A stretch of DNA of 64,000 nucleotides from a bacterium 336/3 (GTDB taxonomy: Bacteria > Bacteroidota > Bacteroidia > Cytophagales > Thermonemataceae), in assembly GCA_001281695.1 (NCBI GenBank), contig LJIE01000001.1, forward strand, positions 3,805,521-3,869,520, written 5' to 3'. The notes beneath the pieces are model-generated. The model saw nothing but the letters and a program-made list of their open reading frames with translations, was not told the origin of the DNA and did no database searches. Position 1 is the first letter of the stretch. Each line of letters opens with the position of its first letter. This document shows, in pieces, positions 1 to 64,000 of this stretch. The translations under genes were made by a program, and so were the position numbers.

Positions 1-2610
1 GAGAATCGTTACATCTGTATTTCTATTTGGAACAGCCAAGCCTTCCCAATTACCACAAGTAAACCAATCGTTGGGGTTTGTAGCATCATCTCCAACCCAC
101 GTACCTTCTGGATTACTTGCATTGATTGTAAAAGTAGTGGTTGCACGACCAGCAGGCACAGTAGTACCTGTAAGTGTCCAATTTGATAAATTTGCAATAG
201 ATTGTAATAAAGCTCTTTTTGTTCCTGTATGAGTTGCCCCTGTATTATAGTTCGCTGCATCTCTAAGAGTAGTACTTGAAAAACTAAAACATTCTATATC
301 AGGATGTATTCGAGATTGTCTTGTAGAGCCCCCAGTAGTTGCTCCTGAGCATGCTGTATTGAAATTAACCCATCCTACACCATTTGTTAATCCATATAAT
401 ACTGTTCCGTTGAGTTGTACATTGGCTGTTCCCAAACCTGTGAAATTTCCTTGTACCAACCACATTTGGTCAGGGTCACCACTAGAGATATTAGCTCCTA
501 CTCCTCCAGGGTTAGCAATAGTAAAGTCACTTGTTCTATCTACACCATTCACCAAAACTTCTGTAACAGTTAATCCATTTGTTACAAATTTAATAATACT
601 TCCTGCTGTGATGTTAGAGCCGGTAGAAAGTGTAAATTGTAAAATGCCAGGGTTAGTGTCAGGGTCATTACCAGCCCCTCCCCAACGCATAGTTCTTGTA
701 CAAGCAGCAGCCCCTGCCTCAAAACGAGAGTTTACATACATAAAAGTTGTACCTGTAATTACTTCTACCATACTCATCACATACACTCCATCTTCTGAAC
801 CTGCTCCAAATTCTTGGGCATCAAAACCTACAAAAACTAAGTCCCCTGGTCTAAATGTTGTTTGGTTTAAAATATCAAATAAACCACTAATTACCCCTGT
901 TAGCCCTGTTGCTGTTGCATTTAAAGTGAACCCTGTTCCTACAACTGTATGAATGATATTTGTAAAAGTAGCCAAACCACTTGTAGCTGTAGCTGTTTTT
1001 GGAGAAGCATCCAATGTTCCTGTTGAAGTAATAGATATTGTACTTGCAAAATCTAAATCTCTATTGCCATGAACATCTGTTGTTTGTACAGTAGGAGAAG
1101 CCATAGTTCCATTTACAGAGGTATTGGAAGGTTGAGTAACAAAACGAAGTTCTGTGGCTACTATGTTAATTACATTTTGTCCATTGGTAGAATTGAATGT
1201 AGAAAAGCTTGACATTCCTGAACCTGATGCATTGGTGGTAACATTTGAGCTTCTCAAAGAAAACACAAAATCCTCATTATCATTGATGCCTCCAGCATTT
1301 AATGCAGTAGCAAGTGTCAATCTGATACTAATGGTTCTTGAAGTGTTATCAGCTACATTGATGTTTAATCCTGTAAATTGAATATTATTTGCATTGACCG
1401 TAACAGTACCACCAAGATTGGTTGCTCCATCAAATACAGCAATAGAATTGATAGCATTTTGCCAGTTTCCAACAGCATTGCCAGACGCTACTTCTTGTGT
1501 AAGTGTAAAACCTGTAATAATTGTAGGCTGGGTATCTGTGTCATTTAACGTTGCTCCACCATCTCTGATAGTCAATTGCCAAACTTGTACACCATCTGTA
1601 CTTGTAGTTATTGTTCCATTGTTCAATGAAGAAATGGTTGTCGCCTCTGAACTTGCAACAGCCACAACATCACTATTTAAAGAGTTAGTACCATTACCTT
1701 GGATAGCGAAATTATACACTGCCTCATCTGTATCATCACTTGTAATTTCGATATTAGCAGAACGAGTAGCCAAAGCATTTGGCGTAAATGTTACAACAAA
1801 TGTTGTACTCCCACCACTTGCAACTGTGGCTGCTGGGGCTGTTGTAACAGAGAAATCAGCAGCATGAGTACCTGTAATATTTATGGGAAGTGTTAAATTG
1901 AGTGTACTTGAACCTGTATTTTGTATGGTAAAAGTTCTTGTAAAAGAAGCTCCCACTGTTACATTCCCAAAATCTGTATGGTCTGTAGTAGAAGGTGTTG
2001 CATCGCCATCTGTAATGGTTGTACTATTGCCTTGTAAGTTAATTTCTGGACCTGTAGCAATGGCTGTTACTGTACCATTAAATGTGAAGTCGTTGATACT
2101 GAATGTTGTACCTGCTGCTGCAACTCCAAAAGTGTAAAATCTAAATGTAATAGAAGATGTTATATTTTGATAAGTTGCTCCTGATAAACTTATTGTTGTT
2201 CCTGTAGTAGTTGGTGTTCCAATATTTGAAGAAAAACCATCCAAACTTGATCTAAAAGCATGTGAGGGTGTTCCTGTTGATACTTGACTTGTGTAGACAA
2301 AACTTATAAAATCAATTTCAAAACCCGAATTAGGTGTAATTGTAAATTCAAAGTAATCATTTGCATCTAATGCTCCTGTACTCCAACCATTAGCATTATA
2401 CCTATTATTTCCTGCGTTTCCTCCTATACCAGATCCTCTACTGATTCCAGAAACTGTAATATTAGCATTTACGTTTTGTCCAGTTGTATAAGGACTTGTT
2501 AACCCTGGATTAGTACCTGTTATTGGATTATCAAAAATGCTTTGTCCCCAACTGCTCTGAGCCACTATGAAAGACACGAAGAATATGAATATCTTAATGA
2601 GATGTTTCAT
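1..2610 (-). CDS. Large secreted beta-rich protein, C-terminus outside window
   Basis: One minus-strand frame stays open from an ATG at 2608-2610 to base 1, giving at least 870 residues with no stop seen. It starts with a signal peptide (MKHLIKIFIFFVSF, cleavage probably after SSWGQ). Residues about 185-307 look like a choice-of-anchor-D/HYDIN-type immunoglobulin-like domain (GPEINLQG..., DFGNVTVGASFTRTF, then TTFVVTFTP and ITSDD). The rest is Thr/Ser/Asn-rich beta sequence typical of Bacteroidota surface proteins exported by the type IX system. The last visible part (WVGDDATNPNDWFTCGNWE) resembles segments common before a C-terminal sorting domain, but that end is not visible. Function unknown; adhesin or matrix role is inference. 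Confidence 0.8.
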   Translation of the reverse strand, partial: MKHLIKIFIFFVSFIVAQSSWGQSIFDNPITGTNPGLTSPYTTGQNVNANITVSGISRGSGIGGNAGNNRYNANGWSTGALDANDYFEFTITPNSGFEIDFISFVYTSQVSTGTPSHAFRSSLDGFSSNIGTPTTTGTTISLSGATYQNITSSITFRFYTFGVAAAGTTFSINDFTFNGTVTAIATGPEINLQGNSTTITDGDATPSTTDHTDFGNVTVGASFTRTFTIQNTGSSTLNLTLPINITGTHAADFSVTTAPAATVASGGSTTFVVTFTPNALATRSANIEITSDDTDEAVYNFAIQGNGTNSLNSDVVAVASSEATTISSLNNGTITTSTDGVQVWQLTIRDGGATLNDTDTQPTIITGFTLTQEVASGNAVGNWQNAINSIAVFDGATNLGGTVTVNANNIQFTGLNINVADNTSRTISIRLTLATALNAGGINDNEDFVFSLRSSNVTTNASGSGMSSFSTFNSTNGQNVINIVATELRFVTQPSNTSVNGTMASPTVQTTDVHGNRDLDFASTISITSTGTLDASPKTATATSGLATFTNIIHTVVGTGFTLNATATGLTGVISGLFDILNQTTFRPGDLVFVGFDAQEFGAGSEDGVYVMSMVEVITGTTFMYVNSRFEAGAAACTRTMRWGGAGNDPDTNPGILQFTLSTGSNITAGSIIKFVTNGLTVTEVLVNGVDRTSDFTIANPGGVGANISSGDPDQMWLVQGNFTGLGTANVQLNGTVLYGLTNGVGWVNFNTACSGATTGGSTRQSRIHPDIECFSFSSTTLRDAANYNTGATHTGTKRALLQSIANLSNWTLTGTTVPAGRATTTFTINASNPEGTWVGDDATNPNDWFTCGNWEGLAVPNRNTDVTIL

Positions 2611-2730
2611 AAATTTTATAAATTTTATTTTTTTAGCCTACAAATCTACACACCTTTATCTGAAAAAACCTTGTATAGTAACCAACCTTAACAAAAAGAT
2701 AATATTATAAATGCAAGATTTTTAATCAGT

Positions 2731-3789
2731 TCATATTCCTTTCAAAACTAAGCTTTCCATTGTAAGCCCTGGTCCAAAACCACAAGAAAATATATTTTCA
2801 TTTTTTTTTACTATATTCTTCAACTCTTTGAGTACAAAGAATATAGTCGCAGATGACATATTACCATATTGTGAAAGTACTTTATAAGCACTTTCCAATT
2901 GTATTTTTTTGAGTGTGAGTTTTTTCTCGATGCTTTCTAATATACGATTTCCACCTGGGTGTACTGCCCAATGGTGTACTTGAGACATATACAAATCATT
3001 TTTTTTTAAAGACTTATCTACTAAATTTTCAATATTAGAGGCTAAAAAATCAGGAACATAACTATTGAGCGTCATTAGAAAGCCCGTTGATGCAACCTCC
3101 CAAGCCATGCTTTGTTCACCCTCCAGAGCAAGTTCTGTATGAAAACCTCTGAGTTCAAAATATGCTTGTTTTGGATTATTACTGACTATTACAGCTGCTG
3201 CTCCATCTGCAAACAATGCATTTGCTATAAAATTATCTTCTGTGGATGTTTTTTGGAAGTGGATTGTACATAATTCAACATCTACAATTAAAATACGGGC
3301 ATTTTCTTGTGTTTTACAAAATGTGTCTGCAAGGCGTAATGCATGAAAACCAGCATAACAGCCCATAAAATTAACTGATGTTCGAATAATATCAGTAGGC
3401 AGTTTTAATTTTTTAATGAGAGCTATATCTAAACCTGGAGCTGAAAGTCCTGTACAAGTTACTGTTATTAAATGAGTTATATTTGAAAAATCAGTTAATT
3501 TCTCAATAGCATTTACACATAAATCAAGAGCTTCTTTTTCAAAAAGTTTCATTCTTGTTTCAACAGAAGGAAAAGGCTCTAAAGTTTGAGATAAAGGATA
3601 AAATGTTCTTTCTTCTAAGCCATAATCTGGAATTACTGAATAGCGTGTTTGGATTCCACTCTTTTTATAAATCATTTTTAGCTTTCTATGCTCATTTTCA
3701 GGAGCTACAGATTGCATGAATTTTAAAATATCTTCTTGTTTATGACAATATTTAGGGTTCGCTATGGCAATTTCTTCGATAAAAGGCAT
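2731..3789 (-). CDS. Type III polyketide synthase (chalcone/stilbene synthase family)
   Basis: The 352-residue protein has the usual family length and the complete Cys-His-Asn triad: Cys144 in NFMGCYAGFHALR, His277 in HWAVHPGGNR and Asn310 in YGNMSSATIFFVL. The N-terminal half also shows TCTGLSAPGLD. Family enzymes condense malonyl-CoA units onto an acyl-CoA starter to make pyrones, resorcinols or related phenolics in the cytoplasm; substrate cannot be read from the sequence. No methyltransferase, oxidase or prenyltransferase gene is adjacent, unlike many bacterial type III PKS clusters, so the product may be released unmodified or tailored by enzymes encoded elsewhere. Confidence 0.9.
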   Translation of the reverse strand: MPFIEEIAIANPKYCHKQEDILKFMQSVAPENEHRKLKMIYKKSGIQTRYSVIPDYGLEERTFYPLSQTLEPFPSVETRMKLFEKEALDLCVNAIEKLTDFSNITHLITVTCTGLSAPGLDIALIKKLKLPTDIIRTSVNFMGCYAGFHALRLADTFCKTQENARILIVDVELCTIHFQKTSTEDNFIANALFADGAAAVIVSNNPKQAYFELRGFHTELALEGEQSMAWEVASTGFLMTLNSYVPDFLASNIENLVDKSLKKNDLYMSQVHHWAVHPGGNRILESIEKKLTLKKIQLESAYKVLSQYGNMSSATIFFVLKELKNIVKKNENIFSCGFGPGLTMESLVLKGI

Positions 3790-3849
3790 ATTTTAATATA
3801 TGTGATGGATGTTGAGTTATATATCTTAGTCTTATAACTCACGATATAC

Positions 3850-5073
3850 TTACATTTTTTCTATACGTTTTTGTTTCTTGATTTCTTTTTTAAGGGATTT
3901 TAAGTCTTTTTTTGCATTTTTTCGTTTATCATTTTTTTTTTCGGCGTATTTGGCGAGTTTCTCCAAATAAGGACGAGCTTGTTCTAACTCATTTTTCTTT
4001 TTGTGATAGAGATATAGCCATTCTAACGCACTATGATAATAACCTGAATCATAAGCTTCAATGGATTCAGCAAAGTAAATAACCTTTTCAAAATACTTTT
4101 TGGCAATCTCAGGATCTTTTACACTGTATATTTGCCCTAAAATGTAGCTTGCAAACCTTCCACTAATTGCCTCATAACCAAACTGCTTTTTCTCTATTTT
4201 TGTTAGAATATCCTGTGCTAATTTTTCTGCTTCGGGGTGGTTTCCCATAAAAAATGTACTAATCGCATAAATTCGATGAAAATATGGATTCTCAGGGTAA
4301 TTTTCATACATTTTTTTGGCTATGGGTAATACCAAATGTGTTTTACCTTCTCCATTATAGATAAACATCAAGAAATAATTTGCCATTACACGTGTATAAA
4401 AAGCTTTTCTGGCTACTTCATCGAGTTGTTTGAGTCCTAATTCTTTATTTCCTTTGGGAAAAGTAGCTACAATAGGTGTTAGAAATGGGTAGTTTTCTGG
4501 AATCCAAACAGAATAATAATTGAATAAACCATCTCCAAATAAAAATTCAGGACTTAAATCATTTACCTCTTTGCCTCTACGTAGGTTTTTGAGTGCATTT
4601 CTACCTGCTGAAGCTGCCTTAAGCCATTGACTTCTATCAGAATGTAAACGCCCTTTGAAACCATAAGCTGCTGCTAGGAAAAAAGAAGCTTCTACATTTT
4701 TAGGGTTTATTCTGTACATCTTTTCAGCTTTGTTGATAGCCGAATCCATGTTTCTCTCAAAGGGTTTATCAAAATCTTCAATATCTGTATTAGGCATCAT
4801 TTTCCACCAGTTGCTCAAACCCATGATAAAATAAGGTAAGGGATGTTCAGGGTAGCGTTTTCTAAGTTTTAAGAATTCTTTTTCCGCAGTAGCAAACTGA
4901 AAATTATACATATTATCCAAAGCATCAGTAAGTTCTGCTTGTAAAGCCTCATCCAAAAGAAGCATTTTAGGTAAGGTATCTTTGGCTGTTTGTGCAAAAG
5001 AAGTATTGACAACAAGTCCTAATACCAACAAAAAGATGTATTTCATAGTTTTTAATGAAATCTTTGAAATCAT
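3850..5073 (-). CDS. Secreted/periplasmic tetratricopeptide-repeat protein
   Basis: 407 residues from the ATG at 5073; a second ATG at residue 10 (MKYIFLLVLGL) gives a cleaner signal peptide ending near TSFAQ, so the start is uncertain by nine codons. The mature part is helical, with TPR-like units (for example FATAEKEFLKLRKRYPEHPL, residues about 59-78, and HPEAEKLAQDILTK). The last about 40 residues are almost all Lys/Glu/Arg and probably form a charged helix. TPR proteins of this kind act as scaffolds in the Bacteroidota envelope; no specific role can be given. It is divergent from uvrA. Confidence 0.75.
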   Translation of the reverse strand: MISKISLKTMKYIFLLVLGLVVNTSFAQTAKDTLPKMLLLDEALQAELTDALDNMYNFQFATAEKEFLKLRKRYPEHPLPYFIMGLSNWWKMMPNTDIEDFDKPFERNMDSAINKAEKMYRINPKNVEASFFLAAAYGFKGRLHSDRSQWLKAASAGRNALKNLRRGKEVNDLSPEFLFGDGLFNYYSVWIPENYPFLTPIVATFPKGNKELGLKQLDEVARKAFYTRVMANYFLMFIYNGEGKTHLVLPIAKKMYENYPENPYFHRIYAISTFFMGNHPEAEKLAQDILTKIEKKQFGYEAISGRFASYILGQIYSVKDPEIAKKYFEKVIYFAESIEAYDSGYYHSALEWLYLYHKKKNELEQARPYLEKLAKYAEKKNDKRKNAKKDLKSLKKEIKKQKRIEKM

Positions 5074-5181
5074 AAAGGAATTTTGATTTTTACAAATATC
5101 ACAAAATTTTAGCAGAAATTCATCAAACAGTTTTCAAGAAAAAATTGTAAATTGGCGGTTTCTAAATATACACCCTCTCCA

Positions 5182-7986
5182 ATGGAAGAAATCATAGAAA
5201 TTTACGGAGCAAGAGAACATAATCTTAAAAATATAGATGTTATTATTCCTCGTCAAAAACTTGTAGTCATTACAGGAATTAGTGGCAGTGGTAAATCGTC
5301 TTTGGCTTTTGATACCATTTATGCAGAAGGGCAACGCCGTTATATGGAAAGTTTTTCTGCTTATGCTCGTTCGTTTATTGGAGATATAGAACGCCCAGAT
5401 GTAGATAAAATAGAAGGCTTGAGCCCAGTTATTTCTATTGAACAAAAAACAACCTCTCGAAATCCACGTTCCACAGTAGGCACAGTAACAGAAATTTACG
5501 ACTTTTTGCGTTTACTTTTTGCAAGAGCAGGTGAAGCCTATTCGTACAACACAGGCGAAAAAATGATTCAACAGTCTGAAGACCAAATTGTTGATAACAT
5601 TCTTAAAAACTTTGAAAATCAAAAAACAAGTGTTCTTGCCCCTATCATCAAAGGTAGAAAAGGGCATTATAAGGAGTTGTTTGTAGAAATAGCAAAAAAA
5701 GGCTACACCAAAGTTCGTATTGATGGTGAAATTCAGGATATTAAAGCAAAATTAGAACTAGATCGATACAAGATTCATGATATAGAGGTAGTAATAGACA
5801 GATTACAACCCACCGAAAAAGACCGTTTTCGTTTGACTGAATCTGTACACAAAGCTCTTAAAGAAGGCAAAGGAACAATGCTTATTGTCAATGAAACTAA
5901 TGAAGTCAAGTTTTATTCAAAATTTTTAACTTGCCCCACTACAGGCATTAGTTATGATGAGCCTGCTCCTAACTCGTTTTCGTTCAATTCACCTTATGGT
6001 TGGTGTCCAAGTTGCCAAGGTTTGGGAGTTGTAGAAAGCATTACAGAGGATAGCATCATTCCAAATAAGAATTTGAGCATTACCAGAGGAGCGATTGCAC
6101 CTTTGGGAGAGTATAGAGATATATGGATTTTCAAGAAATTGGAGAGTATTCTTAAGAAACATAAAGTTTCTATCAATACTCCTATTGCCGAAATTCCAGA
6201 AGAAGTAAAAAATATGATTCTATACGGAAGCCAAGAAAAAGTAGAAGTAGCATCCGTAAAATACCCTGGTACAAACTGGAATACAGTTTTTGAAGGTATT
6301 ATTCCTTTTATCAAAAAGAGCTTACAAGAAAGTAGTGAAGCTGTCAGAGAGCATTATGCCGAATATATTGTAAGCCAAACTTGCCCTGAGTGTAATGGTG
6401 CAAGGCTTAAAAAAGAATCGTTGTATTTTAAAATTACAGATAAAAACATTGCTGAACTCTCTCTAAAAAGTGTAAAAGATTTGAATGAGTGGTTCAAGAA
6501 TATTGAGAAGAAACTTTCTGAAAAACAAAACCTGATAGCCAAAGAGATTTTGAAAGAAATCAGAAAACGGATTCAATTTTTATTGGATGTAGGCTTAGAG
6601 TATCTGACACTCAATCGTTTGGTAAAAACACTTTCAGGTGGAGAGTCGCAACGTATCCGATTGGCTACACAAATCGGAACGCAACTGACAGGTGTTTTGT
6701 ATATTTTGGATGAACCCAGCATTGGCTTGCATCAAAGAGATAATCAGAAACTTATTGAAGCATTGAAAAGCCTCCGAGATTTAGGTAATTCTGTACTTGT
6801 GGTAGAACATGACAAAGATATGATGCTTGAAGCTGATTACATTTTGGATATTGGACCCGAAGCGGGCAGACATGGTGGGCAAATTGTGGGCAAAGGAACT
6901 CCCAAAGAGTTTTTAAAAAATGGCAGTGTTACCTCCAAATATCTCAATGGAGAGTTAAAAATTGAAGTCCCTAAAGAACGTAGAGCAGGAAATGGTAAAT
7001 TTTTGACTCTTAAAGGCTGTACAGGGCATAATTTGAAGAATGTAACCCTCAATCTACCTTTAGGCAAAATGATTGCCATTACAGGTGTTTCAGGTTCGGG
7101 AAAATCATCATTGATACATCATACGCTTTTCCCGATTCTCAATAAACATTTTTTCAATGCTAAAAAAGAACCTCTACCATATCAGGAACTTGAAGGCTTA
7201 AAAAACATTGATAAAGTAATTGAAATTGATCAATCTCCAATTGGCAGAACGCCTCGTAGCAATCCTGCTACTTATACGGGTGTTTTTACAGATATTCGGG
7301 ATTTATTTTCTCAACTTCCTGAAGCCAAAATCAGAGGTTATAAGGCTGGACGTTTTTCATTCAATGTAAAAGGTGGACGTTGTGAAGAATGTGAAGGAGC
7401 AGGTATCAAAACTGTTGAAATGGAGTTTCTGCCTGATGTATATGTTCCTTGCCAATCGTGTAAAGGCAAACGATACAATCGAGAAACTTTAGAAGTTCGT
7501 TTCAAAGGCAAATCTATTTCAGATATATTGGATATGACAATTGAGCAGGCTGTAGAATTCTTTGAAAATCAGCCTCGTATTGTCAATAAAATTAAAACTA
7601 TTCAAGAAGTAGGTTTGGGGTATATTACACTCGGGCAACAAGCTACGACTCTTTCAGGTGGAGAAGCCCAAAGGGTGAAATTAGCCACAGAACTTTCGAG
7701 AAAAGATACAGGAAAAACTTTGTATATTTTGGATGAACCTACCACTGGTTTGCATTTCCAAGATATTCAAAAATTATTGGTTTTCTTGAATAAACTGGCA
7801 GAAAAAGGAAATACAGTTTTAATCATTGAGCATAATATGGATGTAATCAAAATCTGCGACCATGTGATTGATTTGGGCTTAGAAGGTGGTGAAGGTGGTG
7901 GAGAAATCTTGGTAGAAGGCACACCCGAAGAAATTGCCAAGCACAAAAAAAGCTATACTGGTAAATTTTTGAAATTGGAATTGTAA
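5182..7986 (+). CDS. uvrA: Excinuclease ABC subunit A
   Basis: UvrA, the DNA-damage recognition ATPase of nucleotide excision repair. Two ABC modules are present: Walker A GISGSGKSS and GVSGSGKSS, signatures LSGGESQRIRLA and LSGGEAQRVKLA, and two zinc-binding CxxC clusters (CPECNGARL; CEECEGAG...CQSC). Size (934 residues from this ATG) fits the family. The frame is open back to a TTG at 5152, but the bases just before (TAAATTGG, 5148-5155) resemble the Bacteroidota -7 element, so transcription probably starts after that TTG and I prefer the ATG at 5182. Its stop overlaps the next ATG by one base (TAATG), suggesting translational coupling. Confidence 0.96.
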   Translation: MEEIIEIYGAREHNLKNIDVIIPRQKLVVITGISGSGKSSLAFDTIYAEGQRRYMESFSAYARSFIGDIERPDVDKIEGLSPVISIEQKTTSRNPRSTVGTVTEIYDFLRLLFARAGEAYSYNTGEKMIQQSEDQIVDNILKNFENQKTSVLAPIIKGRKGHYKELFVEIAKKGYTKVRIDGEIQDIKAKLELDRYKIHDIEVVIDRLQPTEKDRFRLTESVHKALKEGKGTMLIVNETNEVKFYSKFLTCPTTGISYDEPAPNSFSFNSPYGWCPSCQGLGVVESITEDSIIPNKNLSITRGAIAPLGEYRDIWIFKKLESILKKHKVSINTPIAEIPEEVKNMILYGSQEKVEVASVKYPGTNWNTVFEGIIPFIKKSLQESSEAVREHYAEYIVSQTCPECNGARLKKESLYFKITDKNIAELSLKSVKDLNEWFKNIEKKLSEKQNLIAKEILKEIRKRIQFLLDVGLEYLTLNRLVKTLSGGESQRIRLATQIGTQLTGVLYILDEPSIGLHQRDNQKLIEALKSLRDLGNSVLVVEHDKDMMLEADYILDIGPEAGRHGGQIVGKGTPKEFLKNGSVTSKYLNGELKIEVPKERRAGNGKFLTLKGCTGHNLKNVTLNLPLGKMIAITGVSGSGKSSLIHHTLFPILNKHFFNAKKEPLPYQELEGLKNIDKVIEIDQSPIGRTPRSNPATYTGVFTDIRDLFSQLPEAKIRGYKAGRFSFNVKGGRCEECEGAGIKTVEMEFLPDVYVPCQSCKGKRYNRETLEVRFKGKSISDILDMTIEQAVEFFENQPRIVNKIKTIQEVGLGYITLGQQATTLSGGEAQRVKLATELSRKDTGKTLYILDEPTTGLHFQDIQKLLVFLNKLAEKGNTVLIIEHNMDVIKICDHVIDLGLEGGEGGGEILVEGTPEEIAKHKKSYTGKFLKLEL

Positions 7987-8456
7987 TGTATTTCAAGGAT
8001 TATTCTAAATATTCTTATAATCTTGGTGTTGAGCTTGAGAAAGTAAAGAATATAGGATGGATTTCCCACGAATTTCCTTTTTCAGTAGGTGAATCAAATA
8101 ATGCCTTTAAAAAGAAATTATTAGAGATTATTTTTTTGAAAGATTGTAACAGAATGAGAGGGGTACATATTTGTGATATTTGTCAAGAAAACTATTATCT
8201 CTTTGTACATAAATCAGGGCATATTTTAAAATCAAAAAACCTTTCTATTCCTCAAAAAGACACAAAACTTTTAGGTCATTCTGAGATTTGCATACCATCC
8301 AAAGATGGTGATTTTGTATATGCCTCTCCAACTTTAATATATCATTATATTCTTGAACATCATTATTTGCCTTCTAAAGATTATATAGAAAGTGTTTTGG
8401 CTTTTGATATGAGTTTAGATAGTGAAGAAATTTTCAATACTTATTTCATAATATAA
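7986..8456 (+). CDS. Small protein of a DUF7919-like family
   Basis: 156 residues, starting on the last base of the uvrA stop. The sequence has the pattern of a small conserved family I recall as DUF7919: an N-terminal YFKDYSKYSYN, then NIGWISHEFPF, a CDIC pair, EICIPSKDGDFVYASPTLIYHY and a short helical end. Members are often found near toxin-immunity or signalling genes, but their function is unknown to me. The CxxC could bind metal. The overlap with uvrA implies co-transcription, but a role in DNA repair is not supported by the sequence. Confidence 0.6.
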   Translation: MYFKDYSKYSYNLGVELEKVKNIGWISHEFPFSVGESNNAFKKKLLEIIFLKDCNRMRGVHICDICQENYYLFVHKSGHILKSKNLSIPQKDTKLLGHSEICIPSKDGDFVYASPTLIYHYILEHHYLPSKDYIESVLAFDMSLDSEEIFNTYFII

Positions 8457-8460
8457 ATCT

Positions 8461-8868
8461 ATGGAGAAAACTGTTAAACAAGTCATTAAATTAACCCCAT
8501 TTCTTATTTTATGTATACAAATAGCATATTGTTGGTATGATTTATTAACTGTCGAAGACTCTTTTATTACTATAAAATACTATTTAGCACTTGCTCTATT
8601 AATTATCAATACTGGTATTTATTTCTGGAAATTTGAGAGAGGCTTGTTATTAACAGGCATTATACTTGTGTTATCAACATTTTCTCTTATTCATATAACA
8701 TTTGAAGTAGCTACAAACTCATTTTATATTCAGATTGGTAGTTTAAAAATCTCCACACCTGATATTCATGGATTTTCTCTATTAGTTCTAATTGGATATT
8801 GTATTGTAAACTATAATATTATTAAAATGATGAGAGTAAAATTAGCCTTACTTTTAAAAAAACTTTAA
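8461..8868 (+). CDS. Small four-helix membrane protein, unknown function
   Basis: 135 residues, four bases after the previous stop, so probably the third gene of the uvrA transcript. Four hydrophobic stretches (about residues 10-27, 38-56, 61-79 and 103-121) indicate an integral membrane protein with both ends short. No motif is recognised. The last residues are basic (MRVKLALLLKKL), consistent with a cytoplasmic C-terminus. The gene is complete and in good frame; a function cannot be assigned. Confidence 0.6.
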   Translation: MEKTVKQVIKLTPFLILCIQIAYCWYDLLTVEDSFITIKYYLALALLIINTGIYFWKFERGLLLTGIILVLSTFSLIHITFEVATNSFYIQIGSLKISTPDIHGFSLLVLIGYCIVNYNIIKMMRVKLALLLKKL

Positions 8869-8874
8869 TTTTAA

Positions 8875-9234
8875 TCAAATTTTCTCCAAATTATGTTTCG
8901 TTAAATTGCTTTCTGCATTGCCAGTATTGAGGGTGGTGGCAGGCTCAAAAAGCATTACACAAACTTCATTTTTTGCCACAGGACGGTGTTCTACACCTTT
9001 GGGAACAATTACAAACTCATTTTCTTGGATTTCTACGGTTTTATCTCTGTATTCCATTTGGAAACTACCTTTTAACACCAAAAACATTTCGTCTTCGTGG
9101 TCATGTTTGTGCCACACAAATTCTCCTTGAAACTTTACAAGTTTTACATGCTGTCCATTGAGTTCGCCCACAATTCTCGGATTCCAGTAATCAGAAAACA
9201 AAGCTAATTTTTCGTTGATGTTGATTTTATCCAT
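8875..9234 (-). CDS. Single-domain cupin protein
   Basis: 119 residues, one conserved cupin barrel. Motif 1 is visible as WHKHDHEDEMFLVLKG, with the His-His-Glu metal ligands, and motif 2 as PKGVEHRPVA. Such small cupins bind a divalent metal and may be isomerases, dioxygenases or sensors; the sequence does not tell which. It is convergent with the uvrA group (stop codons six bases apart on opposite strands) and lies just downstream of the DUF4328 gene. Confidence 0.8.
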   Translation of the reverse strand: MDKININEKLALFSDYWNPRIVGELNGQHVKLVKFQGEFVWHKHDHEDEMFLVLKGSFQMEYRDKTVEIQENEFVIVPKGVEHRPVAKNEVCVMLFEPATTLNTGNAESNLTKHNLEKI

Positions 9235-9252
9235 AAAAAAAATGTTTATAGT

Positions 9253-9948
9253 TTATTCATTTTCATCTAAATCGTGTTCATTGGTTGGTTTCTTATCATC
9301 AAATTTTTTCCACAAATTTTCCATACTACTATAATCTCTGATGACTTTTAAGTTTATGAGAGAAAACAATATGAGTGCTATATAATTTACTTTGGTCAAA
9401 CCATAATATACTTCTAATTCACTTAAATTCTCCAAATTAAAAGCATAATAAATAGATGTCCATCCTATAACTGAAGAACATATATATAATAACCACCAAA
9501 AAAACAGTAAATTGATATTTAGTTTTTTAAATATAATAAAGTATTTTTCTTCTAATAATTTTCCTGTTTCAACATATAGCTCCTTCATGATAATAAATGG
9601 TCTATAAAGGCTTATAATAGGTATAAACCAGCTTGCTACTGCCCAACCCTCTGTATAAGCTAAACCATCTGTTTTTTGGTGCAGATTATAGTAAGCCCTT
9701 CTAAACCATTGCATAAATACAACATTTTGAGCAATCGTTATCATTGTACTAAGCAACTCTATTATTTCTGATAAACTTGTTTTTATTTCAAAAAGTCTTT
9801 CTAATTCTAAATTAATGGGATAATCATATTTGAAATGAAACATACCTAATTTTATTACAAATATGAGCATTAATATAAATGTAAAAATTATTGTATTTTG
9901 GGCTCTTTGCCCATTAAATCGTAGCATTTCATTTTTTAGTTTAATCAC
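9253..9948 (-). CDS. DUF4328 membrane protein
   Basis: 231 residues with about five to six hydrophobic segments. The core FRRAYYNLH ... GWAVASWFIPIISLYRPF is characteristic of DUF4328 proteins, in which a conserved W-hydrophobic-R-A-Y segment precedes a W.IP....RP motif. Function of the family is unknown. The C-terminus is charged (KKPTNEHDLDENE) and probably cytoplasmic. It is divergent from rpsF and 19 bases upstream of the cupin gene, so the two minus-strand genes may be co-transcribed. Confidence 0.7.
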   Translation of the reverse strand: MIKLKNEMLRFNGQRAQNTIIFTFILMLIFVIKLGMFHFKYDYPINLELERLFEIKTSLSEIIELLSTMITIAQNVVFMQWFRRAYYNLHQKTDGLAYTEGWAVASWFIPIISLYRPFIIMKELYVETGKLLEEKYFIIFKKLNINLLFFWWLLYICSSVIGWTSIYYAFNLENLSELEVYYGLTKVNYIALILFSLINLKVIRDYSSMENLWKKFDDKKPTNEHDLDENE

Positions 9949-10007
9949 TTTATAAAACTAAGAAAAAGTACTTGGATCATATAATATTTACAAATATTCT
10001 CTAAATC

Positions 10008-10040
10008 TTTTGCATCTCATGAAAAGATTTTTTAGATTTG
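10008..10040 (+). promoter_or_regulatory. Promoter of the rpsF-rpsR-rplI operon
   Basis: TTTTG at 10008-10012, a 20-base spacer, then TAGATTTG at 10033-10040, an exact match to the Bacteroidota vegetative consensus (TTTG, 19-20 bases, TAnnTTTG). Transcription should start near 10046, which rules out the TTG at 10038 as the rpsF start. Confidence 0.8.
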
Positions 10041-10067
10041 CACCCTCAAAATCAATTTATTAAACCG

Positions 10068-10442
10068 ATGAATAACAAACAATACGAAACGGTATTCATT
10101 ATAACTCCCGTCTTATCTGATGAACAGATGAGGGATACCGTAGAAAAATTCCGTAAAGTCCTCACCGATAACGGTGCCGAAATTCTCCATGAAGAGAACT
10201 GGGGGCTTAAGAAATTGGCTTATCCAATTGCTCACAAAAACTCAGGTTTTTATCAGTTATTGGAATATACTGCTCCTGTAAACGTAATCAATACGTTGCA
10301 TACAGAGTTTAGCCGTGATGAGCGTATCATGCGTTACCTTACTACAAACCTTGATAAGTATGCTGCTGAGTACAACGAGAAACGCAGAAAAGGTTTGATT
10401 GGAAAGAAAAAAGAAACTAAAACAGTAGAAAAGGAGGACTAA
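10068..10442 (+). CDS. rpsF: 30S ribosomal protein S6
   Basis: bS6, 124 residues from the ATG at 10068 ([20 protein letters not shown]). The frame extends upstream to a TTG at 10038, but that codon lies in the promoter -7 element. bS6 binds bS18 on the 30S platform. The sequence shows the typical YETVFI start, the [12 protein letters not shown] centre and a basic C-terminal tail. It is the first gene of rpsF-rpsR-rplI, with rpsR four bases after the stop. Its last codons (Lys-Glu-Asp) also form a strong Shine-Dalgarno for rpsR. Confidence 0.97.
10431..10437 (+). promoter_or_regulatory. Strong Shine-Dalgarno before rpsR
   Basis: AAGGAGG, seven bases complementary to the usual 16S rRNA tail, nine bases before the rpsR ATG. 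No other ribosomal or translation gene in the window (rpsF, rplI, frr, rpsP, rimM) has one. It lies inside the last codons of rpsF. Confidence 0.7.
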
Positions 10443-10446
10443 GGCT

Positions 10447-10698
10447 ATGACATTGATGAACGAACCCGTACACAAGCAGGAATTAAAAAAGAAGTACTGC
10501 CGTTTCAAGAAGCATGGTATCAAATTTATTGATTACAAAGATGCAGACTTCTTGTTGAAATTCGTAAACGAACAAGGTAAAATTTTACCTCGTAGGCTTA
10601 CAGGTAACAGCTTGAAATACCAACGTAAAGTTGCTACAGCTATCAAGCGTGCAAGACACTTGGCTTTGTTACCATTCGTAACTGACTCTTTAAAGTAA
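10447..10698 (+). CDS. rpsR: 30S ribosomal protein S18
   Basis: bS18, 83 residues; the core [18 protein letters not shown] and the C-terminal [20 protein letters not shown] are standard for the family. bS18 pairs with bS6 on the platform of the 30S subunit. The start could be this ATG or the one three codons later; the spacing from the AAGGAGG favours the first. It is translated from the middle of the operon, four bases behind rpsF. Confidence 0.97.
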
Positions 10699-10716
10699 TT
10701 TTAAAATTTGATTTGT

Positions 10717-11160
10717 ATGGAAGTGATTTTGAAAGAAGACCTTACTGGTCTTGGCTATAAAAATGATGTAGTAAAAGTAAAGCCTGGTTACGCTCGCAAT
10801 TACCTAATACCCAAAGGTATTGCTATTATGGCAACAGACAGCAACCGTAAAATTTTGGCTGAAAACTTAAAGCAAGCTGCTCACAAAGCAGAGAAAATCA
10901 AGACTGAAGCATTGAATATTGCAGAAAGAATTGGTGGCTTGGTACTGGAAATTCCTGCGAAAGTGGGTGAAAGTGGTAAAATCTTTGGTGCTGTAACTAC
11001 TACACAAATTGCTGAAGCTCTTAAATCTAAAGGTTTTGATATAGACCGTAAGAAAATTGCTATTGGTGGTGATGTGAAAATGGTTGGTGAGTACAAAGCT
11101 ACTTTAGACTTACACAGAGAAGTAAAACATTCTATTATTTTTAAAGTAGTAGGAGAGTAA
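10717..11160 (+). CDS. rplI: 50S ribosomal protein L9
   Basis: bL9, 147 residues from the ATG at 10717 (MEVILKEDLTGLGYKNDVV). A TTG nine bases upstream is in frame but the ATG gives the canonical N-terminus. The N-domain (VKVKPGYARNYLIPKG), long connecting helix and C-domain (GKIFGAVTTTQIAEAL) are all present. It is the last gene of the operon and is followed by a clear terminator. Confidence 0.97.
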   Translation: MEVILKEDLTGLGYKNDVVKVKPGYARNYLIPKGIAIMATDSNRKILAENLKQAAHKAEKIKTEALNIAERIGGLVLEIPAKVGESGKIFGAVTTTQIAEALKSKGFDIDRKKIAIGGDVKMVGEYKATLDLHREVKHSIIFKVVGE

Positions 11161-11180
11161 TTCTCTAAAAAATATCAGAA

Positions 11181-11208
11181 AGCCTTCCCAAATGGGAAGG
11201 CTTTTTTA
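11181..11208 (+). terminator. Rho-independent terminator after rplI
   Basis: GCCTTCCC-AAAT-GGGAAGGC hairpin (11182-11201) followed by six T. Confidence 0.93.
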
Positions 11209-11212
11209 TTGT

Positions 11213-12169
11213 CTAAAAATCTTCATGATCCTCTTCTTTTTCTTTCTTGCCCAATTTATTGACACTTTGATATAAGTTTTTATGCTCTTTTCCTTCGTAA
11301 AGAGAGCCATAAATTGCAAATAAGTTTATTTTCCAAAACATTGTTGCAAAAAACTGAAATACAAGTCCTATAAATGTTACAAAAAGAAGATAGACCTTTA
11401 TGACATCTCTATCAAAGTTGTTACTTGCTGATATCAAGTATGTAGGAAGTGCAATGAAAAGTAAAGCCATTAATATCAATACTACCACATTTACAACTAT
11501 TGCCCCAAATACATTCCACCAATTATTTTTAATTAGTTCTACAGAGCGTTCAACACCTGCTATCAGATTTGTTTCTTCTGCTACAGCAAGGATTTGCAAG
11601 AATAGCATTCTTATCAGAAAATAAACAATTATAGAAACAGTTGCTAAACCAATTGTGTAAGTAATCCATTCAGATTCTGCAAGAAAGCTCAACATGATAA
11701 TTCTTGTAAAAAAGAATACTGCAACAAAAACAACAACAGTAATAATTGCATTCAGACTCATAAGAGTCCAAATATTTTTTCCCATTTCTGCAAACAACTC
11801 CTTTATTCCAAAATTTACGCCTTTTTTACTATGCAAAATAAAATAAGAGTAAAAAGCACTTGAAATACAAGCTCCAGAAACAGCCTGATAAAGCAATGAG
11901 ATAATAATGTAATGAATTGGAAAATCCGATTGAACATTTTCGTATATCTCACTTCTGATAGTTTGTGCAAGCCAAGCATACCAGCCTCCTGTTACAATTG
12001 TAAACCACTCATTATCTATAAAATACAAAACTCCTAAAAGAAAATATAAAGGAAGATAAATAACAATGATTGATTTGAATAAATGAGTAAAATTTTGATT
12101 GATAAACTTAATAGAAAAACCAATTGTGTCCATTACAGGACGTTTTTCAAAGAAATCTAGTGATACCAT
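11213..12169 (-). CDS. Polytopic membrane protein, unknown function
   Basis: 318 residues with about six membrane segments (around residues 35-55, 85-110, 130-155, 165-190, 215-245 and 255-280) and a Lys/Glu-rich C-terminal tail (GKKEKEEDHEDF). The overall pattern is like the membrane domains found beside DUF4129 or glycerophosphodiester phosphodiesterase proteins, but I cannot place it in a family with confidence. It is the last gene of the minus-strand run that starts with the WD40 gene, nine bases after the previous stop, so co-transcription is likely. Confidence 0.65.
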   Translation of the reverse strand: MVSLDFFEKRPVMDTIGFSIKFINQNFTHLFKSIIVIYLPLYFLLGVLYFIDNEWFTIVTGGWYAWLAQTIRSEIYENVQSDFPIHYIIISLLYQAVSGACISSAFYSYFILHSKKGVNFGIKELFAEMGKNIWTLMSLNAIITVVVFVAVFFFTRIIMLSFLAESEWITYTIGLATVSIIVYFLIRMLFLQILAVAEETNLIAGVERSVELIKNNWWNVFGAIVVNVVVLILMALLFIALPTYLISASNNFDRDVIKVYLLFVTFIGLVFQFFATMFWKINLFAIYGSLYEGKEHKNLYQSVNKLGKKEKEEDHEDF

Positions 12170-12177
12170 AATAAGTT

Positions 12178-12828
12178 TTATAGTTGTTCTTTTTTTATAT
12201 TTTTCGATTGTGAAACCAGCATAGCTGGAGTTATTTCTACAGAATATGTACTATCATTTTCTTTATGAATAGATGCAAATTTCCCCTTTATTTTTACTTT
12301 TTCCAAACAAAAATTCTCTAAAAAGTAATTGGTTGTTTTTCTTGTAGATATGTATTGTTTACATTTAGGTAAGTACTTAAATTTTATTTGTTCATCATCA
12401 TTGTATGTATGAGCATAAAATACAAAATAGGGCTTATATGACTTCATTTTATAGGTTTTATGATATGACAACACTAAAGAGTCACAAGCATTTGTAGGAA
12501 TTTCAGGGTTCATCAGATACATTCTAACACTATAGGATGTATCTGATTGCTCTCCACTTGTAAATTTAATATATTGAGTATCCTGACTATATTGTATATC
12601 CACAAGGTCTCCTTCCAATTCTATATACTGATTAATGTGAGACTTTATAGAAGTACTATCTTTCTGGTATTTATTGATAAATTCTGTCGTAGATATTTGT
12701 AGTTTCGCTTTTTTCAGCCTTATATCTTCTGCCACTGATTTCTTATAGATGCTTCGTATTAAAAACATGATTGCTACAATACCTATAAAATAAACTCCTA
12801 AAGGCAATTTTTTGAATATCATATTCAT
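12178..12828 (-). CDS. Membrane-anchored protein, unknown function
   Basis: 216 residues with one N-terminal hydrophobic helix (LPLGVYFIGIVAIMFLI, about residues 8-24) and a soluble, mostly beta-rich remainder. The start overlaps the stop of the WD40 gene by four bases (ATGA), so the two are translationally coupled. No recognisable domain. The soluble part is probably on the periplasmic side if the helix acts as a signal anchor. Confidence 0.65.
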   Translation of the reverse strand: MNMIFKKLPLGVYFIGIVAIMFLIRSIYKKSVAEDIRLKKAKLQISTTEFINKYQKDSTSIKSHINQYIELEGDLVDIQYSQDTQYIKFTSGEQSDTSYSVRMYLMNPEIPTNACDSLVLSYHKTYKMKSYKPYFVFYAHTYNDDEQIKFKYLPKCKQYISTRKTTNYFLENFCLEKVKIKGKFASIHKENDSTYSVEITPAMLVSQSKNIKKEQL

Positions 12829-14939
12829 TTATTCAAAGTGAATGTAAACAGCCTACCATCTTTTGTACCTGCCATCAGTAATCTTTCCTCTATTCTTGCC
12901 TTAAAGAACTCCAAGCCCATGTCTTCATTAAAAATGGTTTCAAACTTTGCAACATCCAATATATATAGCTTTGTTCCTTCTGTGTAAGAAAGCCAGCCTT
13001 TTTTGTCATTGAATAAATGATGAACAGGTTTATTTACCCCCAAAGGCTTTTCTCGTTGGAGTTCAAAATTCTGCATATCGTATTCGTATAAAATCTCTTT
13101 TTTACCTACAATGTATAATTTCCCTTGAAATACCCCAGTAAAACCTATGTATTCATCAGGAACTTGAATACGATGTGTAATCTCATAAGTTCTCAGATCC
13201 CAAATGGTACAAATATTTGAAAGGCAAGTAACTGCTATTCGGTTTTCATCTATACGAATTGGGTTATTGGGATATATTTTATCATCTGCTCTTTTGGGAG
13301 AATACCAAAGTTCTCTTTCTATTTTGAGTGTTTTATTGTTGAAAACAAACAAAGGGCTGGATGTTTCGTAATGAGCCTTTGCTTGAAACTGAAAACCACA
13401 ATCAAGCATTGGAGCTGTACCATCTTTCGGATATTTTGTATCTAAAGGTTCACCATAATAAGTTGAAAAAATTGTGATTTCATCTGAAATTCTTACATGA
13501 TTATAAAAGCAACAAGGAGTATCTAAAATTTTTATTTCACCAGTTCGAATATTGATTAAGCGAGGTTTATAAGAAATTGTATAAGTGATAATATGATCTT
13601 CATCAACAGCAACCATATCATCCACATTTACCAAATCATTGTCTAAAAAAATGGTTTTATTTTCTGTAAGTAAATAAGGGTCTATGATTTTTATCTCACC
13701 AGCAGCAGCTAAAAACACCTCATTAGGCTGATTGGGTAAAGAACCCAGTACTTTTGTATTATTGCTTTTAAATCCTTGAAAATGCTTTTTAGGTTTCCCA
13801 TATCCAGACCATGCAACAATAGAATAGTAGCTATAAGAAAATATTGTGTCAGATTCTTTATGGTAATAGGCATCATAAATATCTGATGTATGCTGAATTT
13901 TTACACCTTTTTGCACCAATGCATCTATATTCCATACTTTAAGATTACCTTTTTCATCACCTGTATAGAGATACTGATTATTCCACTCAGCACAACTAAA
14001 AATAGGCGTACCTCCATGAGCTACTTCTTCAAAAATCAAGTCCCCATTGTCTAAATTCCACCCCTGTAACACTTCTGAGCCTGTTACAAGCATGTTGTAT
14101 TTGGCGATGTATAAGCCTTTTTTTATTTTATTATGAGAAGCATCTTTTTGCCATAATACCTGCCATGTAGTATCATCCCATACCACCACATCTGTCGCAA
14201 AAGTAGCTACTCTTCCATTTGGCAACCAAATCGAAGAGTTTGGACTTTGTTTATTACCTAAACCAGAACTATTATCGCCACCAATGGTCATACCCAATAC
14301 ATAACCTAGATATGAACCTTCTATCAAATCTTTTAGTAAAGTTCCATTTTGAGCATCCCAAAGTTTAAGACTACTATTGAGAGCTGATGTCAGTATTTTA
14401 TCTTTTTGAGGGCTAATAGCCAAACTATATACCCATTCTTCATGTCCTTCCAAATTAAAAAGCAAATCTCCCTTCAGATAATCCCAAACTTTTACCAAAC
14501 CATCTTTAGAAATAGAAACAACAGCATTATTGGTAAACTCTACTTTACTGACATAATCATTGTGTCCTCTTAGGGTTTTAGTGAGACTCCATTTGGCTGT
14601 TTCATAGATTCTGATGGCAAAATCATCGGAGCAAGCTGCTAAATAACGTTTATCAGGAGAAAATGCTATATAATTGACAGGAGCATTTTGATCTCTGATT
14701 TCTGTTACAAGTTCTAAACTTTCCCTTTTCCAAATTTTGAAAGTACTATCCTCAGAGGTAGTCAGCAGATATTGGTCTGTTACAGCCATTCCTCCAATAA
14801 AATGGTTATGAATTTTCTTCTCAGCTACAAAAGTGTTTTCTTGAGTAGGAAAATTCATTAAGGGTTCAATAAGATAATCTTTAAAAGAAGTTGATAAGTC
14901 ATCATTCATCTTTTTCCATTTATCCAAAAAGTTTGCCAT
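12825..14939 (-). CDS. WD40-repeat protein
   Basis: 704 residues without a signal peptide. The N-terminal 200 residues contain at least four clear WD40 units (TSEDSTFKIWKRESLEL, CSDDFAIRIYETAKW, SKDGLVKVWDYLKGDLL, ALNSSLKLWDAQNGTLL), with further degenerate units to the end (SNICTIWDLRTYEI). This would make one or two beta-propellers and act as a protein-interaction scaffold. It is the first of three closely packed minus-strand genes; the two downstream products are membrane proteins, so a membrane-associated complex is a reasonable inference. Confidence 0.85.
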   Translation of the reverse strand: MANFLDKWKKMNDDLSTSFKDYLIEPLMNFPTQENTFVAEKKIHNHFIGGMAVTDQYLLTTSEDSTFKIWKRESLELVTEIRDQNAPVNYIAFSPDKRYLAACSDDFAIRIYETAKWSLTKTLRGHNDYVSKVEFTNNAVVSISKDGLVKVWDYLKGDLLFNLEGHEEWVYSLAISPQKDKILTSALNSSLKLWDAQNGTLLKDLIEGSYLGYVLGMTIGGDNSSGLGNKQSPNSSIWLPNGRVATFATDVVVWDDTTWQVLWQKDASHNKIKKGLYIAKYNMLVTGSEVLQGWNLDNGDLIFEEVAHGGTPIFSCAEWNNQYLYTGDEKGNLKVWNIDALVQKGVKIQHTSDIYDAYYHKESDTIFSYSYYSIVAWSGYGKPKKHFQGFKSNNTKVLGSLPNQPNEVFLAAAGEIKIIDPYLLTENKTIFLDNDLVNVDDMVAVDEDHIITYTISYKPRLINIRTGEIKILDTPCCFYNHVRISDEITIFSTYYGEPLDTKYPKDGTAPMLDCGFQFQAKAHYETSSPLFVFNNKTLKIERELWYSPKRADDKIYPNNPIRIDENRIAVTCLSNICTIWDLRTYEITHRIQVPDEYIGFTGVFQGKLYIVGKKEILYEYDMQNFELQREKPLGVNKPVHHLFNDKKGWLSYTEGTKLYILDVAKFETIFNEDMGLEFFKARIEERLLMAGTKDGRLFTFTLNK

Positions 14940-14961
14940 ACTTGGAATAGGTTTAAAGGTG

Positions 14962-14969
14962 CAAAAATA
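14962..14969 (-). promoter_or_regulatory. Probable -7 element of the WD40 operon
   Basis: On the minus strand TATTTTTG matches TAnnTTTG exactly, about 23 bases before the ATG at 14939. The -33 TTG is not obvious. Confidence 0.45.
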
Positions 14970-14993
14970 ATGTATCAGTTGTATGTGGAAAAC

Positions 14994-15452
14994 TTATTCG
15001 GCATCTATGATAAGTCCTAAACCTATAATGCCATTTATTGCTTGTGTGGGTATATTGTGGGTAATGATAAACTGATATTCTCCAGTTTCTGTAAATTTTA
15101 TACTCTGATTTATTACAGTTTCTACATCACAAATATCCCCAGAACAATTACTGTTGTATTTGCCTGCTTCGTCCATAATATTGAAAGTTTTATTACTGCT
15201 TTCTTCTTTTCCTGATGGAGAAATAGTTTTTATTTTCACACTTAAATTTTTAAGCTGAACTCCATAAATATGTCTGAGTTCTAAAGAAATCTTGCAATTT
15301 TTTGTAATATCTTTTATTAGAGGTTTGAACACAATTTCTTTTCCAGATGCCCACGACCTATTAGGAAAAGACTCTTGGTTATGTTCTTTAAATGTATGAC
15401 AACCCATTAAAGATAAGAAAAGAGTATATAGAAGTATCAATTTACCATTCAT
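14994..15452 (-). CDS. GldH-like gliding motility lipoprotein
   Basis: 152 residues. The signal ends in a lipobox, LFLSLMGC (Cys18), so it is a lipoprotein. The mature part follows the GldH plan: an early Trp/Phe-rich strand, IKDITKNCKISLELRHIYGVQLKNLSVKI, a 'GKYNSNCSGD' stretch where GldH has G-rich residues, and a C-terminal TETGEYQFIITH...GIIGLGLIIDAE. GldH is required for gliding motility in flavobacteria. The match is by pattern only, and the typical tyrosine-rich segment is weak, so it may be a paralogue. No other gld gene is nearby. Confidence 0.6.
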   Translation of the reverse strand: MNGKLILLYTLFLSLMGCHTFKEHNQESFPNRSWASGKEIVFKPLIKDITKNCKISLELRHIYGVQLKNLSVKIKTISPSGKEESSNKTFNIMDEAGKYNSNCSGDICDVETVINQSIKFTETGEYQFIITHNIPTQAINGIIGLGLIIDAE

Positions 15453-15561
15453 ATTGATGTTTGTTTTAGAAAATTAATTCTACGAAAAAATGTTTGTTAT
15501 TACAACACATCTATAAAATAATGTTTGCAAGAAATATTTCCTGATTGGATATTTACCAAAC

Positions 15562-15590
15562 AAAAAAGCCCATTAATAATGGGCTTTTTT
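15562..15590. terminator. Bidirectional-looking terminator
   Basis: GCCCATT-AAT-AATGGGC flanked by A6 and T6, nine bases after the stop of the DUF2807 gene on the minus strand. Confidence 0.88.
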
Positions 15591-15598
15591 AGTGATGT

Positions 15599-16312
15599 TT
15601 AGTCTTGTTGCAGATAACTTTCGCCTGAAAGACGGCTTTCAATAGTGGGACTTCCTTTATAACGAACAAGGCTTGCTCCACTGGCAGTTACTTTGAGTGT
15701 CTGGTTTGCAGATATTTCAGCTGTGCTGGCTCCTGATACATCCATATCACAAATTTCTGTTTTTGCTAAAAATGCATTTAATATAGATGCTCCTGAAATG
15801 TATGCTTCAATTTTATTTGTGTTGATACTTTCCTGTATTTTGAGTTTAGAAGCTCCTGAAACATAGAAAGTAAAACTTGAAGCTTGAACTTGCAAATCGC
15901 AAGTGGATGCACCACTCAAGTTCACAATAAAGTTGCTGTTTTCTATAAATCCTTTGATATTAGATTTACTTGCTCCCGAAAAATTAGTTTCTTTTAAAGT
16001 AGGCATTGTGATATATAGACGAGTTGAGTACTGTCTATTTCTACTGTTTTTGTACCTCATTTTGAGTGTATTGTTGCTCACCCAATATTCTAAATCATCT
16101 AAGTTTCTTTTATCGCCTTTGGCAACAATACTAAACTCTGAGCCCTGTGTCACTTCTATCACAAAAGCCTCTCCCATTTCTAATTTTTGAAAATTCTGTA
16201 AACCAATTGACATTTCTGCCTCTTGAATAGCACCATAATCTTCTCTACGCTGACAAGCTGAAACCAATGTTAGAAGAACAAGACAAAACGAAATCCAATG
16301 AAATTTTTTCAT
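15599..16312 (-). CDS. DUF2807 (GIN-domain) lipoprotein
   Basis: 237 residues from the ATG at 16312 (MKKFHWISFCLVLLTLVSAC). The frame is open 33 codons further, but that would overlap the upstream gene, and the internal ATG gives a perfect lipoprotein signal with Cys20. The rest is the right-handed beta-helix of DUF2807/GIN proteins: repeated short strands with the recurring SGAS turn (NFSGASKSNI, NLSGASTCDL, YVSGASKLKI, YISGASILNA, DVSGASTAEI). These are envelope proteins of unknown function, common in Bacteroidota. It directly follows the outer-membrane barrel gene and probably shares its ECF-driven transcript. Confidence 0.88.
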   Translation of the reverse strand: MKKFHWISFCLVLLTLVSACQRREDYGAIQEAEMSIGLQNFQKLEMGEAFVIEVTQGSEFSIVAKGDKRNLDDLEYWVSNNTLKMRYKNSRNRQYSTRLYITMPTLKETNFSGASKSNIKGFIENSNFIVNLSGASTCDLQVQASSFTFYVSGASKLKIQESINTNKIEAYISGASILNAFLAKTEICDMDVSGASTAEISANQTLKVTASGASLVRYKGSPTIESRLSGESYLQQD

Positions 16313-16361
16313 AGTGGTAAAGGTTAAAAAGTTAAAAACATGCTGGTTGAATAATAAATGA

Positions 16362-17045
16362 TTAAGGTTGTTCTGTGATTTTCTTGTATTTCTTGGGTTT
16401 GAACCATCCAAAGCTTACACCTGTCTGGATAATGGGTTGGCTCAAATCTTTTGCAGGATTTACACCTAAATTATTATCTTTGCCAAATGCCTGACGATAA
16501 CCTACGCCAATACTTGCTTTCATCCAAGGGAAAAAATTAGCTTCTACGCTTACATGAGGGGTTGCTACAAACATAGGTGTAGAGCTTTCATAAAAAGTGT
16601 AATCATCCCAATGGCTATAACTACGAGAAAATTCTTGTAAGTGTCCATAACCAGTTCTCAAACCGAAGGTCATGTGAACTGCCTTCATGGGTTGGAGTTT
16701 ATAACCCATACTCAAACCTGTTTGGATGAACATCAGTTCGTTGGTAGTAAGGTTAGCTGATGATTTTGTGATGTCTAAAGGAGCTACTGATGACACACCA
16801 TAAGCTCCAATATAGAATTTCTGATTGAATAAAACTGCTCCTTCTGCTCCTACTGAATAGAATGTTCCTATTCTTGGGCTTGATGTTGCAAAAGAGAGTT
16901 CACTGATAAGATTTCCAAAACCAGAGATTTGTAATCCTTGATTATTTTTAAAGATTGTTTGATAGTTCTCGTCTTGAGCTTGAGCAATAAGATTTGTAAA
17001 AAAAGCTATGCTTATAAAAAGGGTTTTTAAAATTAGATTTTTCAT
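16362..17045 (-). CDS. Outer-membrane beta-barrel protein, ECF-regulated
   Basis: 227 residues with a signal peptide (cleavage near LIAQAQ) and alternating amphipathic strands rich in Gly and aromatic residues (GAYGVSSVAPLD, MGYKLQPMK, FGLRTGYGHLQEF, ASIGVGYRQAFG), as in small outer-membrane barrels. The ligand is unknown. The upstream DNA carries the same promoter motif as the sigma factor gene at 20080-20646, so expression is probably controlled by that sigma factor. Fifty bases separate it from the DUF2807 gene downstream. Confidence 0.75.
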   Translation of the reverse strand: MKNLILKTLFISIAFFTNLIAQAQDENYQTIFKNNQGLQISGFGNLISELSFATSSPRIGTFYSVGAEGAVLFNQKFYIGAYGVSSVAPLDITKSSANLTTNELMFIQTGLSMGYKLQPMKAVHMTFGLRTGYGHLQEFSRSYSHWDDYTFYESSTPMFVATPHVSVEANFFPWMKASIGVGYRQAFGKDNNLGVNPAKDLSQPIIQTGVSFGWFKPKKYKKITEQP

Positions 17046-17076
17046 ATTTCTAAGTCATTTTAGTTTCTTAATGCTC

Positions 17077-17107
17077 TAAGACAACCTAGATTTTTCTTAC
17101 CCCTATT
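17077..17107 (-). promoter_or_regulatory. ECF-sigma promoter of the barrel/DUF2807 genes
   Basis: On the minus strand AATAGGGGTAA, 11 bases, GTTGTCTTA. All 20 specified bases and the spacing equal the site upstream of the sigma gene (20654-20684). The -35-like GGGGTAA and -10-like GTC fit group IV sigma factors. Transcription should begin near 17071, about 25 bases before the ATG. Confidence 0.75.
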
Positions 17108-17133
17108 TACAACTTAAATTTTTTTTTATTTTT

Positions 17134-19140
17134 TTACCATCCAAATCTTATCCCTCCCTGAAAGCCTATCCAATTAGCTTTATATACATCATTTTGGGCA
17201 TTTTCTTTGAGCAGTGTAGTAGGTAGTTTGGGATAAAACTCTAAAAAGTTATTTTTATCTTGTGATAGCCAAATATTCAAACTTGTTCCACCAAATACAG
17301 ACCAATGTTTAAAAAAATGGTATTCAGCATTTGCTGACAATCTAATTTGCAAATTTTGAAAGAATACTTCTTTATTTAGATTTATAATTTGACTTCCCAC
17401 AGTCTGAAAATCTACATTTAATCTTTTGGTAGCTGATATGCTTGTTCCTATCCCATAACCTCCTATAATATTTTCAGACTTCGAAAGAGCATTTGTTCCC
17501 ATCATCAAAACATTATAAAAGCCTGATACACCAGATTTAAAAGAAGTCGTATAATTACTCTGTTCGTCAATACTAATTTCCAACCTTTTGTAGCCATTTT
17601 TCACAAAGCTTAAAAGCCCTATGGGAATAAAATCTTTGGTTGAATCTGTTGCTATATTCACAATGCCCAATTGAACAGCCTTTTCAGCTTTTTTCGTTAT
17701 ATTCAAAAAGCCTGAAAACTGGATACCTTCTTTTATTTTTTTAGCATAATTCAAAAAACCACTCACTTGTACACCAGTTATATTTTTATTTACCCAATTG
17801 AATGTAGAAGAAACTTGTACACCTTTCATATTTTGAGATACAATATTTCCAAATCCGCTCACTTGGGCTCCATTTATATTATTGGCTATAATGTTTAATC
17901 CAGCTGTTACTTGTACACCATCTAAATTTCGTGTTCGGTTTAAGAGTCCACTAACTTGTCCTCCAAAAGCATTTTTTCGAGTCCAACTATAAATAGATGC
18001 TGTTTGAAAGCCTTTTAAATCATTGGAAACGATATTGAACAAACCTCCGATTTGTATTCCATTTACATCTTTGCCTACCCTATTAAAAATACCTCCTATC
18101 TGAACACCATATACACCTCCTCCTACAACATTACCAACTCCTCCAATTTGAACATAACCCACATCTTGAGCATTTAAATTCATGATACCTCCAAGTTCAA
18201 ATCGTTTTACACCTTCATTATAGCCTATCAATACATTGAAAGAATATTTGGTTACAGTATTTCCACCTAAAAATCGATTGGTACTGATGGTTGGTAGAAA
18301 ACTTACCTGAAATTCTTTAGAAAGTGTTGTGTCTAAGTTTCTTAAGTGTATTTCTTGAATAGTGGAAGTAAAAAACTGAGAAGTTTTTACAAATATGGTT
18401 GATTTGGTTCTAAATAAACGATGTCGTAAACTATATGATGGCTTATTTAAAGAATCTGGAATGGGTTGAATATTGAGTGTATCAGGAATGGGCAAAAAAT
18501 CTATATTTGAAATATTATTTTTTAGAGGTTTTTCTTCCAAATTGAGTGTAAGGGCTATATTAACCAAACCTAATTTTTGTGTTGATATGGTCATTTCTTC
18601 TTTTTGGTAACCATCTTTTTGAATATAAATTGTAAAATATGTGGGTTGTGTAGGCAAACGCATTTCATAATACCCAAACTGATTACTTACAGAAGAAACA
18701 AAAGTTGTTTTTTCATAAATGCTGACACCCTCTATTCGCCTTCCCGAACGACTATCAACGACATAACCTGCTAAAGTAAAATATTTAGGCTTTTTTATTT
18801 CTCGAATAGTTTTTTTTTCTAGAATTAGGTATTTACCTTTTACTTTATAACTAATGTTTTGGGGCAAAATCTGATTTAAAACTATTCGTAAAGGTTGTTT
18901 ATTGCTTTGAAAAGCTATGGTTTTATCCTCAATGTTGGCAGGATTGTATGAAAAGCTAATATTAGACTGTAAAGCAATATTTTTAAGAACATTGCTGAGT
19001 TTTTCATCTTGGACTTTGATAGAAATAGGCTCCTCTAGTGGATTCTGACTATATCCACAACGAATGAGTAATACGAAAAATACAAATAAAAAAGTTTGTT
19101 TATTGACAAGTTTCACCATCCAAAAATATTTCATTGCCAT
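17134..19140 (-). CDS. STN-domain, CarboxypepD-like, surface-repeat protein
   Basis: 668 residues. A signal segment (TFLFVFFVLLIRCGYSQ) is followed by a secretin/TonB short N-terminal (STN) domain at about 33-105 (LSNVLKNIALQSNISFSYN, LRIVLNQIL), a CarboxypepD_reg-like domain at about 118-200 (LAGYVVDSRSGRRIEGVSIY), and from about 325 to 525 a tandem array of roughly 20-residue units with the core G-V-Q-(V/I)-S/G-G-F-x-N, like LA_2272-type surface repeats. There is no plug or TonB-dependent barrel. The start overlaps fecR by 41 bases; the ATG at 19119 is an alternative. Third gene of the sigma-FecR operon, so probably its sensor or a regulated surface partner. Confidence 0.82.
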   Translation of the reverse strand: MAMKYFWMVKLVNKQTFLFVFFVLLIRCGYSQNPLEEPISIKVQDEKLSNVLKNIALQSNISFSYNPANIEDKTIAFQSNKQPLRIVLNQILPQNISYKVKGKYLILEKKTIREIKKPKYFTLAGYVVDSRSGRRIEGVSIYEKTTFVSSVSNQFGYYEMRLPTQPTYFTIYIQKDGYQKEEMTISTQKLGLVNIALTLNLEEKPLKNNISNIDFLPIPDTLNIQPIPDSLNKPSYSLRHRLFRTKSTIFVKTSQFFTSTIQEIHLRNLDTTLSKEFQVSFLPTISTNRFLGGNTVTKYSFNVLIGYNEGVKRFELGGIMNLNAQDVGYVQIGGVGNVVGGGVYGVQIGGIFNRVGKDVNGIQIGGLFNIVSNDLKGFQTASIYSWTRKNAFGGQVSGLLNRTRNLDGVQVTAGLNIIANNINGAQVSGFGNIVSQNMKGVQVSSTFNWVNKNITGVQVSGFLNYAKKIKEGIQFSGFLNITKKAEKAVQLGIVNIATDSTKDFIPIGLLSFVKNGYKRLEISIDEQSNYTTSFKSGVSGFYNVLMMGTNALSKSENIIGGYGIGTSISATKRLNVDFQTVGSQIINLNKEVFFQNLQIRLSANAEYHFFKHWSVFGGTSLNIWLSQDKNNFLEFYPKLPTTLLKENAQNDVYKANWIGFQGGIRFGW

Positions 19141-20083
19141 TTATCTGAACGCCCAATTTAAGAGTTTCTGATATAGTTTGCGAAATATTTTCAATAGTTT
19201 CTTCTTTAAAGGTTACAGTAATTCTGCAATTTGCCAATACTGGATTTTTCAGCATTATTTTTTTGTCGTATATACGATTCAGCCTTTCTATTACTTTGTT
19301 TAAAGCCTCATTCTCAAAAATGAATATTTTATTACTAAAACTTGCAAAGTTTTTATCTGTGTTCACCAATTTTTCAAGGTTTTTACCTTTTAAAAGCACT
19401 TTTTCATTTTGTGTTAAAACTATTTTTTCAGTATTGGTTTTCACAGAAACCTTGCCTTCTTGCACAATTACTTGTTTTTCGGGTGTTGAAACAAAAAATA
19501 TTGTCCCTAAAACTTGTACTTCCATTTCTTGGGCTTGTACTATAAAAGGCTTGTTGGGATTTGAGCGTACTTTCAACAATGCTTCACCTTCCAAAGTGAC
19601 ATTTCGACTAGCAAATGATTTGGAGTAGCTGATTTTACTATTTTTATCGAGCCACACCACAGAACTATCAGGCAAATAAAACTCTTTGGGTGCTTCTTGC
19701 GTAGAAAAACTTACTATTTCATCTGCTATTGCTTCAGGGCTTCTGAACAAAAACCAATATAACAAAAAAGGTACGATGAGTAAACCTGCTATACTAGCTG
19801 CCATCCTCCAAGAAAACATGGTTGTTTTTCGAGGTTTTAATGTAGGCGTTTCTTTTAATGATACACTTTTATCTATTGTTTTTAATTTTACTTTATTCCA
19901 AGCTACCTCAACATCTACTTTTTGTTCATTTTTGGCAACAGCCACACCATTCCAGATTTTTTCAAATTGGGTATAAATTGCTTTGTTTTCTTCTGTCTCC
20001 AACCATTTTTCAATAGCTTGTTTTTCCTCTTGTGAGGCTTCATCTACAAAAAACTTGGCTAATATTTCTTCATTAATCATCAT
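19100..20083 (-). CDS. FecR-family anti-sigma factor
   Basis: 327 residues: a cytoplasmic N-terminal part with the pattern of FecR anti-sigma domains (residues 1-60, ILAKFFVDEASQEEKQAIEKW), a single membrane helix at about 93-113, and a periplasmic FecR domain (VSFSTQEAPKEFYLPDSSVVWLDKNS... VTLEGEALLKV...), then a C-terminal STN-like domain (LNKVIERLNRIYDKKI). It should hold the ECF sigma factor at the membrane and release it on a signal from an STN-bearing outer-membrane partner. Its start overlaps the sigma gene stop by four bases (ATGA), typical of sigma/anti-sigma pairs. Confidence 0.93.
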   Translation of the reverse strand: MMINEEILAKFFVDEASQEEKQAIEKWLETEENKAIYTQFEKIWNGVAVAKNEQKVDVEVAWNKVKLKTIDKSVSLKETPTLKPRKTTMFSWRMAASIAGLLIVPFLLYWFLFRSPEAIADEIVSFSTQEAPKEFYLPDSSVVWLDKNSKISYSKSFASRNVTLEGEALLKVRSNPNKPFIVQAQEMEVQVLGTIFFVSTPEKQVIVQEGKVSVKTNTEKIVLTQNEKVLLKGKNLEKLVNTDKNFASFSNKIFIFENEALNKVIERLNRIYDKKIMLKNPVLANCRITVTFKEETIENISQTISETLKLGVQINGNEIFLDGETCQ

Positions 20084-20646
20084 ACAATTATATTATTTAA
20101 ACCAAGTAAAACCAATAACACCAAGTAGTCAGATAGTTTTTCTCTTAATATTTTGAGTGCTTTTCCCATCTGGTTTTCCACTGTTTTCACAGAAATATCT
20201 AACTGATTGGCTATTTCTGCATATTTTAGTTCTTCATATCTACTCAAACAAAAAATGATTCTACATTGCTCAGGCAAAGCATTGATGGCTTCACTTATTT
20301 TTGCCTCCAGTTCGTTTTCTATTGCCAAATGAGAAGCTGGCTGGCTTTGCCCTTGTCCTAAATTCACTTTGTATTGCTCATATACATTTTTTACTTTCTG
20401 ATGCTTTATTTTATTCAAACAAGCATTATGAACCATTTTATACAAATAAGACTTCAAAGAAATCTGTATATCTAAGTTTTCTCGTTTTTCCCAAAACTGA
20501 CAAAATACATTTTGAACGACTTCTTCTGCTTCATCCATATCTTTGAGCATAGAATTGCCATAATTGCACAGACCTTGATAATAAGTTCTGAATAATTCTT
20601 CAAAAGCAGATTCATTTCCTTGCTGGATTTGCTCAAGTATAATCAT
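20080..20646 (-). CDS. ECF (group IV) RNA polymerase sigma factor
   Basis: 188 residues from the ATG at 20646 (MIILEQIQQGNESAFEELF). A TTG five codons upstream is in frame but falls in the predicted -10 region, so I reject it. Region 2 (RTYYQGLCNYGNSMLKD...EEVVQNVFCQFWEKR) and region 4 (LPEQCRIIFCLSRYEELKYAEIANQLDISVKTVENQM) are both complete. It pairs with the FecR protein encoded next. The same promoter motif stands before this gene and before the barrel gene at 17045, which suggests autoregulation. The predicted transcript start is only a few bases from the ATG, so the mRNA may be nearly leaderless. Confidence 0.95.
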   Translation of the reverse strand: MIILEQIQQGNESAFEELFRTYYQGLCNYGNSMLKDMDEAEEVVQNVFCQFWEKRENLDIQISLKSYLYKMVHNACLNKIKHQKVKNVYEQYKVNLGQGQSQPASHLAIENELEAKISEAINALPEQCRIIFCLSRYEELKYAEIANQLDISVKTVENQMGKALKILREKLSDYLVLLVLLGLNNIIV

Positions 20647-20653
20647 TACGGTA

Positions 20654-20684
20654 TAAGACAACTGATAAAAGGGTTACCCCTATT
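20654..20684 (-). promoter_or_regulatory. Autoregulatory ECF-sigma promoter
   Basis: On the minus strand AATAGGGGTAA, 11 bases, GTTGTCTTA, identical in sequence and spacing to the site at 17077-17107. A vegetative-type TATTTTTG also lies just upstream (20692-20699), so two promoters may serve the operon. Confidence 0.75.
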
Positions 20685-20709
20685 GGCTTCACAAAAATAT
20701 TATAATTCT

Positions 20710-21312
20710 TCAATGACAAAATGATATTAGCTCTAAATTATTTTGGATACAATAAGACAAATTATGCATGATTCCCAAAATATTTTCATAAACATCTTTT
20801 TCATCCTGATCTTCTTTGAGCATATCCAAATTTTTAGTTTGAACAATTGTCAATTGTTGGAGTAATTCTTTTTGATTTTCAATACTCATCAATCCTATTG
20901 AAGGAAAATCATTGATGGGAGGTATATTGAAAGGGAGATTATAACTTTGAAGCAAATAATCTTCCCAAAAAATATCTACGCCAAAATCGTACAATAAATA
21001 TTTACTCATCATTTCTGTTTCATACATAGATTTTATTTCTCTCTGATAAGGTAATTTGTATCCTAAAGTATCACAGATACATATCAAAGCATATCCATAA
21101 GCAAAATAAGCTGTGTAGTCGTATTTTTCGCCAAAAATTATATCTTTCAAAGCTTTTTCGGGTGTCGTTTGATAACCTTCTAAAAAAAAAGATTGATAAT
21201 GCTTAAATTTTTCTGTATTTGTTATTTTATCCCACATCATTTGGTCTTTAGAGCCAAATACTTTTGTTATTTCAACAGTTTTTATACCATAAGAAAAAAT
21301 GTAATACCCCAT
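20710..21312 (-). CDS. Cytoplasmic protein, unknown (DUF7691-like)
   Basis: 200 residues, no signal peptide. The start MGYYIFSYGIKTVEITKVFGSKD resembles a family of small bacterial proteins I recall as DUF7691, which begin with a short beta strand and a 'xxxGSKD' helix; that placement is tentative. The rest is helical with conserved-looking aromatic positions (YTAYFAYGYALICICDTLG). It is divergent from the secreted protein at 21432. Function unknown. Confidence 0.6.
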   Translation of the reverse strand: MGYYIFSYGIKTVEITKVFGSKDQMMWDKITNTEKFKHYQSFFLEGYQTTPEKALKDIIFGEKYDYTAYFAYGYALICICDTLGYKLPYQREIKSMYETEMMSKYLLYDFGVDIFWEDYLLQSYNLPFNIPPINDFPSIGLMSIENQKELLQQLTIVQTKNLDMLKEDQDEKDVYENILGIMHNLSYCIQNNLELISFCH

Positions 21313-21393
21313 TGCTTTATAAAGTTGTTGTGTACATTGATAAACTAAAAGTTTACTTTTATAAAATGTTATTTTCTGTTCTGAAAATACTCA

Positions 21394-21401
21394 TAATTTT
21401 G
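21394..21401 (+). promoter_or_regulatory. Probable -7 element for the gene at 21432
   Basis: TAATTTTG, exact TAnnTTTG, 30 bases before the chosen ATG. The -33 region has no clear TTG. Confidence 0.45.
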
Positions 21402-21431
21402 AATGATAAAAATACTAAAATTTCAAATCCC

Positions 21432-21878
21432 ATGAAAAAAACACTTTTCTCTATTGTTCTATGTATTTTGTCTGTAAGTCTGTATGCACAAGGTGGTCGT
21501 CAGCAATTATTGAATAAATATGTTGGTGAAAGAAAAATAACTCTTCAGTGGCTTGATACAAGTCCAACCAAAAAATGTAAACCTGGAAAAGTTACTATTT
21601 CTCAAGAAGATGGAACTTTTAACCTAAATATCAAAGGAAGTCAGTACAAAAATGACAACGAATATGTAACCATAGAAGGAACTATTGAGCCTATTTCTGC
21701 TATTGAGTTCAAATTTACAGGAACTATCACTTCACAAGTAAGTTATATTTATGATGGAAAGCCTTGTGTAAAATCTGGAACTTATACTTTTAAAAAGTGG
21801 AATGGTCGTCCTTTTTATCGTTTACAAGAAAAAACCAATTGTGATGGCTCTGCTGTGGATTATGTAGATATTTATTAG
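21432..21878 (+). CDS. Small secreted protein, unknown function
   Basis: 148 residues from the ATG at 21432, which gives a good signal peptide (MKKTLFSIVLCILSVSLYAQ). The frame is open 56 codons further upstream, but that part is not signal-like and would run across the promoter. The mature domain is beta-rich with two Cys (KKCKPGKVTI, GKPCVKSGTY) and a third near the end (TNCDGSAVDY). No family recognised; it is short enough to be a small calycin-like or immunoglobulin-like fold, which is only a guess. Confidence 0.7.
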   Translation: MKKTLFSIVLCILSVSLYAQGGRQQLLNKYVGERKITLQWLDTSPTKKCKPGKVTISQEDGTFNLNIKGSQYKNDNEYVTIEGTIEPISAIEFKFTGTITSQVSYIYDGKPCVKSGTYTFKKWNGRPFYRLQEKTNCDGSAVDYVDIY

Positions 21879-21975
21879 ATTATAAGTTGTGTATTCTTGA
21901 ATCAAAGCCTAAAAGATTAAAGTCTTTTGGGTTTTATTTTTTAATTCATAAATTGTAAAGCAATTAGAAATTATT

Positions 21976-22299
21976 ATGAATAAGAAACGTTCAAAGGCTA
22001 TTGTATTAGGGCTAACACTCTTTTTAGCTCAATCTTGTAGGCAAGACAATTGGATTGAAGGTGATAGGTCTAAAGATACAGTTGTAAGAGGTTCTACTTA
22101 TCGTCGTTATGGTGGATATTATTATCCTGTCATTAGAGGACATATTTCGCCCAATACTTACAATGGTTATACACATTCTGACTTCAAGAGCAGTTCTTTT
22201 AGTGGTTATACAAAAAAATCTTCTTGGGGTAGTGGTAGCCATTCTTCTTCCAGAAGAAGTGGAGGCTTTGGTACAACTTTTGGTTCTTCAAGGTCTTAA
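21976..22299 (+). CDS. YgiB-like lipoprotein of the GspS/DUF350 cassette
   Basis: 107 residues. The signal ends in LFLAQSC, a lipobox with Cys21. The mature part is Tyr/Gly/Ser/Arg-rich with low complexity (RRYGGYYYPVI; SSWGSGSHSSSRRSGGFG), similar in composition to the YgiB/DUF1190 lipoproteins that are encoded beside YgiC-type ATP-grasp enzymes. It lies 11 bases before the ATP-grasp gene, in the order lipoprotein, enzyme, DUF350, which supports a conserved cassette. Confidence 0.65.
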   Translation: MNKKRSKAIVLGLTLFLAQSCRQDNWIEGDRSKDTVVRGSTYRRYGGYYYPVIRGHISPNTYNGYTHSDFKSSSFSGYTKKSSWGSGSHSSSRRSGGFGTTFGSSRS

Positions 22300-22310
22300 A
22301 TTATTAAAAG

Positions 22311-23438
22311 ATGAAACGTTTACAAATTAATGAAAGAAATAACTGGAAAGAAACAGTAGAAAGTCAAGGACTGATTTTTCACTCAACAGAAGGAAAATAT
22401 TGGGATGAATCGGCTTGTTATGCCTTCACAGAAAAAGAAATCTTGGAGTTAGAAAAAGCTACCAATGAGCTTTATGAAATGTGTATTGAGGCTACTGATT
22501 TTGTTATTTCCAGAGGACTTTACAAAGAGTTTGGCATTCCTGAAAAGTATATTTCGGGCATTGAGCATAGCTGGAACAATGAATTTCCTTCTATTTATGG
22601 TCGTTTTGATTTAGCTTTTGATGGCAAAAATGTAAAAATGTTGGAGTTTAATGCAGACACCCCAACAGCTTTATTAGAGGCTTCTGTTATTCAATGGCAT
22701 TGGCTTTTAGATTATTACGCATCTGCCGACCAGTTCAATTCTATTCATGAGCATCTGATAGAACATTTCAAGGTTTTAAAACCTTATTTTTTAAGCGATT
22801 CTCTTCATTTTACTTGTGTAGAAGAAAGTATAGAAGATTATATGACAACAGCCTATCTGATGGATTGTGCTTCGCAAACTGGCTATAAAACCAATTTGCT
22901 TTATATTTCTGATATTAGTTATGATGAAGAATTGAATGCTTTTTTGGATATCGAAAACAAAGAAATTAAGAATATATTTAAGCTCTACCCTTACGATTGG
23001 ATGATGCATGAAGATTTTGGGGAGTATCTGCTCACGACCATGCATAAAATGTATTGGGTAGAACCTATGTGGAAATCTATTCCAAACAATAAAATGATTT
23101 TGAAAATTTTATGGGATTTGTATCCACATCATCCTTATTTATTGCCTACTCATACAAGTCCTGTTACCAAGAGTTATGTAAAAAAACCTTTGATATCCAG
23201 AGAAGGTAATAATATAGAAATTTTTCACGATGGTAAAATCATAGCCCAAACAGACGGTGAGTATGGAGAAGAAGGCTTTATTTATCAAGAATATTTTGAA
23301 ATACCTTCTTTTGATGGGCATGTTCCTACCATTGGCAGTTGGTTGATTGGTGAAAATGCTTGTGGTATAGGAATCAGGGAAAATACATCAAGAATTGTAG
23401 ATAATTTTAGTCGTTTTGTACCTCATTATTTTATTTAA
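22311..23438 (+). CDS. Glutathionylspermidine synthase-like ATP-grasp ligase
   Basis: 375 residues matching the C-terminal amide-ligase module of glutathionylspermidine synthase and the E. coli YgiC/YjfC proteins: RNNWKETVESQGLIFHSTEG, YWDESACYAFTEKEI, FDLAFDGKNVKMLEFNADTP, and near the end GEEGFIYQEYFEIPSFDGHVP with PTIGSWLIGENACGIGIRE. No amidase domain is present. The family forms an amide bond using ATP; the real substrate of YgiC-type members is unsettled and may be a peptide or a lipoprotein. Operon context with YgiB-like and DUF350 genes points to an envelope function. Confidence 0.9.
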   Translation: MKRLQINERNNWKETVESQGLIFHSTEGKYWDESACYAFTEKEILELEKATNELYEMCIEATDFVISRGLYKEFGIPEKYISGIEHSWNNEFPSIYGRFDLAFDGKNVKMLEFNADTPTALLEASVIQWHWLLDYYASADQFNSIHEHLIEHFKVLKPYFLSDSLHFTCVEESIEDYMTTAYLMDCASQTGYKTNLLYISDISYDEELNAFLDIENKEIKNIFKLYPYDWMMHEDFGEYLLTTMHKMYWVEPMWKSIPNNKMILKILWDLYPHHPYLLPTHTSPVTKSYVKKPLISREGNNIEIFHDGKIIAQTDGEYGEEGFIYQEYFEIPSFDGHVPTIGSWLIGENACGIGIRENTSRIVDNFSRFVPHYFI

Positions 23439-23457
23439 TATTTAAACTTTTACTTTT

Positions 23458-23664
23458 ATGGATCAATTACTTCACAGCATTACACAAGTTCTTGTTTTTT
23501 CAATTTTGGGCATTATTCTAGCTTTGTTAGGCTATAAAGTGATTGACTGGATAACACCTGGTAATATGTCGAAACAAATTGCAGAAGGCAATACAGCCAT
23601 GGCTATTTTGGCTGGCTTCATGATTTTAGGTATTTGTCTCATTATAGCCACAGCTCTCAGTTAA
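23458..23664 (+). CDS. DUF350 membrane protein
   Basis: 68 residues with two membrane helices (about residues 11-30 and 46-66). The segment between them, DWITPGNMSKQIAEGNTAMA, is the typical DUF350 core (ITPxx...I.EGN.A.A). DUF350 proteins often carry this unit once or twice and commonly sit next to YgiC-like ATP-grasp genes, as here (20 bases downstream). Function unknown. Confidence 0.85.
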   Translation: MDQLLHSITQVLVFSILGIILALLGYKVIDWITPGNMSKQIAEGNTAMAILAGFMILGICLIIATALS

Positions 23665-23709
23665 TCTTTATGATTTCTAATGATGTATGTCATTTAAAAC
23701 TTAGAAAAT

Positions 23710-24471
23710 ATGTTTAAAAAATATATTGTATTAGCTTTATTTGCCTTATTTCTATGGGGTTGTGCAGAAAAAGAAAAGAAAAAAGATTCTGATATTCAGA
23801 GTAATACAAAAATCCCTTTGAAAGAAGATACCACCAAAAGAAAAGATACCTCTGAAGTAGTGGAGCAAAACACTCCACTTTCTTCATTTAATGGTGTATA
23901 TTTTTGTCCAGAAACGAAAGAATTGTATTATCTTGAAGGTGATGAAAATTCAATCAAAAAAGTTTTTTATACAAAAGCTAAGAGCAGATTTTCTGAACAA
24001 AAGATAGTCGAACAGAAGAAAATACCTATGGAGAGTACTCCTCTCGACCCTGACTATTTACTTACAACCACACGAGAACATAAATTTGGGGTGTATCCCA
24101 GTGGACAAAGATATTTTGTAAGAAAAGACTCAGACACAGAACTTGTATTTTTTAAACTCACAGAAAAACTTTCATTTTTCGATACAGATTTAAAATCTAA
24201 TATCATTCTTGCGGAGGCTCTTTCTCAAAATTATCTTGAAGAAAACAACAAAGCAGATAAATCTATCTCTATCAATCAGTTAGAAATGCGTTATTCTTTA
24301 GGTTTTAAATACAAGAATAATGATATTATCGCCATTGTTAAAGAAGATTTTAGTATAGAAACCACCGTTCCAGAAGGAAAAATTCTGATTAAAGATGGTA
24401 TGGGAGCAATTAATTTGGAAGTGCGTTTCAAAGATAAACCATCTTTTATGTTGGTACAAAAAATAAAATAA
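23710..24471 (+). CDS. Lipoprotein, unknown function
   Basis: 253 residues. Lipobox ALFLWGC gives Cys18, followed by a charged linker (EKEKKKDSDIQ) typical of lipoproteins tethered to the outer membrane. The globular part (residues about 55-253) shows no known motif. It lies 46 bases behind the DUF350 gene and ends in a terminator, so it may be the last gene of the YgiB/ATP-grasp/DUF350 transcript. Confidence 0.65.
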   Translation: MFKKYIVLALFALFLWGCAEKEKKKDSDIQSNTKIPLKEDTTKRKDTSEVVEQNTPLSSFNGVYFCPETKELYYLEGDENSIKKVFYTKAKSRFSEQKIVEQKKIPMESTPLDPDYLLTTTREHKFGVYPSGQRYFVRKDSDTELVFFKLTEKLSFFDTDLKSNIILAEALSQNYLEENNKADKSISINQLEMRYSLGFKYKNNDIIAIVKEDFSIETTVPEGKILIKDGMGAINLEVRFKDKPSFMLVQKIK

Positions 24472-24492
24472 GCCTTTTAAAAGGCTTATTTT
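24465..24492. terminator. Bidirectional terminator between convergent genes
   Basis: Perfect 14-base inverted repeat (AAAATAAGCCTTTT and its complement) that contains the stop of the upstream gene and reaches the stop of the gene on the other strand. Confidence 0.92.
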
Positions 24493-25534
24493 ATTGAGTT
24501 TGCATCAAAAAAGCAAAATCTTGTAATACAACTTCATAGTTGGGAATATAATCTGTATCTATTAAAGAATTGGTACTGATTGCCTCTTTATGAGTAAGTA
24601 AAATTGTTTTTCGTTCACCTTCTTGTTTAGATTTGATTGTAATGTATTTGGGTATATTCTCAGAAGTTTTTTCTTGTTTTAATGCTTCAAAAGTTTCTTG
24701 GCTCATAACAGCCTGAATAGATGTATTTTTCAGCATTTTATGTTTTGAAGTACTTTTTATTCTTCCACTTATGGCTCTTTTTGTAATTTCTCTTTGTCTA
24801 TAAGTATCTCCTATTTTGATGAGTATTTTGATTTTTTTATGAAACTTGGCTTTCATTTCAAATAAATTATACACCCAAAAATCTGTTTGCAAACTCACTA
24901 ATCGAGGGGGTTTGTAATTATCTTTGATACCTTGCTTTTGCCTAGAAAGTTTATGTTTTTGGAAATTTAGAAAAAGATGAATTTTTGAATTAGTTTCTAT
25001 ATCGTCTTTGAGAGTATACATGAGTGGTATTACAAACTTTTCAATAATGTCTAAATTGGGTAAAAAAGATATTTGATTTTTAGTTTCATTTATTTTTTCA
25101 TATTCTATTGCTTCTTCATTATAAACCTTCAAAAACTCAGAATACTTTTTTTTATCTTTATGATAGCTTGCATTTCGAACAAAAAAAGCAATAATACCTG
25201 CCACCAATGCCAAAGGCAATGATTGTACAAAGGAAAATTTTGCAAGCCAAGAAAGAACAGCCAACACAATAACAATCAGGATAGCTGTTACTATTCCCTC
25301 AGAAATTGGGTTTAAAGGTCTTTGGGGTTCTTTAGGTTTTTTAAATGTAACTTTAAAGATTTCCTTTTTGTATTGATGTATTTGCATCAACCATGACAAA
25401 TAAGTATTCCATTCCTGAAAATTGTATTCTCCTTGTACTTGTTGATGGCTTTTGATAGAGTTTTGAATATTTTGGGGAAGGGTTTTATACAATTCCAAAA
25501 CTTTTTCGAGTTTCTCAAGTGTACTTGATTCCAT
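24491..25534 (-). CDS. Membrane protein with two central helices, unknown
   Basis: 347 residues: a soluble helical N-terminus, two membrane helices at about 100-140 (AILIVIVLAVLSWLA; LALVAGIIAFFV), then a basic cytoplasmic domain (TYRQREITKRAISGRIKSTSKHK). No family recognised. It is convergent with the lipoprotein gene and followed upstream on the same strand by another membrane protein gene after about 55 bases. Confidence 0.6.
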   Translation of the reverse strand: MESSTLEKLEKVLELYKTLPQNIQNSIKSHQQVQGEYNFQEWNTYLSWLMQIHQYKKEIFKVTFKKPKEPQRPLNPISEGIVTAILIVIVLAVLSWLAKFSFVQSLPLALVAGIIAFFVRNASYHKDKKKYSEFLKVYNEEAIEYEKINETKNQISFLPNLDIIEKFVIPLMYTLKDDIETNSKIHLFLNFQKHKLSRQKQGIKDNYKPPRLVSLQTDFWVYNLFEMKAKFHKKIKILIKIGDTYRQREITKRAISGRIKSTSKHKMLKNTSIQAVMSQETFEALKQEKTSENIPKYITIKSKQEGERKTILLTHKEAISTNSLIDTDYIPNYEVVLQDFAFLMQTQ

Positions 25535-25589
25535 ATTTTGATATTTTTATTGAATAATTTGAGAAATTCAATTCTCTGTAAAAATACAC

Positions 25590-26237
25590 TTATTTTGGAA
25601 AAATATCAGGTAAATAAGCTTCTATCATTTGTTTTTCTTCAGAACTCATATTTTGATATTCTTCGGGTGTGGGTAAGGCTACCATTTGAATCTTGATATT
25701 TTGTTGCTCAAAACTATGAATAGCAATATGTAAGTCTTTTGGCTCTGTACCCAAAAAATTCAGGCTCATATCGTTATCATCTACAAAATGTATTTCCAGT
25801 TCAAAATGAGGCTTCGATTTTCTTGAAAAAATAATATTTACAAATTCGATTTCCTCATATTCCCATGTTTTTTTATCCCAAAGTTTATGTACAGAAAAAG
25901 ATTTCATACGAAAACTCTGATATGAAAAAAAGCCCACAAGCAAAGAGATAGAACTACCAACAAGTAACCATAAATACACAGGAACATAAAAACCTAATAA
26001 ATAGAAATTGGTATAAAACCCACTTGGCAAGACAAAAGAGAGTAAAAAAGTGATTATCAAAAAATTGGAACCCATAATAATCAGATTATTAGCCCAAGAA
26101 GTCCGAAGTAAAACAAGGTCTTTTTTGGTTAAAAACAGTTTTTTCGACCATGCTTGTTGCCATGTGAAAAAATTTGCTAAAAATAAGCCTCCTAAACCCG
26201 TAAAAAATAATATTAAAAGTAGATAGTTGAAATCCAT
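25590..26237 (-). CDS. Membrane protein, unknown function
   Basis: 215 residues with about four hydrophobic segments (residues 4-22, 50-68, 78-95 and 90-108) in the first half, then a soluble C-terminal domain that ends AYLPDIFPK. No motif recognised. It lies downstream of the marC terminator, so it has its own promoter or relies on read-through. Confidence 0.6.
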   Translation of the reverse strand: MDFNYLLLILFFTGLGGLFLANFFTWQQAWSKKLFLTKKDLVLLRTSWANNLIIMGSNFLIITFLLSFVLPSGFYTNFYLLGFYVPVYLWLLVGSSISLLVGFFSYQSFRMKSFSVHKLWDKKTWEYEEIEFVNIIFSRKSKPHFELEIHFVDDNDMSLNFLGTEPKDLHIAIHSFEQQNIKIQMVALPTPEEYQNMSSEEKQMIEAYLPDIFPK

Positions 26238-26271
26238 AAGCTACTGTTACACCACCAAAGTTCATTCAAAA

Positions 26272-26308
26272 TAAAAAACCTGCCATCTCTAAAAAAGAAA
26301 TGACAGGT
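26272..26308 (-). terminator. Terminator after marC
   Basis: Minus-strand hairpin ACCTGTCAT / ATGGCAGGT with one G-U pair, followed by a T run. Confidence 0.75.
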
Positions 26309-26333
26309 AATATATGCATAATGTTCGAAAATA

Positions 26334-26906
26334 CTAAACTCCAGCGTGTGTTCTAAACATTTTGATAGCAATGGCAAGTAAAATAACACCAAATACTTTC
26401 CTAAGTACGTCTGCACCTGCTTGTCCAAGTTTCTGCTCTATCCAACCTGACGCTTTTAAAACCAAAAATACCAAAACCAAATTGAGTGCAATAGCTATCA
26501 GAATAGACCATTGATTATATTCTGCTCTTAAAGACAAGATTGTTGTCATGGTCCCTGCTCCTGCAATAATTGGGAATGCAATGGGCACAATAGATGTAGA
26601 TTTTGATGAACCATGTACTTCACCTTTAAAAAAGTGAATTCCCAACACCATTTCAAGACCCAAAAAGAAAATCACCAATGCTCCTGCAATAGCAAAAGAA
26701 GGTGTATCTAAACCCAAAAGTGTTAAGATGCTTTCGCCTAAGAATAAAAAGGCAACCATAATAGTTCCTGCCACAAGTGTAGCTTGTGTAGAATGTAACA
26801 CTCCTGCTCTTTTTTTGAGGTCAATAATAACAGGAATAGATCCCAGAATATCAATGACAGAGAATAAAATAAGTGATACTGATAAGATTTCTTTAAAGTT
26901 GAACAT
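26334..26906 (-). CDS. MarC-family integral membrane protein
   Basis: 190 residues, about six membrane helices, with family features at both ends: LILFSVIDILGSIPVIIDLKK, GLEMVLGIHFFKGE, PIAFPIIAGAGTMTTIL and a final GVILLAIAIKMFR. MarC/UPF0056 proteins are inner-membrane transporters of unknown substrate; despite the name they are not established as antibiotic exporters. Monocistronic, with a terminator 26 bases downstream. Confidence 0.9.
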   Translation of the reverse strand: MFNFKEILSVSLILFSVIDILGSIPVIIDLKKRAGVLHSTQATLVAGTIMVAFLFLGESILTLLGLDTPSFAIAGALVIFFLGLEMVLGIHFFKGEVHGSSKSTSIVPIAFPIIAGAGTMTTILSLRAEYNQWSILIAIALNLVLVFLVLKASGWIEQKLGQAGADVLRKVFGVILLAIAIKMFRTHAGV

Positions 26907-27269
26907 AGCCTTGACTTAGGTAATTTTAATTTTCTGCAAAATTAAGCAAAATTAAAACACCAAACAATATTCTGTGTACTACTTTTTTAATTTTCAAGAA
27001 AGCCTAAATAAAGTCTTACCACTTTCTTGATAAAGTACAAATAGGAAAAATATAAAAAAGCTATTTTAAACCCAATAGAGATATTTTGTATAAAAAATAG
27101 TTAACAATTAGTTAAAAAGTTTAATTATTAATTAATACTTTTTTGAGCATTATTTTGAGATGAAAAAATATCAGACAAAATAATATTTTACATTAAAAAT
27201 ATATTAATTTATCAAAACGATACAATCTTTTGTAAAATATTTGTTATTTTATGTCTGATAGAAAATGAT
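26907..27269. other. AT-rich intergenic region with no gene seen
   Basis: 363 bases between divergent marC and an AraC-type regulator. It is very AT-rich, with runs such as TTAATTATTAATTAAT near 27120, and should hold both promoters. AATATTTG near 27233 is one base off the -7 consensus. No hairpin or reading frame of note. Confidence 0.6.
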
Positions 27270-28433
27270 ATGCCTACATTACCTCTAAAAATAGATTTTT
27301 TTGCAATGCTTATTTTTCTGGGCGTTGTACAAGGTCTTTTTCTCTCTTATTTTTTTCTTACCAAAAAACCTTTTCTATGGTCAAATCGATTTTTAGGTCT
27401 TCTTATTTTATGTTTTTCTCTCTCCATCACTGAGATTCTTTTATGTTATACAAATCTGATGTTCAACACTTTGCATCTCATAGATTTTACCGAACCTAAA
27501 AACTTCTTGATTCCTCCACTTTCATATTTTTATATTCGTACAAGAATTAATCATCAATTTTCAAGAAAAGATTATTGGCATTTTATCCCTTTTGTAGTCT
27601 ATTTTATTTACTGTTCTCTCGTTTTTTTTCCACAAAATATATATTTTAAATACAATGCTTACATTCACTCATATCACCCTACATTACCCACCATCGAAAA
27701 TGATCAATACTGGGATTATGATTGGGTATTTTTTATAAAAGACCATGTCAATCTGATATTCTTTTTTTATCTTATTTCTTATTTGGTAGGCATATTTTTT
27801 ATGCTTTCTAAAGAATCTAAGAAGCTAAATCTTTCCTTTTTTTCTAAGGAAAATACAGAATTGGTTTGGTGTCGAAACATCTTTTTTCAGATGTTGGGCA
27901 TTATGATTCTTTTTCTTATTGTAAAAATAAGTTTTAAAAATGATTTAGGTGACCATATACTTGCTGCTCATCTTACATTTGTCATTTATCTTATTACTTT
28001 CAGAGTTATTCATCAATCTGTATTTTTTCACCCACAAGTAAATGAAGAGAAAGAAGTCAAAAAATATGAAAAATCGACTGTTACCCCTGAAATACAGGAA
28101 AATATACTTCAAAAAATAGAAGTTCTGATGGCTCAGGAAAAACCATTTTTACAATCCGATTTTTCATTGCCCAATTTTGCCAAAACCCTGAAAATTACAC
28201 CTCATCAACTTTCACAAATTATCAATGAAAGTCTGGGGCAAAATTTCTTTGAGTTTGTTGCTAAATATAGAATTGAAGAGGCTCAAAAACTACTTACTGC
28301 CAAAGAATATCAAAATATTAAGATAGAAGAAATAGCCGAAATGGTTGGTTATAATTCCAAATCATCTTTCAATACAAGTTTTAAGAAAATTGTAGGACTT
28401 ACTCCCTCCGAATTCCGAAAAAATCGGGCTTAA
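27270..28433 (+). CDS. Membrane-anchored AraC-family transcriptional regulator
   Basis: 387 residues. The N-terminal about 250 residues carry seven or eight membrane helices; the C-terminal about 110 residues are an AraC-type double helix-turn-helix (LPNFAKTLKITPHQLSQIIN, then YQNIKIEEIAEMVGYNSKSSFN and GLTPSEFRKNR). This architecture is common in Bacteroidota, where the membrane part probably senses a signal and the DNA-binding part acts at the membrane. The downstream acyltransferase gene is on the same strand about 100 bases away and may be a target. Confidence 0.88.
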   Translation: MPTLPLKIDFFAMLIFLGVVQGLFLSYFFLTKKPFLWSNRFLGLLILCFSLSITEILLCYTNLMFNTLHLIDFTEPKNFLIPPLSYFYIRTRINHQFSRKDYWHFIPFVVYFIYCSLVFFPQNIYFKYNAYIHSYHPTLPTIENDQYWDYDWVFFIKDHVNLIFFFYLISYLVGIFFMLSKESKKLNLSFFSKENTELVWCRNIFFQMLGIMILFLIVKISFKNDLGDHILAAHLTFVIYLITFRVIHQSVFFHPQVNEEKEVKKYEKSTVTPEIQENILQKIEVLMAQEKPFLQSDFSLPNFAKTLKITPHQLSQIINESLGQNFFEFVAKYRIEEAQKLLTAKEYQNIKIEEIAEMVGYNSKSSFNTSFKKIVGLTPSEFRKNRA

Positions 28434-28503
28434 AAGTGTGTTCGAGTTTATAAAATCAAACGCCAAGCTTATATAAACGTTCTCCAAACGACTCATAAAC
28501 AAA

Positions 28504-28511
28504 TACTTTTG
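28504..28511 (+). promoter_or_regulatory. Probable -7 element of the acyltransferase gene
   Basis: TACTTTTG, exact TAnnTTTG, 26 bases before the ATG at 28538. The -33 box is imperfect. Confidence 0.5.
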
Positions 28512-28537
28512 AGCAAAACTTTAAACTCAAAAGAAAA

Positions 28538-29710
28538 ATGGAAATTTTAGAAAACGAAAGACGTTACGATTTAGATTGGATACGAGTTATAGCATTTGGC
28601 ATCCTAATTTTATATCATGTGGGAATGTTTTTTGTTCCTTGGGGTTGGCATATCAAGAATAACCAAATCTATGACTGGCTTACTTATCCCATGATGTTTC
28701 CAAATCAGTGGAGGCTTTCTTTATTATTTGTTGTTTCAGGCATGGGAACATATTTTGCTCTTTCTAAACGTACTGGATGGCAATTTACAAAAGAAAGACT
28801 CATTCGTCTTTTGTTGCCTCTTGCTTTTGGAATGCTTGTCATTGTTCCTCCTCAAGTATATTTTGAAAGATTAGACAAAGGTCAATACACAGGAGGTTAT
28901 TTATCTTATTGGTTTTCAGAAGCTTTTGTTGGAGTTTATCCACAAGGCAATTTGAGTTGGCATCATTTGTGGTTTTTAGTATATTTACTATTTTTCTCTT
29001 TGGCATTCATTCCCATTTTTCTATATCTCCGAAAAAATCCTGAAAATGCACTATTAAGGTTCATCAAAAAATTGGCTTCTTCACCTTATACCATTTATTT
29101 ACTAGTTTTTCCTTTATTTATTTTTGAAGGTTTTGTTGAACCATTTTTCAACTCCACACACGCCTTTATTGGCGACTGGTTCAATCTTCTTCATTATGGT
29201 ACTTTGTTTTTCTATGGTTTTTTGTTGATTGCTGTCCGTCAAACTTTTTGGCAAACCATTCTTAACCATCGATTTAAGTTTTTGATAATGGGGGTCATTA
29301 ATTTTTCAATTTTTATGTTTATCAAAATCCAAATTAGAACAGGTGTTTGGGAAGATGATTATTTGGTTCATTTTACAGAAGCTTTTTTCAAGGTAATCAA
29401 TTTGTGGTCTTGGATACTAGTCATCTTTGGCTTTGTAGCATATTACCTCAATAAACCCAGCTCAATTCTCAGTTATTGTAATGAAGCTGTTTATCCATTT
29501 TATATTTTACATCAGACTATTACAGTAGCTTTAGGTTACTACCTCAAAAATACGTCTATGGGGCTTTTCTTGAAATTTTCGCTAATGTCATTAGGTACAT
29601 TGGTGATTACTTGGGTTTTATATGAATTTCTGATTAGGAGAATTGGTTTCATCAGACCATTCTTTGGGCTAAAACCTGCAAAATCAAGCCCTGTAATGCA
29701 AAAAGTCTAA
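28538..29710 (+). CDS. Acyltransferase 3 family membrane protein
   Basis: 390 residues with about ten membrane helices. The N-terminal motif RRYDLDWIRVIAF...LILYHVGMFF carries the conserved Arg and His27 of this family, which transfer acyl groups from acyl-CoA to sugars or lipids across the membrane. A second typical segment, FVVSGMGTYFAL, follows. No SGNH domain is fused. The acceptor cannot be told; it may modify a surface glycan. It ends inside a terminator shared with the convergent gene. Confidence 0.88.
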   Translation: MEILENERRYDLDWIRVIAFGILILYHVGMFFVPWGWHIKNNQIYDWLTYPMMFPNQWRLSLLFVVSGMGTYFALSKRTGWQFTKERLIRLLLPLAFGMLVIVPPQVYFERLDKGQYTGGYLSYWFSEAFVGVYPQGNLSWHHLWFLVYLLFFSLAFIPIFLYLRKNPENALLRFIKKLASSPYTIYLLVFPLFIFEGFVEPFFNSTHAFIGDWFNLLHYGTLFFYGFLLIAVRQTFWQTILNHRFKFLIMGVINFSIFMFIKIQIRTGVWEDDYLVHFTEAFFKVINLWSWILVIFGFVAYYLNKPSSILSYCNEAVYPFYILHQTITVALGYYLKNTSMGLFLKFSLMSLGTLVITWVLYEFLIRRIGFIRPFFGLKPAKSSPVMQKV

Positions 29711-29725
29711 CGAATGTTAGACTTT
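29702..29725. terminator. Bidirectional terminator between convergent genes
   Basis: AAAGTCTAAC-GAAT-GTTAGACTTT hairpin containing the stop of the acyltransferase gene and reaching the stop of the gene on the opposite strand. Confidence 0.85.
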
Positions 29726-30149
29726 ACTTTTGTTTATCTACTCTTGTTGAAATCTTATCAACAATATACCAAGTATTTTCGATTTTGATGAGGTTAAAAT
29801 AATCTGTAAAAATAGCTTTGGGCGTTTCTATTTCACATTTGGCACTGGCAATATTGCCTGTAAAATCTATGGACTTTATTCTTCCAAAAATACCATCTTC
29901 TTTGGCTTTTACTGATTTAAAACCTTTTAAATATTCGCTTCGGCTCATATCTTTAAAAACACCATTTCTATTTACTTTCAAATGACATGTACTATGCATG
30001 GCTTTACCTAATTTGGTGGTATCGCTTGTCATCCAGCCATCAAAATACATTTGAATGGTACTTTCAATAGAAGCTTTTTCGTCTGTTTGAGCATTGGAGC
30101 GTGTATAAAAACACAATACTACACCCAGCAATAAAAGTAGTTTTTTCAT
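29724..30149 (-). CDS. Secreted NTF2-like (lumazine-binding-like) protein
   Basis: 141 residues with a signal peptide (MKKLLLLLGVVLCFY...SNAQ). The mature part has the SnoaL/NTF2 fold pattern of the 'putative lumazine-binding' family: IESTIQMYFDGWMTSDTTKLGKAMH, a central YLKGFKSVKAKEDG and the end YFNLIKIENTWYIVDK. Members bind small ligands; the name is historical and does not imply lumazine here. It is monocistronic. Confidence 0.8.
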   Translation of the reverse strand: MKKLLLLLGVVLCFYTRSNAQTDEKASIESTIQMYFDGWMTSDTTKLGKAMHSTCHLKVNRNGVFKDMSRSEYLKGFKSVKAKEDGIFGRIKSIDFTGNIASAKCEIETPKAIFTDYFNLIKIENTWYIVDKISTRVDKQK

Positions 30150-30204
30150 AAGTGTTTCATTTTTGGATAAAAACGAAATTTTTGTAGTTTATTGTGTTTT
30201 GAAG

Positions 30205-30837
30205 TCATGGTTTTATTTCTAATTCTTGCATTAATATTTCTTTAAGTTTTATTACATTCTTTTGTGTATCTCTGTAATTTTGCAGAATACTCTTCATCAT
30301 AATATTCTGACTTCCAACAATATTCTTTATATCCATCATATTTTTAGGTTTTATAAAACGACCACTACTTATATCAATATTGGAATAAATATAATTTATT
30401 ATATGTGTTTTAATGTGTTCCTCATGATTTTTTTCTTGATTTCCTAAAATGTCATAATCATTATACAAATTAACTATTCTTTCTAAGATATGGTATTTGT
30501 TCATAACTTTTATATCTCCACTTTGAATCACAGTTAAATATGTGACATTCTTTGGTTTAAAATAGTTTATTTCTGATAAATGTGTTATCCATATTACTAA
30601 ACTATCTGAGTTTGTATTTTTTAGTATTTTTTCTGTATTTTTTAAATATCTCAAGCCATAAGCTATAGAGGTGTCCAAACTTTTAATATCTATGTTGATA
30701 TCATCTAAAAATCGTTGTAGATGTTTTCTTTCTATTTTACTTTCTTTATAAGATTCGATTCTATCATTAATAGCTAAAGATATAACTATACCTACTATTA
30801 CAATGATTAATTCAGAGAGATAATGTTTCCATTTCAT
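30205..30837 (-). CDS. DUF6090-like membrane-anchored protein
   Basis: 210 residues from the ATG at 30837 (MKWKHYLSELIIVIVGIVIS). The frame extends upstream to a TTG, but that codon lies inside the sucA terminator hairpin, so I reject it. A single N-terminal helix followed by LAINDRIESYKESKIERKHLQ is the hallmark of DUF6090 proteins, usually with 'IALQINNWNE'. The rest is helical. Function unknown. Confidence 0.7.
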   Translation of the reverse strand: MKWKHYLSELIIVIVGIVISLAINDRIESYKESKIERKHLQRFLDDINIDIKSLDTSIAYGLRYLKNTEKILKNTNSDSLVIWITHLSEINYFKPKNVTYLTVIQSGDIKVMNKYHILERIVNLYNDYDILGNQEKNHEEHIKTHIINYIYSNIDISSGRFIKPKNMMDIKNIVGSQNIMMKSILQNYRDTQKNVIKLKEILMQELEIKP

Positions 30838-30865
30838 AAATAAAAATTGTTTAGTTTTAGTGATA

Positions 30866-30898
30866 CAATAAAAAAGGTCAGACAAGTAGTCTGACCTT
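30866..30898 (-). terminator. Terminator after sucA
   Basis: AAGGTCAGAC-AAGTA-GTCTGACCTT hairpin followed on the minus strand by a T6 run, 19 bases after the sucA stop. Confidence 0.9.
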
Positions 30899-30916
30899 AA
30901 TTTAAAAATTTATTTC

Positions 30917-33631
30917 CTACAACTCAAAAGCTTTTTTGATAATTTCCTCTTGTTCTTTGTTGTGTATTTTATTGTAACCTGTTGCAGGAGAAGCACTTGG
31001 CTTACGAGAAATACACTCAATTGCTCCATAATACATAAGCATAAAGCTGTATGCTCCCATATTTTTGGGTTCTTCTTGTACCCAAACAACTTTCGCATTT
31101 TTGTATTGCTTCAATATCTTTTCGAGTTGTTTTTCAGGATAAGGATACAATTGCTCCAAACGAACAATCGCTACATCTTTACGCCCTTGTTTTTGTTGCT
31201 CTCTGTAAAGGTCTATGGCTATTTTTCCAGTACATAGAAGCACTTTTTTCACTTTTTTCGCATCCACATAAGTATCATCCAATACTTCTTGGAACGAACC
31301 TTTGATAAAATCTTCAATAGGTGAATGTACTTCTTCCGTTCTTAAAAGAGATTTAGGCGACATCACTACCAAAGGCTTACGGAATTCCCATGCAAGTTGT
31401 CTTCTAAGAGCATGGAACAAATTTGCCGAAGTTGTAATATTTGCCACTACCATATTATACTCCGCACAAAGTTGTAAGAAACGCTCCAGTTTTGCAGAAG
31501 AGTGTTCAGGGCCTTGTCCTTCGTAACCATGAGGCAATAGAAGTGTCAAAATATTTTGCTGTTGCCACTTACTTTCAGTAGCAGCTAAAAACTGGTCAAT
31601 AATTACCTGAGCAGTATTAGCAAAATCTCCAAATTGAGCTTCCCAAATAACCAAAGCATTGGGGTTTGCCATTGAATAACCAAACTCAAAGCCCATTACT
31701 CCAAACTCAGAAAGATGTGAGTTATAGATACGGAATGGTTGTTTTTGGTTCGGAACAATATTATCCAAATAAAAATAAGGTGCATTCGATTCAGCATCAC
31801 GAGCTACCACTTGTCTATGCGAGAATGTTCCACGTCTTACATCTTGTCCGCTCATTCTCACCATTTTCTCCTCTAACAAAAGAGATCCATACGCCAAAAG
31901 TTCACCACAAGCCCAATCTAATTTCTTCTTTTCAAAGAAATAACTTTTTCTATCTTCTAAAAGCTTTTCTATTTGCTTAATTACTTTAAATCCTTCAGGA
32001 AGAGTAGTGAGAGCTTTTCCTACTTTTTCAATAACTTCTAAAGAAACACCTGTTTCTGGAGACTTATCAAAATCTTCGGGCTTCGATTTACGTAATTTTT
32101 GCCAATCTTTTTCTAATTGTGAATATTGGTAAGGTAACGGTTTTTGTTTAATTTCGGTAAGCCTTTCTTGTAGCATCTGGCGAAGTTCTTTATCCATTTC
32201 TTCCAATAATTTAGCATCTACACTACCATTTGCTACCAATTTTTGAGCATACACCTCTCTTGGTGAAGGGTGTTTGCTAATCACATTATATAATTTGGGT
32301 TGTGTAAAACGAGGTTCATCTGTTTCGTTGTGTCCATGTCTGCGATAACACACCAAATCAATGAATATATCTTTTTGGAATTTCTGACGGAACTCGGCAG
32401 CCAACTGGAAACAGAATACAACTGCCTCAGGATCATCACCATTCACATGCAATACAGGAGCATCTATAAGTTTGGCAATATCCGTACAATAAATACTTGA
32501 CCTTGCTTCATCAAAATCTGTTGTAAAACCCACTTGATTGTTGATAACTACATGAACCGTTCCACCTACTCCATACGCTTCCAATTTAGCCATTTGAATC
32601 ACCTCATACACAGACCCTTGACCTGCCACAGCAGCATCTCCATGTATTAAAATTGGTAGTATATATTTAGCATCAAAAAGTTCTTCATCTATCTGGGCTC
32701 TTGAGTAACCTTGCACAATAGCATTTACTACCTCCAAATGTGAAGGGTTAGGTGCAAGACGTAAATTTACATTATAGCCTTCAGGGGTTGTAATAGTACT
32801 TGCAAAACCCATGTGATATTTTACGTCTCCATCTCCCATTGTCAAATCGGGGCTGGCTGTACCTTCAAATTCACTGAAAATCTGCTCGTATGTTTTCCCC
32901 ATGATGTTGGTTAGAATATTCAACCTTCCACGATGAGCCATCCCTATCACCACTTCTTTTACACCTAATTCAGCACCTTTGTTAATCAAAGCATCTAAAC
33001 CAGGGATCGTACTTTCACCACCTTCCAACGAGAATCTTTTCTGACCTAAGAATTTTGTATGTAAGAAGTTTTCAAATACAACAGCTTCATTAAGTTTCTT
33101 TAAGATTCTTTTCTTAAAATCAACAGAAGGATTGAAGGCTAAAGAATCTTTTTCAAATTTATCTCTAAGCCAGTTAAATACATCAGGCTCACGGATATAA
33201 GTAAACTCAAATCCGATTGTACGTTCATAAATATATTTTAGGGAATCTATGATTTTACGAAGTGGAGCAGCACCAATACCTATTTCATTACCTGCCTGAA
33301 AAACTGTGTCCAAATCTGCATCCGAAAGTCCAAATAGTTCTAAATCGAGCCAAGGATTACGAGATTTACGCTGACGAACAGGGTTCGTCTTAGAACGCAA
33401 ATGAGCACGCATTCTGTATGCAAATATTAACTTAGAAACAGCTACTTCTTTAGAAGAAACTCCACCTCCACTACCTTCTGCACCTTCTCCATTATAATTT
33501 TCAGCAAATTCAAAACCCTCAAAAAACTTTTTCCAACTTTCATCTACTGAGCCTGGGTTTTGCGAATAAGCACGGTACAATTCTTCGATGTAATTGCCGT
33601 GAGCATTAGCGATATACGAATATTTATCCAT
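30917..33631 (-). CDS. sucA: 2-oxoglutarate dehydrogenase E1 component
   Basis: 904 residues, near the usual length. It is the thiamine-diphosphate E1 of the 2-oxoglutarate dehydrogenase complex in the TCA cycle. Visible signatures are the N-terminal ANAHGNYIEELYRAYSQNPGSV, VVIGMAHRGRLNILTN, the ThDP site ILIHGDAAVAGQGSVYE and INNQVGFTT, and the transketolase-like second half (FGFEFGYSMANPN..., LLLPHGYEGQGPEHSSA). The E2 gene is not adjacent: sucA is followed by its own terminator and preceded by sixA, so sucB must be elsewhere. Confidence 0.96.
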   Translation of the reverse strand: MDKYSYIANAHGNYIEELYRAYSQNPGSVDESWKKFFEGFEFAENYNGEGAEGSGGGVSSKEVAVSKLIFAYRMRAHLRSKTNPVRQRKSRNPWLDLELFGLSDADLDTVFQAGNEIGIGAAPLRKIIDSLKYIYERTIGFEFTYIREPDVFNWLRDKFEKDSLAFNPSVDFKKRILKKLNEAVVFENFLHTKFLGQKRFSLEGGESTIPGLDALINKGAELGVKEVVIGMAHRGRLNILTNIMGKTYEQIFSEFEGTASPDLTMGDGDVKYHMGFASTITTPEGYNVNLRLAPNPSHLEVVNAIVQGYSRAQIDEELFDAKYILPILIHGDAAVAGQGSVYEVIQMAKLEAYGVGGTVHVVINNQVGFTTDFDEARSSIYCTDIAKLIDAPVLHVNGDDPEAVVFCFQLAAEFRQKFQKDIFIDLVCYRRHGHNETDEPRFTQPKLYNVISKHPSPREVYAQKLVANGSVDAKLLEEMDKELRQMLQERLTEIKQKPLPYQYSQLEKDWQKLRKSKPEDFDKSPETGVSLEVIEKVGKALTTLPEGFKVIKQIEKLLEDRKSYFFEKKKLDWACGELLAYGSLLLEEKMVRMSGQDVRRGTFSHRQVVARDAESNAPYFYLDNIVPNQKQPFRIYNSHLSEFGVMGFEFGYSMANPNALVIWEAQFGDFANTAQVIIDQFLAATESKWQQQNILTLLLPHGYEGQGPEHSSAKLERFLQLCAEYNMVVANITTSANLFHALRRQLAWEFRKPLVVMSPKSLLRTEEVHSPIEDFIKGSFQEVLDDTYVDAKKVKKVLLCTGKIAIDLYREQQKQGRKDVAIVRLEQLYPYPEKQLEKILKQYKNAKVVWVQEEPKNMGAYSFMLMYYGAIECISRKPSASPATGYNKIHNKEQEEIIKKAFEL

Positions 33632-33684
33632 GAGATTGAATTTATATATATGATAACAATTTTAAACGTTTAGCCTATTGTATT

Positions 33685-34242
33685 TTAAAGTGAACTCAAT
33701 GCCCTACCTTGCTCCAAAATATTATCTGTCAAAGGAGTAATTGTCACTTTATATTTTTTTGGATATTCAAAGAAAATTAAATTTCCTTTAATCTCCTCAA
33801 TTTCCGACCATTTTTGACAATCAAAATGAATTGCTACTACTCCAGAAGTAGGAATATTCTCTATTTTGGCATTTTTAAGAAGTAAATTGGCAACATCTGT
33901 AAATGTTGGATTATGCCCTACAAGCATCAAAGAATTGATGTTTGGGTTTATCTGTACCAATACATCAAAGATTTCTGAAATATTCGCTTCGTAAATTTCT
34001 TGATTAAGTACAATTTTTTCTTTTTTGTATGCTATATACTTAGCCACTTTTTTAGCTGTTTTCTTGGCTCTTTTGGCAGGACTACTGATGATTAAATCCA
34101 GATTCAGATTTTTCTCTTTTAGAATTTTGCCCATTAGTGGAGCATCTTTTTTTCCACGTCTATTTAAAGGTCTTTCAAAATCAGGAATTTCTGGTTGTTT
34201 CCAACTCGACTTAGCATGACGAAGCAAATAAAGTGTTTTCAT
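33685..34242 (-). CDS. sixA: SixA-like histidine phosphatase
   Basis: 185 residues from the ATG at 34242 (MKTLYLLRHAKSSW). The frame is open 23 codons further, but the internal ATG places the catalytic RHA motif at the proper position. The second catalytic His is in SLMLVGHNPTF. This is the histidine-phosphatase superfamily, SixA branch, which removes phosphate from phosphohistidine proteins. It is divergent from hslV. Confidence 0.88.
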   Translation of the reverse strand: MKTLYLLRHAKSSWKQPEIPDFERPLNRRGKKDAPLMGKILKEKNLNLDLIISSPAKRAKKTAKKVAKYIAYKKEKIVLNQEIYEANISEIFDVLVQINPNINSLMLVGHNPTFTDVANLLLKNAKIENIPTSGVVAIHFDCQKWSEIEEIKGNLIFFEYPKKYKVTITPLTDNILEQGRALSSL

Positions 34243-34312
34243 GTTTCGGTTGTTTTGTTTATATTGGCAGGATAAAACTATATCATTTTTTTGAAAATTC
34301 AAAGTAATCAAT

Positions 34313-34852
34313 ATGCAAAAAATACAATCTACTACCGTACTGGCTATTCAACACAATGGGCAAATTGCAATCGGTGCTGATGGGCAAGCCACTATGGGTA
34401 ACACAGTAGCAAAGAGTAATGTTCGTAAAATCAGAAAACTAAAAGATGGAAAAGTAGTAGTAGGCTTTGCAGGTTCTACTGCTGATGCTTTTTCTTTGAT
34501 GGAAAAATTTGAAGAAAAATTGGCTGCTTTTGGTGGTTCAGTAGAAAGATCTGCCATCGAACTTGCCAAAGACTGGCGTACAGACCGTTATCTACGCCGT
34601 TTGGAAGCCATGATGATTGCCATTTCTAAAACAGATTTATTTATTATTTCGGGAACAGGAGATGTGCTCAAACCTGATAACGATATTGCCTCTATTGGCT
34701 CAGGAAGTATGTATGCTCAGTCAGCAGCTTTAGCCCTTAAAAAGCATGCTCCACATCTGACAGCTCGCCAAATGGTAGAAGAAGCTCTCCATATAGCTGC
34801 CGATATTTGTATTTACACCAATCATAACCTGATTATTGAAGAAATTGTATAA
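34313..34852 (+). CDS. hslV: ATP-dependent protease proteolytic subunit HslV
   Basis: 179 residues of the HslV/ClpQ peptidase, the proteasome-like chamber that works with the HslU unfoldase. The probable catalytic Thr is Thr7 or Thr8 after removal of a short propeptide (MQKIQSTTVLAI). IGADGQATMGNT, KVVVGFAGSTADAF and DIASIGSGSMYA are standard. hslU does not follow; the next gene is pruA, so the partner is encoded elsewhere. Confidence 0.95.
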   Translation: MQKIQSTTVLAIQHNGQIAIGADGQATMGNTVAKSNVRKIRKLKDGKVVVGFAGSTADAFSLMEKFEEKLAAFGGSVERSAIELAKDWRTDRYLRRLEAMMIAISKTDLFIISGTGDVLKPDNDIASIGSGSMYAQSAALALKKHAPHLTARQMVEEALHIAADICIYTNHNLIIEEIV

Positions 34853-34938
34853 ATCATAAAACTATTCAAACAAGTTCCTTTGTTATTCTTTTGTAGAATT
34901 TATTTTACAACGCATATTCCAACATAAAAAATCTTCTC

Positions 34939-36570
34939 ATGAACTACGGTATTTTCACAATCCCAGACCCGAAAAACGAACCAGTTTATAGTTATGCACC
35001 TAATAGCCCCGAAAGAGCATTGCTCAAAAAGGCACTTGCTGATGCAAAAAGTAAAGAATTAGATATCCCCATGTATATTGGTGGTGAAGAAGTTCGTACA
35101 GGAAATAAAGTACGTATTGCCCCTCCACATGAAACAGCACATACACTTGCTTATTACCATAAAGGAGGAAAAGAAGAAGTAGAGTTAGCCATTCGTGCTG
35201 CCCTCAATGCCAAAGAATTATGGGAAAATATGGATTGGGAACACAGAGCAAGTATTTTCTTGAAAGCTGCTGAACTCATAGCCACTAAATATCGCTACGA
35301 ACTCAATGCAGCTACTATGCTTGGGCAATCGAAAAGTGTATATCAGGCAGAAATAGACTCGGCTTGCGAAATCATAGACTTTTTGCGTTTCAATGTGAAA
35401 TTCATGGAGCAAATCTATAGAGAGCAACCTGTTTCTTCTGCTGGTATTTGGAACAGATTAGAACACAGGGCTTTAGAAGGTTTTGTATTTGCTCTTACAC
35501 CTTTCAATTTTACAGCTATTGCAGGTAATTTGCCCACAGCCCCAGCCATGATGGGTAACTGTGTCGTTTGGAAAGTTGCTGAAACACAAATCTATTCAGC
35601 AAACGTCTTGATGAAGATTTTCAGAGAAGCAGGCGTTCCTGATGGAGTAATTAATTTGGTATTTGTGGATGGACCTACGGCTGGTGATACAATTTTCTCA
35701 CACCCCGATTTCGCAGGAATCCACTTTACTGGAGGTACTTCTACATTCCAAAGAATTTGGAAAACCATTGGCGAGAATATCGCAAAATATAAAACTTATC
35801 CACGTATTGTAGGTGAAACAGGTGGCAAAGACTTTGTGTTGGCTCACTATACTGCTGATGCCAAAGCATTGGCTACAGCCCTGATTCGTGGTGCTTTCGA
35901 GTATCAGGGACAAAAATGTTCGGCAGCCTCAAGAGCTTACATTCCTGCAAATCTTTGGGATGAAGTAAAAGGTTACATGCTTGCTGACCTCAAGGAAATC
36001 AAGATGGGAAGTGTGGAAGATTTTAGCTGTTTCTTCAATGCCGTGATTGACGAGAAATCGTTCAATAAACTTGCTGAATATATTGATAATGCCAAAAAAG
36101 ATGATAGTGTAACTGTAGTAGCTGGTGGAAATTATGATAAATCGAAGGGCTATTTTATTGAACCTACTGTTTTACAGGTTCAAGACCCTATGTATGTTAC
36201 CATGCAAGAAGAGCTTTTTGGTCCTGTACTTACCATTTATGTATATCAGCCTGAAAACTTTGAAGATACATTGACACTTGTAGATAAAACATCTCCTTAC
36301 GCTCTTACAGGGTCTATTTTTGCTCAAGACCGTTATGCTATTGAACTTGCAAGCAAAAAATTACGCCATGCAGCAGGAAATTTCTACATCAACGATAAAC
36401 CTACTGGAGCAGTAGTAGGGCAACAACCATTTGGTGGTGCAAGAGCCTCAGGAACAAATGATAAAGCAGGTTCTTTACTGAATTTATTGCGTTGGACATC
36501 TGCTAGAACCATTAAGGAAACATTTGTTCCTCCAACAGATTACAAGTACCCTTTCATGCAAGAAAGTTAG
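34939..36570 (+). CDS. pruA: L-glutamate gamma-semialdehyde (P5C) dehydrogenase
   Basis: 543 residues of the ALDH4/P5CDH family, which oxidises glutamate gamma-semialdehyde to glutamate in proline breakdown. The catalytic Cys327 is in GQKCSAASR, the general-base region is VGETGGKDFVLAH, and NAD-binding GIHFTGGTSTF is present. The end NDKPTGAVVGQQPFGGARAS is typical. No proline dehydrogenase gene lies next to it. A weak hairpin follows the stop. Confidence 0.94.
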   Translation: MNYGIFTIPDPKNEPVYSYAPNSPERALLKKALADAKSKELDIPMYIGGEEVRTGNKVRIAPPHETAHTLAYYHKGGKEEVELAIRAALNAKELWENMDWEHRASIFLKAAELIATKYRYELNAATMLGQSKSVYQAEIDSACEIIDFLRFNVKFMEQIYREQPVSSAGIWNRLEHRALEGFVFALTPFNFTAIAGNLPTAPAMMGNCVVWKVAETQIYSANVLMKIFREAGVPDGVINLVFVDGPTAGDTIFSHPDFAGIHFTGGTSTFQRIWKTIGENIAKYKTYPRIVGETGGKDFVLAHYTADAKALATALIRGAFEYQGQKCSAASRAYIPANLWDEVKGYMLADLKEIKMGSVEDFSCFFNAVIDEKSFNKLAEYIDNAKKDDSVTVVAGGNYDKSKGYFIEPTVLQVQDPMYVTMQEELFGPVLTIYVYQPENFEDTLTLVDKTSPYALTGSIFAQDRYAIELASKKLRHAAGNFYINDKPTGAVVGQQPFGGARASGTNDKAGSLLNLLRWTSARTIKETFVPPTDYKYPFMQES

Positions 36571-36695
36571 TTTTTTAGAAAAAAGAGAAAGGAAAATGGA
36601 TTATAAATTTCTATTTTCCTTCATCTTTTCTCCTTTTTCCTGAATCTAAAACAACTAAAATTTCCGACCCACAAGGTTTTCCAACAAAGATATTT

Positions 36696-37847
36696 ATGAA
36701 AAAAGATATGAAATTTGCCACCAAGGTTATCCATGCTGGCGTAGAACCCGAACCACACACAGGAGCTGTTATGACTCCTATTTTCCAAACATCTACTTAT
36801 GCTCAAAAATCACCTGGGGAGCATAAAGGTTATGAATATTCTCGCACTCATAACCCTACTCGTACAGCCTTACAGAACAATTTAGCAGCATTAGAAAATG
36901 GTCGTTTTGCTTATGTATTTGGTAGCGGGCTTGCTGCTACAGATACATTGCTTAGAACCTTCCAACCTGGTGATGAGGTCATTGTAACAGACGATTTGTA
37001 TGGTGGTACTTACAGACTTTTTGTAAGAGTTATTCAGAATTTCGGTTTGAAATTCAAGTTTATTCCCATGAAGGATGCAGCCTCTATCGAGGAACACATC
37101 ACTCCCCAAACCAAACTCATTTGGATTGAAACACCTACTAATCCACTGATGAATATTATTGATATTGAGGCTGTTGCTACCATTGCTAAAAAACACCTAG
37201 TCATGCTTGCTGTAGATAATACTTTTGCCTCTCCTTGCTTACAAAACCCTCTCACTTTAGGTGCAGATGTTGTTATGCATTCTGCTACTAAGTATTTGGG
37301 TGGACACTCAGATGTAGTTATGGGTGTTTTGGTAACCAGTAACGAAGAACTTGCTCAAAAATTAGGCTTCTTACAAAACGCAGTAGGTGCTGTTTTAGGT
37401 CCTATGGATTGCTTTTTGATGTTGAGAGGTATCAAGACGTTGCATGTACGTATGCAACGTCACTGTGAGAATGGTAAAAAAGTTGCTCATTGGCTTAGAA
37501 ACCATCCAAAAGTAGAGAAAGTTTATTGGGTAGGTTTTGAAGACCATCCTAACCATGATATTGCTAAACGACAAATGAAAGATTTTGGAGGAATGGTATC
37601 ATTTATACTCAAAGGTGACGATTTGGAAGAAGCCAAACGAGTGATGAGTAGTTTTGAAGTGTTCACTCTTGCCGAATCTTTAGGTGGTGTGGAATCGTTG
37701 TGTACACACCCTGCTACCATGACTCACGCCAGCATTCCAAAAGAACAACGTGAAAAATCAGGTTTGAAAGATACCCTGATTCGTTTGAGTGTAGGCATTG
37801 AAGATGTGGACGATTTGATAGATGATTTAAAACAAGCCATTGGATAG
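36696..37847 (+). CDS. Cystathionine gamma-synthase/lyase-type PLP enzyme
   Basis: 383 residues of the Cys/Met metabolism PLP family. The PLP lysine is Lys199 in MHSATKYLGGHSDVVMG, with YSRTHNPTRTALQ and EALENGRF-type N-terminal features (LAALENGRFAYVFGSGLAA). It could be cystathionine gamma-synthase (methionine synthesis) or cystathionine gamma-lyase (cysteine synthesis); sequence alone does not separate them. The start may be this ATG or the one four codons later. It has its own terminator. Confidence 0.9.
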   Translation: MKKDMKFATKVIHAGVEPEPHTGAVMTPIFQTSTYAQKSPGEHKGYEYSRTHNPTRTALQNNLAALENGRFAYVFGSGLAATDTLLRTFQPGDEVIVTDDLYGGTYRLFVRVIQNFGLKFKFIPMKDAASIEEHITPQTKLIWIETPTNPLMNIIDIEAVATIAKKHLVMLAVDNTFASPCLQNPLTLGADVVMHSATKYLGGHSDVVMGVLVTSNEELAQKLGFLQNAVGAVLGPMDCFLMLRGIKTLHVRMQRHCENGKKVAHWLRNHPKVEKVYWVGFEDHPNHDIAKRQMKDFGGMVSFILKGDDLEEAKRVMSSFEVFTLAESLGGVESLCTHPATMTHASIPKEQREKSGLKDTLIRLSVGIEDVDDLIDDLKQAIG

Positions 37848-37879
37848 AATTTTTTATTTTGTGGTTTCTTAAAATTTAA

Positions 37880-37920
37880 GGAAAAAAGATGCTATCTCTG
37901 ATGCATCTTTTTTCCTTTTT
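37880..37920 (+). terminator. Terminator after the PLP enzyme gene
   Basis: GGAAAAAAGATGC / GCATCTTTTTTCC, 13-bp stem, loop TATCTCTGAT, followed by T5. Confidence 0.88.
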
Positions 37921-37999
37921 TTATTTTCAAAAATTTCCATTTACTCCTCAAAGAAATAAAGGACTGATAATCTAATCTTTGTAAAAAAACATTAGTCCT

Positions 38000-38608
38000 A
38001 TGAACGCTTACATTCATTCCGAGATTTCAGTAAAGAAAAGAGGTGGTACAATTGAAGATTATTATGCCATTCACGATTTTATGGATTCTACCAAAGAATT
38101 GTGTAGTGATAACAGACATCGTATTTTGCATACGCATTGGGGTATCAAACAGGTGATTATTCCTGTTTTTGGGCATACGCTTATCAATTCAGATGGAAAA
38201 ACGGTTAATATCAAAGATTTGTGTGAACAAGACCATATCCTGCCAGATTATCACAATCGTTTCATACCCACACTTGCCGATTTTGTAGAGGCTATTTCTC
38301 CTCAGGAAAATGATTTAGAGCGTTTTCAGAAATTTTTTAAGAGTTATAAAGAAAATTCTGAGCTTACTCGTCTGCTCCTTTCGCCTCTGAGCTACACAGG
38401 ACAAGCCAAATCACTTTTAATCACTCATAATAGCTGGTTTATCAATCATATTATTCCTCTCATTTTTAATACGTTACCAAATCTAAAGGAGTTTACCATT
38501 GCCCCTTCAGAGCTTTTTAACAGAATGAGTTTTAAACTCTGGATGGATAATGGCTCTGCATATCCAGAAAGTGCTAAAAATTTACAAAAATTGAAGAAAA
38601 CAGCTTAA
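38000..38608 (+). CDS. DUF6915-like protein
   Basis: 202 residues, no signal. The N-terminal half (MNAYIHSEISVKKRGGTIED, YYAIHDFMDSTKELCSDNRH, GHTLINSDGKTV) matches a family I know as DUF6915, whose members begin with a His-rich 'xHxxxSxxxxGG...DY' pattern. The C-terminal half (QAKSLLITHNSWFINHIIPL) is an extension. Function unknown. Possible two-gene unit with the next gene, 11 bases away. Confidence 0.65.
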   Translation: MNAYIHSEISVKKRGGTIEDYYAIHDFMDSTKELCSDNRHRILHTHWGIKQVIIPVFGHTLINSDGKTVNIKDLCEQDHILPDYHNRFIPTLADFVEAISPQENDLERFQKFFKSYKENSELTRLLLSPLSYTGQAKSLLITHNSWFINHIIPLIFNTLPNLKEFTIAPSELFNRMSFKLWMDNGSAYPESAKNLQKLKKTA

Positions 38609-38619
38609 GAGTAATTTTT

Positions 38620-39489
38620 ATGGAAAAGAATATTTATGTACTTCGAGAAATTTCTTGGGGATATAATGATGAGTGGTATTACCCCACAGGAAATATTAGC
38701 AATATTTATAAAAAATACACCCATATTGAAGATGCCAAACGTGATAAACTCAGATTAGAGATTTATGATGTTAAAATGCGTCGTATTTTGGATACTACCT
38801 TATTAAGTTCTTTAAGTAACGATTTACAAAATAGATTTTATTTATTTCTAAAAGAGCACTTTTCTACTGATGTTCAGCAAATAATGAACTTTATTGGTTT
38901 TGAACATCAATGTCAAATTCATTCCAACATTTTACATTATTTTATTGATAAAATTATTGAAAATGACTCTTTAATTCTTGAAACACTTAAAATATTAGAT
39001 TTACATTTTTATGAAATTGTAGAACTCAAAGAAGCCGAAAATATTTATAGAATTTCTCCTAATCCAGATTTTAAGAGTTATGATGTATTTGACGAATGGG
39101 TTTTGATTGATTTTTTCAAATCTTCTTATGTTTATACACAAAAAGAAGCATGGGAAGTAGCTATTCATAATTTTTATGAAAATTTATTTAGCCCCTTTAA
39201 ATTGGTAGGTTCGCTTTCTGAATTGAGTGAGATTCCTGAAATATTGAAAAGTTATTTAGACGCTTATCCATGCTTTATCTATGAAAATTCTTTATTAAGA
39301 ATAAAAGAGATTGAGGATAAAGACATGATAATTGAGATAATGACAGGTTTTGTTGCCTTGTTGCGTCCAGAGAAAATACCCTTTATAATCGATTGTATTC
39401 CTTTAAAACAAACCCAAGAAAATTTTATTCAAAAAAATAAAAAAATTAAAGAATATAAACAAAGAATTATAGATAGTTTACCTTTTTAA
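38620..39489 (+). CDS. Unrecognised cytoplasmic protein
   Basis: 289 residues, no signal peptide or membrane helix, rich in Ile/Leu/Asp/Glu and mostly helical. The N-terminus (NIYVLREISWGYNDEWYYPTG) looks like a small alpha-beta unit. No family recognised. It follows the DUF6915-like gene closely on the same strand, so they may be expressed together. Confidence 0.6.
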   Translation: MEKNIYVLREISWGYNDEWYYPTGNISNIYKKYTHIEDAKRDKLRLEIYDVKMRRILDTTLLSSLSNDLQNRFYLFLKEHFSTDVQQIMNFIGFEHQCQIHSNILHYFIDKIIENDSLILETLKILDLHFYEIVELKEAENIYRISPNPDFKSYDVFDEWVLIDFFKSSYVYTQKEAWEVAIHNFYENLFSPFKLVGSLSELSEIPEILKSYLDAYPCFIYENSLLRIKEIEDKDMIIEIMTGFVALLRPEKIPFIIDCIPLKQTQENFIQKNKKIKEYKQRIIDSLPF

Positions 39490-39496
39490 AAAACCC

Positions 39497-39528
39497 TTTT
39501 GGAAGACCAACTTGTTTTGCTAATTTTG
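39497..39528 (+). promoter_or_regulatory. Promoter of the M61 peptidase gene
   Basis: TTTTG at 39497-39501, 19-base spacer, TAATTTTG at 39521-39528: a full match to the Bacteroidota consensus, 50 bases before the ATG. Confidence 0.8.
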
Positions 39529-39578
39529 AAGCAATAAAAAAGAAACAAGTATCGTTTTTATCCAAAAAGGAAAAATTC

Positions 39579-41072
39579 ATGAAAAAATTAGCTTTGTCAT
39601 TGTTCACAACTTGTGCATTTTTTGGAGCTTATGCTCAAAACTTAGAATACACAGTCAATTTGAATGACCGTTCTAACGACCTTTTTAAAGTAGAATTGAA
39701 AGTAAAAGGTTTGAAAAAAGAAAATGCTGTTTATCAGTTCGCTTCTACTGCCCCTGGTACATACCAAGTGATGGACATGGGTAGATTTGTACGCAAATTT
39801 GAAGCTTTTGATGCAAAAGGTAAAGCTGTTAAAACCAAACAGTTATCTACCAATCAGTGGGAACTTTCAGCTCCTGAAAAAGTAGCTACGATTCGTTATC
39901 AAATTGCAGAAACGTTTGATACACCTGTAAAAGAGAATAAAATTTATGCAATGTGTGGAAGCTCTATCGAAGATGACCATGTACTTATCAACGGACAAAC
40001 TGTGTTTGGTTATCCTTCAGGTATGCAGTCTGCTCCTCTTAAACTGAAATTACAATATCCAGAAGGTTGGATGTATGGTACTGCTCTTGAAGAAAAAGAA
40101 GGCTTCTTAGTAGCAAATTCTTACGACCATATTGTTGATTCTCCTATTTTATTGGGTAAACTTACCAAAGCAAGCACCAAAGTAAGAAACACCAATGTAG
40201 AACTTTATACCTACTCCAAAACTGGTAAAATTTCTTCTGAAAAACTTTTAGCTTCCATGACGAATATGCTTGTTGCTGCCGATTCTTTCTTAAATGGCTT
40301 GCCTGTCAATCGTTATGCTTTCTTGTTTCACTTTGAAGACACCAATGCTGGTGCTTGGGAACACTCTTATAGCTCAGAGTATGTAATTAAAGAAGAAAAT
40401 TGGTCAGAAGAATTTGGAAAACAGATGACAGACATTGCTGCTCATGAGTTTTTCCATGTGGTTACTCCTTTAAATATTCATAGTGAAATTATTGAGAAAT
40501 TTAATTTCGTACAACCTACTGCCTCAGAACATTTGTGGTTATATGAAGGTACAACAGAATGGGCTTCTCATAAAATGCAATTAAATTACAGTATCAAGAC
40601 TTTAAACGAATATTTTGCTGAGCTTCGTCAGAAAGTAAATTATGACAATTACTATGACAAATCTTATAGCTTGAGCAAAATGAGTTTAACATCTTACACT
40701 CCTGAAGGACAAAAGCAATATGGTAACATTTATATGCGTGGAGCTTTAGTAGCTGGTTTATTAGATATTCGTTTATTAGAACTTTCTGGTGGCAAAAAAG
40801 GCTTGCGTGAAGTGATTAATGAGTTTGCTAAAGAGTATGGACCTTCTAAGAGTTTTTCTGAAAAAGAATGGTTTGATACTTTCACAAAGAAAACATATCC
40901 TGAAATTGGTGATTTCTTCAGTAAATATGTAAAAAATGCAGAACCTCTTCCTCTTGCAGAGTACTACGAAAAAATTGGTATCATGTACAATGCAGAAAAG
41001 AAAACTTTTTCATTAAATTTAAGTGCTACTCCCGAACAATTACGTTTGCGTGAGCGTTGGATGAGAAATTAG
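39579..41072 (+). CDS. Secreted M61-family metallopeptidase
   Basis: 497 residues with a signal peptide (MKKLALSLFTTCAFFGAYAQ). The zinc motif is H289-E-F-F-H293 in AAHEFFHVVTPLN, and the third ligand is probably in LWLYEGTTEWAS, typical of M61 glycyl-aminopeptidase-like enzymes. The N-terminal part (LEYTVNLNDRSNDLFKVEL) is the family's beta-sandwich. The usual C-terminal PDZ domain appears absent, as the sequence stops about 150 residues after the catalytic region; this is shorter than common 580-620-residue members. Confidence 0.88.
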   Translation: MKKLALSLFTTCAFFGAYAQNLEYTVNLNDRSNDLFKVELKVKGLKKENAVYQFASTAPGTYQVMDMGRFVRKFEAFDAKGKAVKTKQLSTNQWELSAPEKVATIRYQIAETFDTPVKENKIYAMCGSSIEDDHVLINGQTVFGYPSGMQSAPLKLKLQYPEGWMYGTALEEKEGFLVANSYDHIVDSPILLGKLTKASTKVRNTNVELYTYSKTGKISSEKLLASMTNMLVAADSFLNGLPVNRYAFLFHFEDTNAGAWEHSYSSEYVIKEENWSEEFGKQMTDIAAHEFFHVVTPLNIHSEIIEKFNFVQPTASEHLWLYEGTTEWASHKMQLNYSIKTLNEYFAELRQKVNYDNYYDKSYSLSKMSLTSYTPEGQKQYGNIYMRGALVAGLLDIRLLELSGGKKGLREVINEFAKEYGPSKSFSEKEWFDTFTKKTYPEIGDFFSKYVKNAEPLPLAEYYEKIGIMYNAEKKTFSLNLSATPEQLRLRERWMRN

Positions 41073-41092
41073 TTTTTATAAATATTTTTACG

Positions 41093-41118
41093 AAAAGAGG
41101 CTTTGCAGCCTCTTTTTT
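41093..41118 (+). terminator. Terminator after the M61 peptidase
   Basis: AAAAGAGGCT-TTGC-AGCCTCTTTT followed by more T. Confidence 0.92.
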
Positions 41119-41175
41119 GCGTATTGCTAAACTTTTGATAATGAATATTCTAAAATAAAAAGTATAGAAAGTAAC

Positions 41176-41206
41176 TTGCATCTAAGATTAGTATTTTTAA
41201 TATTTG
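41176..41206 (+). promoter_or_regulatory. Probable promoter of pyrH
   Basis: TTG at 41176-41178, 19 bases, then TAATATTTG (41198-41206), one base longer than the consensus TAnnTTTG. It covers the TTG at 41204 that would otherwise be read as a start. Confidence 0.5.
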
Positions 41207-41230
41207 CAAAATTTAAAGCCAAGTCCTACC

Positions 41231-41950
41231 ATGAAATACAAAAGAATTTTGCTCAAGTTGAGTGGTGAAGCCCTTGCTGGCGACCGTCAGGAATATGTTA
41301 TCAATCCCCAGATATTAGAGCGTTATGCAAAAGAAATCAAGACCATTGTAGAAAAAGGTGTGCAGGTTGCAATTGTTGTAGGAGGAGGTAATATTTATAG
41401 AGGTTCTGAAGCTGATAAGTCTGGCATTGATAAAGTACAAGGAGATTATATGGGAATGCTTGCCACTGTTATCAATGGAATGGCAATGCAAAATGCTATT
41501 GAAAAACAAGGTATTTATACCCGTTTGATGTCAGCCTTGAAAATGGAACAAGTTTGTGAGCCTTTCATTCGCCGTAGAGCTATCAGACACCTTGAGAAAG
41601 GACGTGTGATTATCTTTGCAGCAGGTACAGGAAATCCCTATTTTACAACTGATTCGGCTGCTTCGCTTAGAGCTATCGAAATTGGGGCAAATGTCGTTTT
41701 AAAAGGTACAAAAGTAGATGGCATTTATACAGCCGACCCTATGAAAGACAACACAGCCACAAAATACAACAATATTACATTTGACGAAGCCTATGAAAAA
41801 GGCTTGAATGTAATGGATATGACAGCTTTTACACTTTGTAAAGAAAACAATCTTCCTATTATTGTTTTCGATATGAATCAAGAGGGTAATTTACTTAAAA
41901 TTGTAGAAGGTGAAGAAGTGGGGACTTTGGTTGCTTTAGAAGCTGTATAA
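41231..41950 (+). CDS. pyrH: UMP kinase
   Basis: 239 residues from the ATG at 41231 ([17 protein letters not shown]). A TTG nine codons upstream is in frame but lies in the promoter. PyrH phosphorylates UMP to UDP. Family features are [11 protein letters not shown], the [21 protein letters not shown]-like segment and DGIYTADP. Next to frr, the standard order in many bacteria, 56 bases apart. Confidence 0.96.
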
Positions 41951-42006
41951 AATAGTTTTTAATCAAGATTTTTTCAATTTATATATTTTCAAAATTAATT
42001 TGTCGT

Positions 42007-42570
42007 ATGGAAGAAGAAATTAAAATGTATTTGGATGAAGCTCAGGATATGATGAAGAAAGCCTTAGAGCATACACAAAGCGAACTTCTTAAAATCAGAG
42101 CTGGCAAAGCTATGCCAAATATGTTGGATGGTATTATGGTAGAATACTATGGAGCAAATATGCCTATCAATCAGGTTTCTACTATCACCACCCCAGATGC
42201 AAGAACATTGAACATCCGTCCTTTTGAAAAAGGCTCTATCTCAGCTATTGAAAAAGCTCTCAAATCAGCTGACTTGGGTATCAATCCACAAAACAATGGA
42301 GAAGTAATTATTCTAAATATCCCTCCTCTTACAGAAGAACGCAGAAAACAACTTGTAAAACAAGCCAAACAAGAAGTTGAAAATGGCAAAATCAGCATTC
42401 GTAATGCTCGTAAAGAAATTAATGATGCTTTGAAAAAACTTCAAAAAGATGGTGCTGCTGAAGACTCTATCAAGAAAGCAGAAGAAATTGTGCAAAAACA
42501 CACAGATTCTTTCATCACCAAGCTCGATGAAGTACTTGCTACCAAAGAAGCAGAAATCATGAAAGTTTAA
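42007..42570 (+). CDS. frr: Ribosome recycling factor
   Basis: 187 residues, full length for RRF, which with EF-G splits the post-termination ribosome. Visible features: TQSELLKIRAGKAMPNMLDG, the VEYYGANMPINQVSTI strand, IPPLTEERRKQLVKQA and the long C-terminal helix ending EIMKV. It follows pyrH and ends in a terminator. Confidence 0.97.
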   Translation: MEEEIKMYLDEAQDMMKKALEHTQSELLKIRAGKAMPNMLDGIMVEYYGANMPINQVSTITTPDARTLNIRPFEKGSISAIEKALKSADLGINPQNNGEVIILNIPPLTEERRKQLVKQAKQEVENGKISIRNARKEINDALKKLQKDGAAEDSIKKAEEIVQKHTDSFITKLDEVLATKEAEIMKV

Positions 42571-42598
42571 CATAAAAAGTTATAAATTTTATGCTGAA

Positions 42599-42633
42599 AC
42601 CTATAAGGTTTTAAAAACCTTATAGGTCTTTTT
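42599..42633 (+). terminator. Terminator after frr
   Basis: ACCTATAAGGTT / AACCTTATAGGT, 12-bp stem, five-base loop, then CT5. Confidence 0.88.
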
Positions 42634-42683
42634 ATGAAGATGACTTTTATACTTTATTCTATTTACTTGATAATAAAATTATT

Positions 42684-43421
42684 ATGAATAAAATCCGTAT
42701 AGAAACTTCTCAAAACGTATTTATAGAGTTTAGCCTTGCAGGTTTAGGCGAAAGAATACTTGCTTTTATACTAGATTTTATTTTTATGTCGCTTTATACA
42801 TGGGCTATTTTTGTCATTGCAGATAATTTATCTATCAAATTACTTCGCAATGATAATAATTCCATACTTTTCATGATATTCTTTTGGTTATTGCCTCTTT
42901 CTATCTACAGCATTATTCAAGAAATCTTTTTTAATGGACAAACACTCGGAAAGAAGATTTTACGCATCAAAGTAGTAACCACAAGAGGTCGTCAGCCAAG
43001 CCTCACTCAATACATGGTCAGATGGCTTTTTAGATTGATTGATATATGGGGAAGTATGGGAATTGTAGGGATTGTAGCTGCTGCCACCAACAAATATCAT
43101 CAAAGAGTTGGCGATTTAGCAGCAGGGACATGCCTCATTAAACTCAAAAGCAGAACAGAACTTAGCCAACAACTCATTATTCCTGACTTTCATGAATTGT
43201 ATAGTCCCAAATACACACAAGTTACACTACTCTCCGACTCTGATGTAAACCTTATCAAAGAGGCTATTCTCACACACAGAAAATACCAAAACGAAGAGAT
43301 TTTGAAGGCTTTTGCTAAAAAAACAAAAGAAATTTTACGAATAGAAAATACAGACAAAGACGAAAAATTTTTAAACAGAATTGTAAAGGATTATACTTAT
43401 CTTACTTCCAAAGAAGATTAA
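42684..43421 (+). CDS. RDD-family membrane protein
   Basis: 245 residues with four membrane helices. The start FIEFSLAGLGERILAFILDFI and the central NGQTLGKKILRIKVV, with the Arg/Asp pattern that names the RDD family, are clear. The C-terminal 80 residues are soluble. Role unknown; some RDD proteins are ion exchangers. It is four bases ahead of ruvA and probably co-transcribed with it. Confidence 0.88.
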   Translation: MNKIRIETSQNVFIEFSLAGLGERILAFILDFIFMSLYTWAIFVIADNLSIKLLRNDNNSILFMIFFWLLPLSIYSIIQEIFFNGQTLGKKILRIKVVTTRGRQPSLTQYMVRWLFRLIDIWGSMGIVGIVAAATNKYHQRVGDLAAGTCLIKLKSRTELSQQLIIPDFHELYSPKYTQVTLLSDSDVNLIKEAILTHRKYQNEEILKAFAKKTKEILRIENTDKDEKFLNRIVKDYTYLTSKED

Positions 43422-43424
43422 ACC

Positions 43425-44021
43425 ATGTTTGCATACATCAAAGGTACATTAACACATAAAGAAGCTACTCATGCTATTATCGAAACGGCTGGTGTAGGTT
43501 ATCAAATTAAAATTTCGCTCAATACATACAGCATGCTCAAGGGTGTTGGTGAAGAAGCTTTGCTTCATACTTATCTGCAAATTCAGGAGAATGCTCATAA
43601 TTTATTTGGTTTTTCTGAACCATCTGAAAAGAAACTTTTTCTTGAACTTATCAGCGTATCAGGAGTAGGACCCAACACAGCCATCGTGATGCTTTCATCT
43701 GTAAGTCCATTTGAAATTCAAGAGGCTATTGTGAACGAAGATGTAAAAATGCTACAAGGTGTAAAAGGGATAGGTGCAAAAACAGCCCAAAGAGTTATTT
43801 TAGAACTCAAAGATAAAATCAAGAAAGATTTTATGATAACTGAAGGAAAGGTGATAGGGAATGTACCAACATACAGATCTGTAAAAGATGAAGCCATTAC
43901 AGCTTTGGTGGTATTGGGTATTGCCAAAAATGTTGCAGAAAAGAATGTAGAAGGTATTATCAAACTCAAAGGTGGTGATGTAACCATTGAAGAAGTAATT
44001 AAATTAGCTTTAAAAATGTAG
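43425..44021 (+). CDS. ruvA: Holliday junction branch-migration protein RuvA
   Basis: 198 residues. RuvA binds four-way junctions and loads RuvB. N-terminal OB fold (MFAYIKGTLTHKEATHAIIE), two helix-hairpin-helix motifs (LISVSGVGPNTAIVML, LQGVKGIGAKTAQRVILELK) and the C-terminal domain III (DEAITALVVLGI...) are present. ruvB and ruvC are not adjacent, as is common in Bacteroidota. Confidence 0.95.
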   Translation: MFAYIKGTLTHKEATHAIIETAGVGYQIKISLNTYSMLKGVGEEALLHTYLQIQENAHNLFGFSEPSEKKLFLELISVSGVGPNTAIVMLSSVSPFEIQEAIVNEDVKMLQGVKGIGAKTAQRVILELKDKIKKDFMITEGKVIGNVPTYRSVKDEAITALVVLGIAKNVAEKNVEGIIKLKGGDVTIEEVIKLALKM

Positions 44022-44033
44022 GGATTAAAATAT

Positions 44034-44681
44034 ATGTTTATTGCTGTTATTGTGCTAATTATTGTAATGGGTGCGTTGTTTCATTACAACACACAAGAAG
44101 CAGCCTCATCCAAAAACACTCCAACTCCTTCTAAAAAAGTAAGTTCTCGATACCCATTGGTATTTTTAGACGATTTTGATGCTCCTCAAAAACCTGTAGA
44201 AAGTTATAACGAAAACAAAGGAAAAAGCGAAGCTTATTTTCTTAAATATCTTCAAAAAAACTTCCCAAAGCATATTCATACAGATTTGGCTCTACAAATA
44301 GATGAAGCTTTTTATTATCCCGATTTTACATTTTTCAGCAAAAAACACAATCTATACATTGATATTGAAATAGATGAGCCTTACAATTTTAAAGGAAAAC
44401 CAACTCATACCATTAGCTCTGATGATACACGAAACCTGTTTTTTATGGAAGCTGGTTGGATTGTTATTCGTTTTACAGAAGAGCAAGCCGTAAGACAACC
44501 CACACAATGTTGTAAGTTTATTGCAGATACTATTTTTAAAATTACAAGAGATCAGAGTTTTACTGAAAACCTCAAAGGCATACAGCCTCTTACCATTCTC
44601 CCTTCCCCTTGGACTGCTGAACAAGCAGAACAAATGTTTTCCAATCGAGTTCGTGATAGTTATATTGATATCTTAAAATAA
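44034..44681 (+). CDS. Membrane-anchored DUF559/PD-(D/E)XK-like protein
   Basis: 215 residues. One N-terminal helix (FIAVIVLIIVMGALF) anchors a soluble domain with the core of very-short-patch-repair-like/DUF559 nuclease folds: SEAYFLKYLQKNF, YYPDFTFFSKKHNLYIDIEID and FMEAGWIVIRFTEEQ. The usual active site would be D in YPDF, then E-x-D/K in DIEID; the third position is Asp, not Lys. It lies 12 bases after ruvA. A DNA-repair nuclease is an inference; the membrane anchor is unusual. Confidence 0.6.
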   Translation: MFIAVIVLIIVMGALFHYNTQEAASSKNTPTPSKKVSSRYPLVFLDDFDAPQKPVESYNENKGKSEAYFLKYLQKNFPKHIHTDLALQIDEAFYYPDFTFFSKKHNLYIDIEIDEPYNFKGKPTHTISSDDTRNLFFMEAGWIVIRFTEEQAVRQPTQCCKFIADTIFKITRDQSFTENLKGIQPLTILPSPWTAEQAEQMFSNRVRDSYIDILK

Positions 44682-44682
44682 A

Positions 44683-44712
44683 AAGAGCTAGTAGAGTTTT
44701 CTACTAGCTCTT
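44683..44712. terminator. Bidirectional hairpin between convergent genes
   Basis: GAGCTAGTAGA-GTTT-TCTACTAGCTC, 11-bp stem with A/T flanks. Confidence 0.8.
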
Positions 44713-44730
44713 CCTAATATAAAGTTTACT

Positions 44731-45498
44731 TTAAATGAGCATTCCTCCTGTTACTTCTATTCTTTGAGCATTTACCCATTTAGAATCATCAGAACACAAG
44801 AAAGCTACCACTCCCCCTATATCATCAGGCAGCCCTGTTCTGCCCAAAGCTGTCATAGAAGATATCATATTGTTAAGGTCTTTATCATTTTTTAAAGCTC
44901 CACCTCCAAAATCTGTTTCAATAGCTCCTGGAGCTACTACATTTACCCTAATACCTCTATTTCCTAAAAATTTAGCCTGATATTTTGTAAGAGTTTCTAC
45001 GGCTCCTTTCATAGTAGCATAGGCTTCATAACCTGTAAAACTGAATCTGGTAAGTCCTGAAGAAATATTTACAATAGAACCTCCATCACTCATGAAAGGC
45101 AAAAGCTTTTGTGTAAGAAAAAAAGGAGCTTTTAAATGAATATTCATCATGGAATCAAATTGCTCTTCTGTAGTATTTGCAAAATCTGCATGTAATCCGA
45201 CACCTGCATTGTTCACAAGTGACGAAAACTTATCAGCTCCAAACTCAGTAGAAAGAATGTTTTGAAAGTTTTTTACGAATGTCTCAAATTCATTACTTTT
45301 TGACACATCTAATTGTAAAGTTGCAGCTTTTCTGCCCAAGTTCTTTATAGTAGCTACTACTTCTTCTGCTTCTGCTTTTTTGCTATGATATGTAATTACA
45401 ACATCTATACCCTTTTTAGCAAGTTGTAAAGCCATATCCCTGCCTAAACCACGGCTTCCGCCTGTTATCAATGCGATTTTCTGATTGTTATCAGCCAT
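44731..45498 (-). CDS. Short-chain dehydrogenase/reductase
   Basis: 255 residues, classical SDR. NAD(P)-binding TGGSRGLGRD, NNAG (LVNNAGVG), catalytic Ser in SIVNISSGL and Y-x3-K in EAYATMKGAVE, and the C-terminal RIEVTGGML. NADP preference is suggested by the basic residue after the glycine motif. Substrate unknown. It lies downstream of an AraC-type regulator on the same strand, 88 bases apart, which probably controls it. Confidence 0.93.
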   Translation of the reverse strand: MADNNQKIALITGGSRGLGRDMALQLAKKGIDVVITYHSKKAEAEEVVATIKNLGRKAATLQLDVSKSNEFETFVKNFQNILSTEFGADKFSSLVNNAGVGLHADFANTTEEQFDSMMNIHLKAPFFLTQKLLPFMSDGGSIVNISSGLTRFSFTGYEAYATMKGAVETLTKYQAKFLGNRGIRVNVVAPGAIETDFGGGALKNDKDLNNMISSMTALGRTGLPDDIGGVVAFLCSDDSKWVNAQRIEVTGGMLI

Positions 45499-45586
45499 AT
45501 TTTTTTATGTTTAATGATAACACAAAACTGGCTAAACCTATCTAGATAACGTTTACAAAAATCAATGCAATTTTTGCAAAATTCAA

Positions 45587-46522
45587 TCAATTATCTCTAA
45601 AAGAAAGAGGTGAGAGATTTGTCTGTTTCTTGAAAAAATTAGAAAAGTGTGCTAACTCCTCAAAACCCAAGCTATAGGCTATTTCAGATACATTCCATGT
45701 GGTTTGTTTCAGTAAAATTTTTGCTTCTTGCAATATTCTGCTTGTAATAATTTCTGTGGTTGTTTTACCTGTTAATGTCTTTAAAACTTTATTAAGGTGA
45801 TTTACATGCACTCCTAAAACATCTACATAATCTTTGGCTGTACGAAGTTGGAGTATCTGATTGGGTGATTCAATAGGAAATTGCCTTTCCAATAGCTCTA
45901 TAAATAACGTAGATATGCGAACAGATGCATTATTTTTCTTGCTCATAACATCCATAGGTCGTAATTTCTGTCCAAAATGAATTAATTCCATTACATAATT
46001 TCTAATTAAATCATATTTAAACTGATATTCTGAACCTATTTCAACAGACATTTTTTCAAATATCAATGCAATTTCTGTATATTGTTGTTCAGTAATCTGA
46101 AAAATAAAATCCCCATTGGGCTTAAAAATTGGCAAATCATCTATATTCATTCCTATTTTTGATTTTGCCATAAAGTCTTTGGTGAAAACACAAAAATGCC
46201 CTGCTTGCTCATCATCAAGAGAAGTGTATCTGTATGGAATTCTGGGTGTTGCAAATAAAACACCATAATTCTCTATTTCTATCACTTTGTCTGCATATTC
46301 AACAATATTTTTTCCTTTTATCAAACTGATCTTATAATAAGTCCTTCTATTATAAGGCATTACTGGCTTTGACTTAAAGACTTTGTACATTTCTACAATA
46401 TTAAACACGTTAAAATGCCCTATGTCTGTATCAAAATTGTTGTTTAGAAAACTCTCCAGATTATTGCAAACTTTCTCCCCTAAGATTTCATTATAAAATT
46501 CTTTGATAGATATTGTAATCAT
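45587..46522 (-). CDS. AraC-family transcriptional regulator
   Basis: 311 residues from the ATG at 46522 (MITISIKEFYNEILGEKVCN); the frame is open 21 codons further, in AT-rich leader, and I consider that less likely. N-terminal cupin-like sensor and C-terminal double helix-turn-helix (LRTAKDYVDVLGVHVNHLNKVLK; WNVSEIAYSLGFEELAHFSNFFK; NLSPLSFR). It is divergent from the nitroreductase-pirin pair, and the gene downstream is an SDR, so it may regulate a small oxidative or detoxification set. Confidence 0.88.
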   Translation of the reverse strand: MITISIKEFYNEILGEKVCNNLESFLNNNFDTDIGHFNVFNIVEMYKVFKSKPVMPYNRRTYYKISLIKGKNIVEYADKVIEIENYGVLFATPRIPYRYTSLDDEQAGHFCVFTKDFMAKSKIGMNIDDLPIFKPNGDFIFQITEQQYTEIALIFEKMSVEIGSEYQFKYDLIRNYVMELIHFGQKLRPMDVMSKKNNASVRISTLFIELLERQFPIESPNQILQLRTAKDYVDVLGVHVNHLNKVLKTLTGKTTTEIITSRILQEAKILLKQTTWNVSEIAYSLGFEELAHFSNFFKKQTNLSPLSFRDN

Positions 46523-46661
46523 ATTTTTGTAAAATTCAAATATTATCTTTTTTATAGAATGATTTAAACCTATAATTGGTTCCACGAAAATATATATTTA
46601 AGAATTTGAACTTTTTGATTAGTTTATATGTTACAACATAAATTGTTAAAACATTTATTTT

Positions 46662-47243
46662 ATGAAGTCTATAGAAATTAAACAAGCTCAAACACAACAT
46701 GCCGTTAGTGAATTTATTCGTAAAAGATGGAGTGCAAGAGCATTCAACGATACTCAAATACCTCAAGAAACCCTTGAAACACTACTTGAAGCTGCTTCGT
46801 GGGCTCCAAGTGCCAACAATGAACAACCTTGGGTATATTATTATGCCTTCAAAGGAACAGAAGGTTTTGAAAATCTTTGGAGCTGTCTGCTCCCAGGCAA
46901 CCAATTATGGACAAAAAATGCAAGTGTACTTGTTTTAAGCCTTGCTCGAAAAACCTTTGAAGCCAATCAGAAACCCAATAACACTGCCAAATATGATGTA
47001 GGAGCTGCCAATGCTACTTTGCTTTTGGAAGCAACCCAACACGATATTTTCGGGCATATTATGGGTGGTTTTGATGCCGAAAAAACAAAAAATATGTTTA
47101 ATTTGGATGAAAACTTAGAACCTGTAGTGATGATGGCTCTGGGTTATTTGGCAGAAGCCGAAACCCTTGAAGAACCTTTCAAGACCAGAGAACTAACACC
47201 CAGAAAAAGAAAATCCGTTTCTGAAATTTCAAAACAGTTGTAG
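46662..47243 (+). CDS. Nitroreductase-family protein
   Basis: 193 residues of the FMN nitroreductase fold. FIRKRWSARAFNDTQIP and LEAASWAPSANNEQPW are the FMN-binding start, with GAANATLLLEATQ and the final RKRKSVSE. It reduces nitro groups, quinones or enones with NAD(P)H; the true substrate is unknown. The pirin gene starts two bases after its stop. Confidence 0.92.
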   Translation: MKSIEIKQAQTQHAVSEFIRKRWSARAFNDTQIPQETLETLLEAASWAPSANNEQPWVYYYAFKGTEGFENLWSCLLPGNQLWTKNASVLVLSLARKTFEANQKPNNTAKYDVGAANATLLLEATQHDIFGHIMGGFDAEKTKNMFNLDENLEPVVMMALGYLAEAETLEEPFKTRELTPRKRKSVSEISKQL

Positions 47244-47245
47244 TT

Positions 47246-47953
47246 ATGCAAGTGAAATTTTTTCCTAAAACTGAAAGAGGCGTAAAAGATATTGGTTGGC
47301 TCAAAAGCAATTTTACTTTCAATTTTAGCACCTTCAAAAGTCCTGATAAAAATGGTTTTGGTTTACTGAAAGTCTTTAACGATGATTTTGTGGAAAAAGG
47401 AACAGGTTTTGGTTTGCATCCTCATGCCAACATGGAAATCATTTCGGTTATGCTTGCGGGCAAAATGAACCATAAAGATTCTATGGGTTACTACGAAGTA
47501 GTAGAAAAAGATTGGGTACAAATTATGAGTGCAGGCTCAGGCTTACGCCACGAAGAGTACAATGTGGGAGATGATGAAGTGAATTTCTTACAAATTTGGA
47601 TAGATCCCAAAGTTCAGAATATTACGCCTCGATATCAGAAACGATATTTTCCTTTAGAAAAACGTAAAAACCAGATTACAACGGCTATCAGTAACGAAGA
47701 AGGCGTTTTGCATTGCTGGATAAACCAAAATGCTAAAATCAGTTTGGGACATTTGGAAACTCAAAAAACAGCTTCTTATAGCCTTGTAAACGAAAATATG
47801 TGTGCTTTTGTGTTTGTGATTGATGGAGATTTGAAAATTGGAAGCCATATACTTGCCAAACGAGATGCATTGGGCATTTGGCAAACCAACTCTTTTACTA
47901 TTTCAGCAAACTCTGAAACCCAGTTTATAATCATCGAAGTGCCTATCAATTAG
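47246..47953 (+). CDS. Pirin-family protein
   Basis: 235 residues, two cupin barrels. The first carries the metal-site pattern GLHPHANMEIISVMLAG and GSGLRHEEYN (His, His, His, Glu). Bacterial pirins bind iron and some have quercetinase activity; others regulate metabolic enzymes. Coupled to the nitroreductase gene and ended by a terminator, which suggests a redox-stress function. Confidence 0.93.
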   Translation: MQVKFFPKTERGVKDIGWLKSNFTFNFSTFKSPDKNGFGLLKVFNDDFVEKGTGFGLHPHANMEIISVMLAGKMNHKDSMGYYEVVEKDWVQIMSAGSGLRHEEYNVGDDEVNFLQIWIDPKVQNITPRYQKRYFPLEKRKNQITTAISNEEGVLHCWINQNAKISLGHLETQKTASYSLVNENMCAFVFVIDGDLKIGSHILAKRDALGIWQTNSFTISANSETQFIIIEVPIN

Positions 47954-47977
47954 CTTTGAATACGATCAGATAATCAG

Positions 47978-48007
47978 AACCTCCAATATTAATGTTGGAG
48001 GTTTTTT
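47978..48007 (+). terminator. Terminator after the pirin gene
   Basis: AACCTCCAA-TATTAATG-TTGGAGGTT followed by T4. Confidence 0.9.
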
Positions 48008-48076
48008 ATTTCCACAAAACAATCGAATAATTTCAGCCAACAAACGTTTATGTTCAAACTAAACTTATTAAAATCC

Positions 48077-48640
48077 ATGAAAAACATATTTTACAGCATT
48101 GTTTTTGTAAGCTCTTGGAGCTTGATTTCTTGCAATTCCTCTCAAACTGATACAAAAACGACTAAAGCCGATACTACACAAAAAACTATTTCTTTTGATG
48201 CTGTTGAGTCTAAAAAACAAATAGCAGCCATGTTAGACTCCTTTAATGTGGCTGCTGCCCAAAGTAATTACGAAAAATACTTCAGTTACTTTACTGAAGA
48301 TGCCATTTTTATTGGCACAGACGCTACTGAAAACTGGAACAAACAAGCCTTTATGAAATGGTCAAAGCCTCATTTCGACAAAAAGAAAACTTGGAATTTC
48401 AAAGCTCTTGAAAGAAATATATATTTTTCTAAAACAGGCGATTTGGCATGGTTTGATGAGCTTTTGGATACTTCTATGAAAATTTGCAGAGGCTCTGGTG
48501 TAGTTGTAAAACAGGGTAATGAGTGGAAAGTCCAGCAATATGTACTTTCCATGACAATCCCCAATGAACAAATAGACCCAGTTCTCAAACTCAAAGTCCC
48601 TATCGAAGACTCGCTGATTCAAAAACTTAAACAGAAGTAG
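48077..48640 (+). CDS. SnoaL/DUF4440-like lipoprotein
   Basis: 187 residues from the ATG at 48077 (MKNIFYSIVFVSSWSLISC), whose lipobox puts Cys at 19; the ATG at 48050 is nine codons earlier and also possible. The body is an NTF2-like fold of the SnoaL_3/DUF4440 kind: MLDSFNVAAAQSNYEKYFSYFTEDAIFIG, NKQAFMKWSKPHF, and GSGVVVKQGNEWKVQQYVLS. Members act as small ligand-binding domains; function here unknown. Confidence 0.82.
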   Translation: MKNIFYSIVFVSSWSLISCNSSQTDTKTTKADTTQKTISFDAVESKKQIAAMLDSFNVAAAQSNYEKYFSYFTEDAIFIGTDATENWNKQAFMKWSKPHFDKKKTWNFKALERNIYFSKTGDLAWFDELLDTSMKICRGSGVVVKQGNEWKVQQYVLSMTIPNEQIDPVLKLKVPIEDSLIQKLKQK

Positions 48641-48680
48641 TTTTTTTATATTCTAAGTGAAACGAAGAATCTACAATCAA

Positions 48681-48702
48681 GCCTCTAAATAAATTTAGAG
48701 GC
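48681..48702 (+). terminator. Terminator after the DUF4440-like gene
   Basis: GCCTCTAAAT-AA-ATTTAGAGGC, 10-bp stem followed by a T-rich stretch. Confidence 0.75.
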
Positions 48703-48745
48703 TGTTTCATTTTTTCGTAAATTAGCATACCCAATCCTATAATTC

Positions 48746-49885
48746 ATGAAAATTGTCTTGCTTATTTTATCAATCATTTTACTATTTGGCTCTTGCAAGA
48801 AAAACAATGATGAACACTTTAAAAAAGCTATTGTTGGTGAATGGGTATTTGCCAAAGCAGAAGAAAAAAATCCTCCTAAAAAAGCAGAAGTAGTAACTGA
48901 ATTCTCCCCAGATATATATTGGAAAAGAGCTTATCAGTTCTATGAAAACGATTCTTGTGAGTATAAATTAGGCTTTTTTGACAGATATCATGATAAAAAA
49001 ACTCAAGATATTATGATGCTTTTTAAAGGCACAGAAACCCAATATAAAATAGAAGATGACAGCCTCAAAATATATTTTCCCAATATAGACAAATGGAGAA
49101 GCACAAAAATTAAAAGTATTATGGCAGATACCCTTACCCTCCAATTCAATGATAGTACATTTGCCAAGTTTGCAAAAAGACGTTATACGATTAATCAAAA
49201 TGAAAGCTATGACCAAATTATTATCTCTTCATCTGAATGTTGTGGCTCCTGTCCCATTTCTAATATCAGCATCCATAAAAGCGGAGAAGTCTTGTATGAT
49301 GGAGAGCGTTTTAATTTAATAAATGGACTATATACCTCTTATATTACCCCTCAACTGTATGCAAAACTGGAACTAGAGTTTAAGAAGGTAGGAATAGATA
49401 CTCTAAAAACACGTTATACGAGAGGTGTGAAAGGAATATCAACCATTACTATTACTTTTATCAAAAACAATCACATCTATAAAACAATTGTAAATGAAGA
49501 TTATGAAGCCCCTGATGAATTATATTGGGCATATCTGCCTGTATGGTTCTTACACCAACGTTTGCATTTAAAACCATATACACACCAAAAGCCTGCTATA
49601 GCTTATAGAAATTCTTTGTACAGAGAAGAACATATTTCGCAAATTGGTTCTAAAAAAATCATCTATTTAAAACAATCTGAAGCCTTTTTTCTCCAAACAG
49701 AGTTATTTAAAAGTACTATTGTCAGCAATTCTACTCCTTGGAAACCTACATACATTATTGATAAATGTTATGCAGGAACAGACCTTTATATTACCACTGA
49801 TGGGCGTTATTTTGAGTATCAAGATAAACTCTACGACCTTGGCTATAATTTCATTGAGCAGAACAACCTCGAAAAAACTAAATAA
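48746..49885 (+). CDS. DUF6438-containing lipoprotein
   Basis: 379 residues with a lipobox (ILLFGSC, Cys17). Residues about 155-270 match the DUF6438 pattern: ECCGSCPISNISIHKSGEVLYDG, LYAKLELEFKK and TRGVKGISTITITF. The N-terminal part (VGEWVFAKAEEKN) looks like a lipocalin-like domain. Function unknown. Its leader is very like that of the next gene, which is also secreted. Confidence 0.8.
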   Translation: MKIVLLILSIILLFGSCKKNNDEHFKKAIVGEWVFAKAEEKNPPKKAEVVTEFSPDIYWKRAYQFYENDSCEYKLGFFDRYHDKKTQDIMMLFKGTETQYKIEDDSLKIYFPNIDKWRSTKIKSIMADTLTLQFNDSTFAKFAKRRYTINQNESYDQIIISSSECCGSCPISNISIHKSGEVLYDGERFNLINGLYTSYITPQLYAKLELEFKKVGIDTLKTRYTRGVKGISTITITFIKNNHIYKTIVNEDYEAPDELYWAYLPVWFLHQRLHLKPYTHQKPAIAYRNSLYREEHISQIGSKKIIYLKQSEAFFLQTELFKSTIVSNSTPWKPTYIIDKCYAGTDLYITTDGRYFEYQDKLYDLGYNFIEQNNLEKTK

Positions 49886-49927
49886 CATTTCATTTTTTTG
49901 TAAATTGGGTATCAAAACCTATAACTC

Positions 49928-50767
49928 ATGAAAGTTACTTTATTCATTTCAATCTTCATTCTTTTGTTTTGTTCAAATCTCTTTGGGCAAACAGCAGATG
50001 ATACTTTAACAAAAATTCCTGTTGTTTCTAAAGCACCTGTAAGTTATAGAATTAATGTTCAGGGAAGCACTTTGCATGGTTATTACAAAAAAGGCTATGA
50101 CCTAACTATCTACGGCGACTCTCTGGCAGTGGGTTTCAGGGCTGACTGCGACAAAGATGATGACTGGTCAGGGGCAAAAGCTCATGGTACAACACAGTCT
50201 TCCAATAGTTTTGAATCTGCTTTTCGATGTGAATTCAATCCACACCTTTTATATGGAACGGTTTTGCCAAGTTTCCAAAAAGGACAAAATCATTTTGATA
50301 AACTCAAAAAACTCGGCGTTGAAACTGGCGATTTGACCATCACTTACAAACTTGATGAACATAATATGCCTATTGATTCTGTGATTGGCGTAGTATTCGA
50401 CAGAGGACCACAGAACCAACCTGGGGAATCGAGTGTAGCCACTTGCAACCGATTTAAAACAGCCTTAGACAATAACCAATTCATTTACATGGTGTATCCG
50501 AACACCGCCCAATATCTAAAACAGGTGATAGGCGTAAAATCTGATAACCGAACCCTCGAAAGAAACCCAACCAACGCCGATTTTGAACAAGCCTTTAAAC
50601 TCATGTTGCTTGCCCATGACGCTGAAAAAAGAGATAATACAGCTAAAAAAATTCTGCATTTTCTATCCCAAATCAAAATTATCACCCATTTTGACAACGC
50701 CACAGCACAAGAAAGAACAGAAGGAAAATTGAAACCCAAAAACAACGACCGAAATCTGAATGAATAA
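49928..50767 (+). CDS. Secreted protein, possibly GH75-like
   Basis: 279 residues with a signal peptide (cleavage near NLFGQ). The centre (FRADCDKDDDWSG, TYKLDEHNMPIDSVIGVVF, DRGPQNQPGESSVATCNRF) resembles the fungal chitosanase-like GH75 fold, in which a D-x-GP...GE.S segment is conserved; this is pattern recognition only. The C-terminal 60 residues are basic and low-complexity. The gene is slightly richer in C than its neighbours. If GH75 is right, it would be a secreted polysaccharide hydrolase. Confidence 0.6.
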   Translation: MKVTLFISIFILLFCSNLFGQTADDTLTKIPVVSKAPVSYRINVQGSTLHGYYKKGYDLTIYGDSLAVGFRADCDKDDDWSGAKAHGTTQSSNSFESAFRCEFNPHLLYGTVLPSFQKGQNHFDKLKKLGVETGDLTITYKLDEHNMPIDSVIGVVFDRGPQNQPGESSVATCNRFKTALDNNQFIYMVYPNTAQYLKQVIGVKSDNRTLERNPTNADFEQAFKLMLLAHDAEKRDNTAKKILHFLSQIKIITHFDNATAQERTEGKLKPKNNDRNLNE

Positions 50768-50834
50768 CTGAATTGCAACGAAGCCATCATAGCGAGCGAA
50801 AAGCGAAGCTATCCTAAATTGGTATTTTCCAATT

Positions 50835-50863
50835 GCCTTCGATTTAAAATTGAAGGCTTTTTT
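50835..50863 (+). terminator. Terminator after the GH75-like gene
   Basis: GCCTTCGATTT / AAATTGAAGGC with one G-U pair, then T6. Confidence 0.82.
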
Positions 50864-50889
50864 GTTTGGTTTAGTTTAAATAACCTTTT

Positions 50890-51273
50890 TTATGTAGTAA
50901 AATATTTTGTAAACAACTGAATCTCTAAGTAAACCATGTCAAATGATCGAATTTTTAATTTAGTATCATTAAGTTTGCCTACATAGTAGCTAAATCGTTG
51001 ATATAATTCCTCCTCCGTTTTCTCATACTCAGGGTCTGATCCTCCAATAGAATTGGGACTCATTGCTGTATGATGTTCTTTTGTCTTCTCATCATATTCT
51101 AAACACTTTTCCTCAAAGAATATTTTCATTTTATGTAGTCTATTTTTGGCTCTTTCAATTAAATTACCGCCCTCTCTTAGCTGAATTATCATCTCAAAAG
51201 CTAACCGAATATTTTCTATATCTCCAGATACTAACATCTGATTTAACCTTACTTTTTCTCGTATTGTCATCAT
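50890..51273 (-). CDS. Small helical protein, unknown function
   Basis: 127 residues, no signal, strongly helical and charged (IREKVRLNQMLVSGDIENIRL; YEKTEEELYQRFSYYVGKL). No family recognised. It lies on the opposite strand from the next three genes at the edge of the AT-rich reverse transcriptase region and may belong to that accessory segment. Confidence 0.6.
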   Translation of the reverse strand: MMTIREKVRLNQMLVSGDIENIRLAFEMIIQLREGGNLIERAKNRLHKMKIFFEEKCLEYDEKTKEHHTAMSPNSIGGSDPEYEKTEEELYQRFSYYVGKLNDTKLKIRSFDMVYLEIQLFTKYFTT

Positions 51274-51494
51274 TCAAATAAATGTTACAACATTTAATAT
51301 TGATAGTTTTATAACATTTCTTTCAAAACATTACACCTGAATATAACACACAAAAACATATTTTCAATGAGAAAACAAGCTTTTATACTTATTTTTTTTA
51401 CTCATAAAAAAAAGATATTACACCACTACAAAATCAGGGATTCCCTGATGCATAGAAGTTTTTTATTTTGTAGGTTGGCAAGAAAAAAGTTACT

Positions 51495-52187
51495 ATGAGT
51501 GCGAAAATAAAAAACCCTAACAATGATGAAGAAGCAAAATTCAATTTAGGTGATATTGTTGTCCTTAAAAGTTTTGCTATTTATAGCCACAAAATCAAAG
51601 ATAAATTTCACTTTGACCAAACAGCTCCAATCAATGTATCTCCATTTATGATTGTCATTAGAGCAGATTTAAACACCTCTAATTATCGAACAGATTGTTT
51701 TCAAAGCCAAGATTTTGTTCGGTATCGTTGTATGTGGTATAGCCCAAGTAAAGGTGATTTTCAAGAAGATGTATTTTTTGAAAGCTTACTTATGAGAGTA
51801 AAATCTTATAAAGGGGAAAGTTTTGAGTCTAGTAAATCACTATGTGATGTATTTAAATATGGTGAAGCAGCTATTTTTAGAACAAGAGATTTAGAAATGT
51901 CAAAGGTATTTCCAGAGCATAACCCACATGGCAGATTTAAAGAGGTTGCAAACTTTATTCCTCCAGATTTAGTGATGGCAGGTGTAAAAATTGCTAAAGA
52001 CATAGATAAAGATGGTAAAGAACAAAATATTATTCTTGAAAAAAACAAAAAAGTACATCGCTATGATTGTGAAAACAGAATAATAGGTCGATGGTTTAGT
52101 ACAACTCAAGGAAAATTTCTAAAGAGAGATTTTATCCCTCATGCTTTGGAAGCAATGAAGATAAATGCTAACTTTGAAGAAGGATAA
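51495..52187 (+). CDS. Unrecognised protein upstream of the RT locus
   Basis: 230 residues, no signal peptide, no membrane helix. The start AKFNLGDIVVLKSFAIYSHK and MIVIRADLNTSNYRTD look like a small beta-barrel domain; two Cys pairs are present but not in a metal-binding pattern. A -7-like TAGGTTGG lies 27 bases before the ATG. No family recognised. Its position 400 bases before the RT gene on the same strand makes it a candidate accessory protein of that system, but the long gap with its own hairpins argues for a separate transcript. Confidence 0.6.
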   Translation: MSAKIKNPNNDEEAKFNLGDIVVLKSFAIYSHKIKDKFHFDQTAPINVSPFMIVIRADLNTSNYRTDCFQSQDFVRYRCMWYSPSKGDFQEDVFFESLLMRVKSYKGESFESSKSLCDVFKYGEAAIFRTRDLEMSKVFPEHNPHGRFKEVANFIPPDLVMAGVKIAKDIDKDGKEQNIILEKNKKVHRYDCENRIIGRWFSTTQGKFLKRDFIPHALEAMKINANFEEG

Positions 52188-52594
52188 AATAACAAACTAT
52201 TATCGTTTTTTTATTACCAGCCTTTAATAATGGCAAGGGATGTGAGTAACAATAGATTATTTATATTTTGTTCCATTTCTTATTGAATTATTTATTTATC
52301 TTAAATAGTTTGATTTGATTTATTACGAAATATACAATCTTTGACAACTCTAAAGCTATCGAAAGACAAGTTATGAATTTGTATTCACTTGATAATATAT
52401 CAATCAAGATGATGCTTATGCTAAAGCTGAGATTTATAATCTTCCATATAGCATTCTTGTACTTTCTAACGCAATCTTTGGATTGCTGTACTAGCAAAAT
52501 ACCATAGATATTCACTCTATGTGGACTTCGATTATAAAAGTTTGTTGTTTGGGAGCATCTCATCTTTATTGATGCTCTCTATCCTTTCTTATCT
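52188..52594 (+). ncRNA. Structured leader, candidate ncRNA of the RT system
   Basis: 407 bases with no reading frame of note. In the last 130 bases three hairpins follow one another: GCAATC-TTTG-GATTGC (52471-52486), CATAGA-TATTCAC-TCTATG (52503-52521) and a 9-bp stem GGGAGCATC / GATGCTCTC (52551-52579) that ends 15 bases before the RT ATG. A promoter-like AATCTTTG lies at 52336-52343, so a transcript of about 240 bases is possible. Several defence reverse transcriptases use an RNA encoded just upstream as template or cofactor; that this is one is inference. Confidence 0.5.
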
Positions 52595-54502
52595 ATGAAA
52601 AAGCAGAAAAATAAAAAAATAAAAGACGAAATCTTTGATTCTTTAAAGCCCAAAGGTTATACTCATCTTACAAAGAAAATAGCAAATCCAAATAAGAGCA
52701 ATATAAAAAAAACTCTTCATCAGATTTCAAATAAAAATTATATTCTGAAGTATAATTTTTTTCCCTTACTAAAATATACAAAAATTGAACAAAAATATAA
52801 GAAAGTAACAGATAAAGAACTTGAGAAATCATTAGAAAAATCGGTATTAGCTCTTGGGGCAAATGATAAACTTAAAAGAAGAAACTCGAAAAAAGAGCGT
52901 ATTATAGAGTACCCTACTCATCAAGATTCTTTAATTTACTCTTTTTATTCAAAACTTCTTCTTACACCTATTTATGAAAATGTCTTAAAGTCTAATCATT
53001 GTTTAAATGAAAGCGTAATTGGTTATAGGAAAATACCCCTTGATAAAAATAAAGGAAAAAGTACAATACATTTTGCTAAAGATGTATTTGAGCATATTCA
53101 GAAATTTGGTGAGTGTTATGTAATTACCTTTGATATTAAAGATTTTTTTCCCTCAATTAATCATCATAAACTTTTTGATAGTTTACTCAGCCTATTGAAA
53201 AGCTATTTAAAAAATCCATCCCCTCTTAATCTAAAAATCAAATCTCCTTATAAAAACCTCGTTAGCAAGATTGTTAATAACAAAAAAAACCAATGGCAAA
53301 CTAATATTACAGAAAATAGGCTTCCTGAAGACTTATATAAAATTTTTAGAGCTGTTACTCAATATGCCTGTATAGATTTACAACATCTAAAAAAGCCTAA
53401 TGGTAAACGGCTTTTGACAGAACAAAGGCTTTCTGAAATCAGTAAAAAGGGTATTGAAGCATTTTTTACTAACCCCAAAGAAATGCGAGATTATTTAAGA
53501 GAAAATAAAATTATCATTCACAAAAATAAAGAGAAAGGTATCCCTCATGGATTACCCATCAGCTCGCTTTTCGCTAATATTTACATGAAACCTTTTGATG
53601 AAGCTATTTTAAGCAAATTGAAAGATATAAACTCTGAATTTCTATATAGACGTTATTCAGATGATATGATTGTTGTTTTACCTAAAATAGAAAGCTTTGA
53701 TTTACAGAAACTCCAAAATCTTTTTAAAAATGAGTTAAAAAAAATAGAATTAGAATTATCTACCTCCAAAACTGAATGTTTTGAGGTTTGTAAATTAGAA
53801 AATAGTTTGCTGAGTGTAAAGAAAAAAGTTACCTTAAAAAATCTTATTCAAAAAAAATCTAATGAAAATAATGAGGAATGTCTTTTTTGTAAAAATACAA
53901 GTGAGCATACAGAAAATTATAGTTTAGTAACTGAATGGAGAACTCTTCCTATTACATATTTAGGGTTAGAATTTCATGGAGAAGTTGAAGCTAATAATAA
54001 TAGCAAAAAAAGACTTGATGTAAGGCTTAAAAACTCTTCTATTCAGAAATTTTATAGAAGAATGGATATAGCTATTCAAAGACAGGTAAAAAGAGCATTT
54101 ATCAAACATTTGAGAGATTTAACCTTCAAACCTATTGTTTTTAGAAGACAATTATATCGTTTATTTAGTAAGGAAGGTGCTTTTTGTAAATATAAAGATG
54201 CAGAAACCGAAAAAAACAAAAGAAAGAAAACTATCAAAAAAGCTAAAATCTTAGACTATGATAACTCTAAAGGCTATTTTGTCTATTCAAATAAAAAGAA
54301 AAAGACTAATATATCTGCAAAGCATATGGGCAATGCGATTACTTTTGCAAGACGTGCAGATTTCATTTTTTTTGGTGAGAGGCAAGAGGTTATGTTTAAG
54401 CAATACAGAAATGCAAATAAAATTTTAGAGTCAAGAATAGCTTATTGGGTAAATAAATATCAAGAAAATATAACAGATTTAGAAATCAAGTATAATTTAT
54501 AA
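52595..54502 (+). CDS. Unassigned (Abi/DRT-like) reverse transcriptase
   Basis: 635 residues with a complete RT core: FDIKDFFPSIN (catalytic Asp180), GIPHGLPISSLFANIYM and YRRYSDDM (Tyr354-Asp357). A CLFC pair follows at about residue 430. The C-terminal about 170 residues are helical and basic (RQVKRAFIKHLRDLTFKPIVFRRQLYRL). There is no maturase, endonuclease or integrase domain, no NAxxH or VTG motif as in retrons, and no group II intron boundary, so I place it in the unknown-group/Abi/DRT set, many of which block phages. Base use is more AT-rich than the flanks, which suggests transfer. Ends in a hairpin beside a tRNA gene. Confidence 0.85.
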   Translation: MKKQKNKKIKDEIFDSLKPKGYTHLTKKIANPNKSNIKKTLHQISNKNYILKYNFFPLLKYTKIEQKYKKVTDKELEKSLEKSVLALGANDKLKRRNSKKERIIEYPTHQDSLIYSFYSKLLLTPIYENVLKSNHCLNESVIGYRKIPLDKNKGKSTIHFAKDVFEHIQKFGECYVITFDIKDFFPSINHHKLFDSLLSLLKSYLKNPSPLNLKIKSPYKNLVSKIVNNKKNQWQTNITENRLPEDLYKIFRAVTQYACIDLQHLKKPNGKRLLTEQRLSEISKKGIEAFFTNPKEMRDYLRENKIIIHKNKEKGIPHGLPISSLFANIYMKPFDEAILSKLKDINSEFLYRRYSDDMIVVLPKIESFDLQKLQNLFKNELKKIELELSTSKTECFEVCKLENSLLSVKKKVTLKNLIQKKSNENNEECLFCKNTSEHTENYSLVTEWRTLPITYLGLEFHGEVEANNNSKKRLDVRLKNSSIQKFYRRMDIAIQRQVKRAFIKHLRDLTFKPIVFRRQLYRLFSKEGAFCKYKDAETEKNKRKKTIKKAKILDYDNSKGYFVYSNKKKKTNISAKHMGNAITFARRADFIFFGERQEVMFKQYRNANKILESRIAYWVNKYQENITDLEIKYNL

Positions 54503-54506
54503 AATC

Positions 54507-54546
54507 ACAAAAGCCCTAAAACATGATGTTGTTCCAGGGCTTTGTG
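54507..54546. terminator. Hairpin between RT gene and tRNA gene
   Basis: AAAGCCCT / AGGGCTTT stem with an 18-base loop, facing T-rich DNA on the minus strand. It may end both the RT transcript and the convergent tRNA. Confidence 0.65.
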
Positions 54547-54549
54547 TTG

Positions 54550-54623
54550 TGGTCCCACTTGGAATCGAACCAAGCACCTACTGATTATGAGTCAGTTGCT
54601 CTAACCGAATGAGCTATAGGACC
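54550..54623 (-). tRNA. tRNA-Met (CAT)
   Basis: Complete cloverleaf on the minus strand: acceptor GGTCCTA / TGGGACC, D-arm AGCTC...GAGC, anticodon stem CTGACT-CAT-AATCAG, T-arm with GGTTCGATTCC. The anticodon CAT gives methionine (or lysidine-modified Ile; identity elements were not tested). The CCA end is not encoded. Confidence 0.92.
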
Positions 54624-54651
54624 AAAAGCTATTGTGATAGCTCTTTTCAGG

Positions 54652-54682
54652 TTGCAAATGTAGCAAGTATCGTATATATTTG
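54652..54682 (+). promoter_or_regulatory. Promoter of the HAD phosphatase gene
   Basis: TTG at 54652-54654, 20-base spacer, TATATTTG at 54675-54682, exact consensus. Predicted start near 54690 leaves a leader of about 13 bases. Confidence 0.78.
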
Positions 54683-54702
54683 CAAGAAAAATTTAAAAAA
54701 AG

Positions 54703-55320
54703 TTGAAAAATTTTGAAGCCCTTATTTTCGATTTAGGTGGAATCATTATCAATATAGATTTCAACCTCACCCTCAAAGCTCTTGAGCAATTTACCCATCA
54801 TCAGTTTGGAGAAGGCGAATACCTCACCAAACATGCTATTTTCTACGAATTTGAGACAGGAAAAATCTCCGAAGATGTTTTTTTTGAAGAACTCAAAAAT
54901 ACCTTTGGTTTACAAGCCGATAAAAACACCCTCATCAAAGCTTGGAATACCCTGCTTCTCGATATTCCTCAGGAAAGAGTAAGCCTCATTCGCAAACTTT
55001 CACAGAAATACCCAACGTATATATTGAGCAATACCAATCCTACACACCTCATCGAAGTAGAAAATATTTTAAGAGCTCAAACAGATGCCCAAAGCCTCCA
55101 AGAACTTGTCAAAAAGCCTTATTACTCTTTCGAGATGGGCAAAGCCAAACCCGAAACGGCTATTTATCAGCAGGTGATAGACGAAAACAATTTGGTTGCA
55201 GAAAAAACTTTATTCATAGATGATAGCCTCAAAAACCTAGATGGGGCAAAACTGACACATTTACAAACTTTGCATATCAATCCAAAGACACAGAGCATTT
55301 TAGATTTTTTACAAGAATAA
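54703..55320 (+). CDS. HAD-family phosphatase (YihX-like)
   Basis: 205 residues starting at TTG, the only usable start between the promoter and the first motif. HAD motif I is ALIFDLGGIIINIDF, with Gly in place of the second Asp as in YihX-type sugar phosphatases; motif II is TYILSNTNPTH; motif III/IV are KAKPETAIY and LFIDDSLKNLDGA. It probably removes phosphate from a small sugar or nucleotide. Monocistronic, next to the divergent tRNA. Confidence 0.88.
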   Translation: MKNFEALIFDLGGIIINIDFNLTLKALEQFTHHQFGEGEYLTKHAIFYEFETGKISEDVFFEELKNTFGLQADKNTLIKAWNTLLLDIPQERVSLIRKLSQKYPTYILSNTNPTHLIEVENILRAQTDAQSLQELVKKPYYSFEMGKAKPETAIYQQVIDENNLVAEKTLFIDDSLKNLDGAKLTHLQTLHINPKTQSILDFLQE

Positions 55321-55343
55321 TTTTTTATTTGCGAAAATATTGC

Positions 55344-55351
55344 TAATTTTG
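55344..55351 (+). promoter_or_regulatory. Probable -7 element of rpsP
   Basis: TAATTTTG, exact TAnnTTTG, 64 bases before the rpsP ATG. The -33 is not clear. Confidence 0.5.
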
Positions 55352-55415
55352 CCGACCAAAAACCGAAAGACAGACGGGTTTCTGTCATTCTCAACTAAAA
55401 AAATAATATACAACA

Positions 55416-55952
55416 ATGGCTGTAAAAATTAGATTAGCCCGCAGAGGAAAGAAAAGATACGCAATGTATGATGTAGTAGTTTCTGATTCTCGTTCACCAC
55501 GTGATGGTCGTTTTATCGAGAAAATTGGTACTTACAATCCAAATACCAACCCTGCAACTATCAAATTGAACGAAGACAAAGCATTTGAATGGGTAATGAA
55601 TGGTGCTGTACCAACTGATACTGTAAAAGCGATGCTTTCTTATCGTGGTATTTTATTCAAAAAACATTTGAAATTAGGTGTTTTGAAAGGTGCTATCACA
55701 CAAGAACAAGCTGATACAAAATTACAAACTTGGTTAGATTCTAAGAATGCGAAAATCCAAGGTAAAGTAGAAGACTTAGCTAAAACTAAGAAAGATGCTC
55801 AAAAAGCTCGTTTGGACGCTGAAACGAAAGTGAAAGAGGACAGAGCAAAAGCAATCGCTGAAAAGCAAAAAGTTCAAGAGGCTCAACCAGTAGCTGAAGA
55901 AACAACCACAACGGAGAATACAGAAACCACTCCAGAACAAGGTGCAGAATAA
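55416..55952 (+). CDS. rpsP: 30S ribosomal protein S16
   Basis: 178 residues: the standard S16 core ([21 protein letters not shown]... [15 protein letters not shown]) in the first 80, then a long charged Ala/Glu/Lys/Thr tail typical of Bacteroidota S16. First gene before rimM, with a terminator between them. Confidence 0.97.
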
Positions 55953-55961
55953 GAAATCTCA

Positions 55962-55990
55962 AACCTATCAGAATTCTGATAGGTTTTTTT
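55962..55990 (+). terminator. Terminator or attenuator between rpsP and rimM
   Basis: Perfect 24-base palindrome (AACCTATCAGAA and its complement) followed by T7. Confidence 0.9.
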
Positions 55991-56004
55991 AATCTTACAC
56001 AATT

Positions 56005-56559
56005 ATGGCAGAAGAGAAAGATACATACAGCATAGATGAGTGCTACGAGTTAGGCAAAATTATTAAACCACATGGTTTAAAAGGTGAAGTAAGCATTTTT
56101 TTGGATGTAGATTATCCAGAGGATTACGAAGAAATGGACTCAGTACTTGTACACCTCAATGGTGAGCTTGTAGATTTTGATATTGAGCAAATTCGTATTC
56201 TACCCAATAAGCCCAAAACAGCTCTTGTTAAATTGGCTACTATTGATAAAATAGAGCAAACAGAAGATTTGATTGGAGCTCTTTTATATTTACCCTTAGA
56301 TGTACTCCCTGAACTAGGTGAAAAAGAATTTTATTACCACGAAGTCATTGGTTTTGAAGTAATGGATAAGACATTAGGTTTTATTTCTACCATTGATAGT
56401 GTTTATAGTTTCACAGAAGGCTCTTTACTTGTACTTGAGTATAAAGGAAAGGAAGTTCTGATTCCTATCAATGATGAAACCATTGCAGAAGTAGATAGAG
56501 AAAAGAAAATTTTGCATGTAAACCTACCCGATGGGCTTTTGGATGTATATTTGTCATAA
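56005..56559 (+). CDS. rimM: 16S rRNA processing protein RimM
   Basis: 184 residues, RimM N-domain (YELGKIIKPHGLKGEVSIFL) and PRC-barrel C-domain (YHEVIGFEVMDKTLGFI, VLEYKGKEVLIPI, LPDGLLDVYL). It binds S19 and helps mature the 30S head. In many bacteria trmD follows rimM; here a terminator and the retron cassette do. Confidence 0.95.
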   Translation: MAEEKDTYSIDECYELGKIIKPHGLKGEVSIFLDVDYPEDYEEMDSVLVHLNGELVDFDIEQIRILPNKPKTALVKLATIDKIEQTEDLIGALLYLPLDVLPELGEKEFYYHEVIGFEVMDKTLGFISTIDSVYSFTEGSLLVLEYKGKEVLIPINDETIAEVDREKKILHVNLPDGLLDVYLS

Positions 56560-56576
56560 AATATGATATTCTTGAG

Positions 56577-56612
56577 AAACCTCTAAAAACTATATTTTAG
56601 AGGTTTTTTTAT
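56577..56612 (+). terminator. Terminator after rimM
   Basis: AAACCTCTAAAA-ACTATA-TTTTAGAGGTTT, 12-bp stem, T-rich tail. Confidence 0.92.
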
Positions 56613-56658
56613 TTATTTTTTTGATAATTGAGTTTTTATTTAGAATATTGCCCGTAGA

Positions 56659-56876
56659 GATTTGAAATACCTTGCTTCTTAGCAATAAGATGAATGATGT
56701 TTCGTCATTCTTGAAAATTTGTAACAAATACTTCACTACATACTATCTTTATGGTGACTAAGGTACCCTAGTGGGTGTTTTCTGTGTTACCACCAAGTGC
56801 TTAAACACCCACTAGGGTACCTTAGTCTTGGAGTTGATAGATATAGTCCAGAGAAAATACGAAGTTCCTTCAAATC
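56659..56876 (+). ncRNA. Retron msr-msd RNA, copy 1
   Basis: a1 GATTTGAA (56659-56666) pairs with a2 TTCAAATC (56869-56876), with CTT/AAG continuing the duplex inside; G56674 is a candidate branching guanosine. The msr part has TTGCT/AGCAA, then GAATGA-TGTTTCG-TCATTC (56692-56710), whose loop equals the RT-recognised loop I recall from retron Ec86, then ATTTG/CAAAT. The msd is a perfect 25-bp stem (56756-56780 with 56803-56827) and a 22-base loop. Predicted, not observed, RNA; msDNA ends not defined. Confidence 0.85.
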
Positions 56877-56882
56877 CACTTT

Positions 56883-56921
56883 AACATCTAAAAAGTACAT
56901 TTTTTTAGATGTTATTTTTTT
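56883..56921 (+). terminator. Terminator after ncRNA copy 1
   Basis: AACATCTAAAAA / TTTTTAGATGTT, 12-bp stem, then T7. Confidence 0.88.
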
Positions 56922-56969
56922 GTTAAAAAATTTTGAAGTTTTAAATTTTATTCAGATATTGCCCATAGA

Positions 56970-57188
56970 GATTTGAAAATACCTTGCTTCTTAGCAATAA
57001 GATGAACGATGTTTCGTCGTTCTTGAAAATTTGTAACAAATACTTCACTACATACTATCTTTATGGTGACTACACCACCCTATCGGGTGTTTCCTGTGTT
57101 ACCACCAAGTGCTTAAACACCCGATAGGGTGGTGTAGTCTTGGAGTTGATAGATATAGTCCAGAGAAAATACGAAGTTCTTTCAAATC
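56970..57188 (+). ncRNA. Retron msr-msd RNA, copy 2
   Basis: a1 GATTTGAAA (56970-56978) with a2 TTTCAAATC (57180-57188); candidate branch G56986. Hairpin GAACGA-TGTTTCG-TCGTTC (57004-57022) differs from copy 1 by a compensated T-A to C-G change. The msd stem is again a perfect 25 bp (57068-57092 with 57115-57139), though six stem positions (6-9 and 16-17) differ from copy 1; the loop is identical except its first base. This covariation shows that pairing, not primary sequence, is kept. Confidence 0.87.
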
Positions 57189-57196
57189 ATTATCTC

Positions 57197-57240
57197 AATC
57201 CTACAAAATAAAAAAACTTGTTTTGTAGGATTATTTTTTT
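57197..57240 (+). terminator. Terminator or attenuator before the retron RT
   Basis: AATCCTACAAAA / TTTTGTAGGATT, 12-bp stem, T8 tail ending 24 bases before the RT ATG. RT expression needs read-through or a promoter in the short gap. Confidence 0.88.
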
Positions 57241-57263
57241 CGAGTAAACACTGTATCAATATT

Positions 57264-58763
57264 ATGGCCGAGCAACTTACACGCCAACAATTATACGATC
57301 GCATCCGTGAAACATCTAAAGATGCTTATATTCTTGAAGAAATGAAACGTTTGGGTTTTTGGGAGAATTCTTCTCAACCTACCCTCTCCGAAGCCCTAAT
57401 ACAACGTGAAGCTACTCTTCAAAAAGAGCTCAACGAGTTACTTGATAAGCAACGTAAATACAACAGTCGTGAGCAACTTTTACGTGATATGCGTAAACAA
57501 AAGCTCAAGCTTTCTAAAGAAAAGCAAGCTGAAACAAAAAAACGACAAGAAGAAAAAAGACAACTCAAAGCCCAGAAGTGGGTTGAATCTAAGCAAAAAG
57601 AAATTGTTTATTTGGGCGAAAGTGTTTCAGGAGGTTTGAATGAAAAAACATCTAATCAAGCTCTTTTAGCAAAATATCAGCTATCCGATTTTGCTTCTGT
57701 ACTTGGGCTTGCAGAAGCCATGAAGGTTTCTTTAGCTCAATTAAGGTTTTTGGCTTTTCATAGAGCTGTTTCTAAAACAAGTCATTATCATTTTTATTCA
57801 GTACCCAAGAAATCAGGAGGAAAACGACTGATTTCAGCTCCAAAGCCTCTACTCAAAAAATGCCAACACTGGATATTAGAATCCATTTTATATAAAATTA
57901 CTCCTAGTGAACATGTACATGGTTTTGTTCCTAAAAAATCCATTGTTACCAATGCAAAGCCTCACCTCCAAAAAGATATTGTTGTCAATTTAGACTTAAA
58001 AGACTTTTTCCCTTCTATTTCTTACAAACGAGTAAAAGGGCTTTTTGTCAATTTAGGCTATAGCGAACAGCTAGCTACAGTTCTAGCACTTATTTCCACT
58101 CATTACGAAATGGATAAAGTCAATGTAGACGGAGATGTTTACTATGTACAAAAAGGTGAAAGAGTATTGCCACAAGGTTCTCCTGCAAGCCCTGCTATTA
58201 CAACACTCATTGCTTACACAATGGATAGACGTTTACAAGGTTTGGCAAAAAAATTAGGGTTTACCTACACTCGCTACGCTGATGACCTTACATTTTCTAC
58301 AGACGCAAGCAATGAAGGTAATATTGCTACTTTGCTTTATTTTACAAAACAAGTAGTAGAAGATGAAGGCTTTACTGTACACCCTGATAAAACGCATGTT
58401 ATGCGTAAAGGCTCACAACAAAAGGTAACAGGAGTTGTAGTAAATGACAAACTGGGCGTAGATAGAACAATTTTAAGAAAATTCAGAGCCTTTTTACACC
58501 AAGTAAGCCAATTTGGTTGGGGTAAAAACAAATGGGGAAATGGAGACAATCCTAGACAAAGTGCTTTGGCATTTGCTTCTTTTGTAATGATGGTCGATAA
58601 AGAAAAAGGTACAAAATTGATGAATCAAATCAAGGCTATTGCAGATAGCTCTGTGGTTACAGAAAAGAAAAAAACTGTTTCACAAGAACCCCAAAAACAA
58701 GTTCCAGAAGAAAAAACAAATACCTCTACCCCTGCTTCTCAGGATTGGTGGGATATATTCTAG
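57264..58763 (+). CDS. Retron-type reverse transcriptase
   Basis: 499 residues. An N-terminal charged, coiled-coil-like extension (about 1-165) precedes the RT. Core motifs: LDLKDFFPSI (Asp244), QGSPASPAITTL, YTRYADDLTFS (Tyr338-Asp341). Retron-specific signatures are both present: NAxxH as N230-A-K-P-H234 and VTG at 388-390. Retron RTs make a branched RNA-DNA (msDNA) from the adjacent msr-msd RNA and form an antiphage complex with effector proteins. The short C-terminal tail is Lys/Gln/Glu-rich and ends DWWDIF, perhaps a contact site. Followed by two genes in the same direction. Confidence 0.95.
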   Translation: MAEQLTRQQLYDRIRETSKDAYILEEMKRLGFWENSSQPTLSEALIQREATLQKELNELLDKQRKYNSREQLLRDMRKQKLKLSKEKQAETKKRQEEKRQLKAQKWVESKQKEIVYLGESVSGGLNEKTSNQALLAKYQLSDFASVLGLAEAMKVSLAQLRFLAFHRAVSKTSHYHFYSVPKKSGGKRLISAPKPLLKKCQHWILESILYKITPSEHVHGFVPKKSIVTNAKPHLQKDIVVNLDLKDFFPSISYKRVKGLFVNLGYSEQLATVLALISTHYEMDKVNVDGDVYYVQKGERVLPQGSPASPAITTLIAYTMDRRLQGLAKKLGFTYTRYADDLTFSTDASNEGNIATLLYFTKQVVEDEGFTVHPDKTHVMRKGSQQKVTGVVVNDKLGVDRTILRKFRAFLHQVSQFGWGKNKWGNGDNPRQSALAFASFVMMVDKEKGTKLMNQIKAIADSSVVTEKKKTVSQEPQKQVPEEKTNTSTPASQDWWDIF

Positions 58764-58795
58764 TAGTTTGGTGATAGAGCTTTAAAATATTTTTT

Positions 58796-61700
58796 ATGAA
58801 ACTAATTCAACAAGTTAAGCTATTTTTTCAAGAAGGCACTTCAGATAAAGTGTATGAAATAGATTTGTGTGAAGTAGGTACAGACCAGTATGTCGTAAAT
58901 TTCAGATATGGCAAACGTGGTAGCAATCTAAAAGATGGCACAAAAACGACTACCTCTGTCAACCTTACCAAAGCTCAGGCTGTATTCAATAGTTTGCAAA
59001 AAGAAAAAACAGATAAAGGCTATCAAATAGCCACAGACGACTCACAAACTACAGTAGTATTGCCTAAACCTACAAAAGCACTTACCAATACATTGGAAGG
59101 TTCTATTTTGCAACGTTTACAAGATGCCATAGATGGGAAGAACTCTTTTAAAACTGTTTGGAAAATAAGCCGTGTAGCTTGGAGGGTGGGTATAATGAAA
59201 TTCCAAGAAGCTGTTCCTTATCTTCTAAAACTTGTAGATAAAGGTGATAAAATGCAAAAGTATTGCGTTTTATGGGCATTGGCTCGTTGTGCTGACTCAA
59301 AAGCTCTCTCTACATTCCAGACAAATTATGCAAATAACTCTAATGATGACAATGCTCGAAAAATAGCATTAGAAGGCTTATTGAACGTTTCACCTGCTCC
59401 AGAAAAACAGAAATTAGTAAATACACTCATTGAGAAGCTTCCACAAGCCATGCAAGACTGTTTTGCTAGCAACCGTGTGGCAGATATTGAGCCAATTGTA
59501 CTTTCAAGAATCACTGAAAAGCAAACCGAATATACTTTTTTAGAAACATTGTACTTGCTTGCTAATGAGCATCCTATTATCTCTAAAATTTTAGCAAAAG
59601 CTTTGCAGGTAATGCCCATTCGTCCACCTCATTTCAAACATATTCGTTCTATTTATAAATTGGCAGAATTAAGGGATGATGTTTTGATACTTGGGACTCT
59701 TTCATATCTTTTTGAAAGTAAGCCTTATATGTATCAGGGTGTTAAGAAAAGTTGGAGAAGTTCAAAGTATGTGTCAGAACTTGGTACATATATCAAAGTA
59801 AAAGATGAAATCAAAAGTAAAAACTCTAAAATTGCCTTTTCTGATTCCACAAAAGCCTATTTACAAAGAAGAGATTTGAAACGTCTCAAAGATGCAGGTA
59901 ACCAAACAGCACAAGAATATGTAAAATTGGCTGCTGCTATTCTACTTTCTTATACCAAAGAAGACTACACAGAGGCTTATATGGAATCTCAAGGTTATGG
60001 AAGCTGGGATTATAAAGCAAAAAAATATACACATACATTTATAGAACGTCCTGAGTGTGCCAATAAACTTTTACTCAATTTAATACTCAATGGGAACAAC
60101 AAATCTATGCGTTTTACTGAAAACAAATGGGTAAAAGGAGAACGCATTTCAGAAACATCTTCTTCATGGTATTATAATGGAAGTGCAAAAAAGATAGAAA
60201 ATGTTAAAACGCCTATCCAAAGAGTAAAAGAATTGAATAGTACACCTGAAAGAGTTGATTTATACCCTGAAAAATGGGATGAATTTCCACAGGTATATAT
60301 TCAGCTTCTGATGCAAGGTAAAAATGATTTGGTACATGAATTTGCTTATAAAAATCTAAAATTTCACCCCAAATCGAAAGAATTGATTTCTAAGATAGAC
60401 AAGTCTATGATTAAGAGTCTAGTAACTTCTAATCATTCTATTCCTGTCTTTTTTGGTTCAGAAATCATCAAAGAACGAATGGCAAGTGGTATTGATAACG
60501 AACTCATTATGTTCATGTTAAACTCTCCAGTATATGAAGCCAGGGAGTTTGCCATTACTGTTATCAATTTACAACCTAACCATTTTTTAGAAGATACTTC
60601 ATTTATTACTTCTATTCTGTTTAGTTCTTACAAAGAGGTTAGAACGTGGTCTGAAACATTTTTAAATACACATACTTTACAAGCCGAAAAATGGCAATTG
60701 ATTGTTGGTAAATCCATTGCTAAAATGCTTGGTGAAACGTTTGATAGCAAAGCATTGGCTTATGCTCATTTTGCTTTGAAAAAATATGCTGATTTGGCTT
60801 TAGAAAAGCTAAGTTGGAATGTAGTATTAGAACTTTTAGATTCTCCTATTTCTGAAAACAAAGTATTTGCAAGTGATATATTATTGCTCAAATCCAATTC
60901 TATCAAGGCAGAAGATATTCCATTTAAAATTGTAAGTGGATTTTTGGGTGCTGAATCGGAACAGATGCGAAATAATGGAATGGCTATTTTTGCAAAATAT
61001 AGTGACCAAAATCTCCTCAAGGCTCATGAAATGCTAGGACAAATGGTTCTTTCGCCTCATGCAAGCCTCAGAGAGTCTGCTATTGGTATTGTTAAAAAAC
61101 TTATTCCCCAAAGCACAGAATTCAGCAAACAGATTTGTACATCGTTGCTAATGGCTCTTCGAAGAAAAGAAACTTATGAGAACGCTCATGAGTCGGTAGC
61201 CAACTTGTTACTCAACGATTTAGAGAGATATTTGAAAGAGGTAGAACTCAAAGATGTATTAGATTTAATTTATGGCAATTACAGACAAGGACAATTGGTA
61301 GGTTTCCATATTTTAGAAAAATACATCCATACAGCCGATATGACTTTACGCCAAGTAATTGCCCTTGCTAATCATGAGCTTTTGGTTATTCGTCATTGGG
61401 CAATTGATTTCTTTGAGAAAAACATATCCCGTATTCGTTATGAACGCAATGAAGCTATCAGACTTTTAGATGCCAAATGGGATGATACAAGGCTTGCAGC
61501 TATGAATTTCTTTAGAAATCATTTTACGAAAGATGATTGGGATGTGGATAGTCTGGTGAGCATTGCAGACGCCGTAAGATCTGATGTAGAGAATTTTGGT
61601 AAAGAATTGATTATGAAATTCTTTGAAGAGGAAGATGGAGAACAATATTTAACCATGCTCAGTCAGCACCCTTCTGCATCTATGCAACTTTTTGTAACCA

Positions 61701-62008
61701 ATTATTTAGAGCGTTTTGCTTCTAACAATTTGGAACGCCTCAAAACATTAGAATTTTTCTTCCGTTCTGCTCTGATGCGTGTAAACCGTGGTCGTATTGC
61801 TAAAGACAGAATTGTTGACTTCCTAGAAAAAGAAGCTACAAATTCTGAGGAAACAGCTTTTTGGTTGGTAGCTCTACTCAATGATATGGTCAATACATTG
61901 GCTGTTCAAGATAAAGCCTCTTTTATTCAGTTGTTACAAAAACTTAAGCATTTACATAAAAACTTAAAAGTGGCTATCACATTTGAACCTTTAGTCATTG
62001 AACAGTAA
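58796..62008 (+). CDS. WGR-domain HEAT-repeat protein, retron partner
   Basis: 1070 residues. Residues about 1-75 are a WGR-type domain (QQVKLFFQEGTSDKVYEI; YVVNFRYGKRGSNLKDG, with Tyr38 in place of Trp). The rest is almost wholly alpha-helical with HEAT/ARM-like units (VPYLLKLVDKGDKMQKYCVL; LRESAIGIVKKLIPQ; LAMNFF-type units near residue 905). WGR domains bind nucleic-acid ends in PARPs and occur in E. coli MolR/YehI-like proteins. It starts 32 bases after the RT stop and is probably the effector or an adaptor. No nuclease or ATPase motif seen. Confidence 0.82.
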   Translation: MKLIQQVKLFFQEGTSDKVYEIDLCEVGTDQYVVNFRYGKRGSNLKDGTKTTTSVNLTKAQAVFNSLQKEKTDKGYQIATDDSQTTVVLPKPTKALTNTLEGSILQRLQDAIDGKNSFKTVWKISRVAWRVGIMKFQEAVPYLLKLVDKGDKMQKYCVLWALARCADSKALSTFQTNYANNSNDDNARKIALEGLLNVSPAPEKQKLVNTLIEKLPQAMQDCFASNRVADIEPIVLSRITEKQTEYTFLETLYLLANEHPIISKILAKALQVMPIRPPHFKHIRSIYKLAELRDDVLILGTLSYLFESKPYMYQGVKKSWRSSKYVSELGTYIKVKDEIKSKNSKIAFSDSTKAYLQRRDLKRLKDAGNQTAQEYVKLAAAILLSYTKEDYTEAYMESQGYGSWDYKAKKYTHTFIERPECANKLLLNLILNGNNKSMRFTENKWVKGERISETSSSWYYNGSAKKIENVKTPIQRVKELNSTPERVDLYPEKWDEFPQVYIQLLMQGKNDLVHEFAYKNLKFHPKSKELISKIDKSMIKSLVTSNHSIPVFFGSEIIKERMASGIDNELIMFMLNSPVYEAREFAITVINLQPNHFLEDTSFITSILFSSYKEVRTWSETFLNTHTLQAEKWQLIVGKSIAKMLGETFDSKALAYAHFALKKYADLALEKLSWNVVLELLDSPISENKVFASDILLLKSNSIKAEDIPFKIVSGFLGAESEQMRNNGMAIFAKYSDQNLLKAHEMLGQMVLSPHASLRESAIGIVKKLIPQSTEFSKQICTSLLMALRRKETYENAHESVANLLLNDLERYLKEVELKDVLDLIYGNYRQGQLVGFHILEKYIHTADMTLRQVIALANHELLVIRHWAIDFFEKNISRIRYERNEAIRLLDAKWDDTRLAAMNFFRNHFTKDDWDVDSLVSIADAVRSDVENFGKELIMKFFEEEDGEQYLTMLSQHPSASMQLFVTNYLERFASNNLERLKTLEFFFRSALMRVNRGRIAKDRIVDFLEKEATNSEETAFWLVALLNDMVNTLAVQDKASFIQLLQKLKHLHKNLKVAITFEPLVIEQ

Positions 62009-62063
62009 TTACTAACTACTGATAACTGATAATTCATCACTTATAACTCAAAATACTGCTTAT

Positions 62064-63713
62064 ATGCTTTTTAATTATAAATACGGAGGACAAACGAATG
62101 TAATGAGCAATGCAAATCAGACAGCAATGTCATTTGCTCCTGATACATTGCGTGAGCCTACTTTTTTTGTAGGGAAGTTGGATAAAAAGATTTCTTTCAG
62201 GGAAGCTATTTCTGCATTGCATCATGTAGTAGTTTCCGATTTGCGTTTTAAGCCTAAAGATAAAACAGCTTACAAAGAGTGGGCAGCTGCCCAAGAATCT
62301 ATTTGGCTTTCAGAATATATGGATTCTTTGCAAATAGACAAAGTAAATGAACGAGTGAGCCAAGTACGTCAAGAATTAAACGAAGTTTATAAAGAAAAAG
62401 ACAAACATTTAGGACCTTTCAACAAAGCCAAAAAAGAATATTTCAATTTCCTTTATGAAAAAGATAAAGAAGCTTGGTTTGTTTTAGACCCTGTGATTAC
62501 GGTACATCCAGATGAAGTATTTTTTGAGTGTTTCAGTCAGGATGAATCTACTTATGGAAAATTAAGCTGTAGTTATAATGTTTTCAAAGAAATTAATGAG
62601 TTTGAGTGTGGAACAACTAATATAGATTACTCTTCAACACTTTATAATGAATTTCAGAAAATCAGAAATTATAAAGAAACTGATTTCAAAATAGACCCCA
62701 GTGGTTTTGAAGTACAAACTACCAATGAAGATTCTTACAAAGAAGTCAAAATTGATTTACCAGACTCATGGGTAAGAGGTTTTTTACAAGTGAGTTCGGC
62801 GATGACTATGCCTGCAAGTACATTTCATTTGCATCCATTGGATGTATTTAGTTTGTGTCAGTTCTTGAGACGTTTTAAAGAAAAAGTAAGCCCTCGTTCA
62901 TTAAGGTTCATTTTAGAGCCTGATAAACCTATCAAAATTATTGTAGAGCCTTGGAATAAAGAATTGGTTTTCAAACGTTCTATTTATGGTGGTGATAAGC
63001 CACAAGAAGTTAGACTTTGGGGAAGAAGACGTTTGTTAATTTTAGAAAGACTGATACCTATTGCAAAAACTTTTAAAGTAGTGTTATTGGGTTCAGGTTT
63101 GCCTTCGTTTTTTATTGCTGATTTAGAAAATGATATGTCTTTTACACTTGGTCTTTCAGGCTGGACAGCCAACGATTGGTCAAGAGCTGGAAACTTCGAT
63201 TTGATGGCTCCCAGAGCAGAAGTAGATAGTTATACACAACAAAAAGTATTCAATGGTCTCAAACAAAACTGGTTTGAAACTTCAGGGGCTTTGGCTCGCC
63301 GTTTGAATTTAGATAACAATGTAGTTGCTTCGGCTTTGGCAGCTTATACACAAGCAGGCAGAGTGATTTATGATTTGAATTTGGGTGTTTATCGTGTACG
63401 AGAGCTTGCAAGAGAGCCCTTACCTATGGAGCAACTCCGTTTTGCAAGCCCACAAGAAGAAAAAGCAACAAAATTTCTAAAAGAAAACAAAGTACAAGTT
63501 ACAACCGAACAAAAAGGTAATGGCATTTTATTGAAAGGCAAAGTGATTGATGGTAGTAGAACTTACCATACGACTGTTCTGATTGATAATGATGACCGAA
63601 TCATTGATGCTACTTGCGAGTGTGGTTTCTTTTTGGTCAATAAACTCCGAAAAGGACCTTGTGAACACATTTTGGCAACCCGAATGTATTGGAACTTAAT
63701 AAAATCTTCGTAA
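62064..63713 (+). CDS. SWIM zinc-finger protein, retron partner
   Basis: 549 residues. The C-terminus carries a SWIM finger: Cys518-x-Cys520-x12-Cys533-x-His535 (DATCECGFF...GPCEHILATRM). Upstream is a helical region and a winged-helix-like part (GALARRLNLDNNVVASALAAY). SWIM fingers bind DNA or proteins, and SWIM genes accompany WGR/MoxR-type genes in other conflict loci (E. coli yeh cluster). An ATG 13 codons in is an alternative start. Last gene of the cassette, 55 bases behind the WGR gene and before a terminator. Confidence 0.85.
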   Translation: MLFNYKYGGQTNVMSNANQTAMSFAPDTLREPTFFVGKLDKKISFREAISALHHVVVSDLRFKPKDKTAYKEWAAAQESIWLSEYMDSLQIDKVNERVSQVRQELNEVYKEKDKHLGPFNKAKKEYFNFLYEKDKEAWFVLDPVITVHPDEVFFECFSQDESTYGKLSCSYNVFKEINEFECGTTNIDYSSTLYNEFQKIRNYKETDFKIDPSGFEVQTTNEDSYKEVKIDLPDSWVRGFLQVSSAMTMPASTFHLHPLDVFSLCQFLRRFKEKVSPRSLRFILEPDKPIKIIVEPWNKELVFKRSIYGGDKPQEVRLWGRRRLLILERLIPIAKTFKVVLLGSGLPSFFIADLENDMSFTLGLSGWTANDWSRAGNFDLMAPRAEVDSYTQQKVFNGLKQNWFETSGALARRLNLDNNVVASALAAYTQAGRVIYDLNLGVYRVRELAREPLPMEQLRFASPQEEKATKFLKENKVQVTTEQKGNGILLKGKVIDGSRTYHTTVLIDNDDRIIDATCECGFFLVNKLRKGPCEHILATRMYWNLIKSS

Positions 63714-63721
63714 CACAAACG

Positions 63722-63747
63722 AGGCTACTTTTCAGTAGCCTTTTTTT
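63722..63747 (+). terminator. Terminator ending the retron cassette
   Basis: AGGCTACT-TTTC-AGTAGCCT followed by T6, nine bases after the SWIM gene stop. Confidence 0.92.
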
Positions 63748-63761
63748 ATGCTTTTGAAATA

Positions 63762-63769
63762 TATTTTTG
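63762..63769 (+). promoter_or_regulatory. Possible -7 element of the aminotransferase gene
   Basis: TATTTTTG, exact TAnnTTTG, 34 bases before the ATG; -33 not found. Confidence 0.35.
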
Positions 63770-63803
63770 TGTATTCTAAACGTTCTATATAAAAATATGA
63801 TTT

Positions 63804-64000
63804 ATGAACAATCAAAAACATTTATTCCAACTTCCTGATGATATTCATTATCTAAATTGTGCCTATATGTCTCCTCTTCTAAAATCTGTAGAAGATGTAG
63901 GCATCGAAGGGCTTATCCGAAAGAGGAATCCAACTACCATTCGCCCCAAAGATTTTTTTGAACAAGCTGAAGAATTAAAAGAAAATATTGGAAAACTCAT
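63804..64000 (+). CDS. Class V aminotransferase, N-terminus only
   Basis: 65 codons from the ATG at 63804 to the window edge, no stop. YLNCAYMSPLLKSVEDVGIEGL is the usual N-terminus of class V PLP aminotransferases (cysteine desulfurase/isopenicillin-epimerase-like: 'YLN.A...PL...V'). PLP site and catalytic residues are outside the window, so substrate cannot be judged. It has its own promoter region, separate from the retron cassette. Confidence 0.75.
   Translation, partial: MNNQKHLFQLPDDIHYLNCAYMSPLLKSVEDVGIEGLIRKRNPTTIRPKDFFEQAEELKENIGKL

What the first reader, a model, noticed from the sequence alone, without database searches (positions are those of the whole stretch)
56645..57188. Retron with two tandem msr-msd RNAs whose DNA stems have diverged by paired changes
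Two near-identical ncRNA units precede one retron RT. Both keep a1/a2 ends, a TGTTTCG-loop msr hairpin and a perfect 25-bp msd stem. Six of 25 stem positions differ (AGGT to CACC at 6-9, GT to TC at 16-17) and every change is matched on the other arm, while the 22-base loop differs at one base. Twelve linked substitutions in one hairpin, against a handful elsewhere, indicate selection for pairing with pressure to vary the stem. The cell may therefore make two msDNAs, perhaps as decoys for two phage factors or as a two-part sensor. I know of no described retron with this arrangement.
Basis: partly seen in the sequence, partly recalled or inferred. Interest (0 to 1): 0.92.

Follow-up and report, generated by a model that had tools for sequence, protein, structure and literature searches.

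The report
Type XIII retron with two msDNA templates
A bacterial immune system that copies a small RNA into DNA carries two such RNAs here, alike except for one long hairpin stem, and a similar pattern is seen in relatives, as if a shared scaffold carried interchangeable probes.

Summary
Two 92%-identical msr-msd units (16 substitutions in 212 nt) precede one retron reverse transcriptase. Fourteen of the 16 form seven compensated base pairs: six in the 25-bp msd stem, one in the msr hairpin. The locus is a type XIII retron (RT_XIII, WGR_XIII, SWIM_XIII). Each unit ends in its own terminator-like hairpin.

It is not an assembly duplicate or a one-off. Of 30 loci with a unit upstream of the RT (the window's included), 7 hold two or three; in four genomes units lie elsewhere than upstream of the RT. 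In four of five lineages compared, the stem diverged significantly more than the rest of the unit, mostly pair for pair. Yet relatives within a genus can share identical stems while the scaffold differs (0/49 against 16/127). Stems look like maintained alleles on a common scaffold.

Best reading: the cell makes two msDNAs whose stems are interchangeable recognition elements. That function is inferred. Insulation against mispairing between copies is a serious rival. Prior art: Retron-Nex1 of Nannocystis is reported to have duplicated msr-msd without a nearby RT. Compensated, allele-like stem divergence was not found in print in the searches made.

The parts
56659..56876 (+). msr-msd unit 1 (a1 56659-56666, a2 56869-56876)
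   Evidence: covariance-model match in L078
56970..57188 (+). msr-msd unit 2 (a1 56970-56978, a2 57180-57188)
   Evidence: covariance-model match in L078
56692..56710 (+). msr hairpin of unit 1, TGTTTCG loop region
   Evidence: helix 1, 100% of cells paired
57004..57022 (+). msr hairpin of unit 2; one pair changed T-A to C-G against unit 1
56756..56827 (+). msd long hairpin of unit 1: 25-bp stem, 22-nt loop
57068..57139 (+). msd long hairpin of unit 2: 25-bp stem, 22-nt loop, six pairs changed on both sides against unit 1
56882..56914 (+). terminator-like hairpin (13 bp) followed by a T run, after unit 1
   Evidence: not listed by the consensus scan (which asks for at least 3 G-C pairs)
57197..57232 (+). 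terminator-like hairpin and T run after unit 2, not similar in sequence to the first
56620..56650 (+). possible weak promoter of unit 1 (TTTG ... GAATATTG)
   Evidence: inference from the sequence and position; fails the strict TTG-N17-23-TAnnTTTG scan
56932..56961 (+). possible weak promoter of unit 2 (TTTG ... AGATATTG)
   Evidence: inference; fails the strict scan
57264..58763 (+). retron reverse transcriptase, type XIII, with an N-terminal extension before the RT domain
   Evidence: PADLOC RT_XIII E 7e-180; RVT_1 at residues 180-392; NAKPH, YADD and VTG in the translation
58796..62008 (+). WGR plus HEAT-like repeat protein (WGR_XIII), 1070 aa
   Evidence: PADLOC WGR_XIII E 0, HEAT-ARM_XIII 4.3e-34; Pfam WGR
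62064..63713 (+). SWIM zinc-finger protein (SWIM_XIII), 549 aa
   Evidence: PADLOC SWIM_XIII E 1.4e-237; Pfam SWIM

Best explanation
This is a type XIII retron that encodes two msr-msd RNAs on one scaffold. The RT recognises the shared scaffold (msr hairpin, ACCTTGC region, lower msd stem, loop motif) and copies both RNAs, giving two msDNAs that differ almost only in a long, perfectly paired stem. The stem is a swappable recognition element that something reads by sequence: a phage factor that modifies, cuts or binds the msDNA, or the WGR or SWIM partner. Carrying two stems widens what one defence complex can respond to. Shown by sequence: retron type, two units, compensated stem divergence, a similar pattern in relatives, and allele-like stem conservation. 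Inferred: production of two msDNAs, stem as recognition element, defence function.
For: Type XIII genes. Seven of 30 loci with a unit upstream of the RT hold 2-3 units. Stem against the rest of the unit (loop included in the rest) within a genome: window 12/40 vs 3/110, G083 16/40 vs 5/110, G116 u1-u2 20/40 vs 8/110, and G046 16/39 vs 17/111 although its two units lie on different contigs. Pooled over one pair from each of five lineages (these and G021) OR 5.9, p = 6e-20 (treats sites and lineages as independent, which is not established). Changed pairs keep pairing through changes on both sides in the window (6 of 6), G083 (8 of 8) and G116 u1-u2 (10 of 10). G-T pairs are 13 of 815 in long stems and 54 of 315 in the msr hairpin, as expected if the DNA form must pair. 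Stem alleles are shared across species: class A identical in L083, L085_u1 and L086_u1 (0/49) while the L083 core differs from either at 16/127 (p = 0.004); class B identical in L085_u2 and L086_u2, and 2/49 away in L081_u1. Covariation over 37 distinct units: 18 of 18 long-stem pairs changed on both sides somewhere, 97.4% of long-stem cells paired; whole structure 96.4%, slid versions 31-47% (the alignment was fitted to the model). Precedent for msDNA as the sensed part: phage methyltransferase acting on Ec86 msDNA, SSB binding Eco8 msDNA (PMC13158370, part 1 of 2 of the text); N6-adenine methyltransferase as trigger of Asa1 and Squ1 (PMC12548924, passages).
Against: No msDNA, RNA or phage data exist here. 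Two of the three units in G116 share nearly the same stem (1/40), and in G084 the second unit is a decayed copy with nearly the same stem (3/40). In G021 the excess in the stem is not significant (p = 0.08). Pairs that fail to pair or do not align occur in G028 (4), G021 (6), G046 (6) and G084 (1). The loop also differs in several pairs (G116 u1-u2 8/32, G028 7/32, G046 9/33). 23 of the 30 loci have one unit. No exact match to a 21-nt piece of either window stem arm in the viral contigs. No common methylation motif was noticed by eye (not tested). Stem switching also occurs in single-copy loci (L070 vs L076), so it is not specific to duplicates. Only five lineages are compared, four of them in one RT clade that may share an old duplication. 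One covariation measure (further pair types) was not exceptional: 57 of 500 shuffles reached it.
Confidence: 0.45

Rival explanations
1. Insulation: stems differ only so that two near-identical long hairpins do not pair with each other in RNA, msDNA or chromosome, or recombine. Stem sequence has no specific target.
For: In silico, replacing unit 2 by a copy of unit 1 makes cross-pairing dominate in two of five tandem RNAs (L084 62 and L085 58 expected cross pairs), while the real sequences give 0.00 in all five. In the genus of these two (g25) only the first unit of a pair has the promoter motif, and the scan found no hairpin longer than 6 bp with a T-rich tail after the first unit, so the pair is probably co-transcribed.
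Against: The same control gives only 0.42, 0.55 and 1.85 cross pairs for the window, L081 and L072. In the window a terminator-like hairpin separates the units. G046 has different stems in units on different contigs. G116 units 2 and 3 keep nearly the same stem. Identical stems across species with a diverged core are not predicted.
Confidence: 0.25
2. Dosage and drift: extra copies raise msDNA yield; stems drift neutrally under a pairing-only constraint, helped by palindrome-templated mutation that copies one arm onto the other.
For: Paired long-stem columns carry little sequence information across the family (0.03-0.57 bits) yet stay paired; compensated changes come in runs (AGGT to CACC), as templated copying would give (inference). 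Single-copy loci also switch stems (L070 vs L076).
Against: Stems are identical or nearly so (0/49 to 2/49) between species whose cores differ by 7-13%, which a fast neutral stem should not be; but only the L083 comparisons are individually significant. The one-pair change in the short msr hairpin of the window is also compensated.
Confidence: 0.2
3. Only one unit is functional; the other is a relic or a silent copy.
For: In G084 one of two dispersed units is visibly decayed (three non-standard pairs and a 2-nt gap against the model, 98.5 against 157.6 bits). No strict promoter match before either window unit.
Against: Both window units keep every structural element, and 14 of the 16 substitutions between them are in compensated pairs; decay would break pairs.
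Confidence: 0.1

Closest known systems
Type XIII retrons (PADLOC RT_XIII, WGR_XIII, SWIM_XIII)
   Same: All three proteins match their type XIII models. 23 of the 30 loci with a unit upstream of an RT_XIII gene have a single unit of the same ncRNA architecture.
   Different: Two msr-msd units in place of one; gene order ncRNA-RT-WGR-SWIM (12 of the 30 loci), not WGR-SWIM-ncRNA-RT (18 of the 30).
Retron-Nex1 (Ne160) of Nannocystis exedens
   Same: [quoted passage not shown] its reference 60, Lampson and Rice 1997, not seen).
   Different: There explained as possible duplication and insertion by a distant RT or other element. Here units are tandem upstream of the RT, helices intact, with compensated stem divergence. 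Sequence relation to Ne160 not tested.
Retron-Eco1 (Ec86)
   Same: Closest solved RT by sequence (E 4e-41); its msDNA stem-loop engages the effector and is modified by a phage Dcm-like methyltransferase (PMC13158370, part 1 of 2).
   Different: One msr-msd (recalled); effector release leads to NAD+ degradation, whereas here the partners are WGR and SWIM proteins of unknown activity.
Retrons Asa1 and Squ1
   Same: Triggered by a phage N6-adenine methyltransferase; a GATC motif lies in each ncRNA (PMC12548924, passages).
   Different: No mention of tandem or second ncRNAs or of WGR among the words searched in that paper's main text.

Membership tests
Retron | Reverse transcriptase of the retron kind (YADD, NAxxH and VTG motifs; motif names recalled) | tested here: met
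   Translation has YADD, NAKPH, VTG; retron RT families and structures are the best matches
Retron | Adjacent structured RNA with a1/a2 ends, msr hairpin and msd hairpin | tested here: met
   a1/a2 pairing read from the sequence and in the predicted folds
Retron | Branched RNA-linked msDNA is made | not testable with these tools
   Needs msDNA isolation
Retron | Anti-phage activity through an effector | not testable with these tools
   No assay; effector activity of WGR or SWIM protein unknown
Type XIII retron | RT_XIII, WGR_XIII and SWIM_XIII genes together | tested here: met
   WGR_XIII and SWIM_XIII found in 12 of 12 RT-bearing genomes checked
Rfam RNA family | Match to a curated RNA family at gathering score | tested here: not met
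   Only a tRNA in the window
Duplicated msr-msd as in Retron-Nex1 | Homology of the ncRNA to Ne160 | not tested
   Ne160 sequence not at hand

The most novel reading that the evidence does not exclude
A multi-probe retron: one RT and one effector set served by a small repertoire of msDNAs on a homogenised scaffold, with stems kept as distinct, exchangeable recognition alleles (tandem or dispersed, perhaps even recombining by half-stems as L084_u2 suggests), comparable in logic to a cassette-based sensor array.
Probability: 0.35. Interest if true: 0.88.

Novelty: new variant of a known kind. Interest (0 to 1): 0.74.

Why it matters
[quoted passage not shown] Here nature has set up the comparison: same scaffold, same RT, same partners, two stems. 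Stem alleles that recur across species give a ready set of swaps to test whether stem sequence sets phage specificity. If so, one retron could carry several specificities. It also offers a natural scaffold for making two DNAs with one RT.

Tried and rejected
Assembly duplicate: rejected; the copies differ at 16 of 212 positions, have dissimilar terminators, and tandem units occur in six other loci.

Stem as a copy of a phage sequence: 21-nt pieces of both window stem arms gave 0 exact matches in viral contigs. Exact matches only, so mimicry is not excluded.

Stem as a methylation bait with a fixed motif: no shared palindrome noticed by eye; not tested.

Type XIII RT elsewhere: viral contigs, 9 pattern stretches, none a relative; phages, two Staphylococcus phage records with a distant RT (34% identity over 56% of the query); plasmids, 7 records at E <= 1e-40, one of them over 99% of the query at 45% identity, Methylobacterium.

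Structure of the SWIM protein: AlphaFold2 with two sequences gave mean pLDDT 46, too poor for a fold search, so no effector activity is proposed. No solved structure matches the WGR protein at E <= 0.01.

Rows dropped or limited. Covariance model R1 over 51 sources gave 40 matches; L021 and L022 are named copies of the G084 and G135 contigs (equal contig lengths), so 39 distinct units in 31 of 49 loci (48 genome loci and L023). The L107 unit is not upstream of its RT, which leaves 30. The 18 loci without a match are L062, L063, L077 (units elsewhere), L087-L098, L106, L108 and L023; L087 and L108 have little upstream sequence. Of the 12 loci with ncRNA first, SWIM was not seen in the fetched stretch of L080 (it is on another contig) and L083 (contig end); of the 18 with WGR-SWIM first, WGR was not seen by tblastn in L068, L070, L075 and L076. 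In one search the script cut the hairpin short in three units (L074, L079, L137); the pair L075/L079 should be ignored. Searches use different region limits, so their counts differ. The RT tree held 48 of 50 proteins; L080 and L099 fell out because the reading met an early stop (L080 has a frameshift near residue 31, seen on its named copy L022; L099 has three stops). The controls are mononucleotide shuffles; terminators were found after 16 of 45 units against 8, 6 and 10 in three shuffles, so that scan alone is weak.

Full report
What is there. Two msr-msd units lie at 56659-56876 and 56970-57188, followed by an RT (57264-58763), a WGR/HEAT protein (58796-62008) and a SWIM zinc-finger protein (62064-63713). 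The three proteins match PADLOC RT_XIII, WGR_XIII and SWIM_XIII, so this is a type XIII retron. The RT carries YADD, NAKPH and VTG and is closest among solved structures to Ec86 RT. Rfam gave no match to the RNA at gathering scores. Upstream is rimM with its own terminator-like hairpin. The two units are the only good copies found in the genome: besides them one search listed one opposite-strand match of the palindrome itself and one weak 78% match over about 50 nt on another contig, and the covariance-model scan found only the two.

The observation. The repeat is 212 nt, 92% identical. Of 16 substitutions, 12 are six compensated pairs of the 25-bp stem, two are one compensated pair of the msr hairpin, one is in the loop and one in a2 (pair assignment read from the sequence). 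Stem against rest: 12/38 vs 3/157, p = 1.8e-7. Both RNAs fold with z near -8. Each unit is followed by its own hairpin and T run; the two hairpins are not similar.

Relatives. RT_XIII was found in 41 of 390 genomes of the order (E <= 1e-100), 3 of 395 of the class (E <= 1e-130) and 6 of 395 of the phylum (E <= 1e-130), each count including the own genome. I fetched all 48 distinct loci, oriented them on the RT and found units by iterated nhmmer and by a covariance model built from 24 of those units. Thirty loci have a unit upstream of the RT: 23 have one, six have two (L073, the window's L078, L081, L084, L085, L086) and one has three (L072). All seven multi-unit loci have the order ncRNA-RT-WGR-SWIM (7 of 12 loci with ncRNA first; 0 of 18 with WGR-SWIM before ncRNA-RT) and fall in one clade of the midpoint-rooted RT tree. 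These loci are not independent, so the contrast is descriptive. The 12 loci L087-L098, with RTs about 33-40% identical to the window's, gave no unit.

Dispersed units. In a scan of 390 genomes of the order with the model (stricter filters), 26 had matches at E <= 1e-6; all 26 are among the 41 with RT_XIII. In G084 the RT stands alone on one contig, WGR and SWIM are on two others, and two units on a fourth, 150 kb apart. In G031 and G046 WGR, SWIM and a unit form a cluster about 65 kb from the RT, and G046 has a second unit on another contig. In G111 the unit lies beyond the 3' end of the RT gene on the other strand of a short contig. The G084 contig with the RT has the length of a contig of a metagenome-assembled Cytophagales genome, so binning errors are possible. 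Duplicated msr/msd without a nearby RT has been reported for Retron-Nex1 (PMC6868368, passage).

Stem against scaffold. In the 11 within-genome pairs from nine genomes the stem is significantly more diverged than the rest in eight (p from 3e-8 to 0.0014). The exceptions are G116 units 2 and 3 (1/40 stem), G021 (p = 0.08, all parts diverged) and G084 (second unit decayed). Four of the eight are from one genus and two share a unit of G116, so they are not eight events. Pooling one pair per lineage (window, G083, G116, G021, G046): 76 stem differences against 34 expected, OR 5.9, p = 6e-20, taking sites and lineages as independent; four of these five lie in one RT clade, and whether their duplications arose separately is not settled. 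Changed pairs are mostly changed on both sides; pairs that fail to pair or align occur in G028 (4), G021 (6), G046 (6) and G084 (1), and one-sided changes in G116 (1 in each of two pairs), G046 (2) and G084 (2). The loop also differs in some pairs (G116 u1-u2 8/32, G028 7/32, G046 9/33) though hardly in the window (1/32).

Alleles. In genus g25 two stem classes recur and a third is seen once. Class A is in L083, L085_u1 and L086_u1 (identical), L082 (2/49) and L084_u1 (5/49). Class B is in L085_u2 and L086_u2 (identical) and L081_u1 (2/49). Class C is L081_u2. L084_u2 lies 8/49 from L085_u1 (A) and 8/49 from L085_u2 (B); reading the letters it looks like an outer half of B joined to an inner half of A. 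At the same time the two units of a locus share the scaffold: L084 0/127 and L081 4/127 within the locus, against 13-17/127 between those two loci. L085 and L086 are less homogenised (10 and 8 of 128 within the locus). In the core tree the unit pairs or trio of the window, L072, L081 and L084 group by locus, but the second units of L085 and L086 group with each other, not with their own first units. For L083 against L085_u1 or L086_u1 the stem is less diverged than the core (0/49 vs 16/127, p = 0.004); the other four cross-species comparisons of one class show no significant difference either way. Against a special role of duplication, single-copy L070 and L076 differ at 19/40 of the stem, 14/32 of the loop and 5/78 of the rest, so stems can switch in single-unit loci too.

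Pairing as DNA. Over 37 distinct units all 18 long-stem pairs change on both sides somewhere and 97.4% of cells pair, while paired long-stem columns hold 0.03-0.57 bits of sequence information. G-T pairs are 13 of 815 in the long stem and 54 of 315 in the msr hairpin (long-stem pairs taken from predicted folds). A G-U pair in RNA becomes a mismatch in the cDNA, so avoidance of G-U suggests that the DNA hairpin is what must pair; palindrome-templated mutation would give the same result.

Transcription. A Bacteroidota-type promoter pattern (recalled consensus, TTG-N17-23-TAnnTTTG) precedes 14 of 45 units, against a mean of 0.5 and at most 2 in 20 shuffles. In g25 it precedes only the first unit of a pair, so the pair is probably co-transcribed. 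In the window neither unit has a strict match; each has a weaker similar arrangement and its own terminator-like hairpin, which suggests separate transcripts.

Mechanism. I favour stems as recognition elements on a common scaffold, because msDNA is the sensed part in other retrons (PMC13158370, part 1 of 2 read; PMC12548924, passages), because stems recur as alleles, and because dispersed units in G046 also differ most in the stem. Insulation is the strongest rival: identical copies would mispair in silico in two of five tandem RNAs. Drift with templated compensation is next. None of these is tested.

Novelty. Paper searches covered open-licence PubMed Central papers only; the classification paper I looked for by DOI, which I recall as the source of types I-XIII, was not held. 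Within that limit I found no report of tandem msr-msd with compensated stem divergence, but Retron-Nex1 shows that multiple msr-msd units are not new in themselves.

Noticed in passing
window 52595-54502: A second reverse transcriptase, best PADLOC match Drt2 (E 5.5e-92), about 2.2 kb upstream of the first msr-msd unit: two RT-based defence systems close together.
   Followed up: partly
window 51495-52187: Protein matching PADLOC RTasYodC (E 1.3e-17, description DRT), just upstream of the Drt2-like RT.
   Followed up: no
window 54550-54623, strand -: tRNA gene between the Drt2-like RT and the rimM region; a possible integration site.
   Followed up: no
L123 4569-4723 and L124 4766-4922 (G084); L135 4959-5116 and L136 5029-5185 (G046); L137 4957-5114 (G031); L107 1294-1450 (G111): msr-msd units far from, or not upstream of, their type XIII RT, so presumably used in trans.
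   Followed up: yes
L077 about 8612-8692, strand -: Perfect inverted repeat with 31-nt arms and a 19-nt loop upstream of the solitary RT of G084; no match to the retron RNA model.
   Followed up: no
G116 contig C49 5031-6662: Second SWIM_XIII homologue (E 3e-171) apart from the retron locus of that genome.
   Followed up: no
L146 (Methylobacterium bullatum plasmid NZ_LR743510.1): WGR, SWIM, one ncRNA unit and a type XIII-like RT on a 2.8-Mb alphaproteobacterial plasmid, outside Bacteroidota.
   Followed up: partly
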